A stretch of 64,000 nucleotides of DNA from Glycomyces arizonensis DSM 44726. GTDB taxonomy: Bacteria > Actinomycetota > Actinomycetes > Mycobacteriales > Micromonosporaceae. The translations under genes and the position numbers were made by a program. Positions 1 to 64,000 of this stretch are shown here, piece by piece (the first letter of the stretch is position 1; every line of letters starts with the position of its first letter). The notes beneath the pieces were generated by a model that was not told the DNA's origin, made no database searches, and saw only the letters and a program-made list of their open reading frames with translations. Location of the stretch: NCBI RefSeq assembly GCF_000482705.1, contig NZ_AXWO01000003.1:62001-126000 (forward strand), given 5' to 3'.

Positions 1-2
1 AG

Positions 3-587
3 GTCCGCATCGAGGCCGAGGAGCGCGGCCTGGCCGTGGCCCGCAAGCCCGACAGCCACGACATCTGCTTCATCGCCGACGGCGACACCTCCGGATTCCT
101 CAAGAACCGGCTCGGCTCGCAGGACGGCGACATCGTCGACGCCGCCACCGGCGAGGTCCTCGGCAACCACGACGGCGCCCACCAGTTCACCGTCGGCCAG
201 CGCCACGGCCTCGGCCTCAAGCGGCCCGCCGCCGACGGCAGGCCCCGCTACGTCCTGTCGATCACGCCGGTCGACAACCGCGTCGAGGTCGGCCCCCGCG
301 AGGCGCTGCGCATCGACCGCATCCGCACCGGCGCTCCCGTCTGGCTCGGCCCCGAGCGCACCGACGCGTTCGAGTGCGAGGTGCAGCTGCGCGCCCACGG
401 CGAGGTCTACCCGGCCACCGTCACCGCCGACGCAGGCGGCCTGACCGCGAAGCTCCACAAGCCCGCCTACGGCGTCGCCGCCGGGCAGGCCCTCGTCGTC
501 TACGACCCCGACGCCTCGGACGGCGACGCCGTCCTGTGTTCCGGCACCATCGACGCCACCACTGCCGTTGAGGCCGCCGGTGTCTGA
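3..587 (+). CDS. mnmA: tRNA-specific 2-thiouridylase MnmA, C-terminal part (5' end outside window)
   Basis: MnmA thiolates the wobble uridine of Glu, Gln and Lys tRNAs in the cytoplasm, using ATP and a relayed sulfur. Only the last 194 residues are present; the frame is open to the left edge. Seen directly: the KPDSHDICFI motif, whose Cys corresponds to the family's second (persulfide-carrying) catalytic cysteine, followed by GD-x-SGFL and the HQFTVGQRHGLG segment typical of the central domain, then the C-terminal beta-barrel. The next gene overlaps the stop codon by 8 bp from its GTG start, so the two are probably translationally coupled. No unusual features are seen in the visible part. Confidence 0.93.
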   Translation, partial: VRIEAEERGLAVARKPDSHDICFIADGDTSGFLKNRLGSQDGDIVDAATGEVLGNHDGAHQFTVGQRHGLGLKRPAADGRPRYVLSITPVDNRVEVGPREALRIDRIRTGAPVWLGPERTDAFECEVQLRAHGEVYPATVTADAGGLTAKLHKPAYGVAAGQALVVYDPDASDGDAVLCSGTIDATTAVEAAGV

Positions 588-1599
588 CCAGGAGCTCCCC
601 GCCGGGGTGGCCACCGGCGTCGGCTCGCTGCCGGGCCTCGACATCGACGAGGCCGTCCGCACCGTCTTCGGCGAGTTGCCGGACTGGCCCTACCTGCCCG
701 AACTGCCCGCGCGCGGCCTCGGCGCCGACATGATCGGGCGCGGCGCGGCCCTCCTCGAAGGGCTCCCGGTGCAGTGGTGGGCCTCGGGCTGGCAGATCGC
801 CGACCTGCCGGGACGCGACGCCCGCCGCGCCGCCGACTTCCTCGAACGCGACCTCGACGCGCTCCACGCCGTCGCCGACACCACCGATGGGCCCGTGCGG
901 CTCACCGCCGTCGGCCCCTGGACGCTCGCGGCGAACCTGTGGCGGCGCACCGGCGGGGCGATGATCGCCGACCACGGCGCATCCGCCGATATCGCGGGCG
1001 CCCTCACCGAAGGGCTCCGCAACCTCGCCACCGCCGCGCAGGCGCGCCTGCCGAAGGCGCGACTGTCGATCCAGCTCGACGAGCCCGCGCTCCCGGCCGC
1101 GCTGGCCGGACGCGTCCACACCGAGTCCGGCCTGGACTTCTACCGCCGCGTCCCGCCAGAGGTCGCCCGCGACCGGCTGCGGGAGGTGGTCGACGGCGTC
1201 GGCGTGCCGGTCGTCGTCCACTGCTGCGCCGCCGACGTGCCGCTGCGGCTCCTCGCCGAGGCGGGCGTGCGCGCGGTGTCGCTGGACCTGACGCTGCTCG
1301 ACCTCGACGACGTGCCGGCAGTGGACGCCTTCGGTGAGTACCTGGACGGTGCCTTCTCCAACAGTGGCGGCGAGCTGATCGCGGGCGTCGTGCCCGCCAC
1401 CGGCGCGGCCCGCCCTGACCTCGCCGAGCGGGCCGCGGGTCGGATCACCGGCCTGTGGAACCGGCTCGGGCTCGACCCCGAGCGCCTGCCCGAGCAGGTG
1501 AGCGTCTCCACGACCTGCGGCATGGCCGGGGCGAGCCCGGCCTACGCGCGGGCCGCGATGGAGGCCTGCCGCGAAGCCGCGAGGCGCCTCCACGGCTGA
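580..1599 (+). CDS. cobalamin-independent methionine synthase-like protein (MetE C-terminal family)
   Basis: The 339-residue protein resembles the C-terminal catalytic half of MetE (UROD/MetE fold) that stands alone in many actinobacteria. Expected zinc ligands are visible: HCC at about residues 214-216 and the Cys of TTCGMAG at about 313, with the LDEP segment near 168. The GTG at 580 is preferred because it overlaps the mnmA stop by 8 bp; a TTG at 568 is also in frame. Family knowledge suggests methyl transfer to a thiol, but without the N-terminal MetE half the methyl donor is not certain. Adjacency to mnmA and, further on, ligA is common in Micromonospora-like genomes. Confidence 0.85.
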   Translation: MSDQELPAGVATGVGSLPGLDIDEAVRTVFGELPDWPYLPELPARGLGADMIGRGAALLEGLPVQWWASGWQIADLPGRDARRAADFLERDLDALHAVADTTDGPVRLTAVGPWTLAANLWRRTGGAMIADHGASADIAGALTEGLRNLATAAQARLPKARLSIQLDEPALPAALAGRVHTESGLDFYRRVPPEVARDRLREVVDGVGVPVVVHCCAADVPLRLLAEAGVRAVSLDLTLLDLDDVPAVDAFGEYLDGAFSNSGGELIAGVVPATGAARPDLAERAAGRITGLWNRLGLDPERLPEQVSVSTTCGMAGASPAYARAAMEACREAARRLHG

Positions 1600-1605
1600 G
1601 GGCGG

Positions 1606-2247
1606 CTACGGCGTGCCGGTGGCATCCATCCTCTCGCGGGCGCGTGCGTTGAACTCGTCGGTGGAGTTCAGGTGCGGGAAGGGCTCGTCGGGGACGGGCA
1701 GGCCCAGCGCCTCGCACAGCGGGCCCCAGCCCGCCCCGGTGTGGAACTCGACGAGCCGCTCGGCGGGGACGGTCGCGCGGACTCGCTCGTGGTACCGGTC
1801 GTACGCCGCCTCGACGGCCGCCGCGTCGTCCATCGCGGCGTCCCCGAAGACGCGGGCCCACAGGCCGTGGACCATCGCGACCCACCGGTCGCCGCCGGGG
1901 GTGTCCAGGTGGTCGAACCGGTTGAGGATGGTGTTGTTCATGCTGGTCCACCACGTGTCGAAGCTGTCTCTTCTGGACAGCACGACGACGGCGTCCGGGT
2001 AGTGGTCGGCGAGCTCGCCGTAGAAGGCCGAGGACGGCCAGTCGACGGCGGCGGCGTAGCCCTCGAAGAGCGCGTCCCAGTCCGGGAAGTCGCCCGCGGC
2101 GGCGGCGCTGAAGGCCGGGACGTCGATCTCCGGGCGCCCGAAGACCTCCGCCATGTGATGGCAGGGCTCGCCGAGCAGGGTTTCGAGCGCGTTCTTGAGC
2201 GTCATGGTTCCGGTGCGCGGGAGTCCCGCGCCGATTACACGCAACAT
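1606..2247 (-). CDS. sulfotransferase family protein
   Basis: This 213-residue protein has an N-terminal PAPS-binding P-loop, LPRTGTMTLKNAL at about residues 9-21. Later segments (PDAVVVLSRRD near 90, then DTWWTSMNNTI) fit the 3'-phosphate-binding part of the small 'sulfotransferase / NAD-dependent epimerase-like' family. Members transfer a sulfuryl group from PAPS to small molecules; the acceptor here is unknown. It is convergent with the methionine synthase-like gene, leaving 6 bp between stops. A 144-bp A/T-richer gap (2248-2391) upstream probably carries its promoter. It seems to be a single-gene unit. Confidence 0.75.
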   Translation of the reverse strand: MLRVIGAGLPRTGTMTLKNALETLLGEPCHHMAEVFGRPEIDVPAFSAAAAGDFPDWDALFEGYAAAVDWPSSAFYGELADHYPDAVVVLSRRDSFDTWWTSMNNTILNRFDHLDTPGGDRWVAMVHGLWARVFGDAAMDDAAAVEAAYDRYHERVRATVPAERLVEFHTGAGWGPLCEALGLPVPDEPFPHLNSTDEFNARARERMDATGTP

Positions 2248-2391
2248 AGCCTGAAAGTATTCGGCCGCAACGGCTCCGGCAAGTTGATCATGGACTGTCG
2301 TCTATGGTCTGCTCTGTCGGAGATGCCCCGTTGCGGCCTTACTCCAGGTTATTATGGTCGTCGTATCAGTGATGTGACATTGGGCATTCGA

Positions 2392-4728
2392 TCAGGCAAG
2401 CTCTTGATAAAGGGTGCGCAGCTGATCGGCGAGACCCGCGCAGACCTCCCGGGCGCCCTCGTCGGTCGGGCCCGCCATGATGCTCACCCCGTACACCAGG
2501 TCCTCCTCGACGAACGAGTACTTGAGCTCCGGGTACGTCTCGCTGTTGGAGACCGCGGTGAACCCCTCCGCGCCATCCAGATCGGCGACCGTGTAATGAC
2601 TGCGCTCGCGGTCGTCGCGGTCCTCGGCCAGGACGGCCTGCGCCCCCTCGGAATCCGACCACTGCTTGACCTCCATGCGCAGGTAGCTGGCGCCAGAGCC
2701 GTAGTAGGCGCATTCGAGATAGGCGTAGGGCGTCTCATCGTCGGCGAGCTCGGCGCCGAAGACCCCTCCGGTCTGGTGCGCCTCGTCCGGCATGACGCCG
2801 TAATCGCCCTTGGCAGAGGTTCCGAACAGCTCCTCGGCGGCGGTCAGATCGAGCAGATCGCAGGTGTCCCAATGGAAGTAGCCCGCACCGGCCGCCGGTC
2901 CGGTGTCGGTGGCCGGCGCAGTCGGCTCCTCGCTCCGGTCCGGCTCCGTGTACGGATCCTGCTGCGAATCCAGCGGATCATCGGACCCGTACTCGTCGAT
3001 GCCGTCGATGCTGTCGAGGTGGACGCATTCGGCTCCGACGGCGTTCGTGTGCGTTTCGGCCAGCCCGTGGCCGTGCCCCCACCCGTAGTTCCACGCCAGC
3101 GCGGGCCGGTCGTCGTCCCCCCAGTCGGCGCGGTCGAAGACGCACTCGCGTTCGTCGTCGGGCAGCTCGGCCAGCGCGTCCGCGGCGTCGGCCGACAGCC
3201 CGGCCGCGTAGTACGGGTCGAACTTCCCCGTCTCCTCGAAGCGGTCCACGTTGTACCCGGCGATGAACCCGTCCGGGTTGATCGCCGCCAGGCCCAAGAG
3301 CACCGCCGCGCCCGAGCCGAGGATCGCCCGCGGCAGCCACGTCGCGCGCAGCTTCCAGCAGCACACCAGGACCAGCACGAACAGGATCGCCAGCCAGATC
3401 TCGACGGTGAACACCCACAGCCGCAGCCGCGTCAGCCCGAACGACTCGAAGTAGCGGCTCATGCGGAACATCGCCGAGGCCACGATCGCCAGCGACATCA
3501 CGCACAGCGCGCCCAGCAGGATCCTGGCGACCCACCGGTCGGCCCGCTCCCGCCTCGGCGCCTTCCACGCGGCCACCGCGATGACCCCGAGCGCGAGCAC
3601 CGCGACCACGCTCAACTGCCAGAACCCGCTCCTGGCGTACTCGGCCATCGTCAGGCCCGCGGTCTCCATGACGTACTCGTCGCCGCCGAACAGCACCCGC
3701 GCCTGGAGCGCGATGAACGCCGCGAACAGCAGGTTCAGCGCCCCCAGCGGCACCGCGACCTCGAAGCGCGAGGCCGGCTTCGGCTCGTCCGGCTCCTCGG
3801 GGTCGTAGCGGGGCTTCGCGATCGACACGTACGCCCACAGCAGGACCAGCCCGAACAGTATGACCGTCAGCACGGTGCGCCAGAACAGCGAGAACAGGTT
3901 GATCTCGGGCACCAGGTCCGCCACGATCGCGGCGAAGTTCGAGTCGGCCGCGACGAACAGGCCGCCGAAGACCACCAGCAGGCCCACCGTGATCGCGACG
4001 ACCCGCAGGTTGCGCATCGCGTTGCCCGTCTCGGTCGGGCGCCGGTAGCCCCGGTTCGCCCACCGGAACGCACCGGCCAGGCCGCCGAGGTACCCGAAGG
4101 CCGCCGAGGCGATCCCGGAGAACCGGGAGTGCGGCGCGAGGACCAGCGGCGTCAGCAGCAGCGCGGTGAACGCGCACAGCGTCACGATCCAGCCCGCGTC
4201 GCGGACGGCCGCGACCGACCACAGGCCCGCCACCAGGACGGCCCCGGGGATGCGGACGGACAGCGCCTCCCGGCCGCCCACCAGCAGCGGCACGACCGTC
4301 ATCGCGAGGCCGGTGAGCGCCAGGCCGATCCCGACGCCCTCGCTGTGGAACGCGGCCCAGCCGCCGAACAGCGCCACCACCGCGCAGGCGAGGGTGATGT
4401 ACTGCGGCGCACCGGCCTCGGGGATCCGCCACCGCTTGCTCGGGACCCTGACCGCCACCGGGTAACCGAGGATCTGGACCTGTCCTGTGTACGGGTGGTA
4501 CCCGTACTGCAGCGCCTGGGGTGGCGGTGCCATCGGCTGGGGTGCCATCGGCGGCGGCTGCGGCGCCATCGGCTGCGGCTGCTGCGGTGGTGGCGGTGGC
4601 GGCGCCGCCCGCTCGGTATCCGCCGGTGCCGCCTCTCGGGGTGTCGCTTCCGCAGTCGGTTCATCGACCGGACGCCCCTCGGCGTCCTCCGGCGTCTGCG
4701 GCGCGGGGGATTCTTCGTCAGTGCTCAT
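2392..4728 (-). CDS. large proline-rich polytopic membrane protein with extracellular C-terminal domain
   Basis: Function not recognised. The 778-residue protein has an acidic, proline-rich cytoplasmic N-terminus (P/Q/M-rich about residues 41-72). A membrane domain of a dozen or so hydrophobic segments covers about 105-490. A soluble C-terminal region follows, whose last 170 residues (from WDTCDLLDLTAAEELFG) have the Cys/Gly spacing of DUF3558-like extracellular domains. Two Cys (in WDTCDLL and YLECAYY) could form a disulfide. The ATG at 4728 is chosen because GAGAAGG lies just upstream; the frame stays open to 4830. Related proteins occur in streptomycetes as uncharacterised cell-envelope proteins. 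Probably monocistronic. Confidence 0.7.
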   Translation of the reverse strand: MSTDEESPAPQTPEDAEGRPVDEPTAEATPREAAPADTERAAPPPPPPQQPQPMAPQPPPMAPQPMAPPPQALQYGYHPYTGQVQILGYPVAVRVPSKRWRIPEAGAPQYITLACAVVALFGGWAAFHSEGVGIGLALTGLAMTVVPLLVGGREALSVRIPGAVLVAGLWSVAAVRDAGWIVTLCAFTALLLTPLVLAPHSRFSGIASAAFGYLGGLAGAFRWANRGYRRPTETGNAMRNLRVVAITVGLLVVFGGLFVAADSNFAAIVADLVPEINLFSLFWRTVLTVILFGLVLLWAYVSIAKPRYDPEEPDEPKPASRFEVAVPLGALNLLFAAFIALQARVLFGGDEYVMETAGLTMAEYARSGFWQLSVVAVLALGVIAVAAWKAPRRERADRWVARILLGALCVMSLAIVASAMFRMSRYFESFGLTRLRLWVFTVEIWLAILFVLVLVCCWKLRATWLPRAILGSGAAVLLGLAAINPDGFIAGYNVDRFEETGKFDPYYAAGLSADAADALAELPDDERECVFDRADWGDDDRPALAWNYGWGHGHGLAETHTNAVGAECVHLDSIDGIDEYGSDDPLDSQQDPYTEPDRSEEPTAPATDTGPAAGAGYFHWDTCDLLDLTAAEELFGTSAKGDYGVMPDEAHQTGGVFGAELADDETPYAYLECAYYGSGASYLRMEVKQWSDSEGAQAVLAEDRDDRERSHYTVADLDGAEGFTAVSNSETYPELKYSFVEEDLVYGVSIMAGPTDEGAREVCAGLADQLRTLYQELA

Positions 4729-4909
4729 GCGAAGCCTTCTCGTCGGAGGATCAGAAGAATAACGCATACCGGCTCGTCCGCGGCTGCCCCGCATGTGAAC
4801 CGCCACCTCAACGCCGGGAATACCGCCCACAGTGGTGCAATCGAGTCACGGCTCCGCGCCGCTCTCACTCGGTGTGCCCGAGCCGATCCTGTGGTTCACT
4901 GGAGTCGTG

Positions 4910-5611
4910 GTGGCAGGCGACGACACAGGGCCGAGCATGCTCGGCAACCGGCTCAACTGGCTGCGCGCCGGAGTGCTCGGCGCGAACGACGGCATCGTGT
5001 CCACCGCTGGGATCGTCATCGGCGTCGCGGGAGCGACCACCGACCGCGCCACGATCATGGTCTCGGGCCTCGCGGGCCTCGTCGCCGGTGCCCTGTCCAT
5101 GGCGGGCGGCGAGTACACCTCGGTCTCCACCCAGCGCGACACCGAGGCGACCCTCGTCGACGCCACGCAGCGGGAGCTGGCCGAGAACCCCGAGGCCGCC
5201 GAGGGCGAGCTGGCCGAGAGCCTGGAGTCCAGGGGCCTGTCGGCGCCGACGGCGCGCCTGGTCGCCCGCGAGCTGTCCGAGCGCGACCCGCTCCGGGCCC
5301 ACTCCCAGGTCGAGTTCGGCCTCGACCCCGACGACCTCACCAGCCCCTGGCAGGCGGCGCTGTCGTCGTTCGTGAGCTTCACCTGCGGGGCGCTGCTGCC
5401 GCTGGTGGCGATCGGCCTGCTGGGGCCGGGCGTCCGCGTCCTCGGCTGCGCGCTCGCGGTGGTCGCGGCGCTGGCGCTGACCGGCTACACCTCGGCCGTG
5501 CTCGGCGGGGCCCCGCGCCTGCGCGCGACGCTGCGCGTCATGGCCGTCGGCGCGGCCACGATGGCGATCACGTACTCGGCCGGCTCCCTCTTCGGGATCG
5601 CCACCGGCTAG
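4910..5611 (+). CDS. VIT1/CCC1 family divalent metal transporter
   Basis: Members of this family move Fe2+ and Mn2+ across membranes. The 233-residue protein starts with NRLNWLRAGVLGANDGIVSTAGIVIGVAG, the conserved first transmembrane helix of the family. A second helix carries the SMAGGEYTSVSTQRD motif, then comes an acidic cytoplasmic metal-binding segment rich in Glu (about residues 85-155), and three C-terminal helices follow. GTG codons at 4907 and 4910 are both possible; GGAG at 4901-4904 favours 4910. The stop overlaps that of the convergent TetR gene within the palindrome CTAG, so both genes end on the same four bases. No iron box was found upstream. Confidence 0.88.
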   Translation: MAGDDTGPSMLGNRLNWLRAGVLGANDGIVSTAGIVIGVAGATTDRATIMVSGLAGLVAGALSMAGGEYTSVSTQRDTEATLVDATQRELAENPEAAEGELAESLESRGLSAPTARLVARELSERDPLRAHSQVEFGLDPDDLTSPWQAALSSFVSFTCGALLPLVAIGLLGPGVRVLGCALAVVAALALTGYTSAVLGGAPRLRATLRVMAVGAATMAITYSAGSLFGIATG

Positions 5612-6222
5612 GGAGCCAGGTGCTGCACCGGCATCGTCAGGTACCGGTCGATGGTCGGCCCGATGGTCTCGGCGAGCTCTTCGACGCCGAGCGAGGCGAT
5701 CGGTTCGAGCTTGAGGATGTAGCGGGCCACCACGAGCCCGAATATCTGGGAGGCGATGAAGCCCGCGCGGACGCGGAGGTTGTCGACCTCGCCGCCGAGG
5801 ACCTCCTCGATGGTCTTGACGATCCGGTGCTCGAACATCTGCTTCATGATGAACGAGCTCGCCGGCCTGGACAGGCTGGTGCGGACGACCGCGATGAGCT
5901 TGTCCGAGTGCGGCCCGTCCCAGACGGCGACGAACGCGCGCATGAGCCGCTCTCCCGCGTCCTCCACACTGCCGCCGCGCAGCACGGCCGCGACTTCGGG
6001 AGCGGGGTCCAGCGGCAGCTCGACGGCGGCGAGGAACAGGTCGTCCTTCGAGCCGAAGTAGTGGTGGATCAGCGAGGGGTCGACGCCGGCCTGGGCGGCG
6101 ATGCGCCGCATGCTGACCGACTCGTACCCCTCGTCCGCGAACATGGCGCGGGCGGCGGCCAGGATCTCCGCCCTCGTGTCGGGCTTGCCTGACCGCCGTC
6201 CGCTTCGCTTGGCTCTGACCAC
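5608..6222 (-). CDS. TetR family transcriptional regulator of the adjacent ABC exporter
   Basis: The 204-residue protein has a TetR N-terminal DNA-binding domain: TRAEILAAARAMFADEGYESVSMRRIAAQAGVDPSLIHHYFGSKDDLF at about residues 16-63, with recognition helix around SLIHHYF. The C-terminal ligand domain is not assignable. It is the third gene of a minus-strand unit: ATPase, permease, then this gene 9 bp after the permease stop. Two near-identical palindromes at 7713-7732 and 7747-7766, in front of the ATPase, are likely its operators, so I infer autoregulated repression of the exporter. Start is GTG at 6222. Confidence 0.9.
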   Translation of the reverse strand: MVRAKRSGRRSGKPDTRAEILAAARAMFADEGYESVSMRRIAAQAGVDPSLIHHYFGSKDDLFLAAVELPLDPAPEVAAVLRGGSVEDAGERLMRAFVAVWDGPHSDKLIAVVRTSLSRPASSFIMKQMFEHRIVKTIEEVLGGEVDNLRVRAGFIASQIFGLVVARYILKLEPIASLGVEELAETIGPTIDRYLTMPVQHLAP

Positions 6223-6231
6223 AGGCGGAGC

Positions 6232-6969
6232 CTAACCGGTCCGCCGTCGCAGCGTGGCGGCTCCGAGCACGGTTGCGACGACGACCGCACCGGCCACGAT
6301 GCCGAGGTCGCCCCACAGCTCGGCGGTGAGCTCCGAGGACGTCTGCACCTGCTGGAGTGCCTTGACGGAGTAGGTGAGCGGCAGCGCGTCGGAGACGCCC
6401 TGGAGCCACCCGGCCATCTCCTCGCGCGGCCAGATCAGTCCGCACAGGAAGATCTGCGGGACGATGAGCACCGGCATGAACTGGACGGCCTGGAACTCGG
6501 TGGCGGCGAACGCGGAGACGAGCAGGCCCAGCGCCATGCCGAACACGGAGGTGACGATCGCGATGAAGGCGACCATCCAGGCCGAGCCGACGGTGTCGAG
6601 GTCGAGCCACAGGTAGGCCACGGCGGCGGCGACGCCGGTCTGCGCGGCGGCGCAGACCCCGAAGGCGATGGCGTAGCCGCCGACGAGGTCCATCTTGGCC
6701 GTCGGGGTGGTCATCAGCCGCTCCAGTGTCCCGGCCGTGCGCTCGCGCTGCATCGTGATCGAGGTCAGCAGGAACATGATCGTGAACGGGAAGACGGCCA
6801 GCAGGATGAGCCCGACGCGGTCGAACATCTGCGGCGAGGCGTCCATGATGGCGCTGATGAGCGCGATGATGAGCGCCGGGACGGCGAGGATGAGGGCGAT
6901 GGTGCGCTTGTCGTTGAGCAGCTGGCGCAGGATCCGCGCGGCGGTGATGAACGTGATGCGAAGCGACAT
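6232..6969 (-). CDS. ABC-2 type transporter permease (drug/lipid export)
   Basis: This 245-residue membrane protein has six hydrophobic segments and the ABC-2 pattern: an early TM (about residues 22-42), TMs around 58-75, 100-125 and 135-160, the QFMPVLIVPQIFLCGLIWP segment typical of NodJ/DrrB-like permeases, and a final TM near the C-terminus. The amphipathic coupling stretch QRERTAGTLERLMTTP at about 75-90 is the usual contact with the ATPase. Start ATG at 6969 lies one base after the ATPase stop, so the pair is translationally coupled. Substrate unknown; control by the downstream TetR gene is inferred. Confidence 0.88.
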   Translation of the reverse strand: MSLRITFITAARILRQLLNDKRTIALILAVPALIIALISAIMDASPQMFDRVGLILLAVFPFTIMFLLTSITMQRERTAGTLERLMTTPTAKMDLVGGYAIAFGVCAAAQTGVAAAVAYLWLDLDTVGSAWMVAFIAIVTSVFGMALGLLVSAFAATEFQAVQFMPVLIVPQIFLCGLIWPREEMAGWLQGVSDALPLTYSVKALQQVQTSSELTAELWGDLGIVAGAVVVATVLGAATLRRRTG

Positions 6970-6970
6970 G

Positions 6971-7699
6971 TCAGCTGGTCCTCTCCAGTTCGCGGATGAG
7001 GTGGAGGAACGCGTCCTCCAGGTTGTCGGTGCCGGTGGACGCGCGCAGCTGGGCGGGCGTGTCGTCGGCGATGAACCGGCCCTCGCGCACCAGCAGGAGC
7101 CGGTCGCAGCGGTCGGCCTCGTCCATGACGTGGCTGGAGACGAGGAGGGTGCGCCCGGCGGACGCGAGGTCGCGGAACTGGCTCCACAGCTCTTCGCGGA
7201 TGACCGGGTCGAGTCCGACGGTCGGCTCGTCGAGGACCAGGACCTCGGGCTCGCACACCAGCGCGCACGCCAGCGAGGTGCGGGTCTTCTGGCCGCCGGA
7301 GAGGTTCCCGGCCAGCTGGTTCGCGTGGTCGTGCATGCCGACGGCGTCGATGGCGGACATCGCCTCCTTGCGGCTGCGGCCGTACAGCGAGGCGAAGTAG
7401 GCCACGTTGGACTTGACGCTGAGGTCGGGGTAGATCGAGGCGTCCTGGGTGACGTAGGCGACGCGATTGCGCAGGGGCTTGGACCCGGCGGGCTCGCCCA
7501 GGACGGTGACGGTGCCGGACTTGACCTTCTGGGTGCCGACGATGGACCGGATGAGGGTGGTCTTGCCCGAGCCCGACGGGCCGAGCAGCCCGGTGACCGA
7601 CCCGGCCGGAATGGCGGTGGAGACGTCGAGCAGCACCGTCCGGCCGCCGCGCTCGACGACCAGGTGCTCCACGACGACGGCTGGGTTGTCGGGTGGCAT
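6971..7699 (-). CDS. ABC transporter ATP-binding protein (ABC-2 drug exporter)
   Basis: This 242-residue nucleotide-binding protein powers the adjacent permease. Motifs seen: Walker A GPSGSGKTT (about residues 40-48), Q-loop in YVTQDASIY, signature LSGGQKTR, Walker B VLVLDEPTVGLDP and switch His in VSSHVMDEADRCD. All are intact. Start ATG at 7699 has GGAGG upstream; a longer frame to 7753 would run through the operator region and is less likely. It is the first gene of a three-gene unit (ATPase, permease, TetR) and sits directly downstream of the two palindromes described below. Confidence 0.93.
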   Translation of the reverse strand: MPPDNPAVVVEHLVVERGGRTVLLDVSTAIPAGSVTGLLGPSGSGKTTLIRSIVGTQKVKSGTVTVLGEPAGSKPLRNRVAYVTQDASIYPDLSVKSNVAYFASLYGRSRKEAMSAIDAVGMHDHANQLAGNLSGGQKTRTSLACALVCEPEVLVLDEPTVGLDPVIREELWSQFRDLASAGRTLLVSSHVMDEADRCDRLLLVREGRFIADDTPAQLRASTGTDNLEDAFLHLIRELERTS

Positions 7700-7712
7700 G
7701 GGAGCCTCCAAT

Positions 7713-7766
7713 AATTCAACGACTGATGAATTCAATCTACCACAAGAATTCACCGATCAATGAATT
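7713..7766. promoter_or_regulatory. paired TetR-type operators upstream of the ABC exporter
   Basis: Two 20-bp palindromes of the form AATTCA-N8-TGAATT lie at 7713-7732 and 7747-7766, with starts 34 bp apart. Their inner bases also partly agree (ACGACTGA and CCGATCAA). They stand out in otherwise GC-rich sequence and sit 14-67 bp upstream of the ATPase start. A weak minus-strand promoter could lie between or across them. Inferred to be binding sites for the TetR protein encoded at the end of the same unit. Confidence 0.72.
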
Positions 7767-7895
7767 ATCCTGGGTCAAATCCGGCCGAGCGGTGATGCGG
7801 AGCCGTTATTCATTCGTTTCGATACGCTGCCGTATTGCCCGTACGCTTAAGCGCGATTGTCCACAAACGAATCTAGAACGGATGGCTGCGCCAAG

Positions 7896-8519
7896 ATGAC
7901 GCAACTTGATGAGATGGTGTCCGGAGCGAAGCGGTTGCTGGTGGTGGGCGGGGTCGGCCTGTTCGCCGCCTTCGGGCTCGCCGCCTGCGGTGCTGAAGAG
8001 GACGGCGGCGACGGGTCCGCCGGGACCTCGGAGTCGACCGCCGCCGAGGAGACCGAGGCCGCCGAGGACGCCGCCGGTGACGCCGCCGCGGCGTCCTACG
8101 GGGACGGCACCGCCCCCGAGGCTCCGCTGGAGCCCGGTGCCAGCGCCGAGATCGGCGACTGGTCCGTCGCGCTCGGGGAGGTCGTCGTCGACGCCGCCGA
8201 CGTGATCGCCGAGGTCGATCCGACCAACACCGCGCCCGCCGAGGGCAACATCTTCATCATGATCGAACTCCAGGCCACCTACAACGGCGCCGACGCCGGC
8301 GACCCTTACATGGACCTGGCCTGGAGCGCCTGGGACGGCAGCGCTGACGTGGGAGAGGAGCCGTTCCTGCTCGCGCCCGAGGACCTGTCGCTGGTCGGGA
8401 ACGTCGCCTCCGGCGAGACGGCCTCGGGGAACGTCGTGATCGAGGCTCCCGAAGGCGATTACTCGACCGTGGCGGTCGGCGAGCTCATGGGCGACCAGTT
8501 CTACTTCGCCATCGGTTAG
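7896..8519 (+). CDS. secreted lipoprotein with DUF4352-like domain
   Basis: This 207-residue predicted lipoprotein has a basic n-region (GAKR), a hydrophobic core (LLVVGGVGLFAAFG) and lipobox LAAC with the acylated Cys at about residue 31. An acidic Ala/Glu/Gly-rich linker (about 32-75) follows, then a beta-rich domain of about 125 residues (IGDWSVALGEVVVDAADVI ... GNIFIMIELQATYNG) that resembles the immunoglobulin-like DUF4352 fold of exported actinobacterial proteins. Role unknown. ATG at 7896 is used; ATG at 7914 would give a more classical signal peptide, and neither has a strong ribosome site. It is followed by the first copy of a 104-bp repeat carrying a hairpin. Confidence 0.75.
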   Translation: MTQLDEMVSGAKRLLVVGGVGLFAAFGLAACGAEEDGGDGSAGTSESTAAEETEAAEDAAGDAAAASYGDGTAPEAPLEPGASAEIGDWSVALGEVVVDAADVIAEVDPTNTAPAEGNIFIMIELQATYNGADAGDPYMDLAWSAWDGSADVGEEPFLLAPEDLSLVGNVASGETASGNVVIEAPEGDYSTVAVGELMGDQFYFAIG

Positions 8520-8525
8520 ACGGAA

Positions 8526-8568
8526 AGATCCGGCCGCGTGACGGGACGGGTGTCTCGCGGCCGGATCT
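8526..8568 (+). terminator. hairpin terminator after the lipoprotein gene (repeat copy 1)
   Basis: Arms at 8526-8542 and 8552-8568 pair over 17 bp with one mismatch around a 9-base loop, starting 7 bp after the lipoprotein stop. There is no long T-run, so the assignment rests on stem strength and position. Confidence 0.6.
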
Positions 8569-8629
8569 TCTGGTCGCCGGTCTGGAGGTCCGGCGGTCGG
8601 GAGGCGTGTTGTCCGAGTGTGGGCTCAGG
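8526..8629. repeat. 104-bp direct repeat, copy 1 (left flank of the AAA ATPase cassette)
   Basis: This block matches 10364-10467 in the same orientation with three differences in 104 positions, all inside the hairpin region. The offset between copies is 1838 bp. It begins with a 17-bp-arm hairpin and ends at GGGCTCAGG. In the second copy the same sequence directly abuts the stop of the PhoX-family gene, so copy 2 is the native context and copy 1 looks like a duplication that brackets the ATPase gene. Confidence 0.9.
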
Positions 8630-8772
8630 AGGATGCCTTCCAGACGAGGGGGTGGCTCGCGGAGAACTTTCCCGTGTGAGATGAGGGCTTGATCTCTTGA
8701 CACCGGATCTCTTGACACCAGTTGAGGAGACGTCTTCCGCAAGCCCGATCTCTCAAGAACTTGCGCCTGGTT
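8630..8772. other. intergenic tail of the ATPase cassette with short direct repeats
   Basis: This 143-bp stretch lies between the first 104-bp repeat and the ATPase stop. It holds two direct copies of GATCTCTTGACACC at 8691-8704 and 8706-8719, plus a short inverted pair GGGCTT (8685-8690) and AAGCCC (8741-8746). No coding capacity is apparent. The repeats could be remnants of an element end, but no transposase or classical terminal repeat is present. Confidence 0.45.
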
Positions 8773-10245
8773 TTATGGGGCATAGAGCCTTTCGAGGTCG
8801 ATCAGTGCCAGATCGGGGCGGTGCTCGGCGGTTGTTCGCAGCTCTGGGGTGAAGCCGGTGCGGGAGAAGACGCCGAGCACTGCGTCATCGCTGCGGTATT
8901 CGGTGGCGGCGATCAGCGCTTTGATGTGCTCGAGTCGTTCGAGCGCGCGGATGCCGGGCCGGTGCACGGTCGCCTTGGCCTCCCCGATGAACGTGATCTG
9001 CTTGCCGTCCATTGCCAGCACATCGATCTCGTGTTTGGCTCTGCCGGTTCGATCGTGGACGTTCGCCGTGCCGATCGCGCCGAAACCCTCGGGGCGGCCC
9101 AGTTCATCCGGCGCGAACCGGTGCACCCATTCTCGGCAGAGCTCCTCGAGGTGCGGCCCGAGGATCTGCGACAGGAAGGTGTGCCGCATGCCCTGCCATA
9201 CCTGCTCGGACCGGCCCAAGTCGAGCTGCCCGAGCCGCGGAGCGGTGATGAGCCGGTCGAAGCGGATGATCGGGTCGCACACGGTGAGCGTGCCCCTGCC
9301 CCGCAGGAGATCGGTGTTCTCCGAGAGATAGCCGGCCGCCTTGAGCGTCCTGACCAAGGGCCGCACCGCATCCTTGCTGCGTCCGGTGACGGCCCCGATC
9401 TTGGACAGAGAAGTGGAGCCGTGCGCGATCGCGCCGAGCACGTCGTAGTAGGCGGAGCGGTCGCTGATGCGGGGGTCTTCGCGAAGCAGGTAGTCGACCT
9501 CGGCAGTGGTGAAGATGCCCAAACCCTTGCTCAGCAGCGTCTGGGGAATCCACTGCTCGAACTCCGCGGCGGTCTGCGGTGTCCGGTCGATCAGCCGCCG
9601 GTAGCCGGGATAGCCGCCGACGCAGGCGTGGACCTTCAGGGCGGTCTCGGGATCGGCGATGCCCCACAGGCTTCGAGCCTGCCGGTAATCCAGCGGGCCG
9701 AGTTGCAGGTCCACCGTCGCCCGGCCCCGCAACGGTTTGGTGCCGGAGAGCAGATCGCGCATGACGCTCAGCGCCGATCCGCACAGCAGGATCCGCCCAC
9801 CGGGGCCTTCCCCTCGCTGTGACCGGTCGTAGAGAAGCTGGAGCAGTCCCGGCAGCTCGGGGGCCTTTGCCAGCGCGTACGGGAATTCGTCGATGACCAC
9901 GAGCGGTGGCCGGCCCGGTGCCGCGACCCGCTCGGCCACCTCCAGTGCGCTGGTGAGCAGCTCCTCCCACGTGCCGGGCTCGGCGATCAGCCCTCCCAGG
10001 CCGCCATGAGCCGCGATGGCCGACGCGAAGCGAGTTCTCGCCGCCAGGTCGCCCTCGTCCTGCACGCACATGTGGTAAAGCCCGTCCACTGCCTTGCAGG
10101 CCGCTGTCAGCAGGAAGGTCTTGCCCACCCGTCGACGGCCCGAGACGATCCCGATCTGGAGGGTGCTTTCGCCGTCGGCGCGGAGCAAGCGTTCCAGCAC
10201 GTGCCACTCGAGATCTCTGCCGATGACTTCGTCGGGTTTCTTCAT
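8773..10245 (-). CDS. archaeal-type AAA ATPase with winged helix and DUF234-like nuclease domain
   Basis: This 490-residue protein has Walker A GRRRVGKT (residues 36-43), Walker B LVVIDEFPY (D119, E120), and a winged-helix-like middle section (STSLSKIGAVTGRSKDAVRPLVRTLKAAGYL). The C-terminal part has the EID...GEAK spacing of PD-(D/E)XK nucleases, as in ATPase_2/DUF234 proteins. Such proteins are common in archaea and scattered in bacteria; their function is unsettled and often suspected to involve mobile DNA or defence. Start ATG at 10245 has GGAGG upstream. The gene is bracketed by 104-bp direct repeats, and two matching palindromes lie in its promoter region. With a winged helix inside the protein, autoregulation is plausible. 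Base composition is lower in GC than its neighbours, consistent with transfer. Confidence 0.85.
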   Translation of the reverse strand: MKKPDEVIGRDLEWHVLERLLRADGESTLQIGIVSGRRRVGKTFLLTAACKAVDGLYHMCVQDEGDLAARTRFASAIAAHGGLGGLIAEPGTWEELLTSALEVAERVAAPGRPPLVVIDEFPYALAKAPELPGLLQLLYDRSQRGEGPGGRILLCGSALSVMRDLLSGTKPLRGRATVDLQLGPLDYRQARSLWGIADPETALKVHACVGGYPGYRRLIDRTPQTAAEFEQWIPQTLLSKGLGIFTTAEVDYLLREDPRISDRSAYYDVLGAIAHGSTSLSKIGAVTGRSKDAVRPLVRTLKAAGYLSENTDLLRGRGTLTVCDPIIRFDRLITAPRLGQLDLGRSEQVWQGMRHTFLSQILGPHLEELCREWVHRFAPDELGRPEGFGAIGTANVHDRTGRAKHEIDVLAMDGKQITFIGEAKATVHRPGIRALERLEHIKALIAATEYRSDDAVLGVFSRTGFTPELRTTAEHRPDLALIDLERLYAP

Positions 10246-10285
10246 GCGTCCTCCAGGGTTTCGTGCACCGCTGCTACCGCGAAAT

Positions 10286-10332
10286 TCGTGTAATTGAAAG
10301 TACACGATAATCGTGTAATTCTGCCTACACGA
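10286..10332. promoter_or_regulatory. paired palindromic operators upstream of the AAA ATPase gene
   Basis: Two copies of TCGTGTA-N8-TACACGA occur at 10286-10307 and 10311-10332, 25 bp apart start to start. Between the two, TACACGAT and ATCGTGTA also form an overlapping palindrome at 10301-10317. The region is AT-rich and lies 41-87 bp upstream of the ATPase start codon, where a promoter is expected. Confidence 0.75.
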
Positions 10333-10363
10333 TACTCTCGCCGCTTGAACGATCGGGACAGAG

Positions 10364-10406
10364 AGATCCGGCCGCGTGACGGGACGTGTGTCATGCGGCC
10401 GGATCT
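10364..10406 (-). terminator. hairpin terminator downstream of the PhoX-family gene (repeat copy 2)
   Basis: Arms at 10364-10380 and 10390-10406 pair over 17 bp with one wobble. The substitutions relative to copy 1 fall so that the stem is kept in both copies, which suggests the hairpin is functional in each place. Confidence 0.6.
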
Positions 10407-10467
10407 TCTGGTCGCCGGTCTGGAGGTCCGGCGGTCGGGAGGCGTGTTGTCCGAGTGTGGGCTCAGG
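10364..10467. repeat. 104-bp direct repeat, copy 2 (right flank of the AAA ATPase cassette)
   Basis: Matches 8526-8629 with three differences. It ends 4 bp before the stop codon of the PhoX-family gene, on which it appears to be the natural 3' flank. Its first 43 bases form a strong hairpin. Confidence 0.9.
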
Positions 10468-10470
10468 GGG

Positions 10471-11895
10471 TCACAGCACGCCGTTGTCCCAGGGGCCCCA
10501 GATGGCGATGGTGCGGCCCGGTTCTAGGGTCGGGTCGGCCGGGTCGCCCTCGGTGGCGCCCTGGAGGTCGATGAACAGGACCTTTCCGTCGGGGGAGAAC
10601 GTCGCCCCGCACCATTCGGTGCCCCCCTCGTGGTACACGAACGGGAAGACCTCGCCCGAGCGGGTCAGCCCGCGCACTGCCGGGAGGTCGCGGCCGGTGT
10701 CCTCGCACAGCAGCAGGTTCCCGCTCGGAGTGACGGTGATGCTGTCCGGGCAGGACAGCAGTGCGGCGTCGGGCGACTCGAAGACGAGCCGCAGGCGGCC
10801 CTCGCCCGGGGTGTACTCCCAGATCTGGCCCTCGCCCTCGTCGCCGCCGGAGGTCGAGGCGATGTAGACCGCGCCGTCGCCCCACCAGCAGCCCTCCAGG
10901 CGCCCGAACACGGCCGCGCCGCGGGCCCAGCCCTGGTTGAACACCGCCAGCGGCACCGCCTCGGCGTCGGCGGGGTCGGCGTCGTCGATGTCCACCCACT
11001 CGACCGGGATGGACTTCCGGGTCCGCTGGCCGGTGCGGGTGTCGTGGTTCCATTCGCCGACGACCTTCAGCATCTGCAGCCGCCCGCCCGCGGCGAGCTC
11101 GCCGGGGACGTTCGGCAGGAACCGGTAGAACCCGGCGGTGCTCTGGTCCTCGGTCTCGTACACGATCCCGGTGCCCGGGTCGACCGCGACGGCCTCGTGC
11201 ACGAACCGGCCCATCGCCTTCAGCGGCACCGGCGCGACCTCCCGCGTCGCGCCGGAGGGCACCTCGAAGACGTAGCCGTGCTCGGCGCCCCAGCCCGCTG
11301 CGGTCCCCGCCGTGGTCTCCTCGCACGAGAGCCATGAACCCCACGGCGTCGGCCCGCCCGCGCAGTTCGCGATCGTGCCCGACAGGGACTGCCACGCCCG
11401 CTCGAACACCGGCGCCCCTCGCTCCCAGCGGATCAGCATCGTGGTGGTGCCGCCGCCGCCCAGCGGGTCGTAGCGGTCGTCCGCTCCTCCCGAGGGCACC
11501 GCCTCGCCGGGGCCGGAGCGCTCCTCATGGTTGCGGACGATGCGCCACACGTCCGGCTCGCCGGTGGCGAAGCAGGCCATCGCGTCGTGCCCGAGCGGCA
11601 CCGTGTTGCCGTCCGGCATGCGGCCGCCCGCCGTCGAGAACACCCTGAAGTCGAACCCCTCGGGCAACCACAGGCGCTGCTCGAAGCCCGACTCGGGGTC
11701 GGTGCGGGTCAGCTCGCGCAACTCGCCGTAGCCGCCGTTGTCGGCGCAGGCCTTGTCCTTGCCGCCCTCCTTCGCGGAGGCGGCGCGGATGGTCATGCCC
11801 TCCATGGCCGCGACGGCGAAGCGGTCGCGCGCTCCGCGGCGCGGGCGGCGGTTCGGGCGGGCCTGCTTGCTCGGTGAACGAAGTTGACTGGTCAA
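10471..11895 (-). CDS. PhoX family protein (DUF839)
   Basis: This 474-residue protein belongs to the PhoX/DUF839 family, whose characterised members are Ca/Fe-dependent alkaline phosphatases with a beta-propeller fold. Typical segments are seen: GGGGTTTMLIRW, ANCAGGPTPWGSWLSCEET (about residues 175-193), MGRFVHEAVAVDPGTGIVYETED, CPDSITVTPSGNLLLCED and a final ATFSPDGKVLFIDLQ. The N-terminus is Arg-rich but lacks a clear Tat signal, so export is uncertain. Start TTG at 11895 is supported by GAAGGAG upstream. It is divergent from ligA with 158 bp between starts, and its 3' flank is the repeated hairpin shared with the lipoprotein gene. Confidence 0.85.
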   Translation of the reverse strand: MTSQLRSPSKQARPNRRPRRGARDRFAVAAMEGMTIRAASAKEGGKDKACADNGGYGELRELTRTDPESGFEQRLWLPEGFDFRVFSTAGGRMPDGNTVPLGHDAMACFATGEPDVWRIVRNHEERSGPGEAVPSGGADDRYDPLGGGGTTTMLIRWERGAPVFERAWQSLSGTIANCAGGPTPWGSWLSCEETTAGTAAGWGAEHGYVFEVPSGATREVAPVPLKAMGRFVHEAVAVDPGTGIVYETEDQSTAGFYRFLPNVPGELAAGGRLQMLKVVGEWNHDTRTGQRTRKSIPVEWVDIDDADPADAEAVPLAVFNQGWARGAAVFGRLEGCWWGDGAVYIASTSGGDEGEGQIWEYTPGEGRLRLVFESPDAALLSCPDSITVTPSGNLLLCEDTGRDLPAVRGLTRSGEVFPFVYHEGGTEWCGATFSPDGKVLFIDLQGATEGDPADPTLEPGRTIAIWGPWDNGVL

Positions 11896-12005
11896 GAGCG
11901 TGCTCCTTCGGCGAGCCCGGTTGCGTCGCTGTCAGTTCGAATGTTCCCGACCGCAGGGGAGGGCAAGGGAAGCGGAACATGAACGGCAGTTGACCACCTG
12001 CATAA

Positions 12006-14240
<2,235 letters not shown>

Positions 14241-14575
14241 TCACAAATGAATAACGATCCGTATTCCCCACCAGGGGTGCCCTCGTTACAACAAGGCAGA
14301 GTCATTGCGTGGAATCGTCCCGCACCGCTACGCCGGGTCATCTCGTCTCGCCCCGCGCGGCCGCCAGGCGTGTGCGCGCCGGGGCCGAAGCCGCCGCGAA
14401 CGAGTGGATAACGGTTTCTGTCACGGGCATGTCGCGCCTGGTCATAACTGTGCCGCATGCGCTCCCGGCGTTGTCTGGGAGCGAAATTCGCGATATGACA
14501 GAGGAGTCGGTCACGGCCGTCCAACGGTGATTCTGGCGCGTCACCGTCCAAAGCCGTGGCAGTGGGAGGAGCGAT
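14241..14575. other. 335-bp intergenic region before the GGDEF/EAL gene
   Basis: Contains the 3' flank of ligA and presumably the promoter of the GGDEF/EAL gene. A 73-codon frame at 14309-14530 has no ribosome site and an implausible composition. A good ribosome site (GGAGGAG) precedes the ATG at 14576. I see no terminator or operator that I would defend. Confidence 0.4.
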
Positions 14576-16609
14576 ATGGCCACGACGCTCATGCGCAACA
14601 CTGCGCCTCGAGAGCATCCGGGCCGGTATTACGGCTACCTGGCAACGGTGGCCGTGTGCTCGATCGTGGCCGCCGTCCTGACGGCGGCCTACGCGGGCAG
14701 TCCCGATACCGGGTGGTTCAGCGTGCCCTTCGCGCTGTGGCTCACCGCCGGCCTCGCCCTCGTCGCCGAACTCCGCCCCGCCCGCTGGGCCGGACTGCGC
14801 ATGTCGCCGATCGCGATGGTCTCCCTGACCTACGTCTACGCCACCATGGTCACCTGGGGCTTCCTGCCCGCGCTCATCATCCAGTGCGCGGCCATGACGA
14901 TCCTGTTCGCGCAGCTCGGCTCGTCGGTGTGGCGCTCGGCGTTCAACCTCTCCCAGATGGGCATCGCCCTGTGCGCCGCCTGGTGGACGTGGACGGTGAT
15001 CTCCGGCGGCGGCCCGTGGGACTCCACCCCGGCGCAGATCATCGGCCTCCTCGCCGCCGGAATGGTCTGGAGCGTCGTCTCCACCTCCCACGTGGCCACC
15101 GCGATGAAGTTCCGCGTCGGCGGCTCCTGGCCCGGCCACTTCTGGGACTGGTTCAGAAGCGAGTGGGCCCTGCGCCTGACCCTGACCGCGATCTCGCCGC
15201 TGCTGGCGATCGCCGCCACCACCTCCTGGTGGCTGGTGGCCGTCTCCGCCATCCCCATCTTCAGCGTCTACCGCATCCTCCAGACCGCCGCCGCCCGCGA
15301 ACGCGAGGCCGAGCGCGACCCCCTCACCGGCCTGCTCAACCGCAAGGGCTTCCAGCAGGCCGTCGAGCGCAAGCTCGTCGACGCCGAGGAGACCGGCACC
15401 GACGTCGCCGTCTTGATCCTCGACCTCGACCGCTTCGCCGACGTCAACTCGGCGCTCGGCCACGACGTCGGCGACAAGCTCCTGATGGAGCTCGCCGACC
15501 GCTTCCTCGCCGACAAGCCCCCCGGCAAGGCCATCGCCCGCCTCGGCGGCGACGAGTTCGCGTTCGTCTGGGCCGAGCTCGACGGCATGACCGACCCGCT
15601 CGAATGCGCCCGCGAGATCCGCGCCAGGCTCGACAAGGCCATCGTCCTCGACGACGTCTCCATCGAGGTCGACGGCTCGGTCGGCGTCGCCGTCTTCCCC
15701 CACGACGGCCGCGACTACCAGACGCTGTTCCGCCACGCCGACATCGCCATGGACGAGTCGAAGAAGCGCGCCGCCACCTACGCCCGCTACGCGCCCGAGT
15801 TCGACCACCACTCGCCCGAGCGGCTCATGCTCCTGGGCGACCTGCGCCGCGCCCTCGACCGCGCCGACGCGCCCGGCGTGAACCTCTACTACCAGCCGCA
15901 GGTGTGCCTCAGGACCGGCGAGGTCGTCGGCGCCGAGGCGCTGCTGCGCTACCACCACCCCGAGCGCGGCATGGTCAACCCGGCCGAGATCATCGCCACC
16001 GCCGAGCACTCCTCGGTGATGCGGATGCTCACCGAACGCGTCATCGACATCGCGCTGCGCCAGCTCAGGCGCTGGAACGACGCCGGATTCCAGCTGCGCA
16101 TGGCCGTCAACGTCAGCGTGCGCGACCTCCAGTCCCCCGAGTTCGCCGACTACCTCACCGACCGGATCGAGACCTACGGCGTGGACGCCTCCCGCCTCCA
16201 GCTGGAGATCACCGAGAGCGCCCTCATGGCCGACGCCAGGCGCGTGGTCGACAACGTCCAGCGCCTCTCCGACCTCGGTCTGGGCATCAGCCTCGACGAC
16301 TTCGGGACGGGCTTCTCGTCCATGCAGCACCTGCGGCGGCTGCCGGTCACCGAGATCAAGATCGACAAGACGTTCGTGACCAACCTGATCGAGCGCGCCG
16401 ACAACGCCGCGATCGTCTCCATCACCATCGACCTGGGGCGGGCACTGGACGTCGGCGTCGTCGCCGAGGGCGTCGAGGACGAGAAGGTCCGCCAGCAGCT
16501 GGAGGACTGGGGCTGCGGACTCGCGCAGGGCTGGCACTTCGCCAAGCCGATGAGCGCCGACGACTTCGACCGCTGGCTCGCCCAGCACCGCGCCACCGCC
16601 GACCACTGA
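14576..16609 (+). CDS. membrane-bound diguanylate cyclase / c-di-GMP phosphodiesterase (GGDEF-EAL)
   Basis: This 677-residue protein has an N-terminal membrane domain of about six to seven helices (residues 20-245), a GGDEF domain (about 260-415) with intact RLGGDEF (G324-F328), and an EAL domain (about 425-670). EAL catalytic motifs are present: EALLR (E454), NVSVRDLQ, EITES, DDFGTGFSS, KIDKTFV and EGVED. Both synthesis and hydrolysis of cyclic di-GMP therefore look possible. In actinomycetes c-di-GMP controls development through BldD. The start ATG has GGAGGAG seven bases upstream. The gene between ligA and gatCAB in Micromonospora-type genomes is often of this class. Confidence 0.93.
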   Translation: MATTLMRNTAPREHPGRYYGYLATVAVCSIVAAVLTAAYAGSPDTGWFSVPFALWLTAGLALVAELRPARWAGLRMSPIAMVSLTYVYATMVTWGFLPALIIQCAAMTILFAQLGSSVWRSAFNLSQMGIALCAAWWTWTVISGGGPWDSTPAQIIGLLAAGMVWSVVSTSHVATAMKFRVGGSWPGHFWDWFRSEWALRLTLTAISPLLAIAATTSWWLVAVSAIPIFSVYRILQTAAAREREAERDPLTGLLNRKGFQQAVERKLVDAEETGTDVAVLILDLDRFADVNSALGHDVGDKLLMELADRFLADKPPGKAIARLGGDEFAFVWAELDGMTDPLECAREIRARLDKAIVLDDVSIEVDGSVGVAVFPHDGRDYQTLFRHADIAMDESKKRAATYARYAPEFDHHSPERLMLLGDLRRALDRADAPGVNLYYQPQVCLRTGEVVGAEALLRYHHPERGMVNPAEIIATAEHSSVMRMLTERVIDIALRQLRRWNDAGFQLRMAVNVSVRDLQSPEFADYLTDRIETYGVDASRLQLEITESALMADARRVVDNVQRLSDLGLGISLDDFGTGFSSMQHLRRLPVTEIKIDKTFVTNLIERADNAAIVSITIDLGRALDVGVVAEGVEDEKVRQQLEDWGCGLAQGWHFAKPMSADDFDRWLAQHRATADH

Positions 16610-16715
16610 CCGACCCCGCTGGGCCACATAGGAACCCTCGTTTGCCCAGCGCATGAGCCGGGCGAGGGCACGAGGATCGCTCGCACTTGTCGTACCCGTG
16701 TGGAATCGTATCGGT

Positions 16716-17678
16716 ATGAACGACGTGCTCAAGTCCTTCGAGCCGCACCGCCGCGAGCTGTGCGCCTACGCCTACCGGATGCTCGGATCGTCCTTCGAGG
16801 CCGAGGACGCGGTCCAGGAGACCTTCACGCGCGCCTGGAAGTCCTACGAATCCTTCGAGGGCCGCTCGAGCCTGCGCTCGTGGCTGTACCGCATCGCCAC
16901 CAACGTGTGCCTGGACATGCTCAAGGGCCCGCAGCGCCGCGCCCGCCCCATGGACCTGGCCCCCGCCTCCGACGCCGGGACGCCGCTGCCCGCTCCCGAA
17001 CCCGACTACGTGTGGGTCGAGCCGATTCCCGACTCGATGGCCTTCGGCGCCGACCCCGCCCAGCACGCCGAGGCCAAGGACTCGCTGCGCCTGGCGTTCG
17101 TCGCCGCCGTCCAGCACCTGCCCGCCAAGCAGCGTGCCGTGATGCTCATGCGCGAAGTGCTCCGCTTCTCCGCGGCCGAGACCGCCGAGACCCTCGAGAT
17201 CAGCCCCGCGTCGGTCAACAGCGCCCTCCAGCGGGCCAAGGCCACCATGGCGAAGGTCCGGCCCACCCCCGCCGACGAGTACACGGTCGACGACGCCGAC
17301 CTCAAACGCCTCGTCGACGGCTACGTCACCGCGTTCGAGTCCTATGACATGAAGGCGCTGACCGCCCTGCTGCACGAGGACGTGGCCCTGTCCATGCCGC
17401 CGTTCCCGATGTGGTTCCGCGGCCCCGGCAGCGTCGTCGAGTTCATGCTCGGCCCCGGCTCGGCCTGCCGCGACTCGAAGCTCGTCCCCGTCGGCGCCAA
17501 CGGCATGCCCGCGTTCGGCCACTACAAGCCGAGCGAGGAGCCGGGCGTGTGGGAGCCGTGGTCGGTCACCGTCCTGGAGACCGAGGGAGGCCGCATCACC
17601 GGCCTGAACTACTTCCTCGACACCGCCACGCTCTTCCCGCTGTTCGGCCTCCCCGGCGAACTGCGCGAGGGCGCCTGA
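16716..17678 (+). CDS. ECF-type RNA polymerase sigma factor with SnoaL-like C-terminal extension
   Basis: This 320-residue protein has sigma region 2 (HRRELCAYAYRMLGSSFEAEDAVQETFTRAW, about residues 12-42, and SLRSWLYRIATNVCLDML), sigma region 4 (LPAKQRAVMLMREVLRFSAAETAETLEISPASVNSALQRA, about 135-175), and a C-terminal domain of about 130 residues (VDGYVTAFESYDMKALTALLHEDVALSMPP) of the SnoaL-like fold. This is the SigG-like (TIGR02960-type) group, in which the extension is thought to control the sigma factor in place of an anti-sigma. ATG at 16716 fits family starts. No anti-sigma gene is adjacent; a VOC-family gene lies convergent just downstream. Confidence 0.9.
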   Translation: MNDVLKSFEPHRRELCAYAYRMLGSSFEAEDAVQETFTRAWKSYESFEGRSSLRSWLYRIATNVCLDMLKGPQRRARPMDLAPASDAGTPLPAPEPDYVWVEPIPDSMAFGADPAQHAEAKDSLRLAFVAAVQHLPAKQRAVMLMREVLRFSAAETAETLEISPASVNSALQRAKATMAKVRPTPADEYTVDDADLKRLVDGYVTAFESYDMKALTALLHEDVALSMPPFPMWFRGPGSVVEFMLGPGSACRDSKLVPVGANGMPAFGHYKPSEEPGVWEPWSVTVLETEGGRITGLNYFLDTATLFPLFGLPGELREGA

Positions 17679-17693
17679 GAGCCGGGCCGACGA

Positions 17694-17727
17694 CGAGACG
17701 GCCGCCCCGCTCGGGGCGGCCGTCTCG
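17694..17727. terminator. bidirectional hairpin between sigma factor and VOC genes
   Basis: A perfect 16-bp stem (CGAGACGGCCGCCCCG at 17694-17709 and its complement at 17712-17727) with a 2-base gap in the middle. It lies 15 bp after the sigma factor stop and 28 bp from the convergent VOC stop, so it could serve both. Confidence 0.8.
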
Positions 17728-17755
17728 CGTCCTGGGTCTCCTGCGAAGGCTCGTC

Positions 17756-18175
17756 TCAGGCGGCGCCCGAGTAATCCATGAAGAACGGCTCCCATTGGTG
17801 GCCGTCGAGGTCCTGGAAGGCCCGGCCGTGCATGCCGACCTCGGACTCCTGCGCCCGCTTCTGCTCGTTGAACTCCTCGGTGCCGCCGGCCTTGACCGCG
17901 GCCTCGGTCAGCTCGTCGACGGCCTCCCTGCTCTCCAGCGACAGCGCGTACAGCGCGCCGGTCGCGGCGACGGTGTCGGCGATCGGCCGCTTGGTGAACG
18001 TGGCGTAGAAGTCCTTGCTCAGCAGCATCAGGCAGATGTTGTCGTCGACGACCACGCAGGCGGCGTTCGCGTCGGTGAAGGCCTGGTTGATCGACCAGCC
18101 GATCGCCTCATAGAACTGCTTGGAGCGGTCCAGGTCCGCCACCGGAAGGTTCAGGAAGATCATCTTGCCGCCCAT
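17756..18175 (-). CDS. VOC family protein (glyoxalase/bleomycin-resistance fold)
   Basis: This 139-residue single VOC module begins MGGKMIFLNLPVADLDRSKQFYEAIGW and ends in FQDLDGHQWEPFFMDYS, the characteristic closing strand. Metal-ligand positions are only partly conserved, so an enzymatic role cannot be claimed. Family members include dioxygenases, isomerases and antibiotic-binding proteins. ATG at 18175 has GAGAGG upstream; a GTG at 18184 is also possible. It is convergent with the ECF sigma factor. Such pairs of SnoaL-type sigma factor and VOC or oxidoreductase gene are often seen together, but a regulatory link here is only inference. Confidence 0.8.
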   Translation of the reverse strand: MGGKMIFLNLPVADLDRSKQFYEAIGWSINQAFTDANAACVVVDDNICLMLLSKDFYATFTKRPIADTVAATGALYALSLESREAVDELTEAAVKAGGTEEFNEQKRAQESEVGMHGRAFQDLDGHQWEPFFMDYSGAA

Positions 18176-18572
18176 GCTCGGCACCTCTCTCGTATCGTTG
18201 CTTCACCAGTACTGACGAGCGCCGCTTCGCGGATTCATCGCTTCCGGCGGGTTTTCCTTCCGACCGCCTCGCAGCGACTCCTTCGACCGCCCCGAGCGCT
18301 TCCCCTCGACCGCCGGCCAGTGCTGTCCCTCGACCGCCCCGGCCAGTGCTGTCCCTCGACCGCCGGCCAGTGCTGTCCCTCGACCGCCGGTCGACCGCTC
18401 GCCGACCGCTCACCGCAGGCCCGGCGCAGAAACCGGACGCCCGGCGACATGCGTTACATCGACACTTCTCACTGGCAGGCCGGGGCCTTACCTTCTTCGT
18501 AATGCACGTCACCGTGCGGTCGGGCGCGGGACGCGCGACCGGCACGGCACCCCCTTCAAGGAGGAAGGCCCG
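18176..18572. other. 397-bp divergent intergenic region before the symporter operon
   Basis: Holds the promoters of the VOC gene (minus) and the first symporter operon (plus). Its main feature is a 24-bp tandem repeat at 18304-18390. No convincing gene is seen here. A strong ribosome site (AAGGAGG) precedes 18573. Confidence 0.5.
18304..18390. repeat. tandem 24-bp repeat, about 3.5 copies
   Basis: Three units (18304-18327, 18328-18353, 18354-18377) and a partial fourth (18378-18390). Units 1 and 3 are identical; unit 2 has two extra C's. Each unit contains CGACCGCCGGCCAGTGCTGT or the 2-base longer form. There are no spacers, so this is not a CRISPR array. Confidence 0.88.
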
Positions 18573-18935
18573 ATGACTACGACCCCGATGCGCGACGGCC
18601 CACCGCCCCCGGTCACCGACGACGACCTCGCCGCCATGTACGACGACCCCCGCTTCACCGAGCTCAAACGCCGCCTGTTCCGATTCATCGTCCCCGCCAC
18701 CATCGGGTTCTTCGCCTGGTACCTGCTGTACGCCCTCCTGTCCGCCTACGCCCGCGACTTCATGGGCACCGTCCTGTTCGGCAACATCAACGTCGCCCTG
18801 GTGTTCGGCCTGCTGCAGTTCGTCTCCACCTTCGGCATCGCCTGGGCCTACTCGCGCCACACCGCGCGCGAATTCGACCCCCAGGCCGCCGAGCTCCACG
18901 ACGAGCTCCACTACGGCGAGGAGGACGCCCGATGA
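18573..18935 (+). CDS. DUF485 family membrane protein, partner of the SSS symporter
   Basis: This 120-residue protein has two transmembrane helices (about residues 41-62 and 76-96), a soluble N-terminus with DPRFTELKRRLFRF, the DUF485 signature before helix 1, and an acidic C-terminus. DUF485 proteins are nearly always encoded directly upstream of ActP/MctC-type acetate or pyruvate symporters and are presumed small subunits. Stop overlaps the symporter start by 4 bp (ATGA). Confidence 0.92.
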   Translation: MTTTPMRDGPPPPVTDDDLAAMYDDPRFTELKRRLFRFIVPATIGFFAWYLLYALLSAYARDFMGTVLFGNINVALVFGLLQFVSTFGIAWAYSRHTAREFDPQAAELHDELHYGEEDAR

Positions 18936-20611
18936 ACCTCCTCGCACAGCAGACCGAGACCGGCCGCACCCTCACCCTCGTGCTCTTCCTGCTCATGGTC
19001 GTGGCCACCATCGTCATCACCATCTGGGCCAGGAACCACACGCGCGACGCCACCGACTTCCACTCCGGCGGCCGCGGCTTCAAGTCCTGGCAGAACGGCT
19101 TCGCGATCGCCTCCGACTACATGTCGGCCGCCTCGTTCCTCGGCATCGCCGGCATCATCGCCCTGTCCGGCTACGACGGCTTCCTGTACTCCATCGGCTT
19201 CCTCGTCGCCTGGCTCGTGGCGCTGCTCCTCGTCGCCGAGATGCTCCGCAACTCCGGCCGGTTCACCATGGCCGACGTCCTCTCATTCCGGATGCGCCAG
19301 CGGCCCGTCCGCACCGCCGCCGCCGTCTCCACCATGAGCGTCTCCATCTTCTACCTGCTCGCCCAGATGGTCGGCGCCGGAGCCCTCATCGCACTCCTGC
19401 TGGGCATCAAGGAGGGCGAGACCTTCCTCGGCATGAACGCCGAGGTCGCCAGCAACGTCGGCATCGTCTTCGTCGGCCTGCTCATGATCGTCTACGTCGC
19501 GCTCGGCGGCATGAAGGGCACCACCTGGGTCCAGATCTTCCAGGCCATCGTGCTGCTCGGCGGCGCGGCCCTGCTCGCCGTGCTCGTCCTCGCCGAATAC
19601 AACTTCAACCTCTCCTCGCTGCTCGGCGATGCCGCCGACGCCTCCGGCATCGGCGCCGGATTCCTCGAACCGGGCCAGCGCTACGGCGTCGACGTGCCCG
19701 GCGACGCCATGCAGACGCTGTGGAACAAGCTCGACTTCATCAGCCTCGCCCTCGCCCTGGTCCTGGGCACCGCGGGCCTGCCCCACGTCCTCATCCGCTT
19801 CTACACCGTCCCCGACGCCAGGACCGCCCGCAAGTCCATCAACTGGGGCATCGGCCTCATCGGCTCGTTCTACCTGCTCACCCTGGTGCTCGGCTTCGGC
19901 GCCGCCGCCATCGTCGGCGCGGAGGCGATCACCGCGCAGAACGCCGCAGGCAACACCGCGGCGCCCCAACTGGCGCAGGTGGTCGGCGACAACCTCGGCG
20001 GCTCCACCGCGGGTGCCGTCATGCTCGCCATCATCGCCTCGGCCGCGTTCGCGGCGATCCTGTCGACCGTGGCGGGACTGGTCATCGCCTCGTCCTCGTC
20101 ACTGGCGCACGACCTGTACAACAGCGTCATCCGGCGCGGCGCCGCCACCGACCGCGAAGAGGTCGCCGTCGCCAAGATCGCCGCGATCGGCGTCGGCGTC
20201 GTCTCGATCGTCCTGGCGATCTTCGCCCAGAGCCTCAACGTCGCCTTCCTGGTCGCGCTGGCCTTCGCCATCGCCGCCTCGGCGAACCTGCCCACCCTGC
20301 TGCTGAGCCTGTTCTGGAAGCGGTTCAACACGGCCGGCGCGGTGGCGGGCATCTACGGCGGCCTCATCGCCGCCGTCGGACTGGTGGTCTTCTCACCGGT
20401 CTTCTCGAGCACACCCAATTCGCTGCTCGGCGAAGGGGTCGACATCGCCTGGTTCCCGATGTCGAACCCCGGCTTGGTGTCCATCCCGCTGGGGCTCGTC
20501 TGCGCCGTGGTCGGTACGTGGACGTCCCCCGAGTCGAGGCCCGACAGATTCGCAACTCTCCAAGTGAGGGCCTTGACGGGTGCCGGCTCCGAGCGAGCCG
20601 TCAGGCACTGA
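18932..20611 (+). CDS. cation/acetate (monocarboxylate) symporter, SSS family
   Basis: This 559-residue polytopic protein has about 13 helices. The ActP/MctC-type pattern is seen: TDFHSGGRGFKSWQNGFAIASDYMSAASFLGIAG at about residues 38-72, GTAGLPHVLIRFYTVPDARTARKS near 270, and SAAFAAILSTVAGLVIASSSSLAHDLY near 365. Members import acetate, propionate or pyruvate with Na+ or H+. It is cotranscribed with the DUF485 gene and followed by a terminator at 20621-20658. A LytS/LytTR pair starts 72 bp downstream, suggesting signal-dependent control of carboxylate uptake (inferred). Confidence 0.92.
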   Translation: MNLLAQQTETGRTLTLVLFLLMVVATIVITIWARNHTRDATDFHSGGRGFKSWQNGFAIASDYMSAASFLGIAGIIALSGYDGFLYSIGFLVAWLVALLLVAEMLRNSGRFTMADVLSFRMRQRPVRTAAAVSTMSVSIFYLLAQMVGAGALIALLLGIKEGETFLGMNAEVASNVGIVFVGLLMIVYVALGGMKGTTWVQIFQAIVLLGGAALLAVLVLAEYNFNLSSLLGDAADASGIGAGFLEPGQRYGVDVPGDAMQTLWNKLDFISLALALVLGTAGLPHVLIRFYTVPDARTARKSINWGIGLIGSFYLLTLVLGFGAAAIVGAEAITAQNAAGNTAAPQLAQVVGDNLGGSTAGAVMLAIIASAAFAAILSTVAGLVIASSSSLAHDLYNSVIRRGAATDREEVAVAKIAAIGVGVVSIVLAIFAQSLNVAFLVALAFAIAASANLPTLLLSLFWKRFNTAGAVAGIYGGLIAAVGLVVFSPVFSSTPNSLLGEGVDIAWFPMSNPGLVSIPLGLVCAVVGTWTSPESRPDRFATLQVRALTGAGSERAVRH

Positions 20612-20620
20612 GTCCACTCA

Positions 20621-20658
20621 GGCGGGGAGGGCCAACCCTCGGCCCTCCCCGCCCCTTT
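20621..20658 (+). terminator. rho-independent terminator after the first symporter gene
   Basis: A 12-bp perfect stem (GCGGGGAGGGCC at 20622-20633 with its complement at 20641-20652), 7-base loop, then CCCTTTAT. Confidence 0.85.
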
Positions 20659-20683
20659 ATGTGCCCCACGTTACAGTTGGCTG

Positions 20684-21754
20684 GTGATCGCGAGATCCCC
20701 CCACCAGCAGCTGCGCCGCCGCGGCTCGAACGCGGCGACGCTGGCCGCCTTGCGACTCACCCGCCAGATCGGCGAGGCCCTCGCCGACGGCCTCCACGGC
20801 AAGCACGCCGACGACGCCGCCCGCCGCCTCGCCCGCCTCCTCGGCGCCGACGCCGTCGCCCTCGCCGACGGCGACCGCATCCTCGCCGCCTGGGGCCGCC
20901 TCGACCCCGCCGCCACCGCCCAGATCCTCGCCGAGGCCCTCGACGAACTCGACACCGTGACCGACCCGCCCCTCAGAGCCGCGCCCCTCATCGTCTCCGA
21001 CGACCTCGCCGGAGGCCTCATCGTCGCCGGGGACGTCACCGACGCCGAGGTCGCCGAGGCCGCGCTCCTCGTCGCCACCGCCCTCGACCACGCCGACCTC
21101 GCCCGCGCCCGCGAGCGCATCGCCGCCGCCGACCTGCGCACCCTCCGCGCCCAGATCTCGCCCCACTTCATGCACAACGCGCTCGCCGCCATCTCGGCCC
21201 ACACCCGCACCGACCCCGAGCGCGCCCGCGAGCTCCTCTCCGACTTCTCCGACTACCTGCGCTACTCCTTCGCCGCCACCGGCGACTACGCCACCGTCGC
21301 CGACGAGCTCCAGGCCGTCCAGACCTACCTCGAACTCCAGCGGGCCCGCTTCGACGACCGCCTCGACATGACCGTCCAGATAGCGCCGGAGGTGCTCCCC
21401 GTCGCCATCCCCTTCCTCGTCGTGCAGCCCATCGTCGAGAACGCCATCCGCCACGGCTTCGAATCGCGGCCCGGCGTCGGCCACATCGCCGTCCGCGGCT
21501 TCTCCGAAGGCCCGCTGTGCGTCATCGAGGTCGAGGACGACGGCGACGGCATGGACCCCGAACACGCCAAGGCCGTCCTCACCGGCACCAGCGGCACCAA
21601 CGGCACCGGCGGCATCGGCCTGGCCAACGTCGACCGGCGCCTGCGGGCCGTCTACGGCCCCGAATACGGCCTCCTGCTCGACACCGCCCCCGGCGCGGGC
21701 ACCAAGGCCACCGTCCGCATACCCCGCTACGCCCGAGGAGTCATCGCCCAGTGA
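20684..21754 (+). CDS. LytS-type sensor histidine kinase (His_kinase family)
   Basis: This 356-residue protein has no transmembrane segment. The N-terminal 135 residues look like a small GAF-type sensor. The kinase core has LRAQISPHFMHNAL with the phospho-accepting His at about 161, the VVQPIVENAIRHGFE N-box, and the VEDDGDGMD and GGIGLANVDRRLRAVYG G-boxes. This is the His_kinase/HATPase architecture of LytS, YehU and BtsS. GTG at 20684 is the start. The stop overlaps the response regulator start by 4 bp. By analogy with BtsS/BtsR, which control pyruvate uptake, I infer sensing of a carboxylate or energy state for the flanking SSS symporters. Confidence 0.9.
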   Translation: MIARSPHQQLRRRGSNAATLAALRLTRQIGEALADGLHGKHADDAARRLARLLGADAVALADGDRILAAWGRLDPAATAQILAEALDELDTVTDPPLRAAPLIVSDDLAGGLIVAGDVTDAEVAEAALLVATALDHADLARARERIAAADLRTLRAQISPHFMHNALAAISAHTRTDPERARELLSDFSDYLRYSFAATGDYATVADELQAVQTYLELQRARFDDRLDMTVQIAPEVLPVAIPFLVVQPIVENAIRHGFESRPGVGHIAVRGFSEGPLCVIEVEDDGDGMDPEHAKAVLTGTSGTNGTGGIGLANVDRRLRAVYGPEYGLLLDTAPGAGTKATVRIPRYARGVIAQ

Positions 21755-22551
21755 AACGCCTCCGCGTCCTCGTCGTCGAGGACGAGCCCTCCACCCGCGC
21801 CGAACTCGCCGGCCAGCTCGCCGAGCAGGCCGCCGTCGGCGACGTCGTCTGCGCCGACGGCGGCAGCGAGGCCGTCCGCCTCCTCGGCTCCGGCAGCTTC
21901 GACGCGGCCTTCCTCGACATCGCCATGCCCGGCATCGACGGCATGGACGTCGCCCGCGTCCTCACCCGCCTCACCGACGCCCCCGCCATCGTCTTCGTCA
22001 CCGCCTACGACAACCACGCCGTCGAGGCCTTCGGGCTCGGCGCCGTCGACTACCTCCTCAAGCCCTTCCGCCCCGAACGCCTCGCCGAGGCCGTCGCCCG
22101 CATCGACCACCACCGCTCCGGGCCCGCCTCCACCGGGGAGAAGGCCGACGACCTCGCCGTCGTCCAGGTCGAACTCGCCGGGCGCACCGTCTTCATCCGC
22201 CGCGACGACATCGCCTACGCCGAGGCCCACGGCGACTACGTCCGCCTCCACATCGGACCCGAATCGCGGCCGCCCGCGGCGCACCGCCCCGGCCCGGCCG
22301 GGCGCGAATCGGTGCTCCTGCGCCAGTCCCTCACCTACCTCGAACAGGTCTGGGACGCCGCCGGATTCGTCCGCGCCCACCGCTCCTACCTCGTCAACCT
22401 CGCCGCCATCACCGAACTGCGCGTCACCTCCACCGCCGGACTCGTCGCGCTCACCGGCGCGGGCGAGGTCCCCGTCAGCCGCCGCCACTCGCGCCTGCTG
22501 CGCGAACGCCTCCTCCAGGCCGCCAGGAGCAACGACCGGAGCCGCCCCTGA
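21751..22551 (+). CDS. LytTR family response regulator
   Basis: This 266-residue protein has a receiver domain (VLVVEDEPSTRAELAGQL; phosphoacceptor Asp56 in FLDIAMPG; VTAYDNHAVEAFGLGAVDYLLKPF) and a C-terminal LytTR DNA-binding domain (FIRRDDIAYAEAHGDYVRLH, LLRQSLTYLEQV, FVRAHRSYLVNLAAI, VPVSRRHSRLLRERL). Start GTG at 21751 overlaps the kinase stop (GTGA). The likely targets are the two symporter units around it. LytTR proteins bind pairs of short direct repeats; I could not identify such a pair with confidence. Confidence 0.93.
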   Translation: MKRLRVLVVEDEPSTRAELAGQLAEQAAVGDVVCADGGSEAVRLLGSGSFDAAFLDIAMPGIDGMDVARVLTRLTDAPAIVFVTAYDNHAVEAFGLGAVDYLLKPFRPERLAEAVARIDHHRSGPASTGEKADDLAVVQVELAGRTVFIRRDDIAYAEAHGDYVRLHIGPESRPPAAHRPGPAGRESVLLRQSLTYLEQVWDAAGFVRAHRSYLVNLAAITELRVTSTAGLVALTGAGEVPVSRRHSRLLRERLLQAARSNDRSRP

Positions 22552-22597
22552 ACCCGCGCCGCCCGGCGGCGCCCGACCCCGACCGGAGTGAACGCCG

Positions 22598-22936
22598 ATG
22601 AACCAACGGGTCCGCATCACCAGCCCTCAGACCCGCCTGGCGCTCAGGCGCCGGACCGACGCCATGCGGCCCGGCGGCCGCCGCGCCGGCAGGCCTCCGA
22701 TCGCCTCCACCGCCATCGACATCGACGCCGCCGAACGCGCCCTCCGCAGGCAACGGCGCCTCGCCGTCCGCACCGTCCTCTCCCTCGGCGGCGCCCTCGC
22801 CGCGCTCCTCGTCGCCGCCGACCTCGCCGCCGGGCGCCTCGGCTGGGCCGTCCTGTTCTTCGCGCCCTACCCCGTCCTGCTCGCCCTCGCCGCCGTCCAC
22901 GTGCGGCGCGCCGAACGCATCGAATCGGACTCCTGA
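22598..22936 (+). CDS. small two-helix membrane protein, partner of second SSS symporter
   Basis: This 112-residue protein has a basic N-terminal half and two hydrophobic helices (about residues 57-77 and 80-100). It occupies the same position relative to the following symporter as the DUF485 gene does at 18573, and its stop overlaps the symporter ATG (TGATG). Sequence similarity to DUF485 is not evident to me, so functional analogy is inferred from size, topology and position. Confidence 0.75.
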   Translation: MNQRVRITSPQTRLALRRRTDAMRPGGRRAGRPPIASTAIDIDAAERALRRQRRLAVRTVLSLGGALAALLVAADLAAGRLGWAVLFFAPYPVLLALAAVHVRRAERIESDS

Positions 22937-24516
22937 TGCTCGGCCTCGCCTCGATCAGCCTCGTCCTCGCCGCCAGCATCGTCATCGGCGTGTGGGGCGT
23001 CAAGGCCGCGCGCTCCACGCCGGATTTCCTCGTCGCCTCCCGGCGCATCGTCCCCGGATGGAACGCCCTGGCCATCGCGGGGGAGTACGTCTCGGCCGCC
23101 TCCGTCCTCGGCCTGGCCGGGCTGCTGGTCAAGAACGGCGTCGGCGCCATGTGGTACGCCGTCGGCTTCACCGCCGGGTACGTCCTCGTCGCCGCCCTCG
23201 TCGCCGGGCCCATGCGACGCAGCGGCGCCTACACCGTGCCCGACTTCGCCGAGTACCGCCTCGGCTCGCCCCGCATCAGGCGCATGTGCGGCCTCGTCGT
23301 CCTCGTCATCATGCTGCTCTACCTCATCCCGCAGTTCAAGGCCGCGGGCGTCGTCCTCGAACTGGTCAGCGGCATTCCCTACTGGATCGGCGTGGTCGGC
23401 GCCGGGCTCGTCGTCGCCTCCACCATCGCCGTCGGCGGCATGCGCTCGGCCACCTACGTCCAGGCCTTCCACTACCTGCTCAAGCTCGCGTTCATCGCCG
23501 GGCCCGCCCTCTTCCTCATCATCCTGGCCGGGCCCGAGCGCCGCCACGCCGCGATCCACCCCGCCGAGGTCGACGCCGACTGGATGCGCCCCATGCTCGA
23601 CCTCGGCGATTCCGGCCACCCCGTGCTCGCCACCGTCTCGGTCCTCCTCGCCACCACCCTGGGCGCCATGGGACTGCCCCACGTCGTCATGCGCTTCCAC
23701 ACCGTCGCCGGAGCCCGAGCCGCCCGCCGCGTCGCCGTCAGCGTCATCGTCCTGCTCAGCGCCTTCTACCTGTTCCCCGTCGTCTACGGGCTCCTCGGCC
23801 GCGTCGTCGCGCCCAGCCCCTCCGAGACCGACGTCATCCCCGTCCTGGTGCCCGGCGCCATCGCCCCCGGCGCCGTGGGCGCCGTCCTCACCGCGCTCGT
23901 GGCGGCCGGGGCCTTCGCGGCCTTCCTCTCCACCTCCTCGGGACTCCTGCTCGCCCTCGCCGGGGGCCTCTCGCACGACCTGTTCGGCGGCTCCCTGCAA
24001 CGGCTGCGGCTCGGCGTCGCCGTCGGCACCGGCCTGGCCGTCGCCCTGGCGCTCCCGTCCGAGGAGGTCGACATCAACGTCTTGGTCGGCTGGGCCTTCG
24101 CGGTGGCGGCCTCCACGTTCTGCCCCCTGCTCGCCCTCGGCATCTGGTGGCGCGGCCTGACCGCCACCGGCGCCACCGTCGGCCTCCTCATCGGCGCGGG
24201 CTCCTCCACCGGCGCCGCCCTCACCTCGGTGTTCATCGACATCGAACCGGGGGCCGTCGCGATCCTGCTGGCACAACCAGCACTGTGGACGGTTCCGTTG
24301 GCGTTCGCGGCCATGATCCTCGCCTCGCGGCCCTCGTCCGTCCCCGAATGGGCCTCCGAGGCGGTCCTGCGCCTCCACCTGCCCGGCCGCTACAGCGCCG
24401 AGCCCCCGCGGCCGCGAAAACCGCTCGACGCCCCCGGCGAGGCGCAGGCTCCCTTGCCCCGCAGCGGACTCGGGCCGACCGAGGGCCGCGGCGATGGCGG
24501 GGACGCGATACGGTGA
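22936..24516 (+). CDS. second SSS-family sodium:solute (carboxylate) symporter
   Basis: This 526-residue protein has about 13 helices and the SSS signature (TPDFLVASRRIVPGWNALAIAGEYVSAASVLGLAGLL, about residues 29-65; LGAMGLPHVVMRFHTVAGARAARR near 240; STSSGLLLALAGGLSHDLFG near 335). It is clearly related to the symporter at 18932 but diverged, with a different C-terminal tail rich in Pro/Arg. Start ATG at 22936 overlaps the preceding stop by one base. Two symporters of the same family around one LytS/LytTR pair suggests carriers for different carboxylates or different affinities. Confidence 0.9.
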   Translation: MLGLASISLVLAASIVIGVWGVKAARSTPDFLVASRRIVPGWNALAIAGEYVSAASVLGLAGLLVKNGVGAMWYAVGFTAGYVLVAALVAGPMRRSGAYTVPDFAEYRLGSPRIRRMCGLVVLVIMLLYLIPQFKAAGVVLELVSGIPYWIGVVGAGLVVASTIAVGGMRSATYVQAFHYLLKLAFIAGPALFLIILAGPERRHAAIHPAEVDADWMRPMLDLGDSGHPVLATVSVLLATTLGAMGLPHVVMRFHTVAGARAARRVAVSVIVLLSAFYLFPVVYGLLGRVVAPSPSETDVIPVLVPGAIAPGAVGAVLTALVAAGAFAAFLSTSSGLLLALAGGLSHDLFGGSLQRLRLGVAVGTGLAVALALPSEEVDINVLVGWAFAVAASTFCPLLALGIWWRGLTATGATVGLLIGAGSSTGAALTSVFIDIEPGAVAILLAQPALWTVPLAFAAMILASRPSSVPEWASEAVLRLHLPGRYSAEPPRPRKPLDAPGEAQAPLPRSGLGPTEGRGDGGDAIR

Positions 24517-24552
24517 GGAGCGCCGGGTCCGACACCCCCTTTGGAGACCGCC

Positions 24553-25620
24553 ATGACCGAGGCCATGTGGATCGAGCTGATCCGCGTCCTGCCCACGCTC
24601 ATATGGCTCGGGTTCGCCGTCGCCGCCCTCGTGGTCGCCCGCCGCGTCCTCACCCGCGAATCCCACCGCATAGCCAGGGTCGAGACCCCGTTCGTCTCGG
24701 TGGAGCTCGCCCGGGAGGCCATCGAGCTGGCGTCCCGCAGCCGGGCGGAGGACCCCGACGCCGCCGTCACGGCCCCGCCGTCGTCGAGCGATCCGCGCCC
24801 GGCTGACGGGGTTTCACAGCGGGGCATCTTTATAAGCGGTGACACCCACACCGCTGCCATAGGTTCCATCGATAGCGTATCCATCCAAGGCAGGTCACGT
24901 CCGCCGAAAGACCCGGACTCGGCCACCGCCGACATGGAGGACGACCCCGACGAGAGAGCGCCGGTCGAGACCGAGGCGCCACCCGCCGAGGAGACCCCGC
25001 CGCAGCGCATGTACCCGCCGGTCCCACCCGAGCAGCGCTTCCCGGTGCTGAGCGACCCGTACCACTCCACCACCGAGCCCGTGCCCGAGCTCCCCCCGAC
25101 CGACCCCCGGCCGTCCTACCGGACCCGCCCCTCGCTGCCCGGCCCCGCCGAGTCCCAGCGCGGGCTCAGGGCCGCCACGCGGCTCGCACTCTCCACCGAC
25201 CTGCTCCAAGGCGGCGCGATCCTGTGGGTCGACGACCACCACGAGTGGAACGAGTCCCTGGTGCGGCTCTTCCGCACCGCCGGAATCAAGGTCGACACCG
25301 TCGCCTCCACCGAAGAGGCCATGCGCGCCATGAGGACCGCCTCCTACGACCTCGTCATCACCGACATGCGCCGCGACAACGAGCCCGCTGGCGCCTCGGC
25401 GGGCATGACGCTGCTCGACCACATGGTGAGCGCCGGGATCCCCACGCCCGGGATCTTCTTCAGCGGTTCGAACGGGACCGCCGCCGCCGTCCACCCGCGC
25501 GCCGTCTGCGCCACCAGCAGCCCCGAGGAACTGGTGAACCAGGTGATCGACGTCGTCGGGCAGCGCCGCCACCAGCAAGGCGAGGGAGCCTCGCGTCGGC
25601 TCCTGTGGGGACAGCGGTGA
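24553..25620 (+). CDS. membrane-anchored protein with atypical receiver-like domain
   Basis: Not a recognised family in full. The 355-residue protein has an N-terminal transmembrane helix (about residues 8-30), a short basic stretch, a long Pro/Glu/Asp-rich linker (about 55-210), and a C-terminal receiver-like fold: GAILWVDDHHEWNESLVRLFRTAGI (D227, D228), YDLVITDMRRD (D271), GMTLLDHMVSAGIPTPGIFFSGS. The Asp positions are kept, but the conserved Thr/Ser-Lys switch of ordinary response regulators is not evident; instead there is an FFSGSN segment. No output domain follows. ATG at 24553 has GGAG upstream. It sits between the symporter/LytTR locus and two ABC exporters; partner unknown. Confidence 0.7.
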   Translation: MTEAMWIELIRVLPTLIWLGFAVAALVVARRVLTRESHRIARVETPFVSVELAREAIELASRSRAEDPDAAVTAPPSSSDPRPADGVSQRGIFISGDTHTAAIGSIDSVSIQGRSRPPKDPDSATADMEDDPDERAPVETEAPPAEETPPQRMYPPVPPEQRFPVLSDPYHSTTEPVPELPPTDPRPSYRTRPSLPGPAESQRGLRAATRLALSTDLLQGGAILWVDDHHEWNESLVRLFRTAGIKVDTVASTEEAMRAMRTASYDLVITDMRRDNEPAGASAGMTLLDHMVSAGIPTPGIFFSGSNGTAAAVHPRAVCATSSPEELVNQVIDVVGQRRHQQGEGASRRLLWGQR

Positions 25621-25675
25621 CGAGCGGCGGTTAAACGATTGCCGATACGGTCGCGCCGCCGTTACCGTTTGGCGA

Positions 25676-27415
25676 GTGAACCCCTTGCGAGCCCCTGACC
25701 TCCCCGTCGCCGATCCACTCTGGCCGCACGGGGCGAAGCCGAAAGCCTCGCCGACGCCGCCGCCGTCCACCCCGTGGCGCCTGTTCTGGTGGCTCGCCAC
25801 CCGCCGCAAAGCCCTCGCCGCCAGCGTCTGGATCTCCGCGGTCTTCTCGCTCGGCCTCGTCCCGGTCATGCCGATCTTCCTCACCGGCGCCGTCGACGAC
25901 GGCATCACGCGGCACGACTGGGGCGCGCTGGCCGCCTGGGTCGGCGCGCTCGTCGCCGCCGGATCGGTCGTCGCCGTCAGCATCGTCGTCCACCACCGCA
26001 TGACCGTGTGGTGGCGCCAAGACGCCTCCTACCGCGCCCAGCAGCTCACCGTCGCCAAGGTCGGCCGCCTCGGCGCCCGCCTGCGCGCCCACGCCACCAC
26101 CGGCGACGTCGTCAGCGTCGGCATCACCGACATGCGCGCCATCGGCCGCTCCATCGAGGCGCTCGCCCCCACCGTCGGGTGCGCCGGAGGGATCATCGCC
26201 GTCGCCGTCCTGCTGTTCACCACGTCGGTCTCGCTGGGGCTGGCGGTCTTCATCGGGGTCATCGCCGTCGCCGTCCTCACCGGGCCGCTGCTGGGCCGCC
26301 TCCAGCGCCGTTACCGCTCCTACCGCGAGCACGTCGGCGCCATCACCACCCGCTCCTCCGACATCGTCGCCGGGCTCCGGGTGCTGCGCGGCGTCGGCGG
26401 CGAGGACGCCTTCAACGAGTCCTACCGCCGCGACTCCCAGGACCTCAAGCGGGCCGGGCTGCGCATCGCCGCGCCCGGCGCCTGGATCGACACGCTCGCC
26501 GCCGGGGCGCCCCTCATCCTCCTCGGCGCGGTCGTGTGGCAGTCGGCCCGCCTCGCCGCCTCAGGCGAGATCACCGTCGGCCAGATGGTCGCCGCCTACG
26601 CCTACACCGCCGCCCTGCTCCAGCCGGTCCGCTGGCTCATGGGCACGGCCATGACCCTCATGCAGGGACACGTCGCCGCCGCCAAGATCTGCGAACTGCT
26701 GAACCTCCCCGAACCGCCGCGGCGCACCGACACCCGCCCCGGGCCGGACACCGGCGCCGAACTCGCCGACCCCGACGCCGGGCTGCGCCTGAAGCCGGGC
26801 CTCACCGCCATCGCCGCCGCCGACCCCCGGTCCGCCACCGGCCTGTTCGACCGGCTCGCCGGGCTCGCGCCCGCCGAGACCGCCTTCGGCGGCGTCCCGG
26901 TGTCCGACATGGACCCCGAGGAGCTGCGGCGCCGCGTGCTCGTCGCCGACCACGACGCCTACCTGTACGCCGGGACTCTCGAAACCGTGCTCGCCGGGGC
27001 GGTGGGGGAGGACCGCGTCGCCGAGGCCGTCACCGCCGCCTGCGCCGACGACGTCGTCGACGCCCTCCCCGACGGGATCGCCACCGACCTCGGCAACCAG
27101 GCCCGCACCGTCTCCGGCGGCCAGCGCCAGCGCCTCCGGCTCGCCCGCGCCCTCGCCGCCGAGCCCGAAGTGCTGCTCCTCCACGAGCCCACCTCGGCGG
27201 TCGACTCCCACACCGAATCGCGCATCGTCGAACGCGTCGCCGCCCTCCGCAAGGGCCTGACCACCGCCGTCGCCTCCACCTCGCCGCTGTGGCTCGGCCG
27301 CGCCGACACCGTCGCGTTCGTCCAGGACGGCAAGGTCGCCGCCACCGGCACCCACGCCCACCTCATGGCCGCAGCGCCCGACTACCGCGCGCTCGTCGCC
27401 AGGGAGCTGACATGA
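25676..27415 (+). CDS. ABC exporter half-transporter, first pair, subunit A (degenerate ATP-binding motifs)
   Basis: This 579-residue protein has a six-helix exporter membrane domain (about residues 30-320) and a C-terminal nucleotide-binding domain. The signature VSGGQRQRLRLARAL (S480-Q483) is intact. Walker A is missing: residues about 374-390 read LTAIAAADPRSATG with no GKS/T. The Q-loop Gln is replaced (VADHDAYL), the Walker B Asp is His (LLLHEP, H503), and the switch His is absent (VASTSPLWLG). Walker B Glu504 and the D-loop remain. The stop overlaps subunit B by 4 bp. GTG start has no clear Shine-Dalgarno. Heterodimer with the next gene is inferred; substrate unknown. Confidence 0.88.
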   Translation: MNPLRAPDLPVADPLWPHGAKPKASPTPPPSTPWRLFWWLATRRKALAASVWISAVFSLGLVPVMPIFLTGAVDDGITRHDWGALAAWVGALVAAGSVVAVSIVVHHRMTVWWRQDASYRAQQLTVAKVGRLGARLRAHATTGDVVSVGITDMRAIGRSIEALAPTVGCAGGIIAVAVLLFTTSVSLGLAVFIGVIAVAVLTGPLLGRLQRRYRSYREHVGAITTRSSDIVAGLRVLRGVGGEDAFNESYRRDSQDLKRAGLRIAAPGAWIDTLAAGAPLILLGAVVWQSARLAASGEITVGQMVAAYAYTAALLQPVRWLMGTAMTLMQGHVAAAKICELLNLPEPPRRTDTRPGPDTGAELADPDAGLRLKPGLTAIAAADPRSATGLFDRLAGLAPAETAFGGVPVSDMDPEELRRRVLVADHDAYLYAGTLETVLAGAVGEDRVAEAVTAACADDVVDALPDGIATDLGNQARTVSGGQRQRLRLARALAAEPEVLLLHEPTSAVDSHTESRIVERVAALRKGLTTAVASTSPLWLGRADTVAFVQDGKVAATGTHAHLMAAAPDYRALVARELT

Positions 27416-29169
27416 CCACCGAACTGCCCGTCGCGGGGACCCGCCAGGTGCGGGCCGCCTTCGTCTCCCTGCTCGGCGCCGAACGCCGCCGCGTCCTCCT
27501 CGGCGTCGCCCTCCACGTCGCCGCCGCCGGAGCGGGCGCCGCCGCGCCGCTGCTCATGGGCCGCATGATCGACGACCTCACCGCCGGGGCCACGATCGAC
27601 GACATGGACCGCCTCGCGCTCGGCCTGGCCGCCGCCATCGCCGCCGCGCTCGTCCTCACCTGGGCGGCCGGGTACACCGTCGACCGCGTCGGCGAGCTGC
27701 TCTCGGCCCGCCTGCGGGAGGACTTCATCGCCCGCTGCCTCAGATTGCCCCCGCACCTGGCCGAGCAGGCCGGCTCGGGCGACCTCATGACCCGCTCCAC
27801 CATCGACGTCCCCGAGGCCGGGAACCTCGTGCGCGACACCGCCCCCTGGGCGGCCACCGCCGTCCTCACCTCACTTGTCTACATCGGAGCGATGGCGTGG
27901 GCGAGCCCGCTGCTGGCGCTCTGCGTCCTGCTCGCCGCGCCGCCGATCGCCGTGGGCGCCCGCTGGTACCTGGGGCGCGCCCGCGCCGGGTACCTCGCCG
28001 AGCGCCGCGCCGAGTCCGCCATGGGCGACGCCGTGGCCGCCACCGCCGACGGCGCCCGCACCGCCGAGCTCTACGGCCTCGCGCCCAATCGCCGCCGCGT
28101 CGCCCACGACGCCATCTCCCGCCACTGGGGCGCCACCCGGTACACGCTCTACCTGCGCAGCATGTACTTCCTGAGCCTGGAGAGCTCCTACGTGCTGCCC
28201 ACCGCCGGCGTCCTCGTGTTCGGCGCGGCCCTGTACTTCGGCGACGCGATCACCATCGGCGCGGTCGCCTCCTGCGCGGTCCTGTCCCGCCAGGCGGTCG
28301 CCCCGCTCAACAACCTGCTCATGATGGTCGAACGCGTCCAGCGCGGCTTCGCCTCGCTCGCCCGCGTCGAAGGCGTCGGCCAGGCCCTCGCCGACGAGCC
28401 GCGCGCCTCCGAGGCCGAACCGTCCGGCGGCGAGGTCGCCCTGCGCGGCGTCCGCTTCGCCTACCCGGGCGGCCGCGACGTCCTCCACGGCGTCGACCTC
28501 ACCGTCCCGGTCGGCGAGCGCCTCGCCGTCGTCGGCCCCTCGGGCGCCGGGAAGTCCACGCTGGCGCGTCTCATCGCCGGGATCGACCCGCCGGGCTCCG
28601 GCGCCGTCGAGGTCGGCGGCGCCGACATCGCCGCGATGCCCCTCGACCGGCGCCGCCGCCACGTCACCCTCGTCACCCAAGAGCACCACGTGTTCACCGC
28701 GACGCTGCGCGAGAACCTCGCCCTGGCCAGGCCGGGCGCGTCCGACGCCGAACTCGAGGCGGCGCTCGACGCGGTCGGCGCCGCCTGGGCCACGGCCCTG
28801 CCGGAAGGGCTCGACACCGAGCTGGGCGGCACCGCCGACGAGCTCGACGCCGCCTCGGCGCAGCAGATCGCGCTGGCCCGCATCGTCCTGGCCGACCCCG
28901 ACGTGGTGATCCTCGACGAGGCCACCGCCATGCTCGACCCGCGCGCCGCCCGCGACACCGAACGCGCCCTCGCCGCCGTCCTCGACGGCCGCACTGTGAT
29001 AGGCATCGCGCACCGGCTCCACACCGCCCATGACGCCGACCGCATCGCCGTCGTCGAGGACGGCCGCGTCACCGAGCTCGGCAGCCACGACCAGCTCCTC
29101 GACCGCGGCGGCGCCTACGCGCGGCTGTGGCACGGCTGGCAGGGGAGCGGGTCTCCGCCCGCGGCTTAA
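27412..29169 (+). CDS. ABC exporter half-transporter, first pair, subunit B (intact Walker motifs, degenerate signature)
   Basis: This 585-residue protein has a six-helix membrane domain and a nucleotide-binding domain. Walker A GPSGAGKST (G375-T383), Q-loop VTLVTQEHHVF, Walker B VVILDEATAMLDP (E503) and switch IAHRLHT (H534) are intact, but the LSGGQ position reads LDAASAQQIAL (about 478-487), so the signature is lost. The losses exactly complement subunit A: Walker A, Walker B and His from B plus the signature from A make one complete ATP site, and the other site lacks both halves. ATG at 27412 overlaps the subunit A stop. Confidence 0.9.
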   Translation: MTTELPVAGTRQVRAAFVSLLGAERRRVLLGVALHVAAAGAGAAAPLLMGRMIDDLTAGATIDDMDRLALGLAAAIAAALVLTWAAGYTVDRVGELLSARLREDFIARCLRLPPHLAEQAGSGDLMTRSTIDVPEAGNLVRDTAPWAATAVLTSLVYIGAMAWASPLLALCVLLAAPPIAVGARWYLGRARAGYLAERRAESAMGDAVAATADGARTAELYGLAPNRRRVAHDAISRHWGATRYTLYLRSMYFLSLESSYVLPTAGVLVFGAALYFGDAITIGAVASCAVLSRQAVAPLNNLLMMVERVQRGFASLARVEGVGQALADEPRASEAEPSGGEVALRGVRFAYPGGRDVLHGVDLTVPVGERLAVVGPSGAGKSTLARLIAGIDPPGSGAVEVGGADIAAMPLDRRRRHVTLVTQEHHVFTATLRENLALARPGASDAELEAALDAVGAAWATALPEGLDTELGGTADELDAASAQQIALARIVLADPDVVILDEATAMLDPRAARDTERALAAVLDGRTVIGIAHRLHTAHDADRIAVVEDGRVTELGSHDQLLDRGGAYARLWHGWQGSGSPPAA

Positions 29170-29209
29170 TCGTTTGTGGGATGTCGGAGGCGTACTTTAC
29201 GGTCGTCAA

Positions 29210-30979
29210 GTGAGGTTCCTCCGCGCTCCCGATCTCCCACTCGAAGACCCCGAATCCCCGGACGGTTCGAGCGGTGTTCCCACGCCGAACGGAGTGAGGC
29301 GTACATTGGCACGGCGCCCGCCGCCGACGACGCCGTGGCGGTACTTCCTGTGGCTCGCCACCCGCCGCAAGGGGCTCATGGCCGCCGCGCTGGTGACCTC
29401 CGCGATCGCCCTCGGCGGGCTGCCGATCCTGCCGTACTTCCTCACCGGCGCGGTCGACAACGGCCTCGCCGAGCGCGACTGGGGCGCCCTCGCCGCCTGG
29501 ACCGGCGGCCTCGTCGGCGCCGGGTTCGTCTCCGCCGCCGCGATCGTGTGGTCGCACCGCCTCACCGTGTACTGGCGCATGGACGCCGCCTACCGGACCC
29601 TCCAGCTCGCCACCCGCAAGGTCAACGGCCTCGGCGACGAGCTGCGCCGCAAGGTCACCACCGGGCAGGTCGTCTCCGTCGGCGCCACCGACGTCCGCCG
29701 CATCGCCGAGGCCGTCGACGGCCTCTCGCCGCTCGTCGGCTGCGCCGTGGGCCTCATCGCCGTCGGCCTCCTGCTGTTCAACACCTCGGTCACCCTCGGG
29801 CTGACGATCTTCATCGGCGTGTTCGCCGTCGGCCTCATCACCGGGCCGCTGCTCACGCGGCTCCAGGCCCGCCAGCAGGCCTACCGCGACCGCATCGGCG
29901 ACATCACCGACCGCTCCTCCGACATCGTCTCGGGCCTGCGCGTCCTGCGCGGCATCGGCGGCGAGCGCCGCTTCAGCGCCTCCTACCGCGTCGACTCCCA
30001 GGAGCTGCGCAAGGCCGGATACAAGGTCGCCGGGCCCCAGGCCTGGCTCAATGCCCTCGGCGAGGGCACGCCCGCGATCCTCCTCGGCGTCGTCGTCTGG
30101 ATCGCCGGGCGCCAGGTCGCCTCCGGCCAGATCACGCCCGGCCAGATGGTCGCCGCGTTCGGCTACACCAGCGCCATGCTGCTGCCCGTCCACTGGCTCA
30201 TCGGCACCTCCTACCGCATCATCGAGGGCCGCGTGGCCTGCGGCAAGGTCTGCAAGCTCCTCAATGTGCCCTCCCGGCCCGCCCCCGAGCACCCACAGGC
30301 GGGGCCCGAGGCCGGCGCCGACCTCCACGACCCCGAATCGGGGCTCACCGTCGGCGGCGGGGAGCTGATCGCCGTCGCCTCCGCCGAGTCCGGCCAGGTC
30401 GCCGACCTGTTCGACCGGCTCGGCGGCTACACCGACGCCGAGGCCCGCTTCGGCGGCGTCCCGGTGTCCGACATGGACCGCGACGAGCTGCGGCGTCGCG
30501 TCCTCGTCGCCGAGCACGACGCCTACCTGTTCGCCGGGACGGTCGCCGCCGTCATCGGCGCGCGTGAGGGCGCCGACCGCGTCGCCAAGGCCGTCGACGC
30601 CGCCAGCGCCGGTGACGTCGTCGAGGCCCTCCCCGACGGCCTCGACACCGAACTCGACAACCAGGTGAGGACCCTCTCGGGCGGGCAGCGCCAGCGGCTG
30701 CGACTCGCCCGCGCCCTCGCCGCCGACACCGAGATCCTGCTGCTGCACGAGCCGACCTCGGCCGTGGACTCCCACACCGAGGCCCGCATCGCAGGCCGGC
30801 TCGCGGCCGCCCGCACCGGGAAGGCCACCGCCGTCGCCACCACCTCGCCGCTGTGGCTCGGCCGCGCCGACAAGGTCGCGTTCGTCCAGAACGGCAAGGT
30901 CGTCGCCGTCGGCACCCACCACGAACTGGACGAGCAGCGGCCCGACTACCGCGCGCTCGTCACCCGGGAGGCCGAATGA
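29210..30979 (+). CDS. ABC exporter half-transporter, second pair, subunit A (degenerate ATP-binding motifs)
   Basis: This 589-residue paralogue of the gene at 25676 starts similarly (VRFLRAPDLPLEDP versus VNPLRAPDLPVADP), which supports GTG at 29210 over longer frames. Signature LSGGQRQRLRLARAL (L489-Q493) is intact. Walker A is again missing (GELIAVASAESGQVADLF), the Q-loop Gln is replaced (VAEHDAYL), Walker B reads LLLHEPTSAVDS and the switch His is absent (VATTSPLWLG). The same set of losses in both A subunits shows the state is inherited, not an error. No clear Shine-Dalgarno; TACTTT 13 bp upstream hints at a leaderless start. Stop overlaps subunit B (ATGA). Confidence 0.88.
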   Translation: MRFLRAPDLPLEDPESPDGSSGVPTPNGVRRTLARRPPPTTPWRYFLWLATRRKGLMAAALVTSAIALGGLPILPYFLTGAVDNGLAERDWGALAAWTGGLVGAGFVSAAAIVWSHRLTVYWRMDAAYRTLQLATRKVNGLGDELRRKVTTGQVVSVGATDVRRIAEAVDGLSPLVGCAVGLIAVGLLLFNTSVTLGLTIFIGVFAVGLITGPLLTRLQARQQAYRDRIGDITDRSSDIVSGLRVLRGIGGERRFSASYRVDSQELRKAGYKVAGPQAWLNALGEGTPAILLGVVVWIAGRQVASGQITPGQMVAAFGYTSAMLLPVHWLIGTSYRIIEGRVACGKVCKLLNVPSRPAPEHPQAGPEAGADLHDPESGLTVGGGELIAVASAESGQVADLFDRLGGYTDAEARFGGVPVSDMDRDELRRRVLVAEHDAYLFAGTVAAVIGAREGADRVAKAVDAASAGDVVEALPDGLDTELDNQVRTLSGGQRQRLRLARALAADTEILLLHEPTSAVDSHTEARIAGRLAAARTGKATAVATTSPLWLGRADKVAFVQNGKVVAVGTHHELDEQRPDYRALVTREAE

Positions 30980-32865
30980 GCACCGCCAGCGTGAGCACCA
31001 GAACCGCGCCGCCGATGAAGAGCGGACGGCTCCCGGTCGCGGGGCGCGCCGAGACGAGGCGCGCGTTCGCGCAGCTGCTGCTGTCCGAGAAGGGCCGCGT
31101 CGCCGGGGCCATCGGCCTCCACCTCGTGGCCGCCGTCGCCGCCGCGGTCGCCCCGCTGCTGCTCGGCGAGATCATCGACGGCCTCGCCGCGGGCGGCGGC
31201 GTCGAGGGCGTCGACCGGCTCGCCGTCGGCATCGCGGTCTCCTGCGTCGCCGTCGTCGTCTTCACCTGGGCCGGGACGTACGTCGCCCACCGGCTCGGCG
31301 AGCGGCTCTCGGCGCGCATGCGGGAGCAGTTCGTCGACCGGTGCCTGCGCCTGCCGATGCCCGTCGTCGAGCGCGCCGGCTCGGGCGACCTCATGACCCG
31401 CTCCTCGGCCGACGTCCCCGAGGCCGGGGCCCTGTTCCGCGACGGCGTCCCGCAGGTCACCGTCTCGATCCTCAAGGTCCTCGTGTTCCTCGGCGCGATG
31501 TTCTGGGTCAGCCCCCTGCTGGGACTGTGCATGCTGGTGGCCGTCCCGCCGATCGCCACCGGCACCCGCTGGTACCTCAAGCGCGCCAGGCACGGGTATC
31601 TCCGCGAGCGCGAGACCGAGTCCGAGATCGGCGACACCATCGCCGCCTCCGCCGACGGCGCCCGCACCACCGAGGCCTACCGGCTCGAAGACCAGCGCCG
31701 CCGCGCCGGTGACGACACCGTCGCCGCGTCGTGGGGCGCGGTCCGGTACACGCTGTTCCTGCGGACCGTGTTCTTCCCGTTCCTGGACGGCACCTATGCG
31801 CTCCCGACCGCCGCGGTCCTGCTCGTGGGCGGCGCCTTCTACTTCGACGGCGCCGTCAGCCTCGGCATGGTCGCCAGCTGCGCCGTCCTGACCCGCCAGA
31901 TCATGTTCCCGCTGGACCACATCCTGATGTGGATCGAGCGCGTCCAGCGCGGCGCCGCCGCCCTGGCCCGCATCGAAGGCGTCGCCGACGCCGAAGGCTC
32001 CGAGGACGGCGCCACCGCCGAGCGGCCCGCCGACGGGACCGTGGAGCTGCGCGGCGTCCGCTACGCCTACCCGACCGGCGGCGACGTCCTCCACGGCGTG
32101 AGCCTCCACGTCCCCGCCGGAGAGCGCTTCGCCGTCGTCGGGCCCTCGGGGGCGGGCAAGTCCACGCTGGCGCGGCTCGTGTCCGGCGCGGACGTCCCCC
32201 GCGAGGGCACCGTCCACATCGGCGGCGTCGACGTCGCCGCGCTTCCGCTGGACGTGCGGCGCGGGCGCGTCACGCTGGTGACCCAGGAGCACCACGTGTT
32301 CACGGCGACCCTGCGCGACAACCTCGTCCTCGCCAAGGACGAGGCGGGCGACGACGAGCTGGAGTCCGCGTTGGCCGCCGTCGGCGCCGACTGGGCCTTC
32401 GACCTGCCCGAGGGGCTCGACACGCGGCTGGGCGGCACCGCCAGGGAACTCGACGCGGCCTCGGCGCAGCAGATCGCGCTGGCGCGGATCATCCTGGCCG
32501 ACCCCGACGTGGTGATCCTCGACGAGGCGACGGCGATGCTCGACCCGCGCGCCGCCCGCGACACCGAGCGGGCGCTGGGCGCGGTCCTGGAGGGCCGCAC
32601 CGTCATCGCGATCGCGCACCGGCTCCACACCGCTCATGACGCCGACCGCATCGCCGTCGTCGAGCAGGGAGTCGTGGCCGAACTGGGCAGCCACGACGAG
32701 CTCATCGCCCGCGACGGCCACTATGCGGATCTGTGGAGGGCCTGGCATGGGGAGCCTGTGAGCCATGAATTGGCTCAGGATGGGGAACCGGTGAGCCATG
32801 AATTGGCTCAGGATGCCGAGCCCGTGGGCCATGAGCTGGGCGAGGACGCCGCGACCGCCCGCTGA
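30976..32865 (+). CDS. ABC exporter half-transporter, second pair, subunit B, with repeated C-terminal tail
   Basis: This 629-residue paralogue of the gene at 27412 has an exporter membrane domain plus a nucleotide-binding domain. Walker A GPSGAGKST (G389-T397, Lys395), Q-loop VTLVTQEHHVF, Walker B VVILDEATAMLDP and IAHRLHT are intact; the signature position again reads LDAASAQQIAL. The C-terminus is extended by three copies of an 11-residue unit (GEPVSHELAQD twice, then AEPVGHELGED), absent in the first-pair B subunit. ATG at 30976 overlaps the A stop. A terminator follows 8 bp after the stop. Confidence 0.9.
   Translation: MSTASVSTRTAPPMKSGRLPVAGRAETRRAFAQLLLSEKGRVAGAIGLHLVAAVAAAVAPLLLGEIIDGLAAGGGVEGVDRLAVGIAVSCVAVVVFTWAGTYVAHRLGERLSARMREQFVDRCLRLPMPVVERAGSGDLMTRSSADVPEAGALFRDGVPQVTVSILKVLVFLGAMFWVSPLLGLCMLVAVPPIATGTRWYLKRARHGYLRERETESEIGDTIAASADGARTTEAYRLEDQRRRAGDDTVAASWGAVRYTLFLRTVFFPFLDGTYALPTAAVLLVGGAFYFDGAVSLGMVASCAVLTRQIMFPLDHILMWIERVQRGAAALARIEGVADAEGSEDGATAERPADGTVELRGVRYAYPTGGDVLHGVSLHVPAGERFAVVGPSGAGKSTLARLVSGADVPREGTVHIGGVDVAALPLDVRRGRVTLVTQEHHVFTATLRDNLVLAKDEAGDDELESALAAVGADWAFDLPEGLDTRLGGTARELDAASAQQIALARIILADPDVVILDEATAMLDPRAARDTERALGAVLEGRTVIAIAHRLHTAHDADRIAVVEQGVVAELGSHDELIARDGHYADLWRAWHGEPVSHELAQDGEPVSHELAQDAEPVGHELGEDAATAR
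32749..32847 (+). repeat. 33-bp tandem repeat, three in-frame copies in an ABC exporter gene
   Basis: Units at 32749-32781, 32782-32814 and 32815-32847. Units 1 and 2 differ at only two bases, unit 3 is diverged. Each encodes 11 residues, so the frame is kept. This points to recent expansion of the protein tail. Confidence 0.9.
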
Positions 32866-33613
32866 GACGAAATCGGGCCCCGAGCTTTCGCCCGGGGCCC
32901 GTCACTGGCTCGAGAACACCACCACAAGTCGGAACACCCACCGACTCGTTATTAGCAAGGAAACAGAAAGGAAACCAGGAAACCCGTTCCGAACCAGTGA
33001 TAGCAATCATAGACCACGATCGGAGCATTTTGAAGGGGCCTCTGGTCCCCGTTTCAGCATGCGGTCTTCGCGCTGGTCGACGGCCCGAGACCCGTGAGCG
33101 CGGCACTGCTGCGCGATAGCCGGCGGGGCCTTGCCTCCCAACGGAACCGGTGGTCGAGGGACCGGGACATCGGTTGCACACCGATCGGTAACAGTTCGGT
33201 ATCGCACGTTGCGCGGGCCACGTTTTCGCGGCTCGAAGCGGTGAGCCCAAAACCACATAATTCGCGAACCGCGATGAAACGCCCGTGTCGTCTGAGGCGG
33301 ATGGGGCCGGTCTCGGCTCTCCCGTCACATCGGTCACAGCGAGTGAGGGTTGCGCCGTGCCGCGGCGCCCTCCGCAGCGGCCCCGATCCGACCGTGCCGC
33401 CGTACGGCGCACCGTTTCCGCCGCGCGGCGCGGCGGCTCGCCGCCTTCCGCTCGGCGGCGAGCCCGGGGCCGCTTCCGCCGCCGCGCCGCATTGCGGCTC
33501 CGCCGCTGCGCAACGCGGCTCCTCCGCGACCAGGGCCGCCGACCGACTCCGCCGCGCACGACCTAGACTCGATAAGTCTTCCCGCAGCTAGAAACCGTTA
33601 GGAAACACCTGTC
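32866..33613. other. 748-bp gene-free stretch between ABC exporters and gatC
   Basis: Starts with a strong terminator (32874-32901), then about 150 bp of lower-GC sequence (about 32930-33030), and ends with a very GC-rich block (about 33350-33560) of short inverted GCCGCC/GGCGGC-type words. Frames through the last block encode Arg/Ala/Pro-rich sequence with no plausible start site. The gatC promoter presumably lies near 33560-33600. No RNA gene is recognisable. Confidence 0.45.
32874..32901 (+). terminator. terminator after the ABC exporter cluster
   Basis: Eight-bp stem CGGGCCCC (32874-32881) with its complement at 32894-32901 and a loop containing CTTTCG; located 9 bp after the last exporter stop. 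Confidence 0.75.
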
Positions 33614-33913
33614 GTGAGTACGATTTCACGCGAGGAAGTCGCGCACCTGGCGCGACTGGCCCGCCTCGAAGTCACCGATGACGAACTCGACGCCTTCGCC
33701 GGGCAGCTCGACGTCATCCTCGAATCGATGAAGACCCTCGGCGAGGTCGACACCGAAGGCGTCCAGCCGACCTCGCACGCGGTGCCCCTGGTGAACGTGT
33801 TCCGGGAAGACCAGCCTCGGCCATCGCTGCCGCGCGACGCCGTCCTCGCGGGCGGTCCCGACACCGTCGAGGACCGCTTCCGCGTTCCGCGCATTCTGGA
33901 CGAGGAGGAGTAG
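33614..33913 (+). CDS. gatC: glutamyl/aspartyl-tRNA amidotransferase subunit C
   Basis: This 99-residue GatC stabilises the GatAB complex that converts Glu-tRNA(Gln) and Asp-tRNA(Asn) to Gln- and Asn-tRNA. Typical sequence: [34 protein letters not shown], then the [18 protein letters not shown] segment that wraps GatA. GTG start at 33614. First gene of the gatC-gatA-gatB operon, 2 bp before gatA. Length and motifs are ordinary. Confidence 0.97.
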
Positions 33914-33915
33914 AC

Positions 33916-35418
<1,503 letters not shown>

Positions 35419-35426
35419 TAGCCGAG

Positions 35427-36914
35427 ATGACGAAACTCAACACCTACGACGCCGCCGTGGCCGCCTTCGAGCCGGTCCTCGGCCTGGAGACCCACGTCGA
35501 GCTCGACACGGCCACCAAGATGTTCTGCGGCTGCGCGACGACGTTCGGCGCCGAGCCCAACACGCAGGTCTGCCCGGTCTGCCTGGCCCTGCCCGGCGCC
35601 CTGCCGGTGGCCAACAAGGCCGCCGTCGAGGCCACCATGAAGATCGGCCTCGCCCTGAACTGCCGCATCGCCGAGTGGACCCGGTTCGCCAGGAAGAACT
35701 ACTTCTACCCGGACATGCCGAAGAACTTCCAGACCAGCCAGTACGAGGAGCCGCTCTGCGAGGACGGCTACGTCGACGTCGTCGTCGAGGGCAAGCCCTA
35801 CCGCGTCGAGATCGAGCGCGTCCACCTCGAGGAGGACACCGGCAAGACCCTCCACGTCGGCGGCGCCACCGGGCGCATCCACGGCGCCACCGAGTCCCTC
35901 GTGGACTACAACCGCGCCGGGATCCCCCTGGTCGAGATCGTGACCAGGCCCGTGCCGGGCACCGGCGCGCTCGCCCCCGAGGTCGCGCGCGCCTACGTCA
36001 CCGAGCTGCGCGACATCGTCCGCTCCCTGGGCGTCTCCGACGTCCGCATGGAGCAAGGATCGATGCGCTGCGACGTCAACGTCTCGCTGAACCGTCCCGG
36101 CGACGAGTGGGGCACCCGCACCGAGACCAAGAACGTCAACTCGCTGCGCAGCGTCGAACGCGCCGTGCGCTACGAGGTCCGCCGCCAGTCCGCGCTGCTG
36201 GAGGCGGGGGACAAGATCCTCCAGGAGACCCGCCACTTCCACGAGACCACCGGCGAGACCAGCCCGGGTCGCTCCAAAGAGGAGGCCACCGACTACCGGT
36301 ACTTCCCCGAGCCCGACCTGGCCGTCATGGAGCCCTCGCGCGAGTGGGTCGAGGAGCTGCGCTCCAGCCTGCCCGAGCCGCCGCGCGCGCGCCGCGAGCG
36401 CCTCCAGGCCGCTTGGGGCCTGGGGGACAAGGAGATGCAGTCGGTGGTCAACGCCGACGCCGTCGCGCTCATCGAGGCCACGATCGCGGCCGGTGCGAGC
36501 GCGTCCGGCGCCGTCAAGTGGTGGCTGGGCGAACTCTCCCGGCGCGCCAACGAGTCCGGCGCCGAACTCGGCGAACTGGCCATCACCCCGATCCAGGTCG
36601 CCGAGCTCCAGGGCATGGTCGAGGACGGGCGGCTCAACGACAAGCTCGCCAGGCAGGTCATCGACGGCGTCCTCGCCGGGGAAGGCGGCCCGGCCGACGT
36701 CGCGGCCGCCCGCGGCCTGGAGGTCGTCTCCGACACCGGCGCGCTCGAGGCGGCCGTCGACGAGGCGATCGCCGCCAATCCCGCTGTGGCCGAGAAGATC
36801 CGCGGCGGCAAGCACGCCGCCGCGGGCGCCCTCATCGGCGCGGTCATGAAAGCCACCAAGGGCCAGGCCGACGCCGGGACGGTCCGCCAGATCATCCTCG
36901 ACAAGCTGAGCTGA
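35427..36914 (+). CDS. gatB: glutamyl/aspartyl-tRNA amidotransferase subunit B
   Basis: GatB is the tRNA-binding kinase subunit that phosphorylates the misacylated amino acid. This 495-residue protein has the N-terminal [18 protein letters not shown] zinc-site segment, [31 protein letters not shown] and the C-terminal YqeY-like tail domain (from about residue 350). It is the last gene of the operon and is followed by a textbook terminator. Presence of GatCAB implies an indirect pathway for Gln- and/or Asn-tRNA. Confidence 0.97.
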
Positions 36915-36928
36915 CCGCACGCGCGACT

Positions 36929-36956
36929 GGGCCGGATCACCAGATCCGGCCCTTTT
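36929..36956 (+). terminator. rho-independent terminator after gatB
   Basis: A perfect 10-bp stem GGGCCGGATC (36929-36938) with its complement at 36943-36952, loop ACCA and TTTT directly after. The clearest terminator in the window. Confidence 0.95.
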
Positions 36957-37083
36957 GCGTTCACCGTCCGTTCAATCCCGGTGTGACCCGCGAGTCTCCG
37001 GGAACCCCGAGGAGCGACATTGTTCACAGGATGTTGCTACCCTTGACCGCGCTAGGCGGCCGCGACCGGAGGAGGTGAGGGCC

Positions 37084-37182
37084 ATGGGCGACGACCCCGG
37101 ATCCAGTCGAGATACCGACGCGTTCCTCCCATTTTCCCTTGACCGTGCCTCGCGTCCTCTTATATTGGAGCGGACGGGCTGA
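37084..37182 (+). CDS. possible 32-residue leader peptide upstream of mgtE
   Basis: A short frame MGDDPGSSRDTDAFLPFSLD... of 32 residues is preceded by an unusually strong ribosome site (GGAGGAGGTGAG). It ends 61 bp before the mgtE ATG and overlaps the putative mgtE promoter. Its composition is not clearly protein-like. It could be a regulatory leader of a longer upstream transcript or coincidence; I keep it as a weak call because the ribosome site is so good. Confidence 0.3.
   Translation: MGDDPGSSRDTDAFLPFSLDRASRPLILERTG
37139..37166 (+). promoter_or_regulatory. sigma-70-type promoter of mgtE
   Basis: TTGACC at 37139-37144 and TATATT at 37161-37166 with 16 bp between, about 78 bp upstream of the mgtE start. 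An A/T-rich -10 hexamer is rare in this GC-rich window. A short hairpin (AGGGC-ACG-GCCCT, about 37207-37219) lies between promoter and ribosome site. Confidence 0.65.
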
Positions 37183-37243
37183 CCTGCCCTTCCTACGCGG
37201 GCTTGAGGGCACGGCCCTTTCCTCGTGTTAGGAGGTGGCTGCC

Positions 37244-38590
37244 ATGGCCCAGGTCATCCAGCCCATTTCGCCCGCGGCGGTGAACGAGCTCGCGGCGCTC
37301 CGCCTCGAACTCGCCGACACCTCGACCGTCGAACTCGCCGAAGAGCTGCCCCGCATGGACCTCGCCGAGCAGGCGCTGCGCTTCCGGCTGCTGCCGAAGG
37401 ACCGCGCGCTCGCCGTCTTCGAAGAGCTCGACACGGTCCACCAGCAGGAGCTCATCGACGGGCTCAAGACCGACACCGTCCGCGAGCTGCTCGACTCCAT
37501 GGAGGCCGACGACCGGGCCAAGCTCTTCGACGAGATGCCCGCCAAGGTCGCCACGCGCTTCCAGTCCCAGCTCAGCGCCGCCGACCGGCGCACCACCGCC
37601 CAGCTGCTCGGGTACGACCCCGAGTCCGCCGGGCGCATCATGACCCCCGACTTCGTGTCGCTGCGCGCTTCGATGAGCGCCGCCGCCGCGATCGAGCGCA
37701 TTCGCCACCTGCGCGAACGCCCCCGCCACCTCGACGTGCTGCCGGTGACCGACGGCCACCGCAGGCTCCTCGGCACCGTCACCCTCGCCGACCTCGTGAG
37801 CGCCGACCCGGACACGCCCGTCCACGACCTCATCGCCGACGAGCACTACCAGGTCTCCACCGACACCGACCAGGAAGAGGCCGCCCGGCTCATCCAGGAG
37901 GCCAACCTCATCGCGCTCTCCGTCGTCGACCACGAAGACCGGCTCGTCGGGCTCATCACCTGGGACGACGCCATGGAGGTCCTGGAAGCCGAGGACACCG
38001 AGGACGCCGCCCGCGCCGGTGCGTCCGAACCGCTCGAGCGCCCCTACCTCTCGGCGGGCGTGTTCGTGCTGGCGCGCAGCCGCGCCGTGTGGCTGCTCAT
38101 CCTGGCCGTCTCGGCCTCGCTCACCGTCACGGTGCTCAACTACTACGAGTCCTACCTCGCGAACGTCACCGTCCTCGCGGTGTTCGTGTCCCTGCTGACG
38201 GGCACGGGCGGGAACTCGGGCTCGCAGGCGTCGGTGACGATCATCCGCGCCATGGCCGTCGGCGAGGTCCGCTTCTCCGACGCCCTCAAGATCACCTGGC
38301 GCGAATCGCGGGTGGGCTTCCTGCTCGGCGCGATGCTCGCCATCGTCGGCGGGCCCGTCGTCGCCTTCGTCTACGGACCCGACATCGGGCTCATCATCGC
38401 GGTGACGCTCCTGGCCGTCTGCACCTGGTCGACCTTCGTCGGCTCGCTGCTCCCGCTGGTCGCCAAGAAGGTCGGCATCGACCCGGCCCTCGTCTCCGCG
38501 CCGATGGTCTCGACCCTGTGCGACGCCACCGGCCTGCTCATCTACTTCTCGATCGCGGCCCTGGTCCTCGGACCGGCCCTCACGGGCTGA
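37244..38590 (+). CDS. mgtE: magnesium transporter MgtE
   Basis: MgtE is a Mg2+ channel gated by cytoplasmic magnesium. The 448-residue protein has an N domain (LAEELPRMDLAEQALRFRLLPKDRALAVFEELD), two CBS domains (about residues 130-250; AGRIMTPDFVSLR and VVDHEDRLVGLITWDDAMEVLEAEDTED) and a five-helix membrane domain from about 275 with the GTGGNSGSQAS pore-region motif. ATG at 37244 follows AGGAGG; the GTG at 37235 is an alternative three codons upstream. Likely monocistronic from the promoter at 37139. I looked for an M-box-like magnesium riboswitch and did not recognise one. Confidence 0.93.
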   Translation: MAQVIQPISPAAVNELAALRLELADTSTVELAEELPRMDLAEQALRFRLLPKDRALAVFEELDTVHQQELIDGLKTDTVRELLDSMEADDRAKLFDEMPAKVATRFQSQLSAADRRTTAQLLGYDPESAGRIMTPDFVSLRASMSAAAAIERIRHLRERPRHLDVLPVTDGHRRLLGTVTLADLVSADPDTPVHDLIADEHYQVSTDTDQEEAARLIQEANLIALSVVDHEDRLVGLITWDDAMEVLEAEDTEDAARAGASEPLERPYLSAGVFVLARSRAVWLLILAVSASLTVTVLNYYESYLANVTVLAVFVSLLTGTGGNSGSQASVTIIRAMAVGEVRFSDALKITWRESRVGFLLGAMLAIVGGPVVAFVYGPDIGLIIAVTLLAVCTWSTFVGSLLPLVAKKVGIDPALVSAPMVSTLCDATGLLIYFSIAALVLGPALTG

Positions 38591-38602
38591 GCCTCGAGCC
38601 GC

Positions 38603-39517
38603 CTACGCGGCGGGGGCCGCTTCAGCGGCCTCGCCGCGCCGGTATCGGCCCGGCGAGATCCCCTGGGACCGCTTGAACGCCTTGGCGAACGCGAACTCCG
38701 ACGTGTAGCCGACCTCTCTGGCGACGGTGGTCAACGGCGCGTCGGATTCGCGCAGCCGCTTGGCTGCCAGCAGCATGCGCCACCGGGTCACGTACGCGAG
38801 CGGCGGCTCGCCCACCATCGCCGTGAAGGTCCGCGCGAACCCCGCGCGGGACATGCCCGCCTCCCGGCCCAGTGCGTCGACCGTCCAGGCCAGGCCCGGT
38901 TCGGCGTGCACCGCCCGCAGCGACGCGGTGATCCCCGGGTCGTTCAGCGCCGCCGCCCAGCCCTCGCGCTCGGTCGCCTCCTCGAACCACGCGCGCAGCA
39001 CGTAGATCAGCAGCGAGTCCAGCATCGCCGGGATCATCGCGTCCCGCCCGTGCCGGTCGCTCTCCAGCTCCCGACCCAGGAGGTCGACCACGGCCCGCAG
39101 CTCGGGGTGCCGCCCGACCCGGGTCGGCAGGTGGATGACCGCCGGGAGGGCCTCGATGAGCGGGTGCGTGAAACGCCGGTCGAACTGGTAGCCGCCGCAC
39201 AACCACACACTGCGCGGCCCGTCGCCCTCGACCGGCCGCCGCGGCTCACCCCGCCGCAACTGCTCGAACAGCGGCGTCGTCGGGCTGTCGGCGAGCCCGT
39301 GCCCGCGATCGAAGCAGAACATCGCGACGTCGCCCGCGTTCATCATGACCGGCTCGCCCTCGTTCGGCAGCAGCCAGCACGAGCCCTCCGTCGACACGTG
39401 GAACCCGACCCCGTAGACCCCTTCGTAGTGGCGGCCCCACGGGGCCTTCCGAGAGAGCACCGAGGCCTCGGGCGCACCGACCCGCAATGCGGTGATGACA
39501 CTGCTGAGCACATCCAT
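38603..39517 (-). CDS. AraC family transcriptional regulator with cupin sensor domain
   Basis: This 304-residue protein has an N-terminal cupin-like ligand domain (about residues 1-180, including the AGDVAMFCFDRGHGL strand) and a C-terminal AraC double helix-turn-helix (VDALGREAGMSRAGFARTFTAMVGEPPLAYVTRWRMLLAAKRL ... TTVAREVGYTSEFAFAKAFKRSQGISPGRYR). Start ATG at 39517. It is divergent from the MFS exporter gene, with 147 bp between starts. This is a common arrangement in which the AraC protein controls the exporter. An 8-bp-arm inverted repeat at 39568-39594 is a candidate site. Confidence 0.9.
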   Translation of the reverse strand: MDVLSSVITALRVGAPEASVLSRKAPWGRHYEGVYGVGFHVSTEGSCWLLPNEGEPVMMNAGDVAMFCFDRGHGLADSPTTPLFEQLRRGEPRRPVEGDGPRSVWLCGGYQFDRRFTHPLIEALPAVIHLPTRVGRHPELRAVVDLLGRELESDRHGRDAMIPAMLDSLLIYVLRAWFEEATEREGWAAALNDPGITASLRAVHAEPGLAWTVDALGREAGMSRAGFARTFTAMVGEPPLAYVTRWRMLLAAKRLRESDAPLTTVAREVGYTSEFAFAKAFKRSQGISPGRYRRGEAAEAAPAA

Positions 39518-39567
39518 GGAACAATCGTATCCGACCCTCTCCACGACGAGACGAACAGACAGGAATC

Positions 39568-39594
39568 TGAGACTTAGTGACATAGGAAGTCTCA
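39568..39594. promoter_or_regulatory. inverted repeat in the AraC/MFS divergent promoter
   Basis: TGAGACTT (39568-39575) and AAGTCTCA (39587-39594) form a perfect 8-bp inverted repeat with 11 bp between, centred about midway between the two start codons. Candidate regulator site; AraC proteins more often bind direct repeats, so the owner is not certain. Confidence 0.5.
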
Positions 39595-39664
39595 CCATAC
39601 GGTCGTACTGTCGGCACAGCGTCGCGACTGCGTCGCCCGGATGCCTCGCACAGGAGTGATTCCC

Positions 39665-41092
39665 TTGTCCCACAGTGTTCTCGACCCCGAGACCGCGGCC
39701 GCCCCGGTTCGCGGCCACCGCCGCGCCGCCCTCGCGGCACTGCTGACCATGCAGCTCATGGTCGCGCTCGACGTCACCGTCGTCTCCGTCGCCCTCCCGA
39801 ACCTCAAGGTCGAACTCGGCTTCAGCGCCACCGGCCTCTCCTGGGTCGTCAACGCCTATCTGATCGCCTTCGCGGGACTGCTGCTCCTTTCGGGACGCCT
39901 CGGCGACTTCTTCGGCCCCAAACGCATGTTCATCGCGGGCACCGCCGTCTTCACCGCCGCCTCGGTGGCATGCGCGCTCGCCGCGACGCCCGCCATGCTC
40001 GTCGCCGGGCGCTTCGTCCAAGGGCTCGGCGCCGCGATGGCCTCGGCGGTGATCCTCGCGATGCTGGTGCGCCTCTTCCCCGACCAGGGCGAGCAGGCTC
40101 GCGCCATGGGCGCGTACGGGTTCACCCGAGCCGCCGGCGCGCTGCTCGGCCTTGTCGCGGGCGGCGTCCTCACCCAGACCCTCGGCTGGGAGGCAGCGTT
40201 CTGGATCAACACGCCGATCGGCTTGGCCGCCCTGGCACTCGCCACCCGCTTCGTCGAAGCGACGCCGAGTCCCGCCCGCGCCGCCCGACCCGACGTCATC
40301 GGCGCGGTCCTGGTGACCGCCGGCCTCTCGCTCGGCGTGTACGCGATCGTCCTCATCGGCGAGCCGAACGGGGCGCCGCTCGCCTGGGGCGCGGTCTCGG
40401 CGGCGCTCCTCACGGCATTCCTGCTGCGCCAAGCCAAGGCCGCCAACCCGCTGATGCCCCTGCGGCTCTTCCGCAACCGCTCGCTGGCGACCGGAAACGC
40501 CGCGTTCGCCCTGCTGTACGCCGCCGCCACCGGATTCCAGTTCATGACCGCGCTCCTCCTCCAGCAGGTGCTCGGCCTGAGCGCCGTGGAGACCGGTCTC
40601 GCGTTCGTCCCGACCCCGGTCGGCGTCGGCGTGGTCTCACTGGTCTTCAACGCCCGGCTCACCCGCCGATTCGGCGCGGTGGCGGTCATGCGCACGGGAC
40701 TGGTGCTGCTCGCCTTCGGCGTCGCGCTGCTGGCGCTGGCCCCGACCGACGGGAACTACTGGACCGATGTCCTTCCGGCCCTGGCGATCCTGGGTATCGG
40801 CCAGGGCATGGCGATGCCGACGACGATGATGCTGTCCATGTCGGGCGTCCCCGCGGCCGACCGGGGCCTGGCCTCCGGGCTGAACAACACGGCCCAGCAG
40901 ATCGGCGGCGCGGTGGGGCTCTCGGTTATGGCCGTGGCGGCGGCCGCGGTGACGGCCGACGGTGAGGCCGCGGGCCTGGACCGCCTGGCCGCCCTCCACG
41001 GCGGCTACGCGGCCACCTACTGGATCCAGGCCGCGATGGTGCTGGTCGCGTTCGGCCTGGCGACCGTGACCTTGCGGACGTCGAAGCGCTGA
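39665..41092 (+). CDS. MFS drug-type exporter (DHA2, 14-helix)
   Basis: This 475-residue transporter has about 14 helices. DHA2 motifs are seen: LDVTVVSVALPNLKVELGFSATGLSWVVNAYLIAFAGLLLLSGRLGDFFGPKRMF (motifs D1 and A), FVQGLGAAMASAVILAML, and the motif C-like AAGALLGLVAGGVLTQTLGWEAAFWINTPIGL. It likely exports a toxic or antibiotic compound by proton antiport. TTG at 39665 has GGAG 8 bp upstream; ATG at 39641 and GTG at 39656 are in-frame alternatives. Divergent AraC gene probably regulates it. A perfect palindromic hairpin follows the stop. Confidence 0.9.
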   Translation: MSHSVLDPETAAAPVRGHRRAALAALLTMQLMVALDVTVVSVALPNLKVELGFSATGLSWVVNAYLIAFAGLLLLSGRLGDFFGPKRMFIAGTAVFTAASVACALAATPAMLVAGRFVQGLGAAMASAVILAMLVRLFPDQGEQARAMGAYGFTRAAGALLGLVAGGVLTQTLGWEAAFWINTPIGLAALALATRFVEATPSPARAARPDVIGAVLVTAGLSLGVYAIVLIGEPNGAPLAWGAVSAALLTAFLLRQAKAANPLMPLRLFRNRSLATGNAAFALLYAAATGFQFMTALLLQQVLGLSAVETGLAFVPTPVGVGVVSLVFNARLTRRFGAVAVMRTGLVLLAFGVALLALAPTDGNYWTDVLPALAILGIGQGMAMPTTMMLSMSGVPAADRGLASGLNNTAQQIGGAVGLSVMAVAAAAVTADGEAAGLDRLAALHGGYAATYWIQAAMVLVAFGLATVTLRTSKR

Positions 41093-41229
41093 GCGAAGGG
41101 GTGAGCGGGTCCGCGCCGCGGCGCGGACCCGCATTCGGCGAGTGCCGTCTCCAGGAGCTCGGTGCGCCGCCGGACCGTCGCCCGCAGCGTCTCGACCGCT
41201 TCGAGGGCGGCGAAACCGGTCCCGATCAT
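41017..41229 (-). CDS. possible small ORF overlapping the metallophosphoesterase stop (ATGA)
   Basis: The ATG at 41229 overlaps the phosphoesterase TGA, as in genuine coupled genes here. The first 35 or so codons (MIGTGFAALEAVETLRATV...) have strong G/C third positions and helix-like composition. The frame then reads through the 41105-41132 hairpin into the opposite-strand MFS gene before a stop at 41017. It may be a real short protein whose stop was lost, or chance. Low confidence. Confidence 0.2.
   Translation of the reverse strand: MIGTGFAALEAVETLRATVRRRTELLETALAECGSAPRRGPAHPFAQRFDVRKVTVARPNATSTIAAWIQ
41105..41132. terminator. bidirectional hairpin between MFS exporter and phosphoesterase genes
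   Basis: A perfect 28-bp palindrome with 14-bp arms (GCGGGTCCGCGCCG and complement), 12 bp after the MFS stop and about 90 bp from the convergent phosphoesterase stop. Confidence 0.7.
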
Positions 41230-42854
41230 TCGTCGGTGGGCGAGGGCGAAGACGGGGAGGACGGCGACGAGGACGAGGACGGCAGCGGGCTGGGGACGTC
41301 CTCGACCCCGGCCCCGTTCACCGCCGCGTGCTTCTGCTCGTCGATGGGGATGACGGTGCGGTCCAGCGTGATGTCGGACGCGCCGACGGTGCCGACCGAG
41401 ATCGAGTCGTACGCCGTGAGCGCCTTGGTGTCGGGGTCGAAATAGAGCACGTCGAGCTCCATCTTCATCGGCGTATCGCTCTCGAAGATCCGCAGCCCGG
41501 CCGCGCCGGTCGAGCCCTCCACCATGAGCGTCGTCCCCTCGCCGAGGTCCTGGACGGCCCGCTCGTGCGTGTGCCCCGACAGCACCAGCGGCACGACGCC
41601 GGTGAGCGGCACCGCCATCGCCGGCTCGTGGACCATCGCCACGTCGGCCCCGCCCGCCTCCTCGATGTCCTCGCGCAGCCGCTGCCCGGACTGGGCGAGC
41701 ATCTGCTGGGCGTAATCGGTGGAAGGCTGGCTGCCCTTGTCGGGCGTGAAGCGCGGATCGGCGACCCCGGCGAACCGGAGCCCGGCCACCTCCCGCACCT
41801 CGCCGTCCAGGATCACCGTGTTGTCGTAGGCGGAGAGCGCCGCGATGGTGGTGGCCGAGTCGTGGTTGCCCTTGACGAACACGTACGGCACGTCGATCTG
41901 GGTCACTCCCTGCGAGAAGACGTCGGCCTCCTGGGACGAGCCCCAGTCGTTCATGTCGCCGGTGTCGGCCACCGCGTCGATGTTGAACTGGTCGACCACC
42001 GACTCCATGAGGTGCCACGCCGACGGGTTGAGGTGGAGGTCGGAGACGTGGAGGATCCGGATCGTGTCGTCGTCGACGCCGATGTGCGGCAGGTCCGTCG
42101 CGAACGCGTAGAACCCGGAGATGTTCGTGACGAACTTCTGGAGGTTGGTGACGTACTGCTCGTAGTTGTCGGCGATGTCCTCGGCGTCGCCCACCACCGA
42201 AGGGGCGTAGGAGAGCAGGCCCTCGTAGCGCGGCTGGGAGATCGACTCCGGTCGCATGGTGACGGCGGCGTACCCCAGGAGCGCCGCGGTCATCGACAGC
42301 GACGCCAGCCCGGTCAGCATGGTGCGCCGCATGGTGCGGAAGGCGAGCGCGCCGACCAGCAGCCCGCACAGCGTCACGATCGCCAGCGCCTCGACCGCGA
42401 CGCGCACCACCGCGTCGGTGACCTCGGAGGCCAGGTCCTCGGAGGCGGCGGTGACCCCGCCGGGGGTGTTGATGATGGCCCGGGCCTCTTCGGGGTCCAC
42501 CGAGTCCAGGCGCAGGCTCATCCCGATCGGGCCGTCGTGGCTGTCGAAGACCACCTGGCCGAGCGGCGGGATGGTCACGATCGTCTCGCCGTGGATGTCG
42601 GGGTGCAGCGCCATGGTCGTGTGGAACGGGCCGATGTGGGCGCTGGTGTCGCCCACCAGGATCAGCCCGCCCGAGGCCGCGGCGACGCCGACGGCGAGGA
42701 TCGCGACGGCGGTCGCCAGCCCGCGGGCGACGGGGGAGGCGCGCAGACGCCGCCACAGCGACCCGGCACGGCGTTCCCCGCGCGCGACCGCCCGCGAGCC
42801 GCGGCTCGCGACGGACTTGAGGCGCTGTGGGAACGGGGCGTGCCGGTCCGGCAT
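41226..42854 (-). CDS. membrane metallophosphoesterase
   Basis: This 542-residue protein has a basic N-terminus, one transmembrane helix at about residues 46-68, an extracytoplasmic stretch, a hydrophobic hairpin at about 150-200, then a calcineurin-like phosphoesterase domain. Its metal-binding motifs are ILHVSDLHLNPS, ADTGDMNDWG, FVKGNHDS, AMVHEPAM and LSGHTHE, all intact. The C-terminus is a Ser/Pro-rich low-complexity tail. Substrate unknown (family members act on phospholipid headgroups, nucleotides or peptidoglycan precursors). ATG at 42854 has GAAGGA upstream. Its first 193 bp overlap the 3' end of the sugar dehydrogenase frame, which is unusual. Confidence 0.87.
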   Translation of the reverse strand: MPDRHAPFPQRLKSVASRGSRAVARGERRAGSLWRRLRASPVARGLATAVAILAVGVAAASGGLILVGDTSAHIGPFHTTMALHPDIHGETIVTIPPLGQVVFDSHDGPIGMSLRLDSVDPEEARAIINTPGGVTAASEDLASEVTDAVVRVAVEALAIVTLCGLLVGALAFRTMRRTMLTGLASLSMTAALLGYAAVTMRPESISQPRYEGLLSYAPSVVGDAEDIADNYEQYVTNLQKFVTNISGFYAFATDLPHIGVDDDTIRILHVSDLHLNPSAWHLMESVVDQFNIDAVADTGDMNDWGSSQEADVFSQGVTQIDVPYVFVKGNHDSATTIAALSAYDNTVILDGEVREVAGLRFAGVADPRFTPDKGSQPSTDYAQQMLAQSGQRLREDIEEAGGADVAMVHEPAMAVPLTGVVPLVLSGHTHERAVQDLGEGTTLMVEGSTGAAGLRIFESDTPMKMELDVLYFDPDTKALTAYDSISVGTVGASDITLDRTVIPIDEQKHAAVNGAGVEDVPSPLPSSSSSPSSPSSPSPTDE

Positions 42855-44011
42855 AAGACTCTTCCTTCGGCGGCGTAGGAGGTGGAGAAGCGGAGGAGGC
42901 GGTCGTCGGCCTCGTCGATGACGCAACCGCTGTCCTCTTCGCAGCGGCCGTCGCGGTTCGAGGTGGTCACCCACAGCATCCCGTCGGGGCCCATGGCGAT
43001 CGATCGTAGCCGACCGAACTCGCCCACGAGTGCCGCTTGCGGCTCGCCGGCGGGTTCGCCGTTCGAGTCGAACTCGACGATCCACAGCCGCTGGCCGCGC
43101 AGGCACGCCGTGATGAGGGTCTGCTCGACGAAGACCGCGCCCGAGCAGGAGGCCTCGAACGGCTCCCAGGAGAGCACCGGGTCGATGTAGTCGGGGTCCC
43201 CGGCGGGGCCCTCGTACAGCGGCCAGCCGTAGTTCCCGTCCGCTTCGATGCGGTTGACCTCGTCGGCGATGTCGGCGCCGAACTCGGTGGCGTACAAGAC
43301 GCCTGCTCCATCCCACGCCAGGCCCTCGACGTTGCGGTGGCCCATGGAGTAGACCGGCGAGTCGGGGTCGGGGTTGTCCTCGGCGGGCTCGCCGGAGGCG
43401 TCGATGCGGAGGATCTTGCCCGAGAGGGAGTCCGCGTCCTGGGCGCTGCCCGCCTCGCCCGCGTCGCCGGTGGCGGCCCACAGGTAGCCGTCGGGGCCGA
43501 AGGCGAGCGCGCCGCCGTTGTGGTTGGAGGCGGCCGGGATGCCGGTGAGGATCGGCTCGGGCTCGGCGTCGGAGCCGAGGTCGATCGACGCGATCCGGTT
43601 GTCCTCCTCGGTGGTGTAGTAGGCGAAGACCGTCGAGTCCTCCTCGAAGTCGGGGGAGACGGCCAGGCCGAGCAGGCCGCCCTCGCCGCGGGCGTCGACC
43701 TCGACGGTGCGGACCTCCTCGGGTTCGGCGGCGGTGCCCTCCGCGTCGACGCCGATCGAGAGGATGCGGCCGGATTCGCGCTCGCCGACCAGGGCGGTGC
43801 CGTCGGGCAGGAACGCCAGCCCCCACGGCACCTCGAGCCCCTCGGCGACGACCTCCATGAGCGTCGCGGGCGTCTCGGGCGCGCCCCCCGAGGGCGTGGG
43901 CAGGTTCGGCGGCTCGCCGCCTTCCGGCTCGGGCGGCTCCCCGAAGGAGCACGAGGCGAGCATGAGCATGACCGCGGCCGTCACAGCCGCCGATGTCGTC
44001 GATCGGCGCAT
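42662..44011 (-). CDS. PQQ-dependent sugar dehydrogenase-type lipoprotein (GSDH family)
   Basis: This protein has a signal peptide with lipobox LASC (Cys21), a Pro/Glu-rich linker, then a six-bladed propeller of the GSDH/PQQ sugar dehydrogenase family: LEVPWGLAFLPDGTALVGERESGRI, GEGGLLGLAVSPDF, NHNGGALAFGPDGYLWAATGD, MGHRNVEGLAWD and GNYGWPLYEG. The propeller ends with DEADDRLLRF at about residue 385. The last 64 codons are Arg/Ser/Pro-rich and run into the phosphoesterase gene. They look like out-of-frame translation, suggesting a lost stop or a long overlap. ATG at 44011 is chosen for symmetry with a putative leaderless promoter; GTG at 44017 is possible. Cofactor binding not demonstrable here. 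Confidence 0.85.
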   Translation of the reverse strand: MRRSTTSAAVTAAVMLMLASCSFGEPPEPEGGEPPNLPTPSGGAPETPATLMEVVAEGLEVPWGLAFLPDGTALVGERESGRILSIGVDAEGTAAEPEEVRTVEVDARGEGGLLGLAVSPDFEEDSTVFAYYTTEEDNRIASIDLGSDAEPEPILTGIPAASNHNGGALAFGPDGYLWAATGDAGEAGSAQDADSLSGKILRIDASGEPAEDNPDPDSPVYSMGHRNVEGLAWDGAGVLYATEFGADIADEVNRIEADGNYGWPLYEGPAGDPDYIDPVLSWEPFEASCSGAVFVEQTLITACLRGQRLWIVEFDSNGEPAGEPQAALVGEFGRLRSIAMGPDGMLWVTTSNRDGRCEEDSGCVIDEADDRLLRFSTSYAAEGRVLCRTGTPRSHSASSPSRAAARGRSRAGNAVPGRCGGVCAPPPSPAGWRPPSRSSPSASPRPRAG

Positions 44012-44017
44012 GGTCAC

Positions 44018-44040
44018 AAGACTAATGGTGCATTAGTCTT
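44018..44040. promoter_or_regulatory. symmetric divergent promoter/operator between dehydrogenase genes
   Basis: Perfect inverted repeat: AAGACTAATG (44018-44027), spacer GTG, CATTAGTCTT (44031-44040). Each arm contains TAGTCT, a reasonable -10 hexamer, reading outward. On both strands exactly 7 bases separate TAGTCT from a start codon (ATG at 44011 on minus, GTG at 44047 on plus), the geometry expected for leaderless transcripts. No Shine-Dalgarno is visible for either gene. Confidence 0.65.
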
Positions 44041-44046
44041 TTCCGA

Positions 44047-44958
44047 GTGAAGGTATGGATCGCTCATGAGGAAGGACGCGAACTGCTCGGGCCGCTGCCC
44101 GACGGCGTCGACGTCGAGGTGTACTCGGGGCGGGACGGCTACCCGTCCGACCCGGCGGGCGTCGACTTCTGGGTGCCGCCGTTCCTGGCGCAGTCGAAGG
44201 TCACCGCGCCGCTCGGCGACATGACGTCGCTGCGGGCGATCCAGCTGCTGAGCGCGGGCGCCGAGGTGTGGGCGCCAGTGGTGCCCGACGGCGTGACTCT
44301 GTGCGACGCCCGAGGCGTCCACACGGGAGTGACGGCCGAGTGGACGATCGGCGCGATCCTCGCGTCCATGCGCGGCTTCGACGTCTTCGCCCGCCGCCAG
44401 AGGCACCACGAGTGGCGGGTCCGGTGGCAGACCACGGTCTGCGACAAGCACGCCCTCATCGTCGGCGCCGGCGACATCGGCGAGAAGGTCGCCGAAGTCC
44501 TCACTGCTCTGGGCACGACGGTGACGAAGGTGGCCCGGCGCGCCCGCCCCGGCGTCCACGCGATCGACGAGCTCGACGCGCTGCTGCCCGAGGCCGACGT
44601 CGTCGTCCTCATCCTGCCGCTGACCGACGCGACCCTCGGCATGGTCGACGCGAAGTTCCTCGCGCGCATGAAGGACGGCGCGCTGCTGGTGAACGCCGCC
44701 CGCGGCCCGATCGTGGACACCGACGCGCTCGTCGCCGAGGTGGCCTCGGGCCGCCTGCGCTGCGCGGTCGACGTGGTCGAGCCCGAGCCGCTGCCCGCCG
44801 GCCACCCGCTGTGGGACCTGGAGGGCGCCCTGATCACCCCGCACGTGGGCGCCTCGGTCGACGGGATGGTGCCGCGCGCCTACCGGCCGGTGGGCCCGCA
44901 GATCCGCCGCTTCGCCGCCGGGGAACCGCTCGAGAACGTCGTGTCCGACGGCTACTGA
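44047..44958 (+). CDS. D-isomer-specific 2-hydroxyacid dehydrogenase
   Basis: This 303-residue NAD(P)-dependent dehydrogenase has the nucleotide-binding GAGDIGEKVAEVL (Rossmann, about residues 139-151) and catalytic residues Arg in VNAARGPIVDTDAL, Glu in DVVEPEPLP and His in TPHVGAS. The N-terminal substrate domain is shorter and less conserved, so the keto acid cannot be named (candidates are glyoxylate/hydroxypyruvate or phosphoglycerate-type acids). GTG at 44047 lies 7 bases after a putative -10 box. It is divergent from the PQQ-type lipoprotein gene and overlaps the convergent membrane-protein gene by 7 bp. Confidence 0.9.
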   Translation: MKVWIAHEEGRELLGPLPDGVDVEVYSGRDGYPSDPAGVDFWVPPFLAQSKVTAPLGDMTSLRAIQLLSAGAEVWAPVVPDGVTLCDARGVHTGVTAEWTIGAILASMRGFDVFARRQRHHEWRVRWQTTVCDKHALIVGAGDIGEKVAEVLTALGTTVTKVARRARPGVHAIDELDALLPEADVVVLILPLTDATLGMVDAKFLARMKDGALLVNAARGPIVDTDALVAEVASGRLRCAVDVVEPEPLPAGHPLWDLEGALITPHVGASVDGMVPRAYRPVGPQIRRFAAGEPLENVVSDGY

Positions 44959-45392
44959 GCCTTGAGCCTGCGTAGCTCGTCTCGGCGCCTGCACGTGAAG
45001 TAGAGCTCCGCGGCGATCGTGGCGACCGCCAGCAGGGCCGCGAGCACGAAGGGCACCCACAGCGGTATGTAGTGGTGGATCTTGGAGCCGCACTGGATCG
45101 TGTTGGTGAGCAGGAGCGGCGACTCGGCCTCGCCGCGGAATCGGCCGTTGTCGAAACCCTCCTGGCCGCCGTGCATGAGGCAGTAGTCATCGGGGAAGAA
45201 CGGATCGAGGTTCATGAACAGGGCCGTGGCGTAGCCGAAGGCGAACATCATCGAGGAGGCGAAGGCGATCCGGCCCGAGATCTTCCGGGCCGCGAGCGGC
45301 ACGCGGTCCACGGCGTCCGCGCCGAGCTTGAGCAGGATCCCCACGGCGATGAGGACCGGGCTCAGGCAGCAGAGGACGCCCAGCAGCGACAC
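44952..45392 (-). CDS. small integral membrane protein of unknown function
   Basis: Not recognised. The 146-residue protein has four hydrophobic segments (about residues 3-22, 40-60, 103-125 and the flanks between), with an acidic extracytoplasmic loop containing Cys residues (FFPDDYCLMHGG ... NTIQCGSK), possibly a disulfide. GTG start at 45392 is directly adjacent to the stop of the upstream PH-domain gene, so the two are cotranscribed and probably coupled. Confidence 0.65.
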   Translation of the reverse strand: MSLLGVLCCLSPVLIAVGILLKLGADAVDRVPLAARKISGRIAFASSMMFAFGYATALFMNLDPFFPDDYCLMHGGQEGFDNGRFRGEAESPLLLTNTIQCGSKIHHYIPLWVPFVLAALLAVATIAAELYFTCRRRDELRRLKAQ

Positions 45393-45860
45393 CTACTGCT
45401 CCTCGTCGCCCTCCTCGCGCAGCTCCTGGCCGCCGATCTCCAGGACCTGCGGCAGGTTCTCGGGGCGCAGCGGGTCGAGGCGCACCTGCGACTGGTCGTC
45501 CAGTATCGCGGCCACGCCGTCGCTGTCGGTCACGAAGCCGTCGATGTGGCGCCATTCGAGCAGCCGCTCGGAGAACATGCCCTTGACCGTGACGCCCTCC
45601 TGCGTCACGTCCACGCCCGAGCGCCACGCCCAGCTCGAGACGCCGAGCGGGGCGGCGAGCATCGCCGCGCCGATCACGACCGAGAACCATCCCCACAGGG
45701 GCCGCTCGGCGATCAGCGCCAGCGCCAGCGGGGCGACGGCCAGCCAGGAGACGAACGCGGCCACGGTGACCGCGGCGGAGCGGCGAATGCGCAGGCGCGG
45801 CGAGGAGGCGGGTTCGCGCTGTGTCAACGTGCCGCTCCCAGGGTCGCCGTGAGTTGTCAT
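45393..45860 (-). CDS. PH-domain-type membrane protein
   Basis: This 155-residue protein has two transmembrane helices (about residues 25-45 and 50-70), then a beta-rich domain: WRSGVDVTQEGVTVKGMFSERLLEWRHIDGF, the bacterial PH (bPH) pattern seen in many two-helix actinobacterial envelope proteins. Function unknown. ATG at 45860 follows a weak site; the frame is open to 46001 but the upstream part is composition-poor. First gene of a two-gene minus-strand unit. Confidence 0.7.
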   Translation of the reverse strand: MTTHGDPGSGTLTQREPASSPRLRIRRSAAVTVAAFVSWLAVAPLALALIAERPLWGWFSVVIGAAMLAAPLGVSSWAWRSGVDVTQEGVTVKGMFSERLLEWRHIDGFVTDSDGVAAILDDQSQVRLDPLRPENLPQVLEIGGQELREEGDEEQ

Positions 45861-46059
45861 GGTCCGATCCTGACATACCCGGTGCGTGCGGCCGTCTCCA
45901 GTGTGGTCCGATTTCCGGGGGATTGTCGCCCGCTGTACCCCCTGTCGGGCAACGGGACCGCGAAGCCGGGCGGGCGGCGGCGGCGCGGCCGTCAAGATCA
46001 CATTTCGTCCGCCGCCCGCGAAGGCGGCGGCGAGGCCCCGGCGGGTGGGTCCAAAGTCT

Positions 46060-46104
46060 CCGAAAGTTTCGGTCTTGACCGCTCGGTAACCCCTGGAATA
46101 CGAT
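46060..46104 (+). promoter_or_regulatory. upstream promoter P1 of the importer operon with CGAAA/TTTCG operator
   Basis: Operator-like palindrome CCGAAAGTTTCGG at 46060-46072 sits 2 bp upstream of TTGACC (46075-46080); TACGAT (46099-46104) follows after 18 bp. Confidence 0.6.
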
Positions 46105-46149
46105 TGCCATTCGTGACCGTATCGTAATCCCGGCTGCGACTCACCTGCC

Positions 46150-46203
46150 TTGACGCTGTTTTAGTGTTGCCGTAGTCTCACCGATGTCGCCGAAAGTTTT
46201 CGG
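46150..46203 (+). promoter_or_regulatory. proximal promoter P2 of the importer operon with CGAAA/TTTCG operator
   Basis: TTGACG (46150-46155) and TAGTCT (46173-46178) are 17 bp apart. A perfect palindrome CCGAAAGTTTTCGG lies at 46190-46203, just downstream of the expected start site, the classic place for a repressor. Confidence 0.68.
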
Positions 46204-46220
46204 AGAAGTTCCGGAAATTC

Positions 46221-46230
46221 AGCAAGCGCT
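46221..46230. promoter_or_regulatory. AGCAAGCGCT box upstream of the importer operon
   Basis: The decamer AGCAAGCGCT followed by TTCGG. The same decamer occurs at 52653-52662 upstream of the GH42 beta-galactosidase. AAGCGCTT-like cores are typical of LacI-family operators. Confidence 0.5.
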
Positions 46231-46317
46231 TTCGGTGACTGACGGGGTCGAGTGGGCCCCGTCGGACCCCTTGGCCGCCCCACGGCCGCGACCGACCTTT
46301 GGAAGGAGCGCTCGCCG

Positions 46318-48360
46318 ATGAGCACTCGCAACCCCCAGTCCAACCCGTTCGAAAAGCGATCTCGGTCCGTCGTGTGGCCGGACCCCACCGTCTCCCGGCG
46401 CAGCCTGGTCATCACCGGCGCCACCGCCCTGACCGCGTCCGCCGCCGGATGCGGCTTCTTCTCCACCGACTCCGACTCCGACTCGGGAGGCGGCGGCGAG
46501 AAGGGCCCCGAGGCCCCGATACTCGCCGAGCGCGTCGAGGCCGGCGACCTCCCGCCCGTCGAGGAGCGCCTGCCGAAGGAGCCCCTCGAGATCGCCGTCA
46601 CCGAAGACCTGGGCGTCTACGGCGGCACCTGGAACACCGTCTGCACCGGCGCCGCGGACGGCCCCTGGCTGTGGCGCACCATCAACGACGGCCACCTGCT
46701 CGAACGCTCCCGCGACTGGACCGAGATCAGGCCCAACGTCGCCACCTCCCTGGAGGCCAACGAGGACGCCACCGAGTTCACCATCACCCTCCGCGAGGGC
46801 ATCAAGTGGTCCGACGGCGAGCCGCTGACCACCGCCGACGTCGAATTCGCCTTCAACGACGTCGCCCTCAACAAGGACCTGACCACGGCCGTCCCCACCG
46901 AGCTCAGCAGCACCGACGGCACGCCGATCGAGCTCGAGATCGTCGACGACTACACCTTCGTCGTCCGCTTCAACAGCCCGAAGCCGCTGTTCCGCGACGA
47001 CATGGCCGCCGGCACCTCCGGCCAGCGCTTCACCATGTTCCCGCGCCACTACCTCGAGCAGTTCCACATCGACTACAACGAGAACGCCGACCAAGAGGCC
47101 ATCGACGAGGGCTACGACGGCTGGGTCGCCCGCTTCACCGCCCTGGGCAACCTGTGGAACTTCATGTGGGAGAACCCCGACCTGCCCACCCTGCTGCCCT
47201 GGATCTGCAAGAAGCCGATCTCCGACGCCCAGTACGCGCTCTTCGAGCGCAACCCGTACTACTGGAAGGTGGACGAGGAGGGCAGCCAGCTGCCCTACAT
47301 CGACGAGGTCCGCTTCGACATCACCACCGACGTCGAGACCATGTTCGCCCACGCCATCAACGGCGACTACGAGTTCCACTCGCGGCACTTCAACGACAAC
47401 GCCCACCGCGCCGACGCGGTCGACAACGAGGCCGCCGGCGAGTACACCGTCGTCGAGCTGGCGTCGACCTACTCCAGCGACATGAACATCGGGTTCAACA
47501 TGAACCACCGGGACGCGGGCCTGCGGGAGGTCTTCCAGGACAAGCAGTTCCGCATCGCCATGTCGCACGCGATCGACCGGCAGGAACTCATCGACGTGCT
47601 GTGGAGCCGCGTCGGCGAGCCCTCCCAGCCCGCGCCCCGGCCCGAGTCGCGGTTCTACGACGAGGAGTTCGCCACCCAGTACCTGGAGTTCGACCTCGAC
47701 AAGGCGAACCAGATCCTCGACGACGCCGGATACGCGCTGTCCGGCGACAAGCGCACCGCATCGAACGGCACGCCGCTGGAGTTCACCGTCGCCGTCGCCG
47801 ACGACGCCCTCCTGGGCACCATCTGGATCGACGCCCTGGACATGATCAAGGGCATGTGGGCCGAGGTCGGCGTCGTGCTGAACATCAACAGCCAGCCCCG
47901 CGAGAACTGGCAGAACCTGGTCAACGAGTTCGACTACGACCTGACCGTCTGGACCGGCGACGGCGGCTACATCGACGAGACCCGATCGGTCTACTGGTAC
48001 ATGGCCGCCGGGCCCGGCGGCGGGGCCTTCTTCGCCCGCCAGTGGTCGGAGCTCTACACCAACGGCACCACGCAGGAGGCGCTGGTCGAAGAGCCCCCCG
48101 CGCACATCACCGAGCAGTGGGACCTGTACGACCAGTTCCTCTCCGAGCCCGACGAGGCCGCCCGCGACGAGATCTTCAAGCAGATCCTCGCCATCGCCAA
48201 GGAGCAGTTCTACGCGATCGGCACCGTCCAGGGCCAGGGCTCGTGGGCGGTCGTCGCCGACCGGCTCCACAACGTCGGCGGCTCCATGCCGGCCAACCCC
48301 ACGTACGGGACGCCGGGACCGGCCGCGCCCGAGCAGTGGTACATCACCGACGACAAGTAG
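46318..48360 (+). CDS. ABC importer substrate-binding lipoprotein, family 5 (Opp/Dpp type)
   Basis: This 680-residue protein has a Tat-type lipoprotein signal (SRRSLVITGATALTASAAGC, twin Arg 27-28, lipobox Cys45), then an SBP_bac_5 domain (ATEFTITLREGIKWSDGEPLTTADVEFAF near residue 160; FRIAMSHAIDRQELIDVLWSRVGEPS near 410). At 680 residues it is longer than ordinary oligopeptide-binding proteins (about 540-560), as in family-5 proteins that bind plant oligosaccharides. Start has GGAAGGAG. First gene of the five-gene importer operon; the GH42 gene downstream argues for a sugar ligand, which remains inference. Confidence 0.92.
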   Translation: MSTRNPQSNPFEKRSRSVVWPDPTVSRRSLVITGATALTASAAGCGFFSTDSDSDSGGGGEKGPEAPILAERVEAGDLPPVEERLPKEPLEIAVTEDLGVYGGTWNTVCTGAADGPWLWRTINDGHLLERSRDWTEIRPNVATSLEANEDATEFTITLREGIKWSDGEPLTTADVEFAFNDVALNKDLTTAVPTELSSTDGTPIELEIVDDYTFVVRFNSPKPLFRDDMAAGTSGQRFTMFPRHYLEQFHIDYNENADQEAIDEGYDGWVARFTALGNLWNFMWENPDLPTLLPWICKKPISDAQYALFERNPYYWKVDEEGSQLPYIDEVRFDITTDVETMFAHAINGDYEFHSRHFNDNAHRADAVDNEAAGEYTVVELASTYSSDMNIGFNMNHRDAGLREVFQDKQFRIAMSHAIDRQELIDVLWSRVGEPSQPAPRPESRFYDEEFATQYLEFDLDKANQILDDAGYALSGDKRTASNGTPLEFTVAVADDALLGTIWIDALDMIKGMWAEVGVVLNINSQPRENWQNLVNEFDYDLTVWTGDGGYIDETRSVYWYMAAGPGGGAFFARQWSELYTNGTTQEALVEEPPAHITEQWDLYDQFLSEPDEAARDEIFKQILAIAKEQFYAIGTVQGQGSWAVVADRLHNVGGSMPANPTYGTPGPAAPEQWYITDDK

Positions 48361-48373
48361 GTCGAGGAGAACA

Positions 48374-49369
48374 GTGGTTCGATTCCTAGGGCGCCGTGCG
48401 GTCTACATGGCGGCGACACTGCTGGCGATCTCGCTGGTGGTGTTCGTGATCGTCAGTCTGCCGCCCGGCGACTTCGTGACCGCCCTCGAGGCGAGATACG
48501 CGGTGCAGGGCCAGCGGCTGACGCTGGCCGAAGTGGCGGACCTGCGGGTGCGATACGGCCTGGACGGCAACATCCTCCAGCAGTACTGGCACTGGTTCAC
48601 GCAGATAGTGCTGCACGGCGACCTGGGCATGTCCTTCGAGCACCAGAAACCGGTCAGGGAGGTCATCGGCTCCCGGCTCGGCGCCACGCTCGGCATCTCG
48701 GTCATCACCCTGCTGGTGAGCTGGGGCATCGCCTTCCCCATCGGCGTCTACTCGGCGGTCAGGCAGCGCTCGGTCGGCGACTACGCCGTCACCACCGTCG
48801 GCTTCCTCGGGCTGGCGACCCCGAACTTCCTCATCGCGCTGATCTTCATCTACTTCAGCGTCTCCTGGTTCGGGTCGGTGCCCTCGGGGCTGTGCTCACC
48901 GGAGTGGTGCGACGCCTCGTGGAACCTCGGCAAGCTCCTCGACCTGTTCGGGCACCTGTGGATCCCGATGATCGTCATAGGGACGGCCGGCGTGGCCGGA
49001 CTGGTGCGCATCATCCGCAACAACCTGCTCGACGAGCTCCACCGCCCCTACGTCACCGCCGCCCGCGCCCGGGGCGTCCCCGAGCGGCAGCTGCTGCGCC
49101 GCTACCCGCTGCGGGTGGCGCTCAACCCGTTCGTCTCGACCATCGGATGGGTGCTGCCGCTGCTCCTGGTGGGCGACATCGTGGTCGGCCAGATCCTCGG
49201 ACTGCCGACGCTCGGCCCGATCCTGCTGGGCGCGCTCAAATCCCAGGACATGTACCTGGCCGGGTCCATCATCATGGTCCTCAGCGTCGTCACCGTCATC
49301 GGCACGCTGATCTCCGACATGCTGCTGGGCTGGCTCGACCCCCGCATCCGACTCGGACATCAGAGGTGA
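48374..49369 (+). CDS. ABC importer permease, OppB/DppB type
   Basis: This 331-residue, six-helix permease has the usual N-terminal VVRFLGRRAVYMAATLLAISLVVFVIVSLPPGDFV and the EAA loop YVTAARARGVPERQLLRRYPLRVALNPFVSTIG (about residues 230-262) that docks to the ATPases. GTG at 48374 has GAGGAG upstream. It pairs with the next gene. Confidence 0.94.
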   Translation: MVRFLGRRAVYMAATLLAISLVVFVIVSLPPGDFVTALEARYAVQGQRLTLAEVADLRVRYGLDGNILQQYWHWFTQIVLHGDLGMSFEHQKPVREVIGSRLGATLGISVITLLVSWGIAFPIGVYSAVRQRSVGDYAVTTVGFLGLATPNFLIALIFIYFSVSWFGSVPSGLCSPEWCDASWNLGKLLDLFGHLWIPMIVIGTAGVAGLVRIIRNNLLDELHRPYVTAARARGVPERQLLRRYPLRVALNPFVSTIGWVLPLLLVGDIVVGQILGLPTLGPILLGALKSQDMYLAGSIIMVLSVVTVIGTLISDMLLGWLDPRIRLGHQR

Positions 49370-49376
49370 GCAGTCG

Positions 49377-50543
49377 ATGACCCTCAAAGAGAAGCAAGAC
49401 CGTCCGGACGAGGCCCCGGCCGAGACCGGTCGGGCCGAGACCGGCGACGGCGAGCGCGCCACCGCCTCCCAGCGCCAGCTGGTGTGGTGGGCGTTCAAGA
49501 AGCACCGGCTCGCCCTGGTCTCGGCCTGGCTGCTCGGCGCCATGCTGATCGTCATCGTCCTGTGCGAGTTCATCGCCCCGTTCGACGACCGCCACCGCGA
49601 CTCCGAGTACACCACCGCCCCGCCGCAGGTCCTCAAGCTCTGGGACACCGACGGGCCCGAGGGCTTCCAGTGGGGCCTCCACGTCGACGGCTACACCTCC
49701 ACACAGGACCCGCGGAGCCTGCGGATCACCTACGAGCCCGATCCGGCCGACCGGGTCGACATCGGCTTCTTCGTCAAGGGCGAGGAGTACAAGCTGTTCG
49801 GCCTCATCCCGTGGGACCGGCACCTGCTCGGCCCCGAGGACCCCGACGACCCGATGTACCTGCTGGGCACCACCACCGACGGCCAGGACCTGCTGAGCCA
49901 GCTCGTCTACGCCACCCGCGTGTCGATGTCGGTCGGCATCATCGGCGTCCTGCTGGCGTTCCTGCTCGGCATCGTCCTGGGGGCGGTCTCGGGCTACTTC
50001 GGCGGCTGGGTCGACAACGTCATCCAGCGCGTCATCGAGCTGTTCATGGCGGTGCCCGCGATCCCGCTGTGGCTCGGCCTCGCGGCCGCGCTGCCGCCCG
50101 ACATGGGGTCGGTGACCAGATACTTCATCATCACCACCATCCTCGCGCTGGTGGCGTGGACCGGTCTGGCCAGAGAGGTGCGCGGCCGGTTCCTCGCGCT
50201 GCGCAGCGAGGAGTTCGTGACCTCGGCGCTGCTGGACGGGTCCAGCCGCGGCCGGGTGATGTTCCGGCACATGCTGCCGTCGTTCTCCTCGCACATCATC
50301 GCCGCGCTCAGCCTCTCGATCCCGACCATGATCCTGGCCGAGACCTCCCTGTCGTGGCTCGGCCTGGGCCTGCGGCCCCCGGCGATCTCCTGGGGCGTGC
50401 AGCTCCAGGACGCGAGCAAGTGGAGCGTGCTCTCGGGCGCGCCGTGGCTGCTCATCCCCGGCCTGGTCGTGGTGATCGCGGTACTGGCGTTCAACTTCGT
50501 CGGCGATGGCCTGCGCGACGCCGCCGACCCGTACAAGCATTAG
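49377..50543 (+). CDS. ABC importer permease, OppC/DppC type, with extended external loop
   Basis: This 388-residue permease is larger than the typical 290-310 residues because about 100 extra residues (about 70-170, FDDRHRDSEYTTAPP to MYLLGTTTDGQDLLSQLVYATRVS) separate helix 1 from helix 2 on the outside. The EAA loop EFVTSALLDGSSRGRVMFRHMLPSFSSHII (about 280-310) is normal. The long loop matches the long substrate-binding protein and may contact it. It lies 7 bp after the OppB-type gene and 7 bp before the first ATPase. Confidence 0.93.
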   Translation: MTLKEKQDRPDEAPAETGRAETGDGERATASQRQLVWWAFKKHRLALVSAWLLGAMLIVIVLCEFIAPFDDRHRDSEYTTAPPQVLKLWDTDGPEGFQWGLHVDGYTSTQDPRSLRITYEPDPADRVDIGFFVKGEEYKLFGLIPWDRHLLGPEDPDDPMYLLGTTTDGQDLLSQLVYATRVSMSVGIIGVLLAFLLGIVLGAVSGYFGGWVDNVIQRVIELFMAVPAIPLWLGLAAALPPDMGSVTRYFIITTILALVAWTGLAREVRGRFLALRSEEFVTSALLDGSSRGRVMFRHMLPSFSSHIIAALSLSIPTMILAETSLSWLGLGLRPPAISWGVQLQDASKWSVLSGAPWLLIPGLVVVIAVLAFNFVGDGLRDAADPYKH

Positions 50544-50550
50544 GTGACCG

Positions 50551-51591
50551 ATGACTGAACCACACAGCGCACAGCCGCTGCTCGAGATCTCGGGGCTCAA
50601 GACCGCCTTCGACACCCACGACGGGAAGGTCCGCGCCGTCGACGGCGTCGACCTCACCGTCCACGCCGGCAAGACCCTCTGCGTCGTCGGCGAGTCCGGC
50701 TGCGGCAAGTCGGTCACGGCCCGCTCCGTCCTGCGCCTGGTCGAGGCGCCGGGCCGGATCGAGGGCGGCACCGTCACCTGGCACGGCGACCTCCTCGACG
50801 GCACCGGCGAGTCGTTCGACGTGCTCTCGTTGAACAACGACGACGAGCGGCTCCAGCGGCTGCGCGGCGGCGACGTCGGCATGATCTTCCAGGAGCCGGC
50901 CGCCTCGCTGCTGCCGCTGCGCACCGTCGGGGCGCAGCTGATCGAGACCCTCCGCATCCACACGGGCATGGACAAGAAGGCGGCCCGCAAGCGGGCGATC
51001 GAGCTGCTCGACGAGGTCGGCATCCCGGGGCCCGCCGAGCGCGTCGACGCCTACCCCTTCCAGCTGTCGGGCGGCATGTGCCAGCGCGTGATGATCGCGA
51101 TCGCGCTGTGCGCCAAGCCGTCGCTGCTCATCGCCGACGAGCCGACCACGGCGCTCGACGTCACCACCCAGGCCCGCATCCTCGACCTGATCCGCAGCCT
51201 CCAGGCCGAGCACCGCATGGCGGTCATGTTCATCACCCACGACCTCGGCGTGGTGGCCGAGATCGCCGACGAGGTCGCCGTCATGTACCTCGGCGAGGTC
51301 GTCGAGCGCGCCGGCGTCGAGGAGATCTTCGCCGACCCCAAGCACCCCTACACAAGACAGCTGCTCCGCTCCGTGCCCGTCCTCGGGCGCGACCGGGGCC
51401 GGGACCTGCCCACGATCCCCGGGACGGTGCCGAACCCGCTGCACCGGCCGAAGGGCTGCTCGTTCCACCCGCGCTGCGCCGAGGCCATCGCCGGGCGCTG
51501 CGACCTCGACGAGCCGCCCGAAGTGGTCTTCGACGGCGGCCGCACCGCCCGATGCGTCCTCTACGACCAGACCGAAGGAGACCGCGCATGA
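50551..51591 (+). CDS. ABC importer ATPase, OppD type
   Basis: This 346-residue ATPase has Walker [11 protein letters not shown], signature LSGGMCQRV, Walker [14 protein letters not shown], switch [14 protein letters not shown] and a C-terminal Cys-containing oligopeptide extension ([17 protein letters not shown]; four Cys) that in some Opp/Dpp ATPases binds a 4Fe-4S cluster. All core motifs intact. Stop overlaps the next ATPase by 4 bp. Confidence 0.95.
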
Positions 51592-52592
51592 GCGAGCCGA
51601 TGCTCGAGATCAACGACCTCCACGTCCGCTTCCCTGTGCGGCGCAACATGTTCGGCCGCGTCACCGTCGAGAACCACGCCGTCTCCGGCGTCGACCTGAC
51701 GCTCATGCCGGGGGAGACCCTCGGCCTGGTGGGCGAATCCGGCTGCGGCAAGACGACGCTGGGGCGGACCATCGTCGGCGCCCAGGAGGCCACCAGCGGC
51801 TCGATCCGCTACGACGGCCAGGACCTCACCCAGCTGAAGCACCGCCAGCGGGGCCGCTACCGGCGCCAGATCCGCATGGTCTTCCAGGACCCGTTCTCCT
51901 CGCTCAACCCGCGCATGACCCTGCGCCAGATCATCGGCGACCCGCTCGTCACCACCGGCGAGGCCAAGGGCTCCGAACTGGAGGACCGCGTCGCCGAGAT
52001 GATGCGCCGCGTCGGGCTCTCCCCGGAGTACATGGACCGGTATCCGCACGCGTTCTCCGGCGGGCAGCGCCAGCGGGTGAACATCGCCAGAGCGCTCATC
52101 GTGCGGCCCAAGCTCGTCGTGGCCGACGAGCCGGTCAGCGCCTTGGACGTGTCGGTGCGCGCCCAGATCCTCAACCTGCTGCGCGAGCTCCAGGAGGAGT
52201 TCGGGTTGACGTACCTGTTCATCTCGCACGACCTGTCGGTGGTGGAGAACATCGCCGACCGCGTCGCCGTCATGTACTTCGGGAAGATCGTCGAGCTGGC
52301 CGACACCGCCGAGCTCTACGAGCGTCCCTCGCACCCGTACACCGAGGCGCTCATGTCGGCCGTGCCGATCCCCGACCCGAGCAGGCGCGGGCGCACCGGC
52401 CGCGTGCTGCTGCCCGACGACCTGCCCGACCCGACGAACCCGCCGCCGGGCTGCGCCTTCGCGAGCCGCTGCCGGTACGCCGAGGCCGGGCGGTGCGACG
52501 CGGGCACCGTCGAGTTCGAGGACGGCGTGCGCTGCGTCCGCACCGGGGAACTCGAACTCCAGGGCATCGTCAAGACCGACGGCGTGCACTGA
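51588..52592 (+). CDS. ABC importer ATPase, OppF type
   Basis: This 334-residue ATPase has Walker [12 protein letters not shown]-loop [12 protein letters not shown], signature [15 protein letters not shown], Walker [14 protein letters not shown], switch [13 protein letters not shown] and the C-terminal Cys segment ([17 protein letters not shown]). ATG at 51588 overlaps the OppD-type stop. Last gene of the operon; a strong hairpin follows. Confidence 0.95.
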
Positions 52593-52593
52593 G

Positions 52594-52634
52594 CGGCGCC
52601 GCGCCCGCCCGTTTGCGGGCCCGGCGCGGCGCCG
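52594..52634 (+). terminator. hairpin after the importer operon
   Basis: A long GC stem (CGGCGCCGCGCC at 52594-52605 pairing with the 3' arm ending at 52634) and an inner CCCG/CGGG stem around TTTG. No T-run follows, so readthrough into the GH42 gene is possible. Confidence 0.65.
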
Positions 52635-52652
52635 ATATGCTGGCCTCCGGTA

Positions 52653-52662
52653 AGCAAGCGCT
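52653..52662. promoter_or_regulatory. AGCAAGCGCT box upstream of the GH42 gene
   Basis: Same decamer as at 46221-46230, here followed by ATCC, 73 bp upstream of the beta-galactosidase ATG. Suggests the importer and the enzyme share a LacI-type regulator, which is not encoded in the window. Confidence 0.5.
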
Positions 52663-52734
52663 ATCCAACGACACTGGTCAACACCGTTGCCGAACAGCCG
52701 AGGTGCGGCCCGGCCGCACGAGAGGGAACACCGC

Positions 52735-54708
52735 ATGACCGACATCGTGCCCACCGTCGAAGGCCTCGCCTTCGGCGGCGACTACAACCCCGAGCAGTGG
52801 CCCAGGGAGGTCTGGGACGAGGACATCGCGCTCATGCGCGAGGCCGGGGTGAACCTGGTCAGCGTCAACATCTTCTCGTGGGGCCGGATCAACCCCGGCC
52901 CGGGCCGGTGGCACTTCGACGAGCTCGACGCCATCATGGACACCCTCGCCGAGGCCGGCATCAAGGCCGACCTGGCGACCTCGACCGCCTCGCCGCCGCC
53001 GTGGTTCTCCCAGCTCCACCCCGACACGCTCCCGGTCGACCCCGAAGGGCACCGACTCAACTACGGCGCCCGCGCCGAGTACTGCCCGCACGCCCCGGCC
53101 TTCCAGGACGCCGTCGTCGAGATGGCGTCCAAACTGGCCGAACGCTACGCCGGGCACCCGGCGCTCGCCATGTGGCACATCGGCAACGAGTACTACCGGT
53201 CCTGCTACTGCGACCTGGCCGCCGAGGCGTTCCGCGCCTGGCTCGCCGAGCGCCACGGCGACCTCGACGCCCTCAACGACGCCTGGGGCACCACGTTCTG
53301 GTCCCAGACCTTCACCGACTGGGAGCAGGTGCTGCCGCCGCGGATCTCCGCCGAGACCCCGAACCCGGGACACCTGCTCGACTTCAAGCGGTTCAGCTCC
53401 GACGCGCTGCTGAAGCTCTTCCGCTCCGAGGCCGAGGCGGTCGAGCGCCACTCGCCCGGCGTCCCGATCACCACCAACCTCATGGTCACCGGCGACTTCT
53501 CGGGCCTGGACTACCACAGGTGGGGCGAACATCTCAATGCCGCCGACCGGCTCATCGCCACCGACCACTACCTCATCCCCGAAGGCCCGATCGAGCCCGA
53601 GGCGCAGGTCGCCTTCGGCGCCGACGCCTCGCGCGGGCTGGCCCGCGGCGGCCCGTGGCTTCTGATGGAGCAGGCCGCCAACTCCTCGGCCTGGCGCGGC
53701 GGCTACTTCGCCAAGAAGCCGGGGGAGCAGCTGCGCCACTCGCTGTCCTATGTGGCGCACGGCTCCGAGGGCGCCATGTACTTCCAGTGGCGCGCCTCGC
53801 GGTACGGCACCGAACGCTGGCACTCGGCGATGCTGCCCCACGGCGGGCCCGAGACCAAGACCTTCCGCGAGGTCAAGACGCTCGGCGGCTGGCTCAAGCG
53901 CCTGGCCGAGGTCAAGGGCTCGGTCGTCCAGTCGAAGGCGGCGATCCTGCTCGACTTCGAATCGGTCTGGGCCGCCGCGAACCCAGGCCAGCCCTCGGGC
54001 CACATGGCCTCCTATCCGGAGCTGCGGCGCTGGCACGCGGCCCTGTGGCGCCGCGGCGTCACCTGCGATCTCGCCAACCCCGCATGGGACCTGTCGCGCT
54101 ACGCCGCGGTCTTCGCCCCGTCGCTGTACCTGCTCGAGGACGACGCGAACCTGCGCCGCTACGTCGAGGGCGGCGGCACGCTCGTCGTCGGCCCCTACTC
54201 GGGGATCGTCGACCGCAACGACCACGTCCACCCCGGTCTGCCCGGGGCGCTGCGCGACCTCCTCGGGGTCCGCGTCGAGGAGTTCGCGCCGCTCCACGAG
54301 GGCGAGACGATCGCCCTCGACGACGGCACCGAGGGCCACGCCTGGAGCGAGATCGCCAAGGCCGAGGACGCCGAGGTCGCCGCCCGCTTCATCGGCTACC
54401 CCTCGACCGGGGCGCTCTTCCACCGCGGGCTCGGCGACGGCGAGGTCTGGTACCTCTCGACCAGGCTCACCGACCTCGACCCGTTCCTCGACCGCCTGAA
54501 TCTGACCCCCACGGTCCCCGGCCTGCCCGCCGGCGTCGAGACGGTCCGCCGCGCCCACGAGGACGGCCGCACCTACCTCTTCGCGCTCAACCACACCGAC
54601 AGGCCCGTCACGATCCCGACCGAAGGCACCGACCTCCTGACGGGAGCGACCTGGACCCCGAAGACCCACCTCCACGGCAACTCGGCCGCCGTCGTCCGAG
54701 AGCGGTGA
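52735..54708 (+). CDS. GH42 beta-galactosidase
   Basis: GH42 enzymes hydrolyse terminal beta-galactosides from small oligosaccharides. In this 657-residue protein the GDYNPEQWPREVWDEDIALMREAGVNLVSVNIFSWG opening is family-typical. The acid/base Glu is in WHIGNEYY (E152) and the nucleophile in LLMEQAANSSAW (E312). A trimerisation-type middle domain and a small C-terminal beta domain follow. No signal peptide, so cytoplasmic. ATG at 52735 has GAGGGA upstream. Its place right after an oligo-importer and the shared AGCAAGCGCT box suggest intracellular breakdown of imported galacto-oligosaccharides (inferred). Confidence 0.95.
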   Translation: MTDIVPTVEGLAFGGDYNPEQWPREVWDEDIALMREAGVNLVSVNIFSWGRINPGPGRWHFDELDAIMDTLAEAGIKADLATSTASPPPWFSQLHPDTLPVDPEGHRLNYGARAEYCPHAPAFQDAVVEMASKLAERYAGHPALAMWHIGNEYYRSCYCDLAAEAFRAWLAERHGDLDALNDAWGTTFWSQTFTDWEQVLPPRISAETPNPGHLLDFKRFSSDALLKLFRSEAEAVERHSPGVPITTNLMVTGDFSGLDYHRWGEHLNAADRLIATDHYLIPEGPIEPEAQVAFGADASRGLARGGPWLLMEQAANSSAWRGGYFAKKPGEQLRHSLSYVAHGSEGAMYFQWRASRYGTERWHSAMLPHGGPETKTFREVKTLGGWLKRLAEVKGSVVQSKAAILLDFESVWAAANPGQPSGHMASYPELRRWHAALWRRGVTCDLANPAWDLSRYAAVFAPSLYLLEDDANLRRYVEGGGTLVVGPYSGIVDRNDHVHPGLPGALRDLLGVRVEEFAPLHEGETIALDDGTEGHAWSEIAKAEDAEVAARFIGYPSTGALFHRGLGDGEVWYLSTRLTDLDPFLDRLNLTPTVPGLPAGVETVRRAHEDGRTYLFALNHTDRPVTIPTEGTDLLTGATWTPKTHLHGNSAAVVRER

Positions 54709-54713
54709 CCGCT

Positions 54714-55250
54714 TCAGGCGTCAGGCGACAGCAGGGCGGCCGTGTCCAAAGGGGCCACCTTGACCGAACGCAGGCGGTCGATCGGATCCGGCAGCCGCGG
54801 CCGCTTGACCCGCAACGCCTCCAGATCGGTCCGGTCCTTCGCCCGATCGAGGTACTTCTTGTAGAGCTGGACGGTCTCGAGTCGGAAATACCGCAGGCCG
54901 CCGATGACGTCGGCCTCGTCGATGAGCTCATCGGCGCTGATGGTCGGCAGCACCCAATGGTCGCCGACCTCCACACGGTCACCGAACAGCCGAATGACCT
55001 TCGCGTGGTCGACCGAACCCTCGCCGAACAGCGCTTCGCCGCGGAGCGCCATGTCCCATGCGCGTTCCCACGTGGCACCGCGCGCGACCACATCGAGGTC
55101 CGATACCTCGCGGATATAGCCGTCGATCCACAATCGTGCGCTGCCGGCGATGACGAAGTCGGCCGGTTCGAAATCCCGCTCGTAGACGAGCTGCCATATG
55201 AGTCCGACAAGGTCGGCGCCGTCGTAAGCCGGCCGCCTCTGCGGTTGCAA
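54714..55250 (-). CDS. nucleotidyltransferase-like protein (AbiEii/MNT-like)
   Basis: This 178-residue protein has the nucleotidyltransferase start FVIAGSARLWIDGYIREVSDLDVVARG (about residues 32-58), matching the G-S-x-D-x-D layout. The second half is helical with KKYLDRAKDRTDLEALR, as in AbiEii-like proteins where a conserved KD/RDxxDL motif ends the fold. Such proteins include type IV toxins and tRNA or small-molecule nucleotidyltransferases; no antitoxin gene is adjacent, so a toxin role is not supported. TTG start at 55250 is tentative. Convergent with the GH42 gene. Confidence 0.6.
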   Translation of the reverse strand: MQPQRRPAYDGADLVGLIWQLVYERDFEPADFVIAGSARLWIDGYIREVSDLDVVARGATWERAWDMALRGEALFGEGSVDHAKVIRLFGDRVEVGDHWVLPTISADELIDEADVIGGLRYFRLETVQLYKKYLDRAKDRTDLEALRVKRPRLPDPIDRLRSVKVAPLDTAALLSPDA

Positions 55251-55325
55251 TCTGTGTTCCCTGCAATTCGAGATGAATGAGATTCGCCTATGGTGGTCAG
55301 GTGGAACACGGCCCCGGGTGAGGGC

Positions 55326-55565
55326 TCAGGAGTCAGGGCTTTCGCGACGACGCGCCGCTCGGATGATGCGGGCGCGTTCGGCGGGCGTGCAGTCCTTGAG
55401 GAGCCTGTGGAGACGTTCGGTCTTGGCCCGCTCTCGGATGCGCTCGGTCTTGGCGGCCTCTCGGACCTTGGTGGTCCGATGGCCGATCCAGGCTCGGACG
55501 ACCAGTGCGATCGAACCGATGACCGGGACGAGTAAAGGGAGCCCCACGGCGTCGATGGACCACAT
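55326..55565 (-). CDS. small single-helix membrane protein with basic coiled-coil tail
   Basis: Not recognised. The 79-residue protein has one N-terminal helix (about residues 7-27), then a highly charged Lys/Arg/Glu helix (TTKVREAAKTERIRERAKTERLHRLLKD) likely to be a cytoplasmic coiled coil, ending with a basic stretch. ATG at 55565 is 6 bp after the Crp/Fnr gene stop, so it is the second gene of that unit. Confidence 0.55.
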   Translation of the reverse strand: MWSIDAVGLPLLVPVIGSIALVVRAWIGHRTTKVREAAKTERIRERAKTERLHRLLKDCTPAERARIIRAARRRESPDS

Positions 55566-55571
55566 GGCCGC

Positions 55572-56261
55572 TCACCCCGCCCTTTCTCTTCCAGTGGTTC
55601 CGTCGCGCTCCGCGAGCTGCGCGATGACGTCCATGTTGCGCACCGTCAACCGCTCGCGGCCGGTGGAGACGGCGCCCATGTCGCGCAGCCGCCCCAGCAC
55701 GGCAACGGTCGATTCCCGCGACACCTTGGCGATCTCCGCCAGGTCGCGTTGCTTGAAGCCGCTGATCACCAGGCCGTCGTCGGTCTCGACTCCCAGTCCG
55801 CTCGCGGCGAGTCTCAGGATAGCCCTGGCCAAGCGGCTCTCACTGCTGGTCAAGGACAATCCCTTGGCGTTGTCGCTCTTGAGCAGCCGTTCGGCCAGCC
55901 GCGAGTAATGGGCGCACGCCGCTCGCACGTTCGAGGTGATGAACTCGCGCCACACCCGGCCGGGCACCAGGAGCGCTTCGACGTCGGTCATGGTCACCAC
56001 GTCCGCCGAACGGGGGGAGGCGGTCAAGGAGGACAGCTCGCCGACCAGGTCGCCGGCCCGATGGATCTCCACCACGGCCCGGGCGGACGGCAATACCGCC
56101 TTCATATTTCCTTTTGCCAGGTAGAGCACAAAATCCGACTGGTCCCCTTGGCGGATCACCACCGTGCGCGCGGGATACGTGACCATATGGCCCTGCGCCG
56201 CGAGCTCGGCGAACTCCGCATCCGTGAGGAGATCGCCCCAGGCGCCAGTGGAAACTTCCAT
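55572..56261 (-). CDS. Crp/Fnr family transcriptional regulator
   Basis: This 229-residue protein has an N-terminal cyclic-nucleotide-binding fold (LTDAEFAELAAQGHMVTYPARTVVIRQGDQSDFVLYLAKGNMKAVL; GDLVGELSSLTASPRSADVVTMTDVEALLV) and a C-terminal winged helix (FKQRDLAEIAKVSRESTVAVLGRLRDMGAVSTGRERLTV, about residues 170-210). No Fnr-type Cys cluster. Ligand unknown; the phosphate-binding Arg-Ser position reads PRSADVV, compatible with a nucleotide. ATG at 56261 is preceded by TACACT-N7, suggesting a leaderless start. Confidence 0.88.
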   Translation of the reverse strand: MEVSTGAWGDLLTDAEFAELAAQGHMVTYPARTVVIRQGDQSDFVLYLAKGNMKAVLPSARAVVEIHRAGDLVGELSSLTASPRSADVVTMTDVEALLVPGRVWREFITSNVRAACAHYSRLAERLLKSDNAKGLSLTSSESRLARAILRLAASGLGVETDDGLVISGFKQRDLAEIAKVSRESTVAVLGRLRDMGAVSTGRERLTVRNMDVIAQLAERDGTTGRERAG

Positions 56262-56389
56262 ACTCTTAAGTGTAAAAATACGCACACCAAGATCGCAGCT
56301 CCGACACGCCTTTGTCGGAAACCCGACATTGCTGTGATCAAACGGGTGCACATCAACGCCACTTGAGTGAACATTGCGGCCTCAGGGCC

Positions 56390-57073
56390 TCAGTCTTCCG
56401 GCGGCCCCTGCGGATGGCGGAGGCCCGGGTGGTCGTTCGGGAGGAGGGCCTTCATCGCCGCTCCCGAGACCACCAGGCACAGGGCCAGGAGCGGCCAGGA
56501 GAGGAGGACCTGGGCCACGCCTCCCCCCACCACGGCGAAGTCCTCGTGGTCGGAGAGCCAGAACGGGGTCAGGACCACCACTCGCAGCGCGTACATCGCC
56601 ACCCATGTCCACGAGGCGGCGCTGTAGGCGCGCAGGAGCGCCGGGTCGGACCGCCAGCGGGCCCTCTGGCCGAGCAGGGCGCCGACGACGACGCCCAACA
56701 GCGGCCAGCGGAAGACGATCGAGCCGGCCCACACCAGGGCGCTCGCGGCGTTCGAGAGGACGCGGGGGAGGAGGATGTCCGCCGCCCGTCCTGTGTAGAG
56801 GACGATGATGCCCGCGACGCAGACGCTCAGCAGGCCCAGCAGCACGGCCCTCGGCTTGGCCCGCTGTCGGAGCCGCACGAGTGCGATCACCGCGGCCGCG
56901 ACGAGCGACGCTCCCACGCCCCAGCCGATCGAGCGCCCCGCGGCCAGCCAGGTGAGGATGAACACCACGAGCGGGGCGGTGGCGTCGAACGCCCCGCGCC
57001 TGCCGCCTAGTAGGCTGACAAGCGTGTCTTGCCGCACAGTATCGGACCCTGTAGACAAACCGCCGACCTTCAC
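56390..57073 (-). CDS. DUF3159 family membrane protein
   Basis: This roughly 227-residue protein has six helices. The conserved start LVSLLGGRRGAFDATAPLVVFILTWLAAG is the mark of the actinobacterial DUF3159 family, which is often near nucleotide-salvage (dut) or Trk genes; function unknown. The start is uncertain: GTG at 57073 is used, with TTG and GTG codons a few residues further in. Divergent from the gene at 57162. Confidence 0.8.
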   Translation of the reverse strand: MKVGGLSTGSDTVRQDTLVSLLGGRRGAFDATAPLVVFILTWLAAGRSIGWGVGASLVAAAVIALVRLRQRAKPRAVLLGLLSVCVAGIIVLYTGRAADILLPRVLSNAASALVWAGSIVFRWPLLGVVVGALLGQRARWRSDPALLRAYSAASWTWVAMYALRVVVLTPFWLSDHEDFAVVGGGVAQVLLSWPLLALCLVVSGAAMKALLPNDHPGLRHPQGPPED

Positions 57074-57161
57074 CCTCGAGACGCCGTTACGACAGGCAAG
57101 GCTACCCTGACCAAAGCGAGCCGACCGGCATCCGCCCGGCTCGGCTCGACCCACGGATGGA

Positions 57162-58187
57162 TTGGCGCAGTACCTGATGCTCGGCACACACCGGATCAGC
57201 GAATCGCAGCTCGTTGAGCTTCTTCGTCGTGCCCGGCAGACCGATTTCGGGCGGTGGAGCAAGAGCGATCTGCAGCGGGCCATGACGGGCCTCGGCTGGC
57301 AGGTCCGCTCCGCCGAGGTCGACATCGGCATGTGGCGCGCCGAGACCGGCTACGACACCGGCAACGCCATCGCCGACTCCGTCCCGCCCCAGACGCCCCT
57401 GTCGGGCCGCGCCGACTTCTACTCCATCGAGGTCATGGTCCTCAGGTCCGCCGAGCGCGGCCGCCAAGGCGAGAACCACCGCACGATCGTGTTCCGCGAA
57501 GTGCTGCGCACCATGATGAACGAGCTCGGCGCTCCCGAGGTGCGCGGCGGCGACGGCGGCCCGTGGATCCGCTGGTACCGCGACGGCCTGATCTTCGAGC
57601 TGCACCTGCGCCGCTTCCACGGCGGCGTGACCCTCCGGCTGCTCTCCCCGCAGGTGTTCGAGCAGCTCGAGGCCCACGCGGTCGGCAAGGGCGACGTCTC
57701 CGGCTGGCAGGCCTTCGCCCGCAAGGGCGAGCGCCCGCCCGAGCCGGCCTGCTACGACATGGGCGAGTTCACCGAGCGGCTCTCCTCCCTCCTGGGCGAC
57801 ATGGCCGCCGACGTCCCCACCATCGACACCGCCGGGACCGTGCTGCTGCGCACCGGCGACTGGTCGGCCCGCTACGTCGCCGCCTTCGTCGACGGCGGGC
57901 TCCGCGTCGAGGCCTCCGCCGCCGTCAAGGGCAACTGGCGCGCGGGCCTGTCGAACCTGCCCGGCATGGGCTACCGCGCCCCCAGCGGCGGCCAGCCGAA
58001 CTGGTCGCGCACCTTCCCCTCGACGGACCGCGCCGCCACCACCCAGGCCGCCCACATGATGGTCGACGCCCTGCGCGCCTTCGGCATCCAGGACCTGTTC
58101 GACATCGTCTACGACGGCTTCACCGCCGACGGCGAACGCATGTACCTGCCGGTCCTCGGCATCGGCAACGGCGACAACCCCTACTGA
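57162..58187 (+). CDS. conserved hypothetical protein, two similar domains suspected
   Basis: Not recognised with confidence. The 341-residue soluble protein has no signal or helices. The first half (about residues 20-150) and the second half have alternating alpha/beta composition reminiscent of YbjN/TY-chaperone-like folds of actinobacteria, e.g. GPWIRWYRDGLIFELHLRRFHGGVTLRLLSP. TTG at 57162 is used; ATG at 57177 is an alternative. Transcribed away from DUF3159 and toward the threonine aldolase gene (23 bp downstream), probably in one unit. Confidence 0.55.
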   Translation: MAQYLMLGTHRISESQLVELLRRARQTDFGRWSKSDLQRAMTGLGWQVRSAEVDIGMWRAETGYDTGNAIADSVPPQTPLSGRADFYSIEVMVLRSAERGRQGENHRTIVFREVLRTMMNELGAPEVRGGDGGPWIRWYRDGLIFELHLRRFHGGVTLRLLSPQVFEQLEAHAVGKGDVSGWQAFARKGERPPEPACYDMGEFTERLSSLLGDMAADVPTIDTAGTVLLRTGDWSARYVAAFVDGGLRVEASAAVKGNWRAGLSNLPGMGYRAPSGGQPNWSRTFPSTDRAATTQAAHMMVDALRAFGIQDLFDIVYDGFTADGERMYLPVLGIGNGDNPY

Positions 58188-58210
58188 CGGGGCCCGAGTA
58201 GGGTCGGGGC

Positions 58211-59233
58211 ATGATCGTCGACCTGCGCTCCGACACCGTCACCCGCCCCGGCCCGGCCATGCTCCAGGCCATGATGAACGCCGAGGTCGGCGACGACGTC
58301 TACGGCGAGGACCCGGCCGTGAACGCCCTCGAAGCCGAGGCCGCCGCGCTGCTCGGGCACGAGGCCGCCGTCTTCACGCCCACCGGCTCCATGGCCAACC
58401 AGATCGCCCTGCAACTGCTGGTGCCGCCCGGCGAGGAGCTGCTGTGCGACGCCAAGGCGCACGTCGTCAACTTCGAGATGGGGGCCGCCGCGGCGCTCGG
58501 CGGCATCTCGACGCGCACCTGGCACGCCCCGAGCGGGCGCCTCGACGTCTCGCTCGTCGAGCCGATGGTCAACCCTCCGCATCCGTACGCCACCACCACG
58601 CGCGCCATCGCCGTGGAGAACACCCACAACATCGGCGGCGGCACCGTCCAGCCCCTCGATCAGCTGCGGGCGCTGCGCGAGCTCGCCGACGCCGGCGGCC
58701 TCGCCCTGCACCTGGACGGGGCGCGGCTCTGGAACGCGCACGTCGCCACCGGCGTCCCGCTCCACGAGTACGGCCGCCTGTTCGACACCGTCTCGGTGTG
58801 CCTCTCCAAGGGCCTCGGCGCCCCGGTCGGCTCGCTGCTGGTCACCGACGCCGAGCGCGCCGAGCGCGGCCGCGTGATCCGCAAGCGCCTCGGCGGCGGC
58901 ATGCGGCAGGCCGGGTACCTCGCCGAGGCCGGCCGCTTCGCACTGGCGAACAACATCGGGCGGCTCGCCGACGACCACGCCCGGGCGAAGCGCCTGGCCG
59001 AGGCGCTCGAGCCCTTCGGCGTCTGCGACGCCGCCCAGGTGGAGACGAACGTGGTCCTGCTGCGGATTCCCGAGATCGCGGCGGTGGCCGCCGCCGCGGC
59101 GGAGCAGGGCGTCCGCATCTCGGCGCTCGGGCCCGACTGGGGCCGCCTGCTCACCCACCTCGACGTCGACGACGCCGGGATCGACCACGCCGTCAAGGTC
59201 CTCGGCGAGCTGGTCCAAGGCCGCGCCGTCTGA
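58211..59233 (+). CDS. low-specificity L-threonine aldolase
   Basis: PLP enzyme splitting threonine/allo-threonine to glycine and acetaldehyde. The 340-residue protein starts IVDLRSDTVTRPGPAMLQAMMNAEVGDDVYGEDPAVNALE, the usual N-terminus. PLP Lys is at about 200 in VCLSKGLGAPVGS, and the pyridine-binding Asp is in LHLDGARLWNAHVA. C-terminal small domain is complete. ATG at 58211. Next to bfd/bfr but no operon link is evident because an iron-box region intervenes. Confidence 0.95.
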   Translation: MIVDLRSDTVTRPGPAMLQAMMNAEVGDDVYGEDPAVNALEAEAAALLGHEAAVFTPTGSMANQIALQLLVPPGEELLCDAKAHVVNFEMGAAAALGGISTRTWHAPSGRLDVSLVEPMVNPPHPYATTTRAIAVENTHNIGGGTVQPLDQLRALRELADAGGLALHLDGARLWNAHVATGVPLHEYGRLFDTVSVCLSKGLGAPVGSLLVTDAERAERGRVIRKRLGGGMRQAGYLAEAGRFALANNIGRLADDHARAKRLAEALEPFGVCDAAQVETNVVLLRIPEIAAVAAAAAEQGVRISALGPDWGRLLTHLDVDDAGIDHAVKVLGELVQGRAV

Positions 59234-59330
59234 AGCGTCATTGTTCGAAACGGCGCTGTCTGAGATGGCATTGTCCGTTAGGCCGGGATCGTCCCACCGT
59301 TCGGAGGTTGCCGCCCCGCCGGAACCGAGA

Positions 59331-59364
59331 GTAGGTTAGGCATGCCTTTATTAGCCAAGCCTAA
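59331..59364. promoter_or_regulatory. DtxR/IdeR-type iron boxes upstream of bfd
   Basis: Two overlapping 19-bp windows (59331-59349 and 59346-59364) each match the DtxR/IdeR consensus TTAGGTTAGGCTAACCTAA at about 13 of 19 positions, 19-52 bp upstream of the bfd ATG. Confidence 0.6.
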
Positions 59365-59382
59365 GCTCCCGGAGGTCTCGGG

Positions 59383-59568
59383 ATGTACGCATGCATCTGC
59401 CACGGGGTCCACGACCACGAGGTCCACGACTGCATCCGTGCCGGTGCGCGCACCGAAGACGAGATCGGCGACGCCTGCGACGCCGGGACCGGCTGCGGCA
59501 ACTGCCGCCAGCGCCTGGCCGACATGATCGAGCGCTACTTCGCCGAGGAGTCCGTCCCGGCCGCCTGA
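59383..59568 (+). CDS. bfd: bacterioferritin-associated ferredoxin (Bfd-type 2Fe-2S protein)
   Basis: A 61-residue BFD-like protein that binds a 2Fe-2S cluster. The four Cys are seen as CIC near the N-terminus (residues 4 and 6) and CGNC near 38-41. Bfd reduces ferric iron in bacterioferritin to release it. ATG at 59383 has CGGAGG upstream. It sits directly under iron boxes and 146 bp before bfr, so iron-responsive control by a DtxR/IdeR regulator is likely. Confidence 0.9.
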   Translation: MYACICHGVHDHEVHDCIRAGARTEDEIGDACDAGTGCGNCRQRLADMIERYFAEESVPAA

Positions 59569-59599
59569 GCCGCGATCGGCGCGCCATGCGAGCCCGGAG

Positions 59600-59618
59600 T
59601 TAGGCTAGCTTGTCCTAT
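59600..59618. promoter_or_regulatory. DtxR/IdeR-type iron box upstream of bfr
   Basis: TTAGGCTAGCTTGTCCTAT matches the IdeR consensus at about 14 of 19 positions, about 97 bp upstream of the bfr start, a position consistent with activation as known for mycobacterial bfr genes. Confidence 0.55.
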
Positions 59619-59714
59619 TTTAGGTATTCCTGACTGGAAATCCGGCCCCACCTCGGCATACGCTGGGGCCGCCGGTCGGCGGACCGGCCGCGATCATCTG
59701 GGAAGGACAGCGAC

Positions 59715-60197
59715 ATGCAGGGCGACAAGCGGGTCATCGAATTCCTCAACGAGCAGCTGAGCGCCGAGCTCACCGCCATCAACCAGTACTTCCTGCACGC
59801 CAAGATGCAGGAGAACTGGGGCTACACCAAGCTGGCGAAGTACACCCGGGCCGAGTCGCTCGATGAGATGCGCCACGCCGAGATCCTCACCGACCGCATC
59901 CTCTTCCTCGAAGGGCTGCCGAACTACCAGCGGCTCTTCCCGCTGCGGATCGGGCAGAGCGTGCCGGAGATCTTCCGCTGCGACCGGGAGATCGAGGTCG
60001 AGGCCATCGACCGCCTCAAGCGCGGCATCGAGTACATGGAGTCGGTCAAGGACTACGTCTCGCGCGACCTCTTCGAGGGCATCCTCAAGGACGAGGAGCA
60101 CCACATCGACTACCTGGACACGCAGCTCGACATCGTCGAGAAGATCGGCGAGGAGCTGTACATCCAGTCGCTCATCGAGCAGCCGAGCGAGGCGTAG
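59715..60197 (+). CDS. bfr: bacterioferritin
   Basis: This 160-residue iron-storage protein forms a 24-mer with haem at dimer interfaces. Ferroxidase ligands are seen in AELTAINQYF (Glu18), DEMRHAE (Glu51, His54), DREIEVEAID (Glu94) and LKDEEHHIDYLD (Glu127, His130). The haem-ligand Met is at residue 52. ATG at 59715 follows GGAAGGACAG. Paired with bfd; regulated through an iron box at 59600-59618. Confidence 0.97.
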   Translation: MQGDKRVIEFLNEQLSAELTAINQYFLHAKMQENWGYTKLAKYTRAESLDEMRHAEILTDRILFLEGLPNYQRLFPLRIGQSVPEIFRCDREIEVEAIDRLKRGIEYMESVKDYVSRDLFEGILKDEEHHIDYLDTQLDIVEKIGEELYIQSLIEQPSEA

Positions 60198-60403
60198 CGG
60201 CGCCGCGGAGTGCTCGGTTGCGGAGGTGCTCGACGCTGGGGCGGTAGTTCCGTTCGGTGAGAGAGAACATCTACCGGCCGAGCGAGTGCTCTCGGCGCCG
60301 GGGCCATGGAACTTTCGGCGCGGTTATCGGACGCGGAGCCGCTCGCCGCGGGTGCGGCGGAGGCTTCGCCTCCGGTGACGACAGGCGTCCATCGGACATG
60401 GCA

Positions 60404-60438
60404 GAGGGGGCCGGCGGCAGCCGGCCCCCTCTCCTTTT
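60404..60438 (+). terminator. strong terminator-like hairpin (likely bfr unit)
   Basis: A perfect 12-bp stem (GAGGGGGCCGGC at 60404-60415, complement at 60420-60431), loop GGCA, then TCCTTTTG. About 206 bp after bfr. Confidence 0.8.
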
Positions 60439-60487
60439 GCGGTAGAGCCCCTCACATCTCCACCACAGTGGTATGCCGTCGCTGGTC

Positions 60488-60553
60488 TTGACAGCGTCGA
60501 CCATGGGATCGTAACATATCGATACTTTGAATGAAAGTTTCGCGAAACTTTCA
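60488..60553 (+). promoter_or_regulatory. orphan promoter with 22-bp CGAAA/TTTCG-type palindrome
   Basis: TTGACA (60488-60493) and TAACAT (60512-60517), spacer 18. A perfect palindrome with arms TGAAAGTTTCG and CGAAACTTTCA lies at 60532-60553, just downstream of the expected start site. It contains the same GAAAGTTTC core as the importer operon's operators. Confidence 0.6.
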
Positions 60554-60604
60554 GTCAGAACTTCTGAGAACACGTCCGGATCGACCTGATACAAGAGGGA
60601 TAGC

Positions 60605-60635
60605 GGGGCGGAGCGCGAGCCGGGCGCTCCGCCCC
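60605..60635. terminator. 12-bp-stem GC hairpin downstream of the orphan promoter
   Basis: GGGGCGGAGCGC (60605-60616) pairs perfectly with 60624-60635 around a 7-base loop. No clear T-run on either side. It could end a roughly 110-nt transcript from the orphan promoter or the minus-strand acetyltransferase transcript. Confidence 0.55.
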
Positions 60636-60739
60636 TTCCGCGCCGAACTCCCGTATGCCCTTCCCGCACGGGACGGGTGCCGGACGCTCGGGCAACGCCG
60701 ACTGACCCGCGCCTCTTCACCAGGTCGCAGTCCGCTCGC

Positions 60740-61177
60740 TCACTTGCCACGCCGCAGCATCGGGACGTGCGGGATGCCGTCCTCGACGAACTCCTCGCCG
60801 TGCTCGGCGAAGCCGTACCGGCGGTAGAACCCGGCCGCATAGGACTGCGCGTCGAGCGCGACGTCGGCCTCCGGCCCGGCCGCTTCGAGCGCGGCGGCCA
60901 TGAGCGCCCCGCTCAACCCCCGCCCGCGCTCGCCCTGGGCGCAGCAGACCCGCCCGATCCGCCACCCGCCGCCGTCGCGCAGCAGCCGCAGGCAGGCGAC
61001 GGCGCGGGCGCCCTCGCCGATCCAGAAGTGGACGGTCTCCGGCTCGGTGTCGCGGTCGTCGAGGTCCGGATAGGCGCACTCCTGCTCGACGACGAACACC
61101 TCCTGCCGCAGCCGCGCCAGGCCGAACACCGTCGCACCGTCGAGGTCGGCGAACCGGCCGTGTCGTATGTCGCGCAT
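60740..61177 (-). CDS. GNAT acetyltransferase, ElaA-like
   Basis: This 145-residue protein contains RQEVFVVEQECAYPDLDDRDTEPETVHFWI near its start, the pattern of ElaA-family acetyltransferases, and a GNAT acetyl-CoA motif RIGRVCCAQGERGRGLSGALMAAAL (about residues 75-99). The C-terminal AGFYRRYGFAEHGEEFVEDGIPHVPM completes the fold. Substrate unknown. ATG at 61177; no clear ribosome site. Confidence 0.87.
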   Translation of the reverse strand: MRDIRHGRFADLDGATVFGLARLRQEVFVVEQECAYPDLDDRDTEPETVHFWIGEGARAVACLRLLRDGGGWRIGRVCCAQGERGRGLSGALMAAALEAAGPEADVALDAQSYAAGFYRRYGFAEHGEEFVEDGIPHVPMLRRGK

Positions 61178-61257
61178 GAGGGCAATTAGAGCAGGGGCGC
61201 GCGCCGCCGAAGCGGCACACGCCCGCGATGTGGTCTTCTCTAAAGCGCGGCCCAGCC

Positions 61258-62202
61258 CTAAGCCGCGACCAGTCGGCGCTGCCACCATTCGATGGTCTCG
61301 GCGAGCGCCGCCTCGGTGCCGGTCGGCTCGTCGCCGAACGTCTCGGTGAAGTCCGAGGACTCCATGACGTACGGGCCGTCCCACTGGTGGCGGGTCTCGG
61401 TGATGCCGCGCATGGCCGGCTGGAACGTCCCGATCACCCTGATCAGGAGCCACCACGGCAGCCGCCTGACCGCGACCGCGTCGCGCCCGAGGAGCCTCGC
61501 CAGCGCCTCGGCCATCTCGCGCTGCGACCGCGCCGGGGCGGTCGGGACGTGCCAGGGCCGTCCCCACGCCCGGTCGTCGCCGCCGAGCCGCACCAGCGCG
61601 TTCGCCACGTCGGGGATGTAGGTGAAGCTGTGCGGCGCGTCCGGGTCGCCGAACACCGAGAGGTTCTTACCCTCGATGACGGGCCGCACGAACCGCTCGC
61701 CGAGCATGGCGTCGGCCAGGGCCCCGGGCCCGAAGTAGTCGGAGCCGCGCGCCTCGGTGAAGCGCAGGTCGCCGGCGCGGTGCAGCGCCATCGCGTCCTC
61801 CCACATCTTGATGCGGATCTGCCCCTTGTGGCCGGGGGAGCGCAGCGGGGTCCGCTCGGTCATCGGCTCGCTGACGGGCCCGTAGACGTAGAGGTTGCCG
61901 GTGTTGACCAGGCTCGCACCGTGGGCCTTGGCGGCGGCGAGGATGGCGGCGAACATGGGCGGCCACTCCTCGGCCCACTGGTGGTACCCGGCGGGGTTGG
62001 CGCAGTTGTAGATGACATCGGCCCCGGCGGTGGCGGCGGTGAGCGCCGCGGCGTCGCGGGCGTCGACCTTGGCGTGTTCGATGCCTGGGGCGTCGGTGCC
62101 GCCGGAGCGGCTGAGCACCCGGACGCGCTCGCCCCGGTCGGCGAGGATGCGGGCGACGGTGGAGCCGATCTGGCCTTTGCCGAGGATCACGTGGTCGGTC
62201 AT
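61258..62202 (-). CDS. NAD-dependent epimerase/dehydratase (atypical SDR)
   Basis: This 314-residue Rossmann protein has the cofactor motif VILGKGQIGSTVARIL (GxGxxG, about residues 5-20) and ends VIYNCANPAGYHQWAEEWPP...GNLYVYGP, where the Tyr-x3-Lys catalytic pair is not obvious. It is close to NmrA/extended-SDR proteins that may act as sensors or reductases. ATG at 62202 has GAAGGGAACC upstream. Two GAGAGC-N3-GCTCTC palindromes and a bracketing inverted repeat mark its promoter, indicating TetR-type repression by a regulator outside this window. Confidence 0.85.
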   Translation of the reverse strand: MTDHVILGKGQIGSTVARILADRGERVRVLSRSGGTDAPGIEHAKVDARDAAALTAATAGADVIYNCANPAGYHQWAEEWPPMFAAILAAAKAHGASLVNTGNLYVYGPVSEPMTERTPLRSPGHKGQIRIKMWEDAMALHRAGDLRFTEARGSDYFGPGALADAMLGERFVRPVIEGKNLSVFGDPDAPHSFTYIPDVANALVRLGGDDRAWGRPWHVPTAPARSQREMAEALARLLGRDAVAVRRLPWWLLIRVIGTFQPAMRGITETRHQWDGPYVMESSDFTETFGDEPTGTEAALAETIEWWQRRLVAA

Positions 62203-62203
62203 G

Positions 62204-62336
62204 GGGGTTCCCTTCTCGCGATTGAGAGCGGTGCTCTCGTCATGAATCAACGATCGCACGCTGAAGCGAAACTGTCAAGAGCACTGCTCTCTTTTTTGTG
62301 CAGTGATCTACGACGCTTCGGCGAGAAGGGAACCCC
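62204..62336. repeat. 16-bp inverted repeat bracketing the epimerase promoter
   Basis: GCGAGAAGGGAACCCC at 62321-62336 is the exact reverse complement of 62204-62219, where it forms the ribosome site of the epimerase gene. The 101 bp between carry both operators. On the plus strand it would be the ribosome site of a divergent gene that is not present; the proC gene ends there instead. Confidence 0.8.
62224..62291. promoter_or_regulatory. paired GAGAGC-type operators upstream of the epimerase gene
   Basis: GAGAGC-GGT-GCTCTC at 62224-62238 and AAGAGC-ACT-GCTCTC at 62277-62291, starts 53 bp apart. On the minus strand TTGACA follows directly after the second site as a possible -35. The form is typical of TetR-family operators. 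Confidence 0.68.
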
Positions 62337-62344
62337 GAAGCCGC

Positions 62345-63151
62345 TCAGGCGTACTCGTCGGCGATCTCCCGCGCCCGGTCGCGGGCCGCCTCGACCGCGT
62401 CGGTCACCGCCGAGCGCACCCGGTGGTTGTCCAGCTGGCGCACCGCGCTGATCGTCGTCCCCGCCGGGGACTCCACCGCCTCGCGCAGCTCGGCGGGGGA
62501 GGCGTCGGCCTCGCTGACCATCCGCGCCGCCCCGAGCGCCGTCTGCGCCACCAGCTCGCACGCCACCGCCCGCGGCAGCCCCATGAGGACGCTCGCCTCG
62601 GTCATCGCCTCGGCCAGGTAGTAGAAGTAGGCCGGGCCCGAACCCGAGATCGCGGTGACCGCGTCCTGGTGCTTCTCCTCGACGATGAGCGTGCGGCCCA
62701 GCGGCGTGAACAGCTCCTCGACCGAGGCCAGGCACGCCGCGTCGGCGTGGGTGCCCGCCGAGAGCACCGTCATCGCCTCGTCGACCAGCGCCGGGGTGTT
62801 CGGCATCGCCCGCACCACCGGCGTCGAATCGGGCAGGCGCTTCTCGAAGAACGCCGTCGGCAGCCCCGCGCAGATGCTCACCACGGGCACGCCCGCGACG
62901 AAGACGCCGTGCAGCTCCTCCAACAGCGCCGCCGCGTCCTGCGGCTTGACCGCCACCACGACCACGTCGGCGCGCCGCACCGCCTCGGCGTTCGGCTCCA
63001 CGGCCACGCCGTAGGCCTCGCGCAGCTCCGCGGCGCGCTCGGCGCTGCGCGCCGTCGCCACCACCGAGCCGTGCTCCCAGCCCGCGCGCAGCAGGCCCGA
63101 CAGGATCGCCTGCCCCATCTTCCCGGCTCCCAGTACCGCCACCGTCCGCAT
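62345..63151 (-). CDS. proC: pyrroline-5-carboxylate reductase
   Basis: ProC makes proline from pyrroline-5-carboxylate with NAD(P)H. The 268-residue protein has the N-terminal VAVLGAGKMGQAILSGLL Rossmann motif, VKPQDAAALLEEL, RAMPNTPALVDEAMTVL and the C-terminal signature AISGSGPAYFYYLAEAMTEASVLMGLPRAVACELVAQTALGAARM, then SPAGTTISAVRQLD. ATG at 63151 has GAGGAG upstream. Divergent from a small membrane protein gene. Confidence 0.96.
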   Translation of the reverse strand: MRTVAVLGAGKMGQAILSGLLRAGWEHGSVVATARSAERAAELREAYGVAVEPNAEAVRRADVVVVAVKPQDAAALLEELHGVFVAGVPVVSICAGLPTAFFEKRLPDSTPVVRAMPNTPALVDEAMTVLSAGTHADAACLASVEELFTPLGRTLIVEEKHQDAVTAISGSGPAYFYYLAEAMTEASVLMGLPRAVACELVAQTALGAARMVSEADASPAELREAVESPAGTTISAVRQLDNHRVRSAVTDAVEAARDRAREIADEYA

Positions 63152-63277
63152 GGCCGCTCCTCTCGAAATCGGTTGCCCCACCGATTGTGCCCCCTCCGGC
63201 GTCCCCGCACACCGCCCGAAGGCCCCCGTACCGGCACATGGACCATGCGCGGGGGCCGATCCCGATATGGTCGTGAC

Positions 63278-63505
63278 GTGAGCGCTTCCGAAGAATCCAA
63301 GTCGGGCAACGCCCAGCGGCCGGCGGACTCCGGCCCCGACGACTACGCCGCCAACTTCGTACTCCTGCTGGCCTTCGCCGCGGTCGTCATCTCCCTCTTC
63401 GTCTTCCACGCCGGCATCGCGCTCGCCGCCATCTGCCTCAGCGTCATCGGCGTCGGCCTCAAGATCGCCGGAGCGGTCCGCCACGCCGCCGGGCGCCGCC
63501 TCTGA
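63278..63505 (+). CDS. small two-helix membrane protein
   Basis: Not recognised. The 75-residue protein has a polar, Ser/Asp-rich N-terminus (about 25 residues) and two short hydrophobic segments (about residues 26-42 and 45-62), ending in a basic tail. GTG at 63278. Similar small proteins next to proC occur in actinobacteria, but no function is known to me. Confidence 0.6.
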   Translation: MSASEESKSGNAQRPADSGPDDYAANFVLLLAFAAVVISLFVFHAGIALAAICLSVIGVGLKIAGAVRHAAGRRL

Positions 63506-63606
63506 GAGGACTGCTGCGGTTGGCGGTTCGGCCACTTTTCTGACACTATTTCGTCACCTGCCCGTGGCCCGCCGCCCGGACGGGCGTCAACGGTCAGGAG
63601 GCCCCC

Positions 63607-64000
63607 GTGTCCGCAGGCGTCGAAGCGCTCGAACCGCGCCGGTTCTTCGCCGACCTCTCCTCCGGCCACCTCCTGCACGACTCCCAGATCCGGCCCGCCT
63701 ACGCGCTCGCGGCCCCCACCCCGCTCGAAGTGTGGCGGCGCAACCTCGACATCGTCGCGGCGGTCCTGGGCGCCGTCGGCGTCGACTGCTTCGCCGTGCC
63801 CGGCCGCAGCCTCACCCGCCCCGTCGTCGGCGTCGACGCGCTCGACCGCCACCGCGTATGCGCCGCCCTGGCGATGCTCTGCGACACCACCGGCGGCCGC
63901 CTCTCGGTCCCCGAGCCGTCCGCATCGCACGACATCGGCGACGTCCCGGTGGTGCGCGCCGACTGGCTGTGGACCGAGCCCACCCGCAGCCTCGTCTTCG
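63607..64000 (+). CDS. Stealth-like (polysaccharide phosphotransferase) protein, N-terminal part, truncated by window end
   Basis: The frame has no stop before the edge; 131 codons are visible. GTG at 63607 follows AGGAGG. The segment VWRRNLDIVAAVLGAVGVDCFAVPGRSLTRPVVGVDALDRHRVCAAL matches my memory of the N-terminal region of Stealth-family hexose-phosphate transferases, which make capsule-like polysaccharides. The catalytic conserved regions would lie beyond the window, so this is tentative. Confidence 0.5.
   Translation, partial: MSAGVEALEPRRFFADLSSGHLLHDSQIRPAYALAAPTPLEVWRRNLDIVAAVLGAVGVDCFAVPGRSLTRPVVGVDALDRHRVCAALAMLCDTTGGRLSVPEPSASHDIGDVPVVRADWLWTEPTRSLVF

Follow-up and report, generated by a model that had tools for sequence, protein, structure and literature searches.

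Paired actinobacterial half-exporters with complementary losses in their ATP sites suggest a family of pumps with a single working composite site

The 64,000-nucleotide stretch of Glycomyces DNA that we analyzed (the window) raises the question of how an ABC exporter could work when one of its two composite ATP sites has lost the motifs of both contributing halves. The role of the degenerate ATP site is called an open question in a review (PMC7756269), and another paper (PMC12038006) proposes that ATP acts as a glue there. A sequence-only reading of the window had claimed two tandem ABC exporter pairs, A1-B1 and A2-B2, with complementary losses in their ATP sites, and the genes and motifs bore this out.

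25676..27415, + strand: A1, half-exporter with a TMD (PF00664) and an NBD without Walker A (PF00005 at profile positions 85-137 only); GTG start
27412..29169, + strand: B1, half-exporter with Walker A, Walker B, Q-loop and switch His intact and a degenerate signature; ATG start
29210..30979, + strand: A2, paralogue of A1, NBD without Walker A; GTG start
30976..32865, + strand: B2, paralogue of B1; ATG start

An ATGA overlap joins A1 to B1 and, likewise, A2 to B2, and the paralogues are 59% (A1/A2) and 64% (B1/B2) identical. We set the A2 start at position 29210, which matches the A1 start; the mechanical open reading frame begins at 29030. All four proteins carry PF00664 and then PF00005 in one chain (TMD then NBD), both above the gathering score, and in A1 and A2 the PF00005 match covers only the later part of the profile. 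Both A genes are preceded by a promoter-like element, and a hairpin follows B2.

25631..25668, + strand: promoter-like element TTAAACGATTGCCG-N18-TACCGT, 7 bases upstream of the A1 GTG
29166..29203, + strand: promoter-like element TTAATCGTTTGTGG-N18-TACGGT, 6 bases upstream of the A2 GTG
32874..32901, no strand assigned: hairpin 3' of B2, with a terminator-like score on the minus strand

A similar element precedes A genes in other Glycomyces, and a looser form of the pattern matched twice in the window versus not once in 100 shuffles; we infer that the A1 GTG is a leaderless start. The hairpin possibly marks the end of the operon, but one terminator-like hairpin was found versus a shuffle mean of 1.0, so the hairpin alone is no evidence for a terminator.

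The motifs of the four NBDs lie as follows.

26816..26842, + strand: A1, former Walker A, AADPRSATG
26951..26953, + strand: A1, Q-loop position, His for Gln
27110..27124, + strand: A1, retained signature VSGGQ
27173..27187, + strand: A1, Walker B LLLHE, Asp replaced by His, Glu kept
27278..27289, + strand: A1, switch loop TSPL, His replaced by Thr (from the alignment)
28534..28560, + strand: B1, Walker A GPSGAGKST
28843..28857, + strand: B1, degenerate signature LDAAS
30380..30406, + strand: A2, former Walker A, SAESGQVAD
30674..30688, + strand: A2, retained signature LSGGQ
30737..30751, + strand: A2, Walker B LLLHE
32140..32166, + strand: B2, Walker A GPSGAGKST
32449..32463, + strand: B2, degenerate signature LDAAS

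Alignment of A1 and A2 confirmed the claim that both lack Walker A, the Q-loop Gln, the Walker B Asp (replaced by His) and the switch His, A2 likewise having His at the Q-loop Gln position and TSPL in the switch loop. Both keep SGGQ; the full LSGGQ that had been ascribed to the A subunits is found in A2, whereas the A1 signature is VSGGQ. A1 and A2 retain the Walker B Glu despite losing the Asp, and, compared with B, A has a shortened segment ahead of the former Walker A. B1 and B2 are alike (GPSGAGKST, TQEHH, LDAAS followed by AQQ, ILDE and AHRL) and, just as had been described, keep Walker A, Walker B, the Q-loop and the switch His with DAASAQ in place of the signature. As the same reading had held, it follows from these motif states that one composite site would be complete and the other would lack both halves.

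Of the best 80 listed relatives of the A subunits (matched NBDs from named genomes, with titles that were all actinobacterial), 80/80 had SGG but no Walker A, no Lys at its position and no switch His, which is more than chance; the scan behind them was not conditioned on Walker A but required a D-loop or GQRQRL pattern, so that SGG was partly selected, and the search profiles were derived from Walker A-less members. With four open frames and 80/80 relatives alike, we rejected a pseudogene or a sequencing error, in agreement with the sequence-only reading; it had named as fatal that most relatives keep Walker A in their A subunit or LSGGQ in their B subunit, yet Walker A was intact in 0/80 of these relatives and SGGQ was present in 0/131 downstream partners with a readable signature. 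A second scan found an A NBD without Walker A at 30/30 best loci. Among 20 regions fetched at mid or borderline scores, 14 held an A subunit without Walker A, 5 held subunits that have Walker A and belong to the usual degenerate or canonical types, and 1 was a fragment without an NBD. Across 154 A rows we found neither GxxxxGK nor a Lys at the Walker A Lys column.

Walker A-bearing intermediates within the A group were looked for in trees of the TMDs and NBDs from the first 196 loci and, by motif only, in the 50 further loci (30 best plus 20 mid or borderline). The TMD-only tree of all 337 sequences placed 147 A subunits in one clade with a support of 0.87, and the NBD tree with all sequences gave that clade 0.997. 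L061, an importer NBD whose row carried the label A, fell outside the clade in the first tree; once it and a second importer NBD, L046, neither with an exporter TMD, were dropped, support was 1.0 in both trees. No Walker A-positive member was found among the 147 tips of the clade, within which 0 changes occur in Walker A or the switch His, SGG is kept by 146/147 members and the Walker B Asp is retained in 17/147. Because the losses are shared across this clade, they are far older than the A1/A2 duplication, which they had been claimed to predate. An A2-type gene was present in 13/13 Glycomyces genomes searched, and the motif state is a trait of many actinobacteria and not peculiar to this locus.

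A same-strand NBD gene lay downstream of A in 147/154 rows, the remaining 7 being single proteins or prematurely ending stretches, and Walker A was present in all 147 partners. TMD distances among A subunits tracked those among B subunits (r 0.94, 130 pairs; 0/500 permutations), a correlation that reflects mostly shared species history. We measured conservation in 109 nonredundant A NBDs from the tree clade and in 37 nonredundant B partners selected solely for their position; an earlier count on sets chosen partly by motifs gave agreeing results. The A signature has S, G and G in 109/109 and Q in 108/109, the D-loop is strongly conserved, and the nine former Walker A columns all lie at the 43rd to 88th entropy percentile. 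In B, the Walker A Gly, Lys and Thr, the Q, the Walker B DE and the switch His are invariant (37/37), as are the QQ and LxR that follow the former signature, and three signature columns lie at the 74th to 83rd percentile. Conservation is thus reciprocal: A keeps a near-invariant signature while its former P-loop drifts, and B keeps an invariant P-loop while its signature drifts.

A single-chain model of A1 (pLDDT 91.8) has a strand at residues 375-381 and a helix starting at 384; in the single-chain model of B1 the strand ends at 374 and the helix starts at 381. The phosphate loop is thus predicted to be gone in A1, the strand leading almost directly into the helix. The A1 model matched an ABCB-like exporter fold (TmrAB chain B: Z 28.3, 545 residues, rmsd 5.4), the ranking by Z running from TmrAB chain B to MsRv1273c/72c chain A and TM287 with CydDC, all of them tied. 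No solved structure of a family member was evident in the best 60 rows; the A-family profile places ABCB1 first.

We consider it likely that A and B of each pair work only as a heterodimer, forming an ABC exporter in which one composite ATP site alone is functional. We infer heterodimer formation, an empty second site, an export function and one ATP per cycle. B would supply Walker A, Walker B, the Q-loop and the switch His of the working site, and A would supply SGGQ and the D-loop; the A NBD would be a pseudo-NBD that has lost ATP binding and is kept for signature donation and dimer partnering. The opposite interface, formed by an A without P-loop and a B without signature, would most likely be closed or partly closed through protein contacts rather than trapped ATP, so that the pump cycle could be driven by one ATP.

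Speaking against this reading, A has Glu or Asp in place of the catalytic Walker B Glu in 154/154 rows (E in 125, D in 29), a residue that a pure signature donor would not need for chemistry; it may serve structure.

Like TM287/288, TmrAB, BmrCD, MsRv1273c/72c and TAP, the A-B pairs appear to combine two half-transporters with one consensus and one degenerate composite site. Walker A is kept in TAP, TM287/288 and BmrCD. Exporters of the TM287/288 kind have Walker A in both NBDs and the catalytic Glu of one NBD replaced, whereas here Walker A is absent in A, and A1 and A2 keep the Glu. MsRv1273c/72c has the same polarity, in that the good signature comes from the subunit whose Walker B is degenerate (Asp497, Gln528), but MsRv1273c keeps an ATP-binding Walker A and has its Walker B Glu and switch His replaced, whereas A has lost the whole of Walker A and keeps the Glu position. 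Some actinobacterial subunits whose Walker B reads DD, with Asp in place of the Glu (L015-L018, L020, L131, L133-L137, L139), resemble A in SGGQ, in HTE after the D-loop and in having a partner downstream, but their Walker A and switch His are intact and the TMD tree does not place them within the A clade. Their partners' own signatures are cut off; in similar pairs from Streptomyces (L037, L059, L068, L099) the partner signature is ISAGQ.

Pdr5 and the fungal and plant PDR transporters resemble the A-B pairs in that nearly all motifs of one site deviate, including the Walker A Lys and the switch His, and the partner domain has lost its signature. In Pdr5, which has been called the most extreme case, the Walker A Lys is Cys and the inactive site still binds ATP. 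Pdr5 is a eukaryotic single chain with NBD before TMD, whereas the A-B pairs are actinobacterial, TMD-NBD and encoded by two genes; its Walker A is altered at the Lys, whereas the A subunits have the loop erased. The proposed single-site arrangement of the A-B pairs would go beyond TM287/288, TAP, BmrCD and Pdr5; when the motif state was described as extreme, the precedent in kind set by Pdr5 had been missed.

Since the Pdr5 site holds ATP with all but one motif substituted, motif loss alone does not prove an empty site. ATP might bind non-canonically at the second site, through B residues around the lost signature and the Glu of A, and, as in MsRv1273c/72c or Pdr5, act as glue, in which case nothing but the sequence would have drifted. 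The constant Glu or Asp and conserved D-loop of A and the QQ and LxR of B are consistent with such binding, but we consider it unlikely: the A subunits have neither the loop nor its Lys in any of the 154 rows, the A1 helix starts two residues past the strand after a shortened preceding stretch, and Pdr5 keeps more of its P-loop than the A subunits do.

Still less probable is that the pair is no exporter but a channel- or sensor-like membrane complex, comparable to CFTR or SUR, that is gated by ATP or has a regulatory role. Strong asymmetry is known in CFTR and in SUR, and no cargo hint or conserved biosynthetic neighbor was found in the flanks of 80 loci or beside the genes in the window (a response regulator domain protein upstream, GatA/GatB-like genes downstream); besides A, B and antisense shadows, the commonest flank clusters reach 11/80 and are, judged by eye, housekeeping. 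Against this, all four subunits have the exporter TMD and the A1 model is closest to exporters. Decay of the A subunits, with B acting alone or with a different partner, might account for a former Walker A region as variable as under relaxed selection, but is scarcely credible given the near-universal SGG of the clade, the pairing of A with B at every locus read far enough, the A2-type gene in every Glycomyces genome searched and the fact that B, lacking a signature, would form a homodimer without any.

Our search of the open-access PMC literature found no description of Walker A-less subunits of the A kind; StrV/StrW and RamA/RamB, guessed as leads, came to nothing. Even where a family has no P-loop, annotation can give a subunit the name ATP-binding protein: of nine plasmid records with a match, known by the match alone and not by motifs, 4/9 were so named and 5/9 were unnamed there.

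Returning to the exporter with one working site, we lean toward regarding its A subunits as marking a long-established, widely distributed exporter clade of actinobacteria that uses one ATP per NBD dimer, the P-loop of one NBD having been permanently lost, the second site never being occupied and the interface being held by protein contacts. Because many actinobacterial relatives share the losses, the pairs may be natural single-ATP-site pumps. If so, the second nucleotide, thought to be the glue in degenerate exporters, would be dispensable, and a natural family that lacks the usual loop for holding ATP at the degenerate site would make the role of that site testable without mutants.

The two modules in the window comprise four plus-strand genes, and A and B overlap by ATGA in both.

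25676-27415, plus strand: A1, half-exporter subunit without Walker A, module 1 with B1
27412-29169, plus strand: B1, half-exporter partner of A1, module 1, its start within the A1 stop
29210-30979, plus strand: A2, half-exporter subunit without Walker A, module 2 with B2
30976-32865, plus strand: B2, half-exporter partner of A2, module 2, its start within the A2 stop

Each protein has an ABC_membrane domain and a nucleotide-binding domain (NBD) in Pfam, and the Pfam NBD model covers A1 and A2 by its later part only. A1 and A2 are 59% identical, and B1 and B2 are 64% identical. The sequence-only reading had described A subunits without Walker A, Q-loop Gln, Walker B Asp (replaced by His), and switch His, and this was borne out: the Walker A position reads AADPRSATG in A1 and SAESGQVAD in A2, and both have His for the Q-loop Gln, LLLHE as Walker B, and TSPL at the switch loop position. 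The LSGGQ that it had assigned to both is found in A2; A1 has VSGGQ, in which SGGQ is still retained. As also claimed, B1 and B2 keep Walker A, Q-loop, Walker B, and switch His (GPSGAGKST, TQEHH, ILDE, and AHRL) and have LDAAS at the signature position. Because of these motif states, the B Walker motifs and the A signature would form one complete composite ATP site and the opposite site would lack both halves, in agreement with the earlier proposal. The C-terminal tail of B2 (32752-32862) contains three imperfect 11-residue repeats (EPVSHELAQDG, EPVSHELAQDA, and EPVGHELGEDA) that B1 lacks. Directly upstream of A1 (24541-25620) is a protein whose long N-terminal part has no Pfam match and precedes a response regulator receiver domain.

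The first genome scan used an alignment of 12 A proteins as the query, with peptide patterns taken from the D-loop and signature and none from Walker A, which left Walker A unconstrained and the signature partly constrained. Of 545 confirmed places, the best 80, from Glycomyces, Micromonospora, Streptomyces, Nocardioides, Kribbella, Actinoplanes, Nocardia, and others, were examined for the Walker A state of A homologues: GxxxxGK[ST], the Walker A Lys, and the switch His were absent from 80 of 80 matched NBDs, and SGG, partly in the search pattern, was present in all 80. Further scans gave 116 more loci (same-gene repeats counted), 74 without Walker A and switch His, 41 Walker A positive, and 1 without an NBD; the 41 (switch His in 34, missing in 7) are all relatives outside the A clade. 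The 154 A rows (repeats and window included) were picked by no Walker A, SGG or SAG, D-loop Asp, and no switch His, and the total is therefore no test of those motifs. Their Walker B Asp column holds V (77), H (31), D (17), and others (29), their Walker B Glu column E (125) and D (29), and their Q-loop column Q in just 4. An importer NBD (L061) and three fragments (L057, L059, and L161) were left out though they lack Walker A. Two Glycomyces loci are divergent A members (L028 and L030; Walker B ALDPL, switch loop DSA/SSA, and SAGQ in L030).

An NBD gene lies within 3.2 kb downstream on the same strand in 147 of the 154 A rows; the remaining 7 comprise both window proteins, entered singly, and five stretches ending before any partner NBD is visible (the L032 second copy, L108, L152, L161, and L166). 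Walker A is present in 147/147 of these partners, and SGGQ occurs in 0 of the 131 that have a readable signature. Between A and B, transmembrane domain (TMD) distances show a correlation of 0.94 over 130 pairs, which linked inheritance alone would also produce. In some Streptomyces, a further degenerate pair that is Walker A positive precedes the Walker A-less one, giving four half-transporters in a row as in the window (adjacent in L037, L059, and L068; ~3 kb off in L099). In L141 and L142, one half of such an arrangement is seen.

Conservation was compared in 109 nonredundant A-clade NBDs and in 37 nonredundant B partners selected on position (79 had a complete NBD). The S, G, and G of the A signature are kept in 109/109 and its Q in 108/109, the Q-R that follows it and the D-loop Asp and last Glu are kept in 109/109, and the nine former Walker A columns fall at the 43rd to 88th entropy percentile. 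All 37 partners keep the Gly, Lys, and Thr residues of Walker A, the Gln of the Q-loop, the DE of Walker B, and the switch His, and three columns of their signature rank at the 74th to 83rd entropy percentile. Such reciprocal conservation is the prediction of a one-site machine.

In a tree of 337 sequences and 338 TMD columns, the 147 A tips form a single clade with no Walker A-positive tip (support, 0.87; 0.997 in the NBD tree), and support for this split rises to 1.0 in both trees once two importer NBDs lacking an exporter TMD are removed. Inside the clade, Walker A and the switch His change 0 times, the Walker B Asp 4 times, and the Q-loop Gln twice, and SGG is retained in 146 of 147 members (SAG in L030). 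The phylum also contains Walker A-positive subunits with Asp in place of the Walker B Glu, and these suggest that catalysis at one site may have been lost earlier than that site's P-loop.

The A1 model (75 sequences; pLDDT 91.8) has a strand at 375-381 and a helix at 384-394 (block confidence, 96-98), a gap of two residues only; the B1 model (39 sequences; pLDDT 86.4) has a strand at 370-374, a loop at 375-380, and a helix at 381-388 (86-93). Pro occupies the former P-loop of A in 83/108, which would fit a helix cap. By Z, the A1 model is closest to TmrAB chain B (28.3; rmsd, 5.4; 545 aligned), followed by MsRv1273c/72c chain A, CydDC, and TM287, tied at 27.5; Foldseek's own order opens with TM287/288 chains of both kinds.

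In the class sample, 92 of 197 genomes have an A member by score (a hand count, with motifs read in part of the 92); a match at 1e-80 was found in 146, and in 54 of these the best match is among the weaker ones (1e-80 to 1e-99). Motif reads departed from score in G244 (stronger, Walker A positive) and G267 (weaker, an A). Outside the class, A members were found in four phylum-sample genomes (G140, G154, G167 of family f60, and G198), where the top 30 loci from 100 genomes were examined. Plasmid records H6 to H9 (Streptomyces and Arthrobacter) hold A1 homologues, known from match and annotation, named ABC transporter ATP-binding protein.

The A2-type gene is present in 13/13 Glycomyces genomes and the A1 type in 5/13, the window's own included. 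A1-type loci are 69-79% identical to A1 and 62-66% to A2, and A2-type loci are 74-80% identical to A2 and 57-60% to A1; types were confirmed for the 17 nonwindow loci compared or are the window copy itself. A promoter-like element, TTAAnCGnTTGCCG-N18-TACnnT, lies 6-7 bases before the GTG of both A genes, as follows.

25631-25668: promoter-like element before A1
29166-29203: promoter-like element before A2

Among 24 Glycomyces loci scanned upstream of GTG, the start was recognized in 19 (20 rows, repeats counted) and not in L007, L008, L011, L026, and L034. TTAAnnGnTTGCCG matched in 17/20 rows, the deviants being window A2 (TTGTGG), L002 (TTGCCT), and L013 (TAAA instead of TTAA), and TAnnnT stood 6-7 bases before GTG in 20/20. 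Across 15 Glycomyces genomes, the strict pattern gave 14 matches in 11 genomes, 13 directly before a known A gene and 1 in G352, and was absent from 4; the reversed pattern gave 0 matches in the same 15. The element's recurrence just before A genes suggests a separate promoter, probably a leaderless one, for most modules.

We know of no report of a Walker A-less A family, and none was found in the open-access PMC literature. In the comparison literature, which includes a review (PMC7756269), the PDR family is called the most extreme case, with ATP found in its inactive site (PMC8421411), and MsRv1273c/72c clamps ATP at both sites, with ATP proposed as the glue of the degenerate site (PMC12038006). 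The A family goes further than either, because the P-loop itself is missing. The observation in the window is confirmed, and the earlier reading of the A-B pairs is supported and extended. Most likely, A would act as the signature donor and the pair would run on one ATP, a mechanism in which ATP occupancy, the complex, and transport are predicted.
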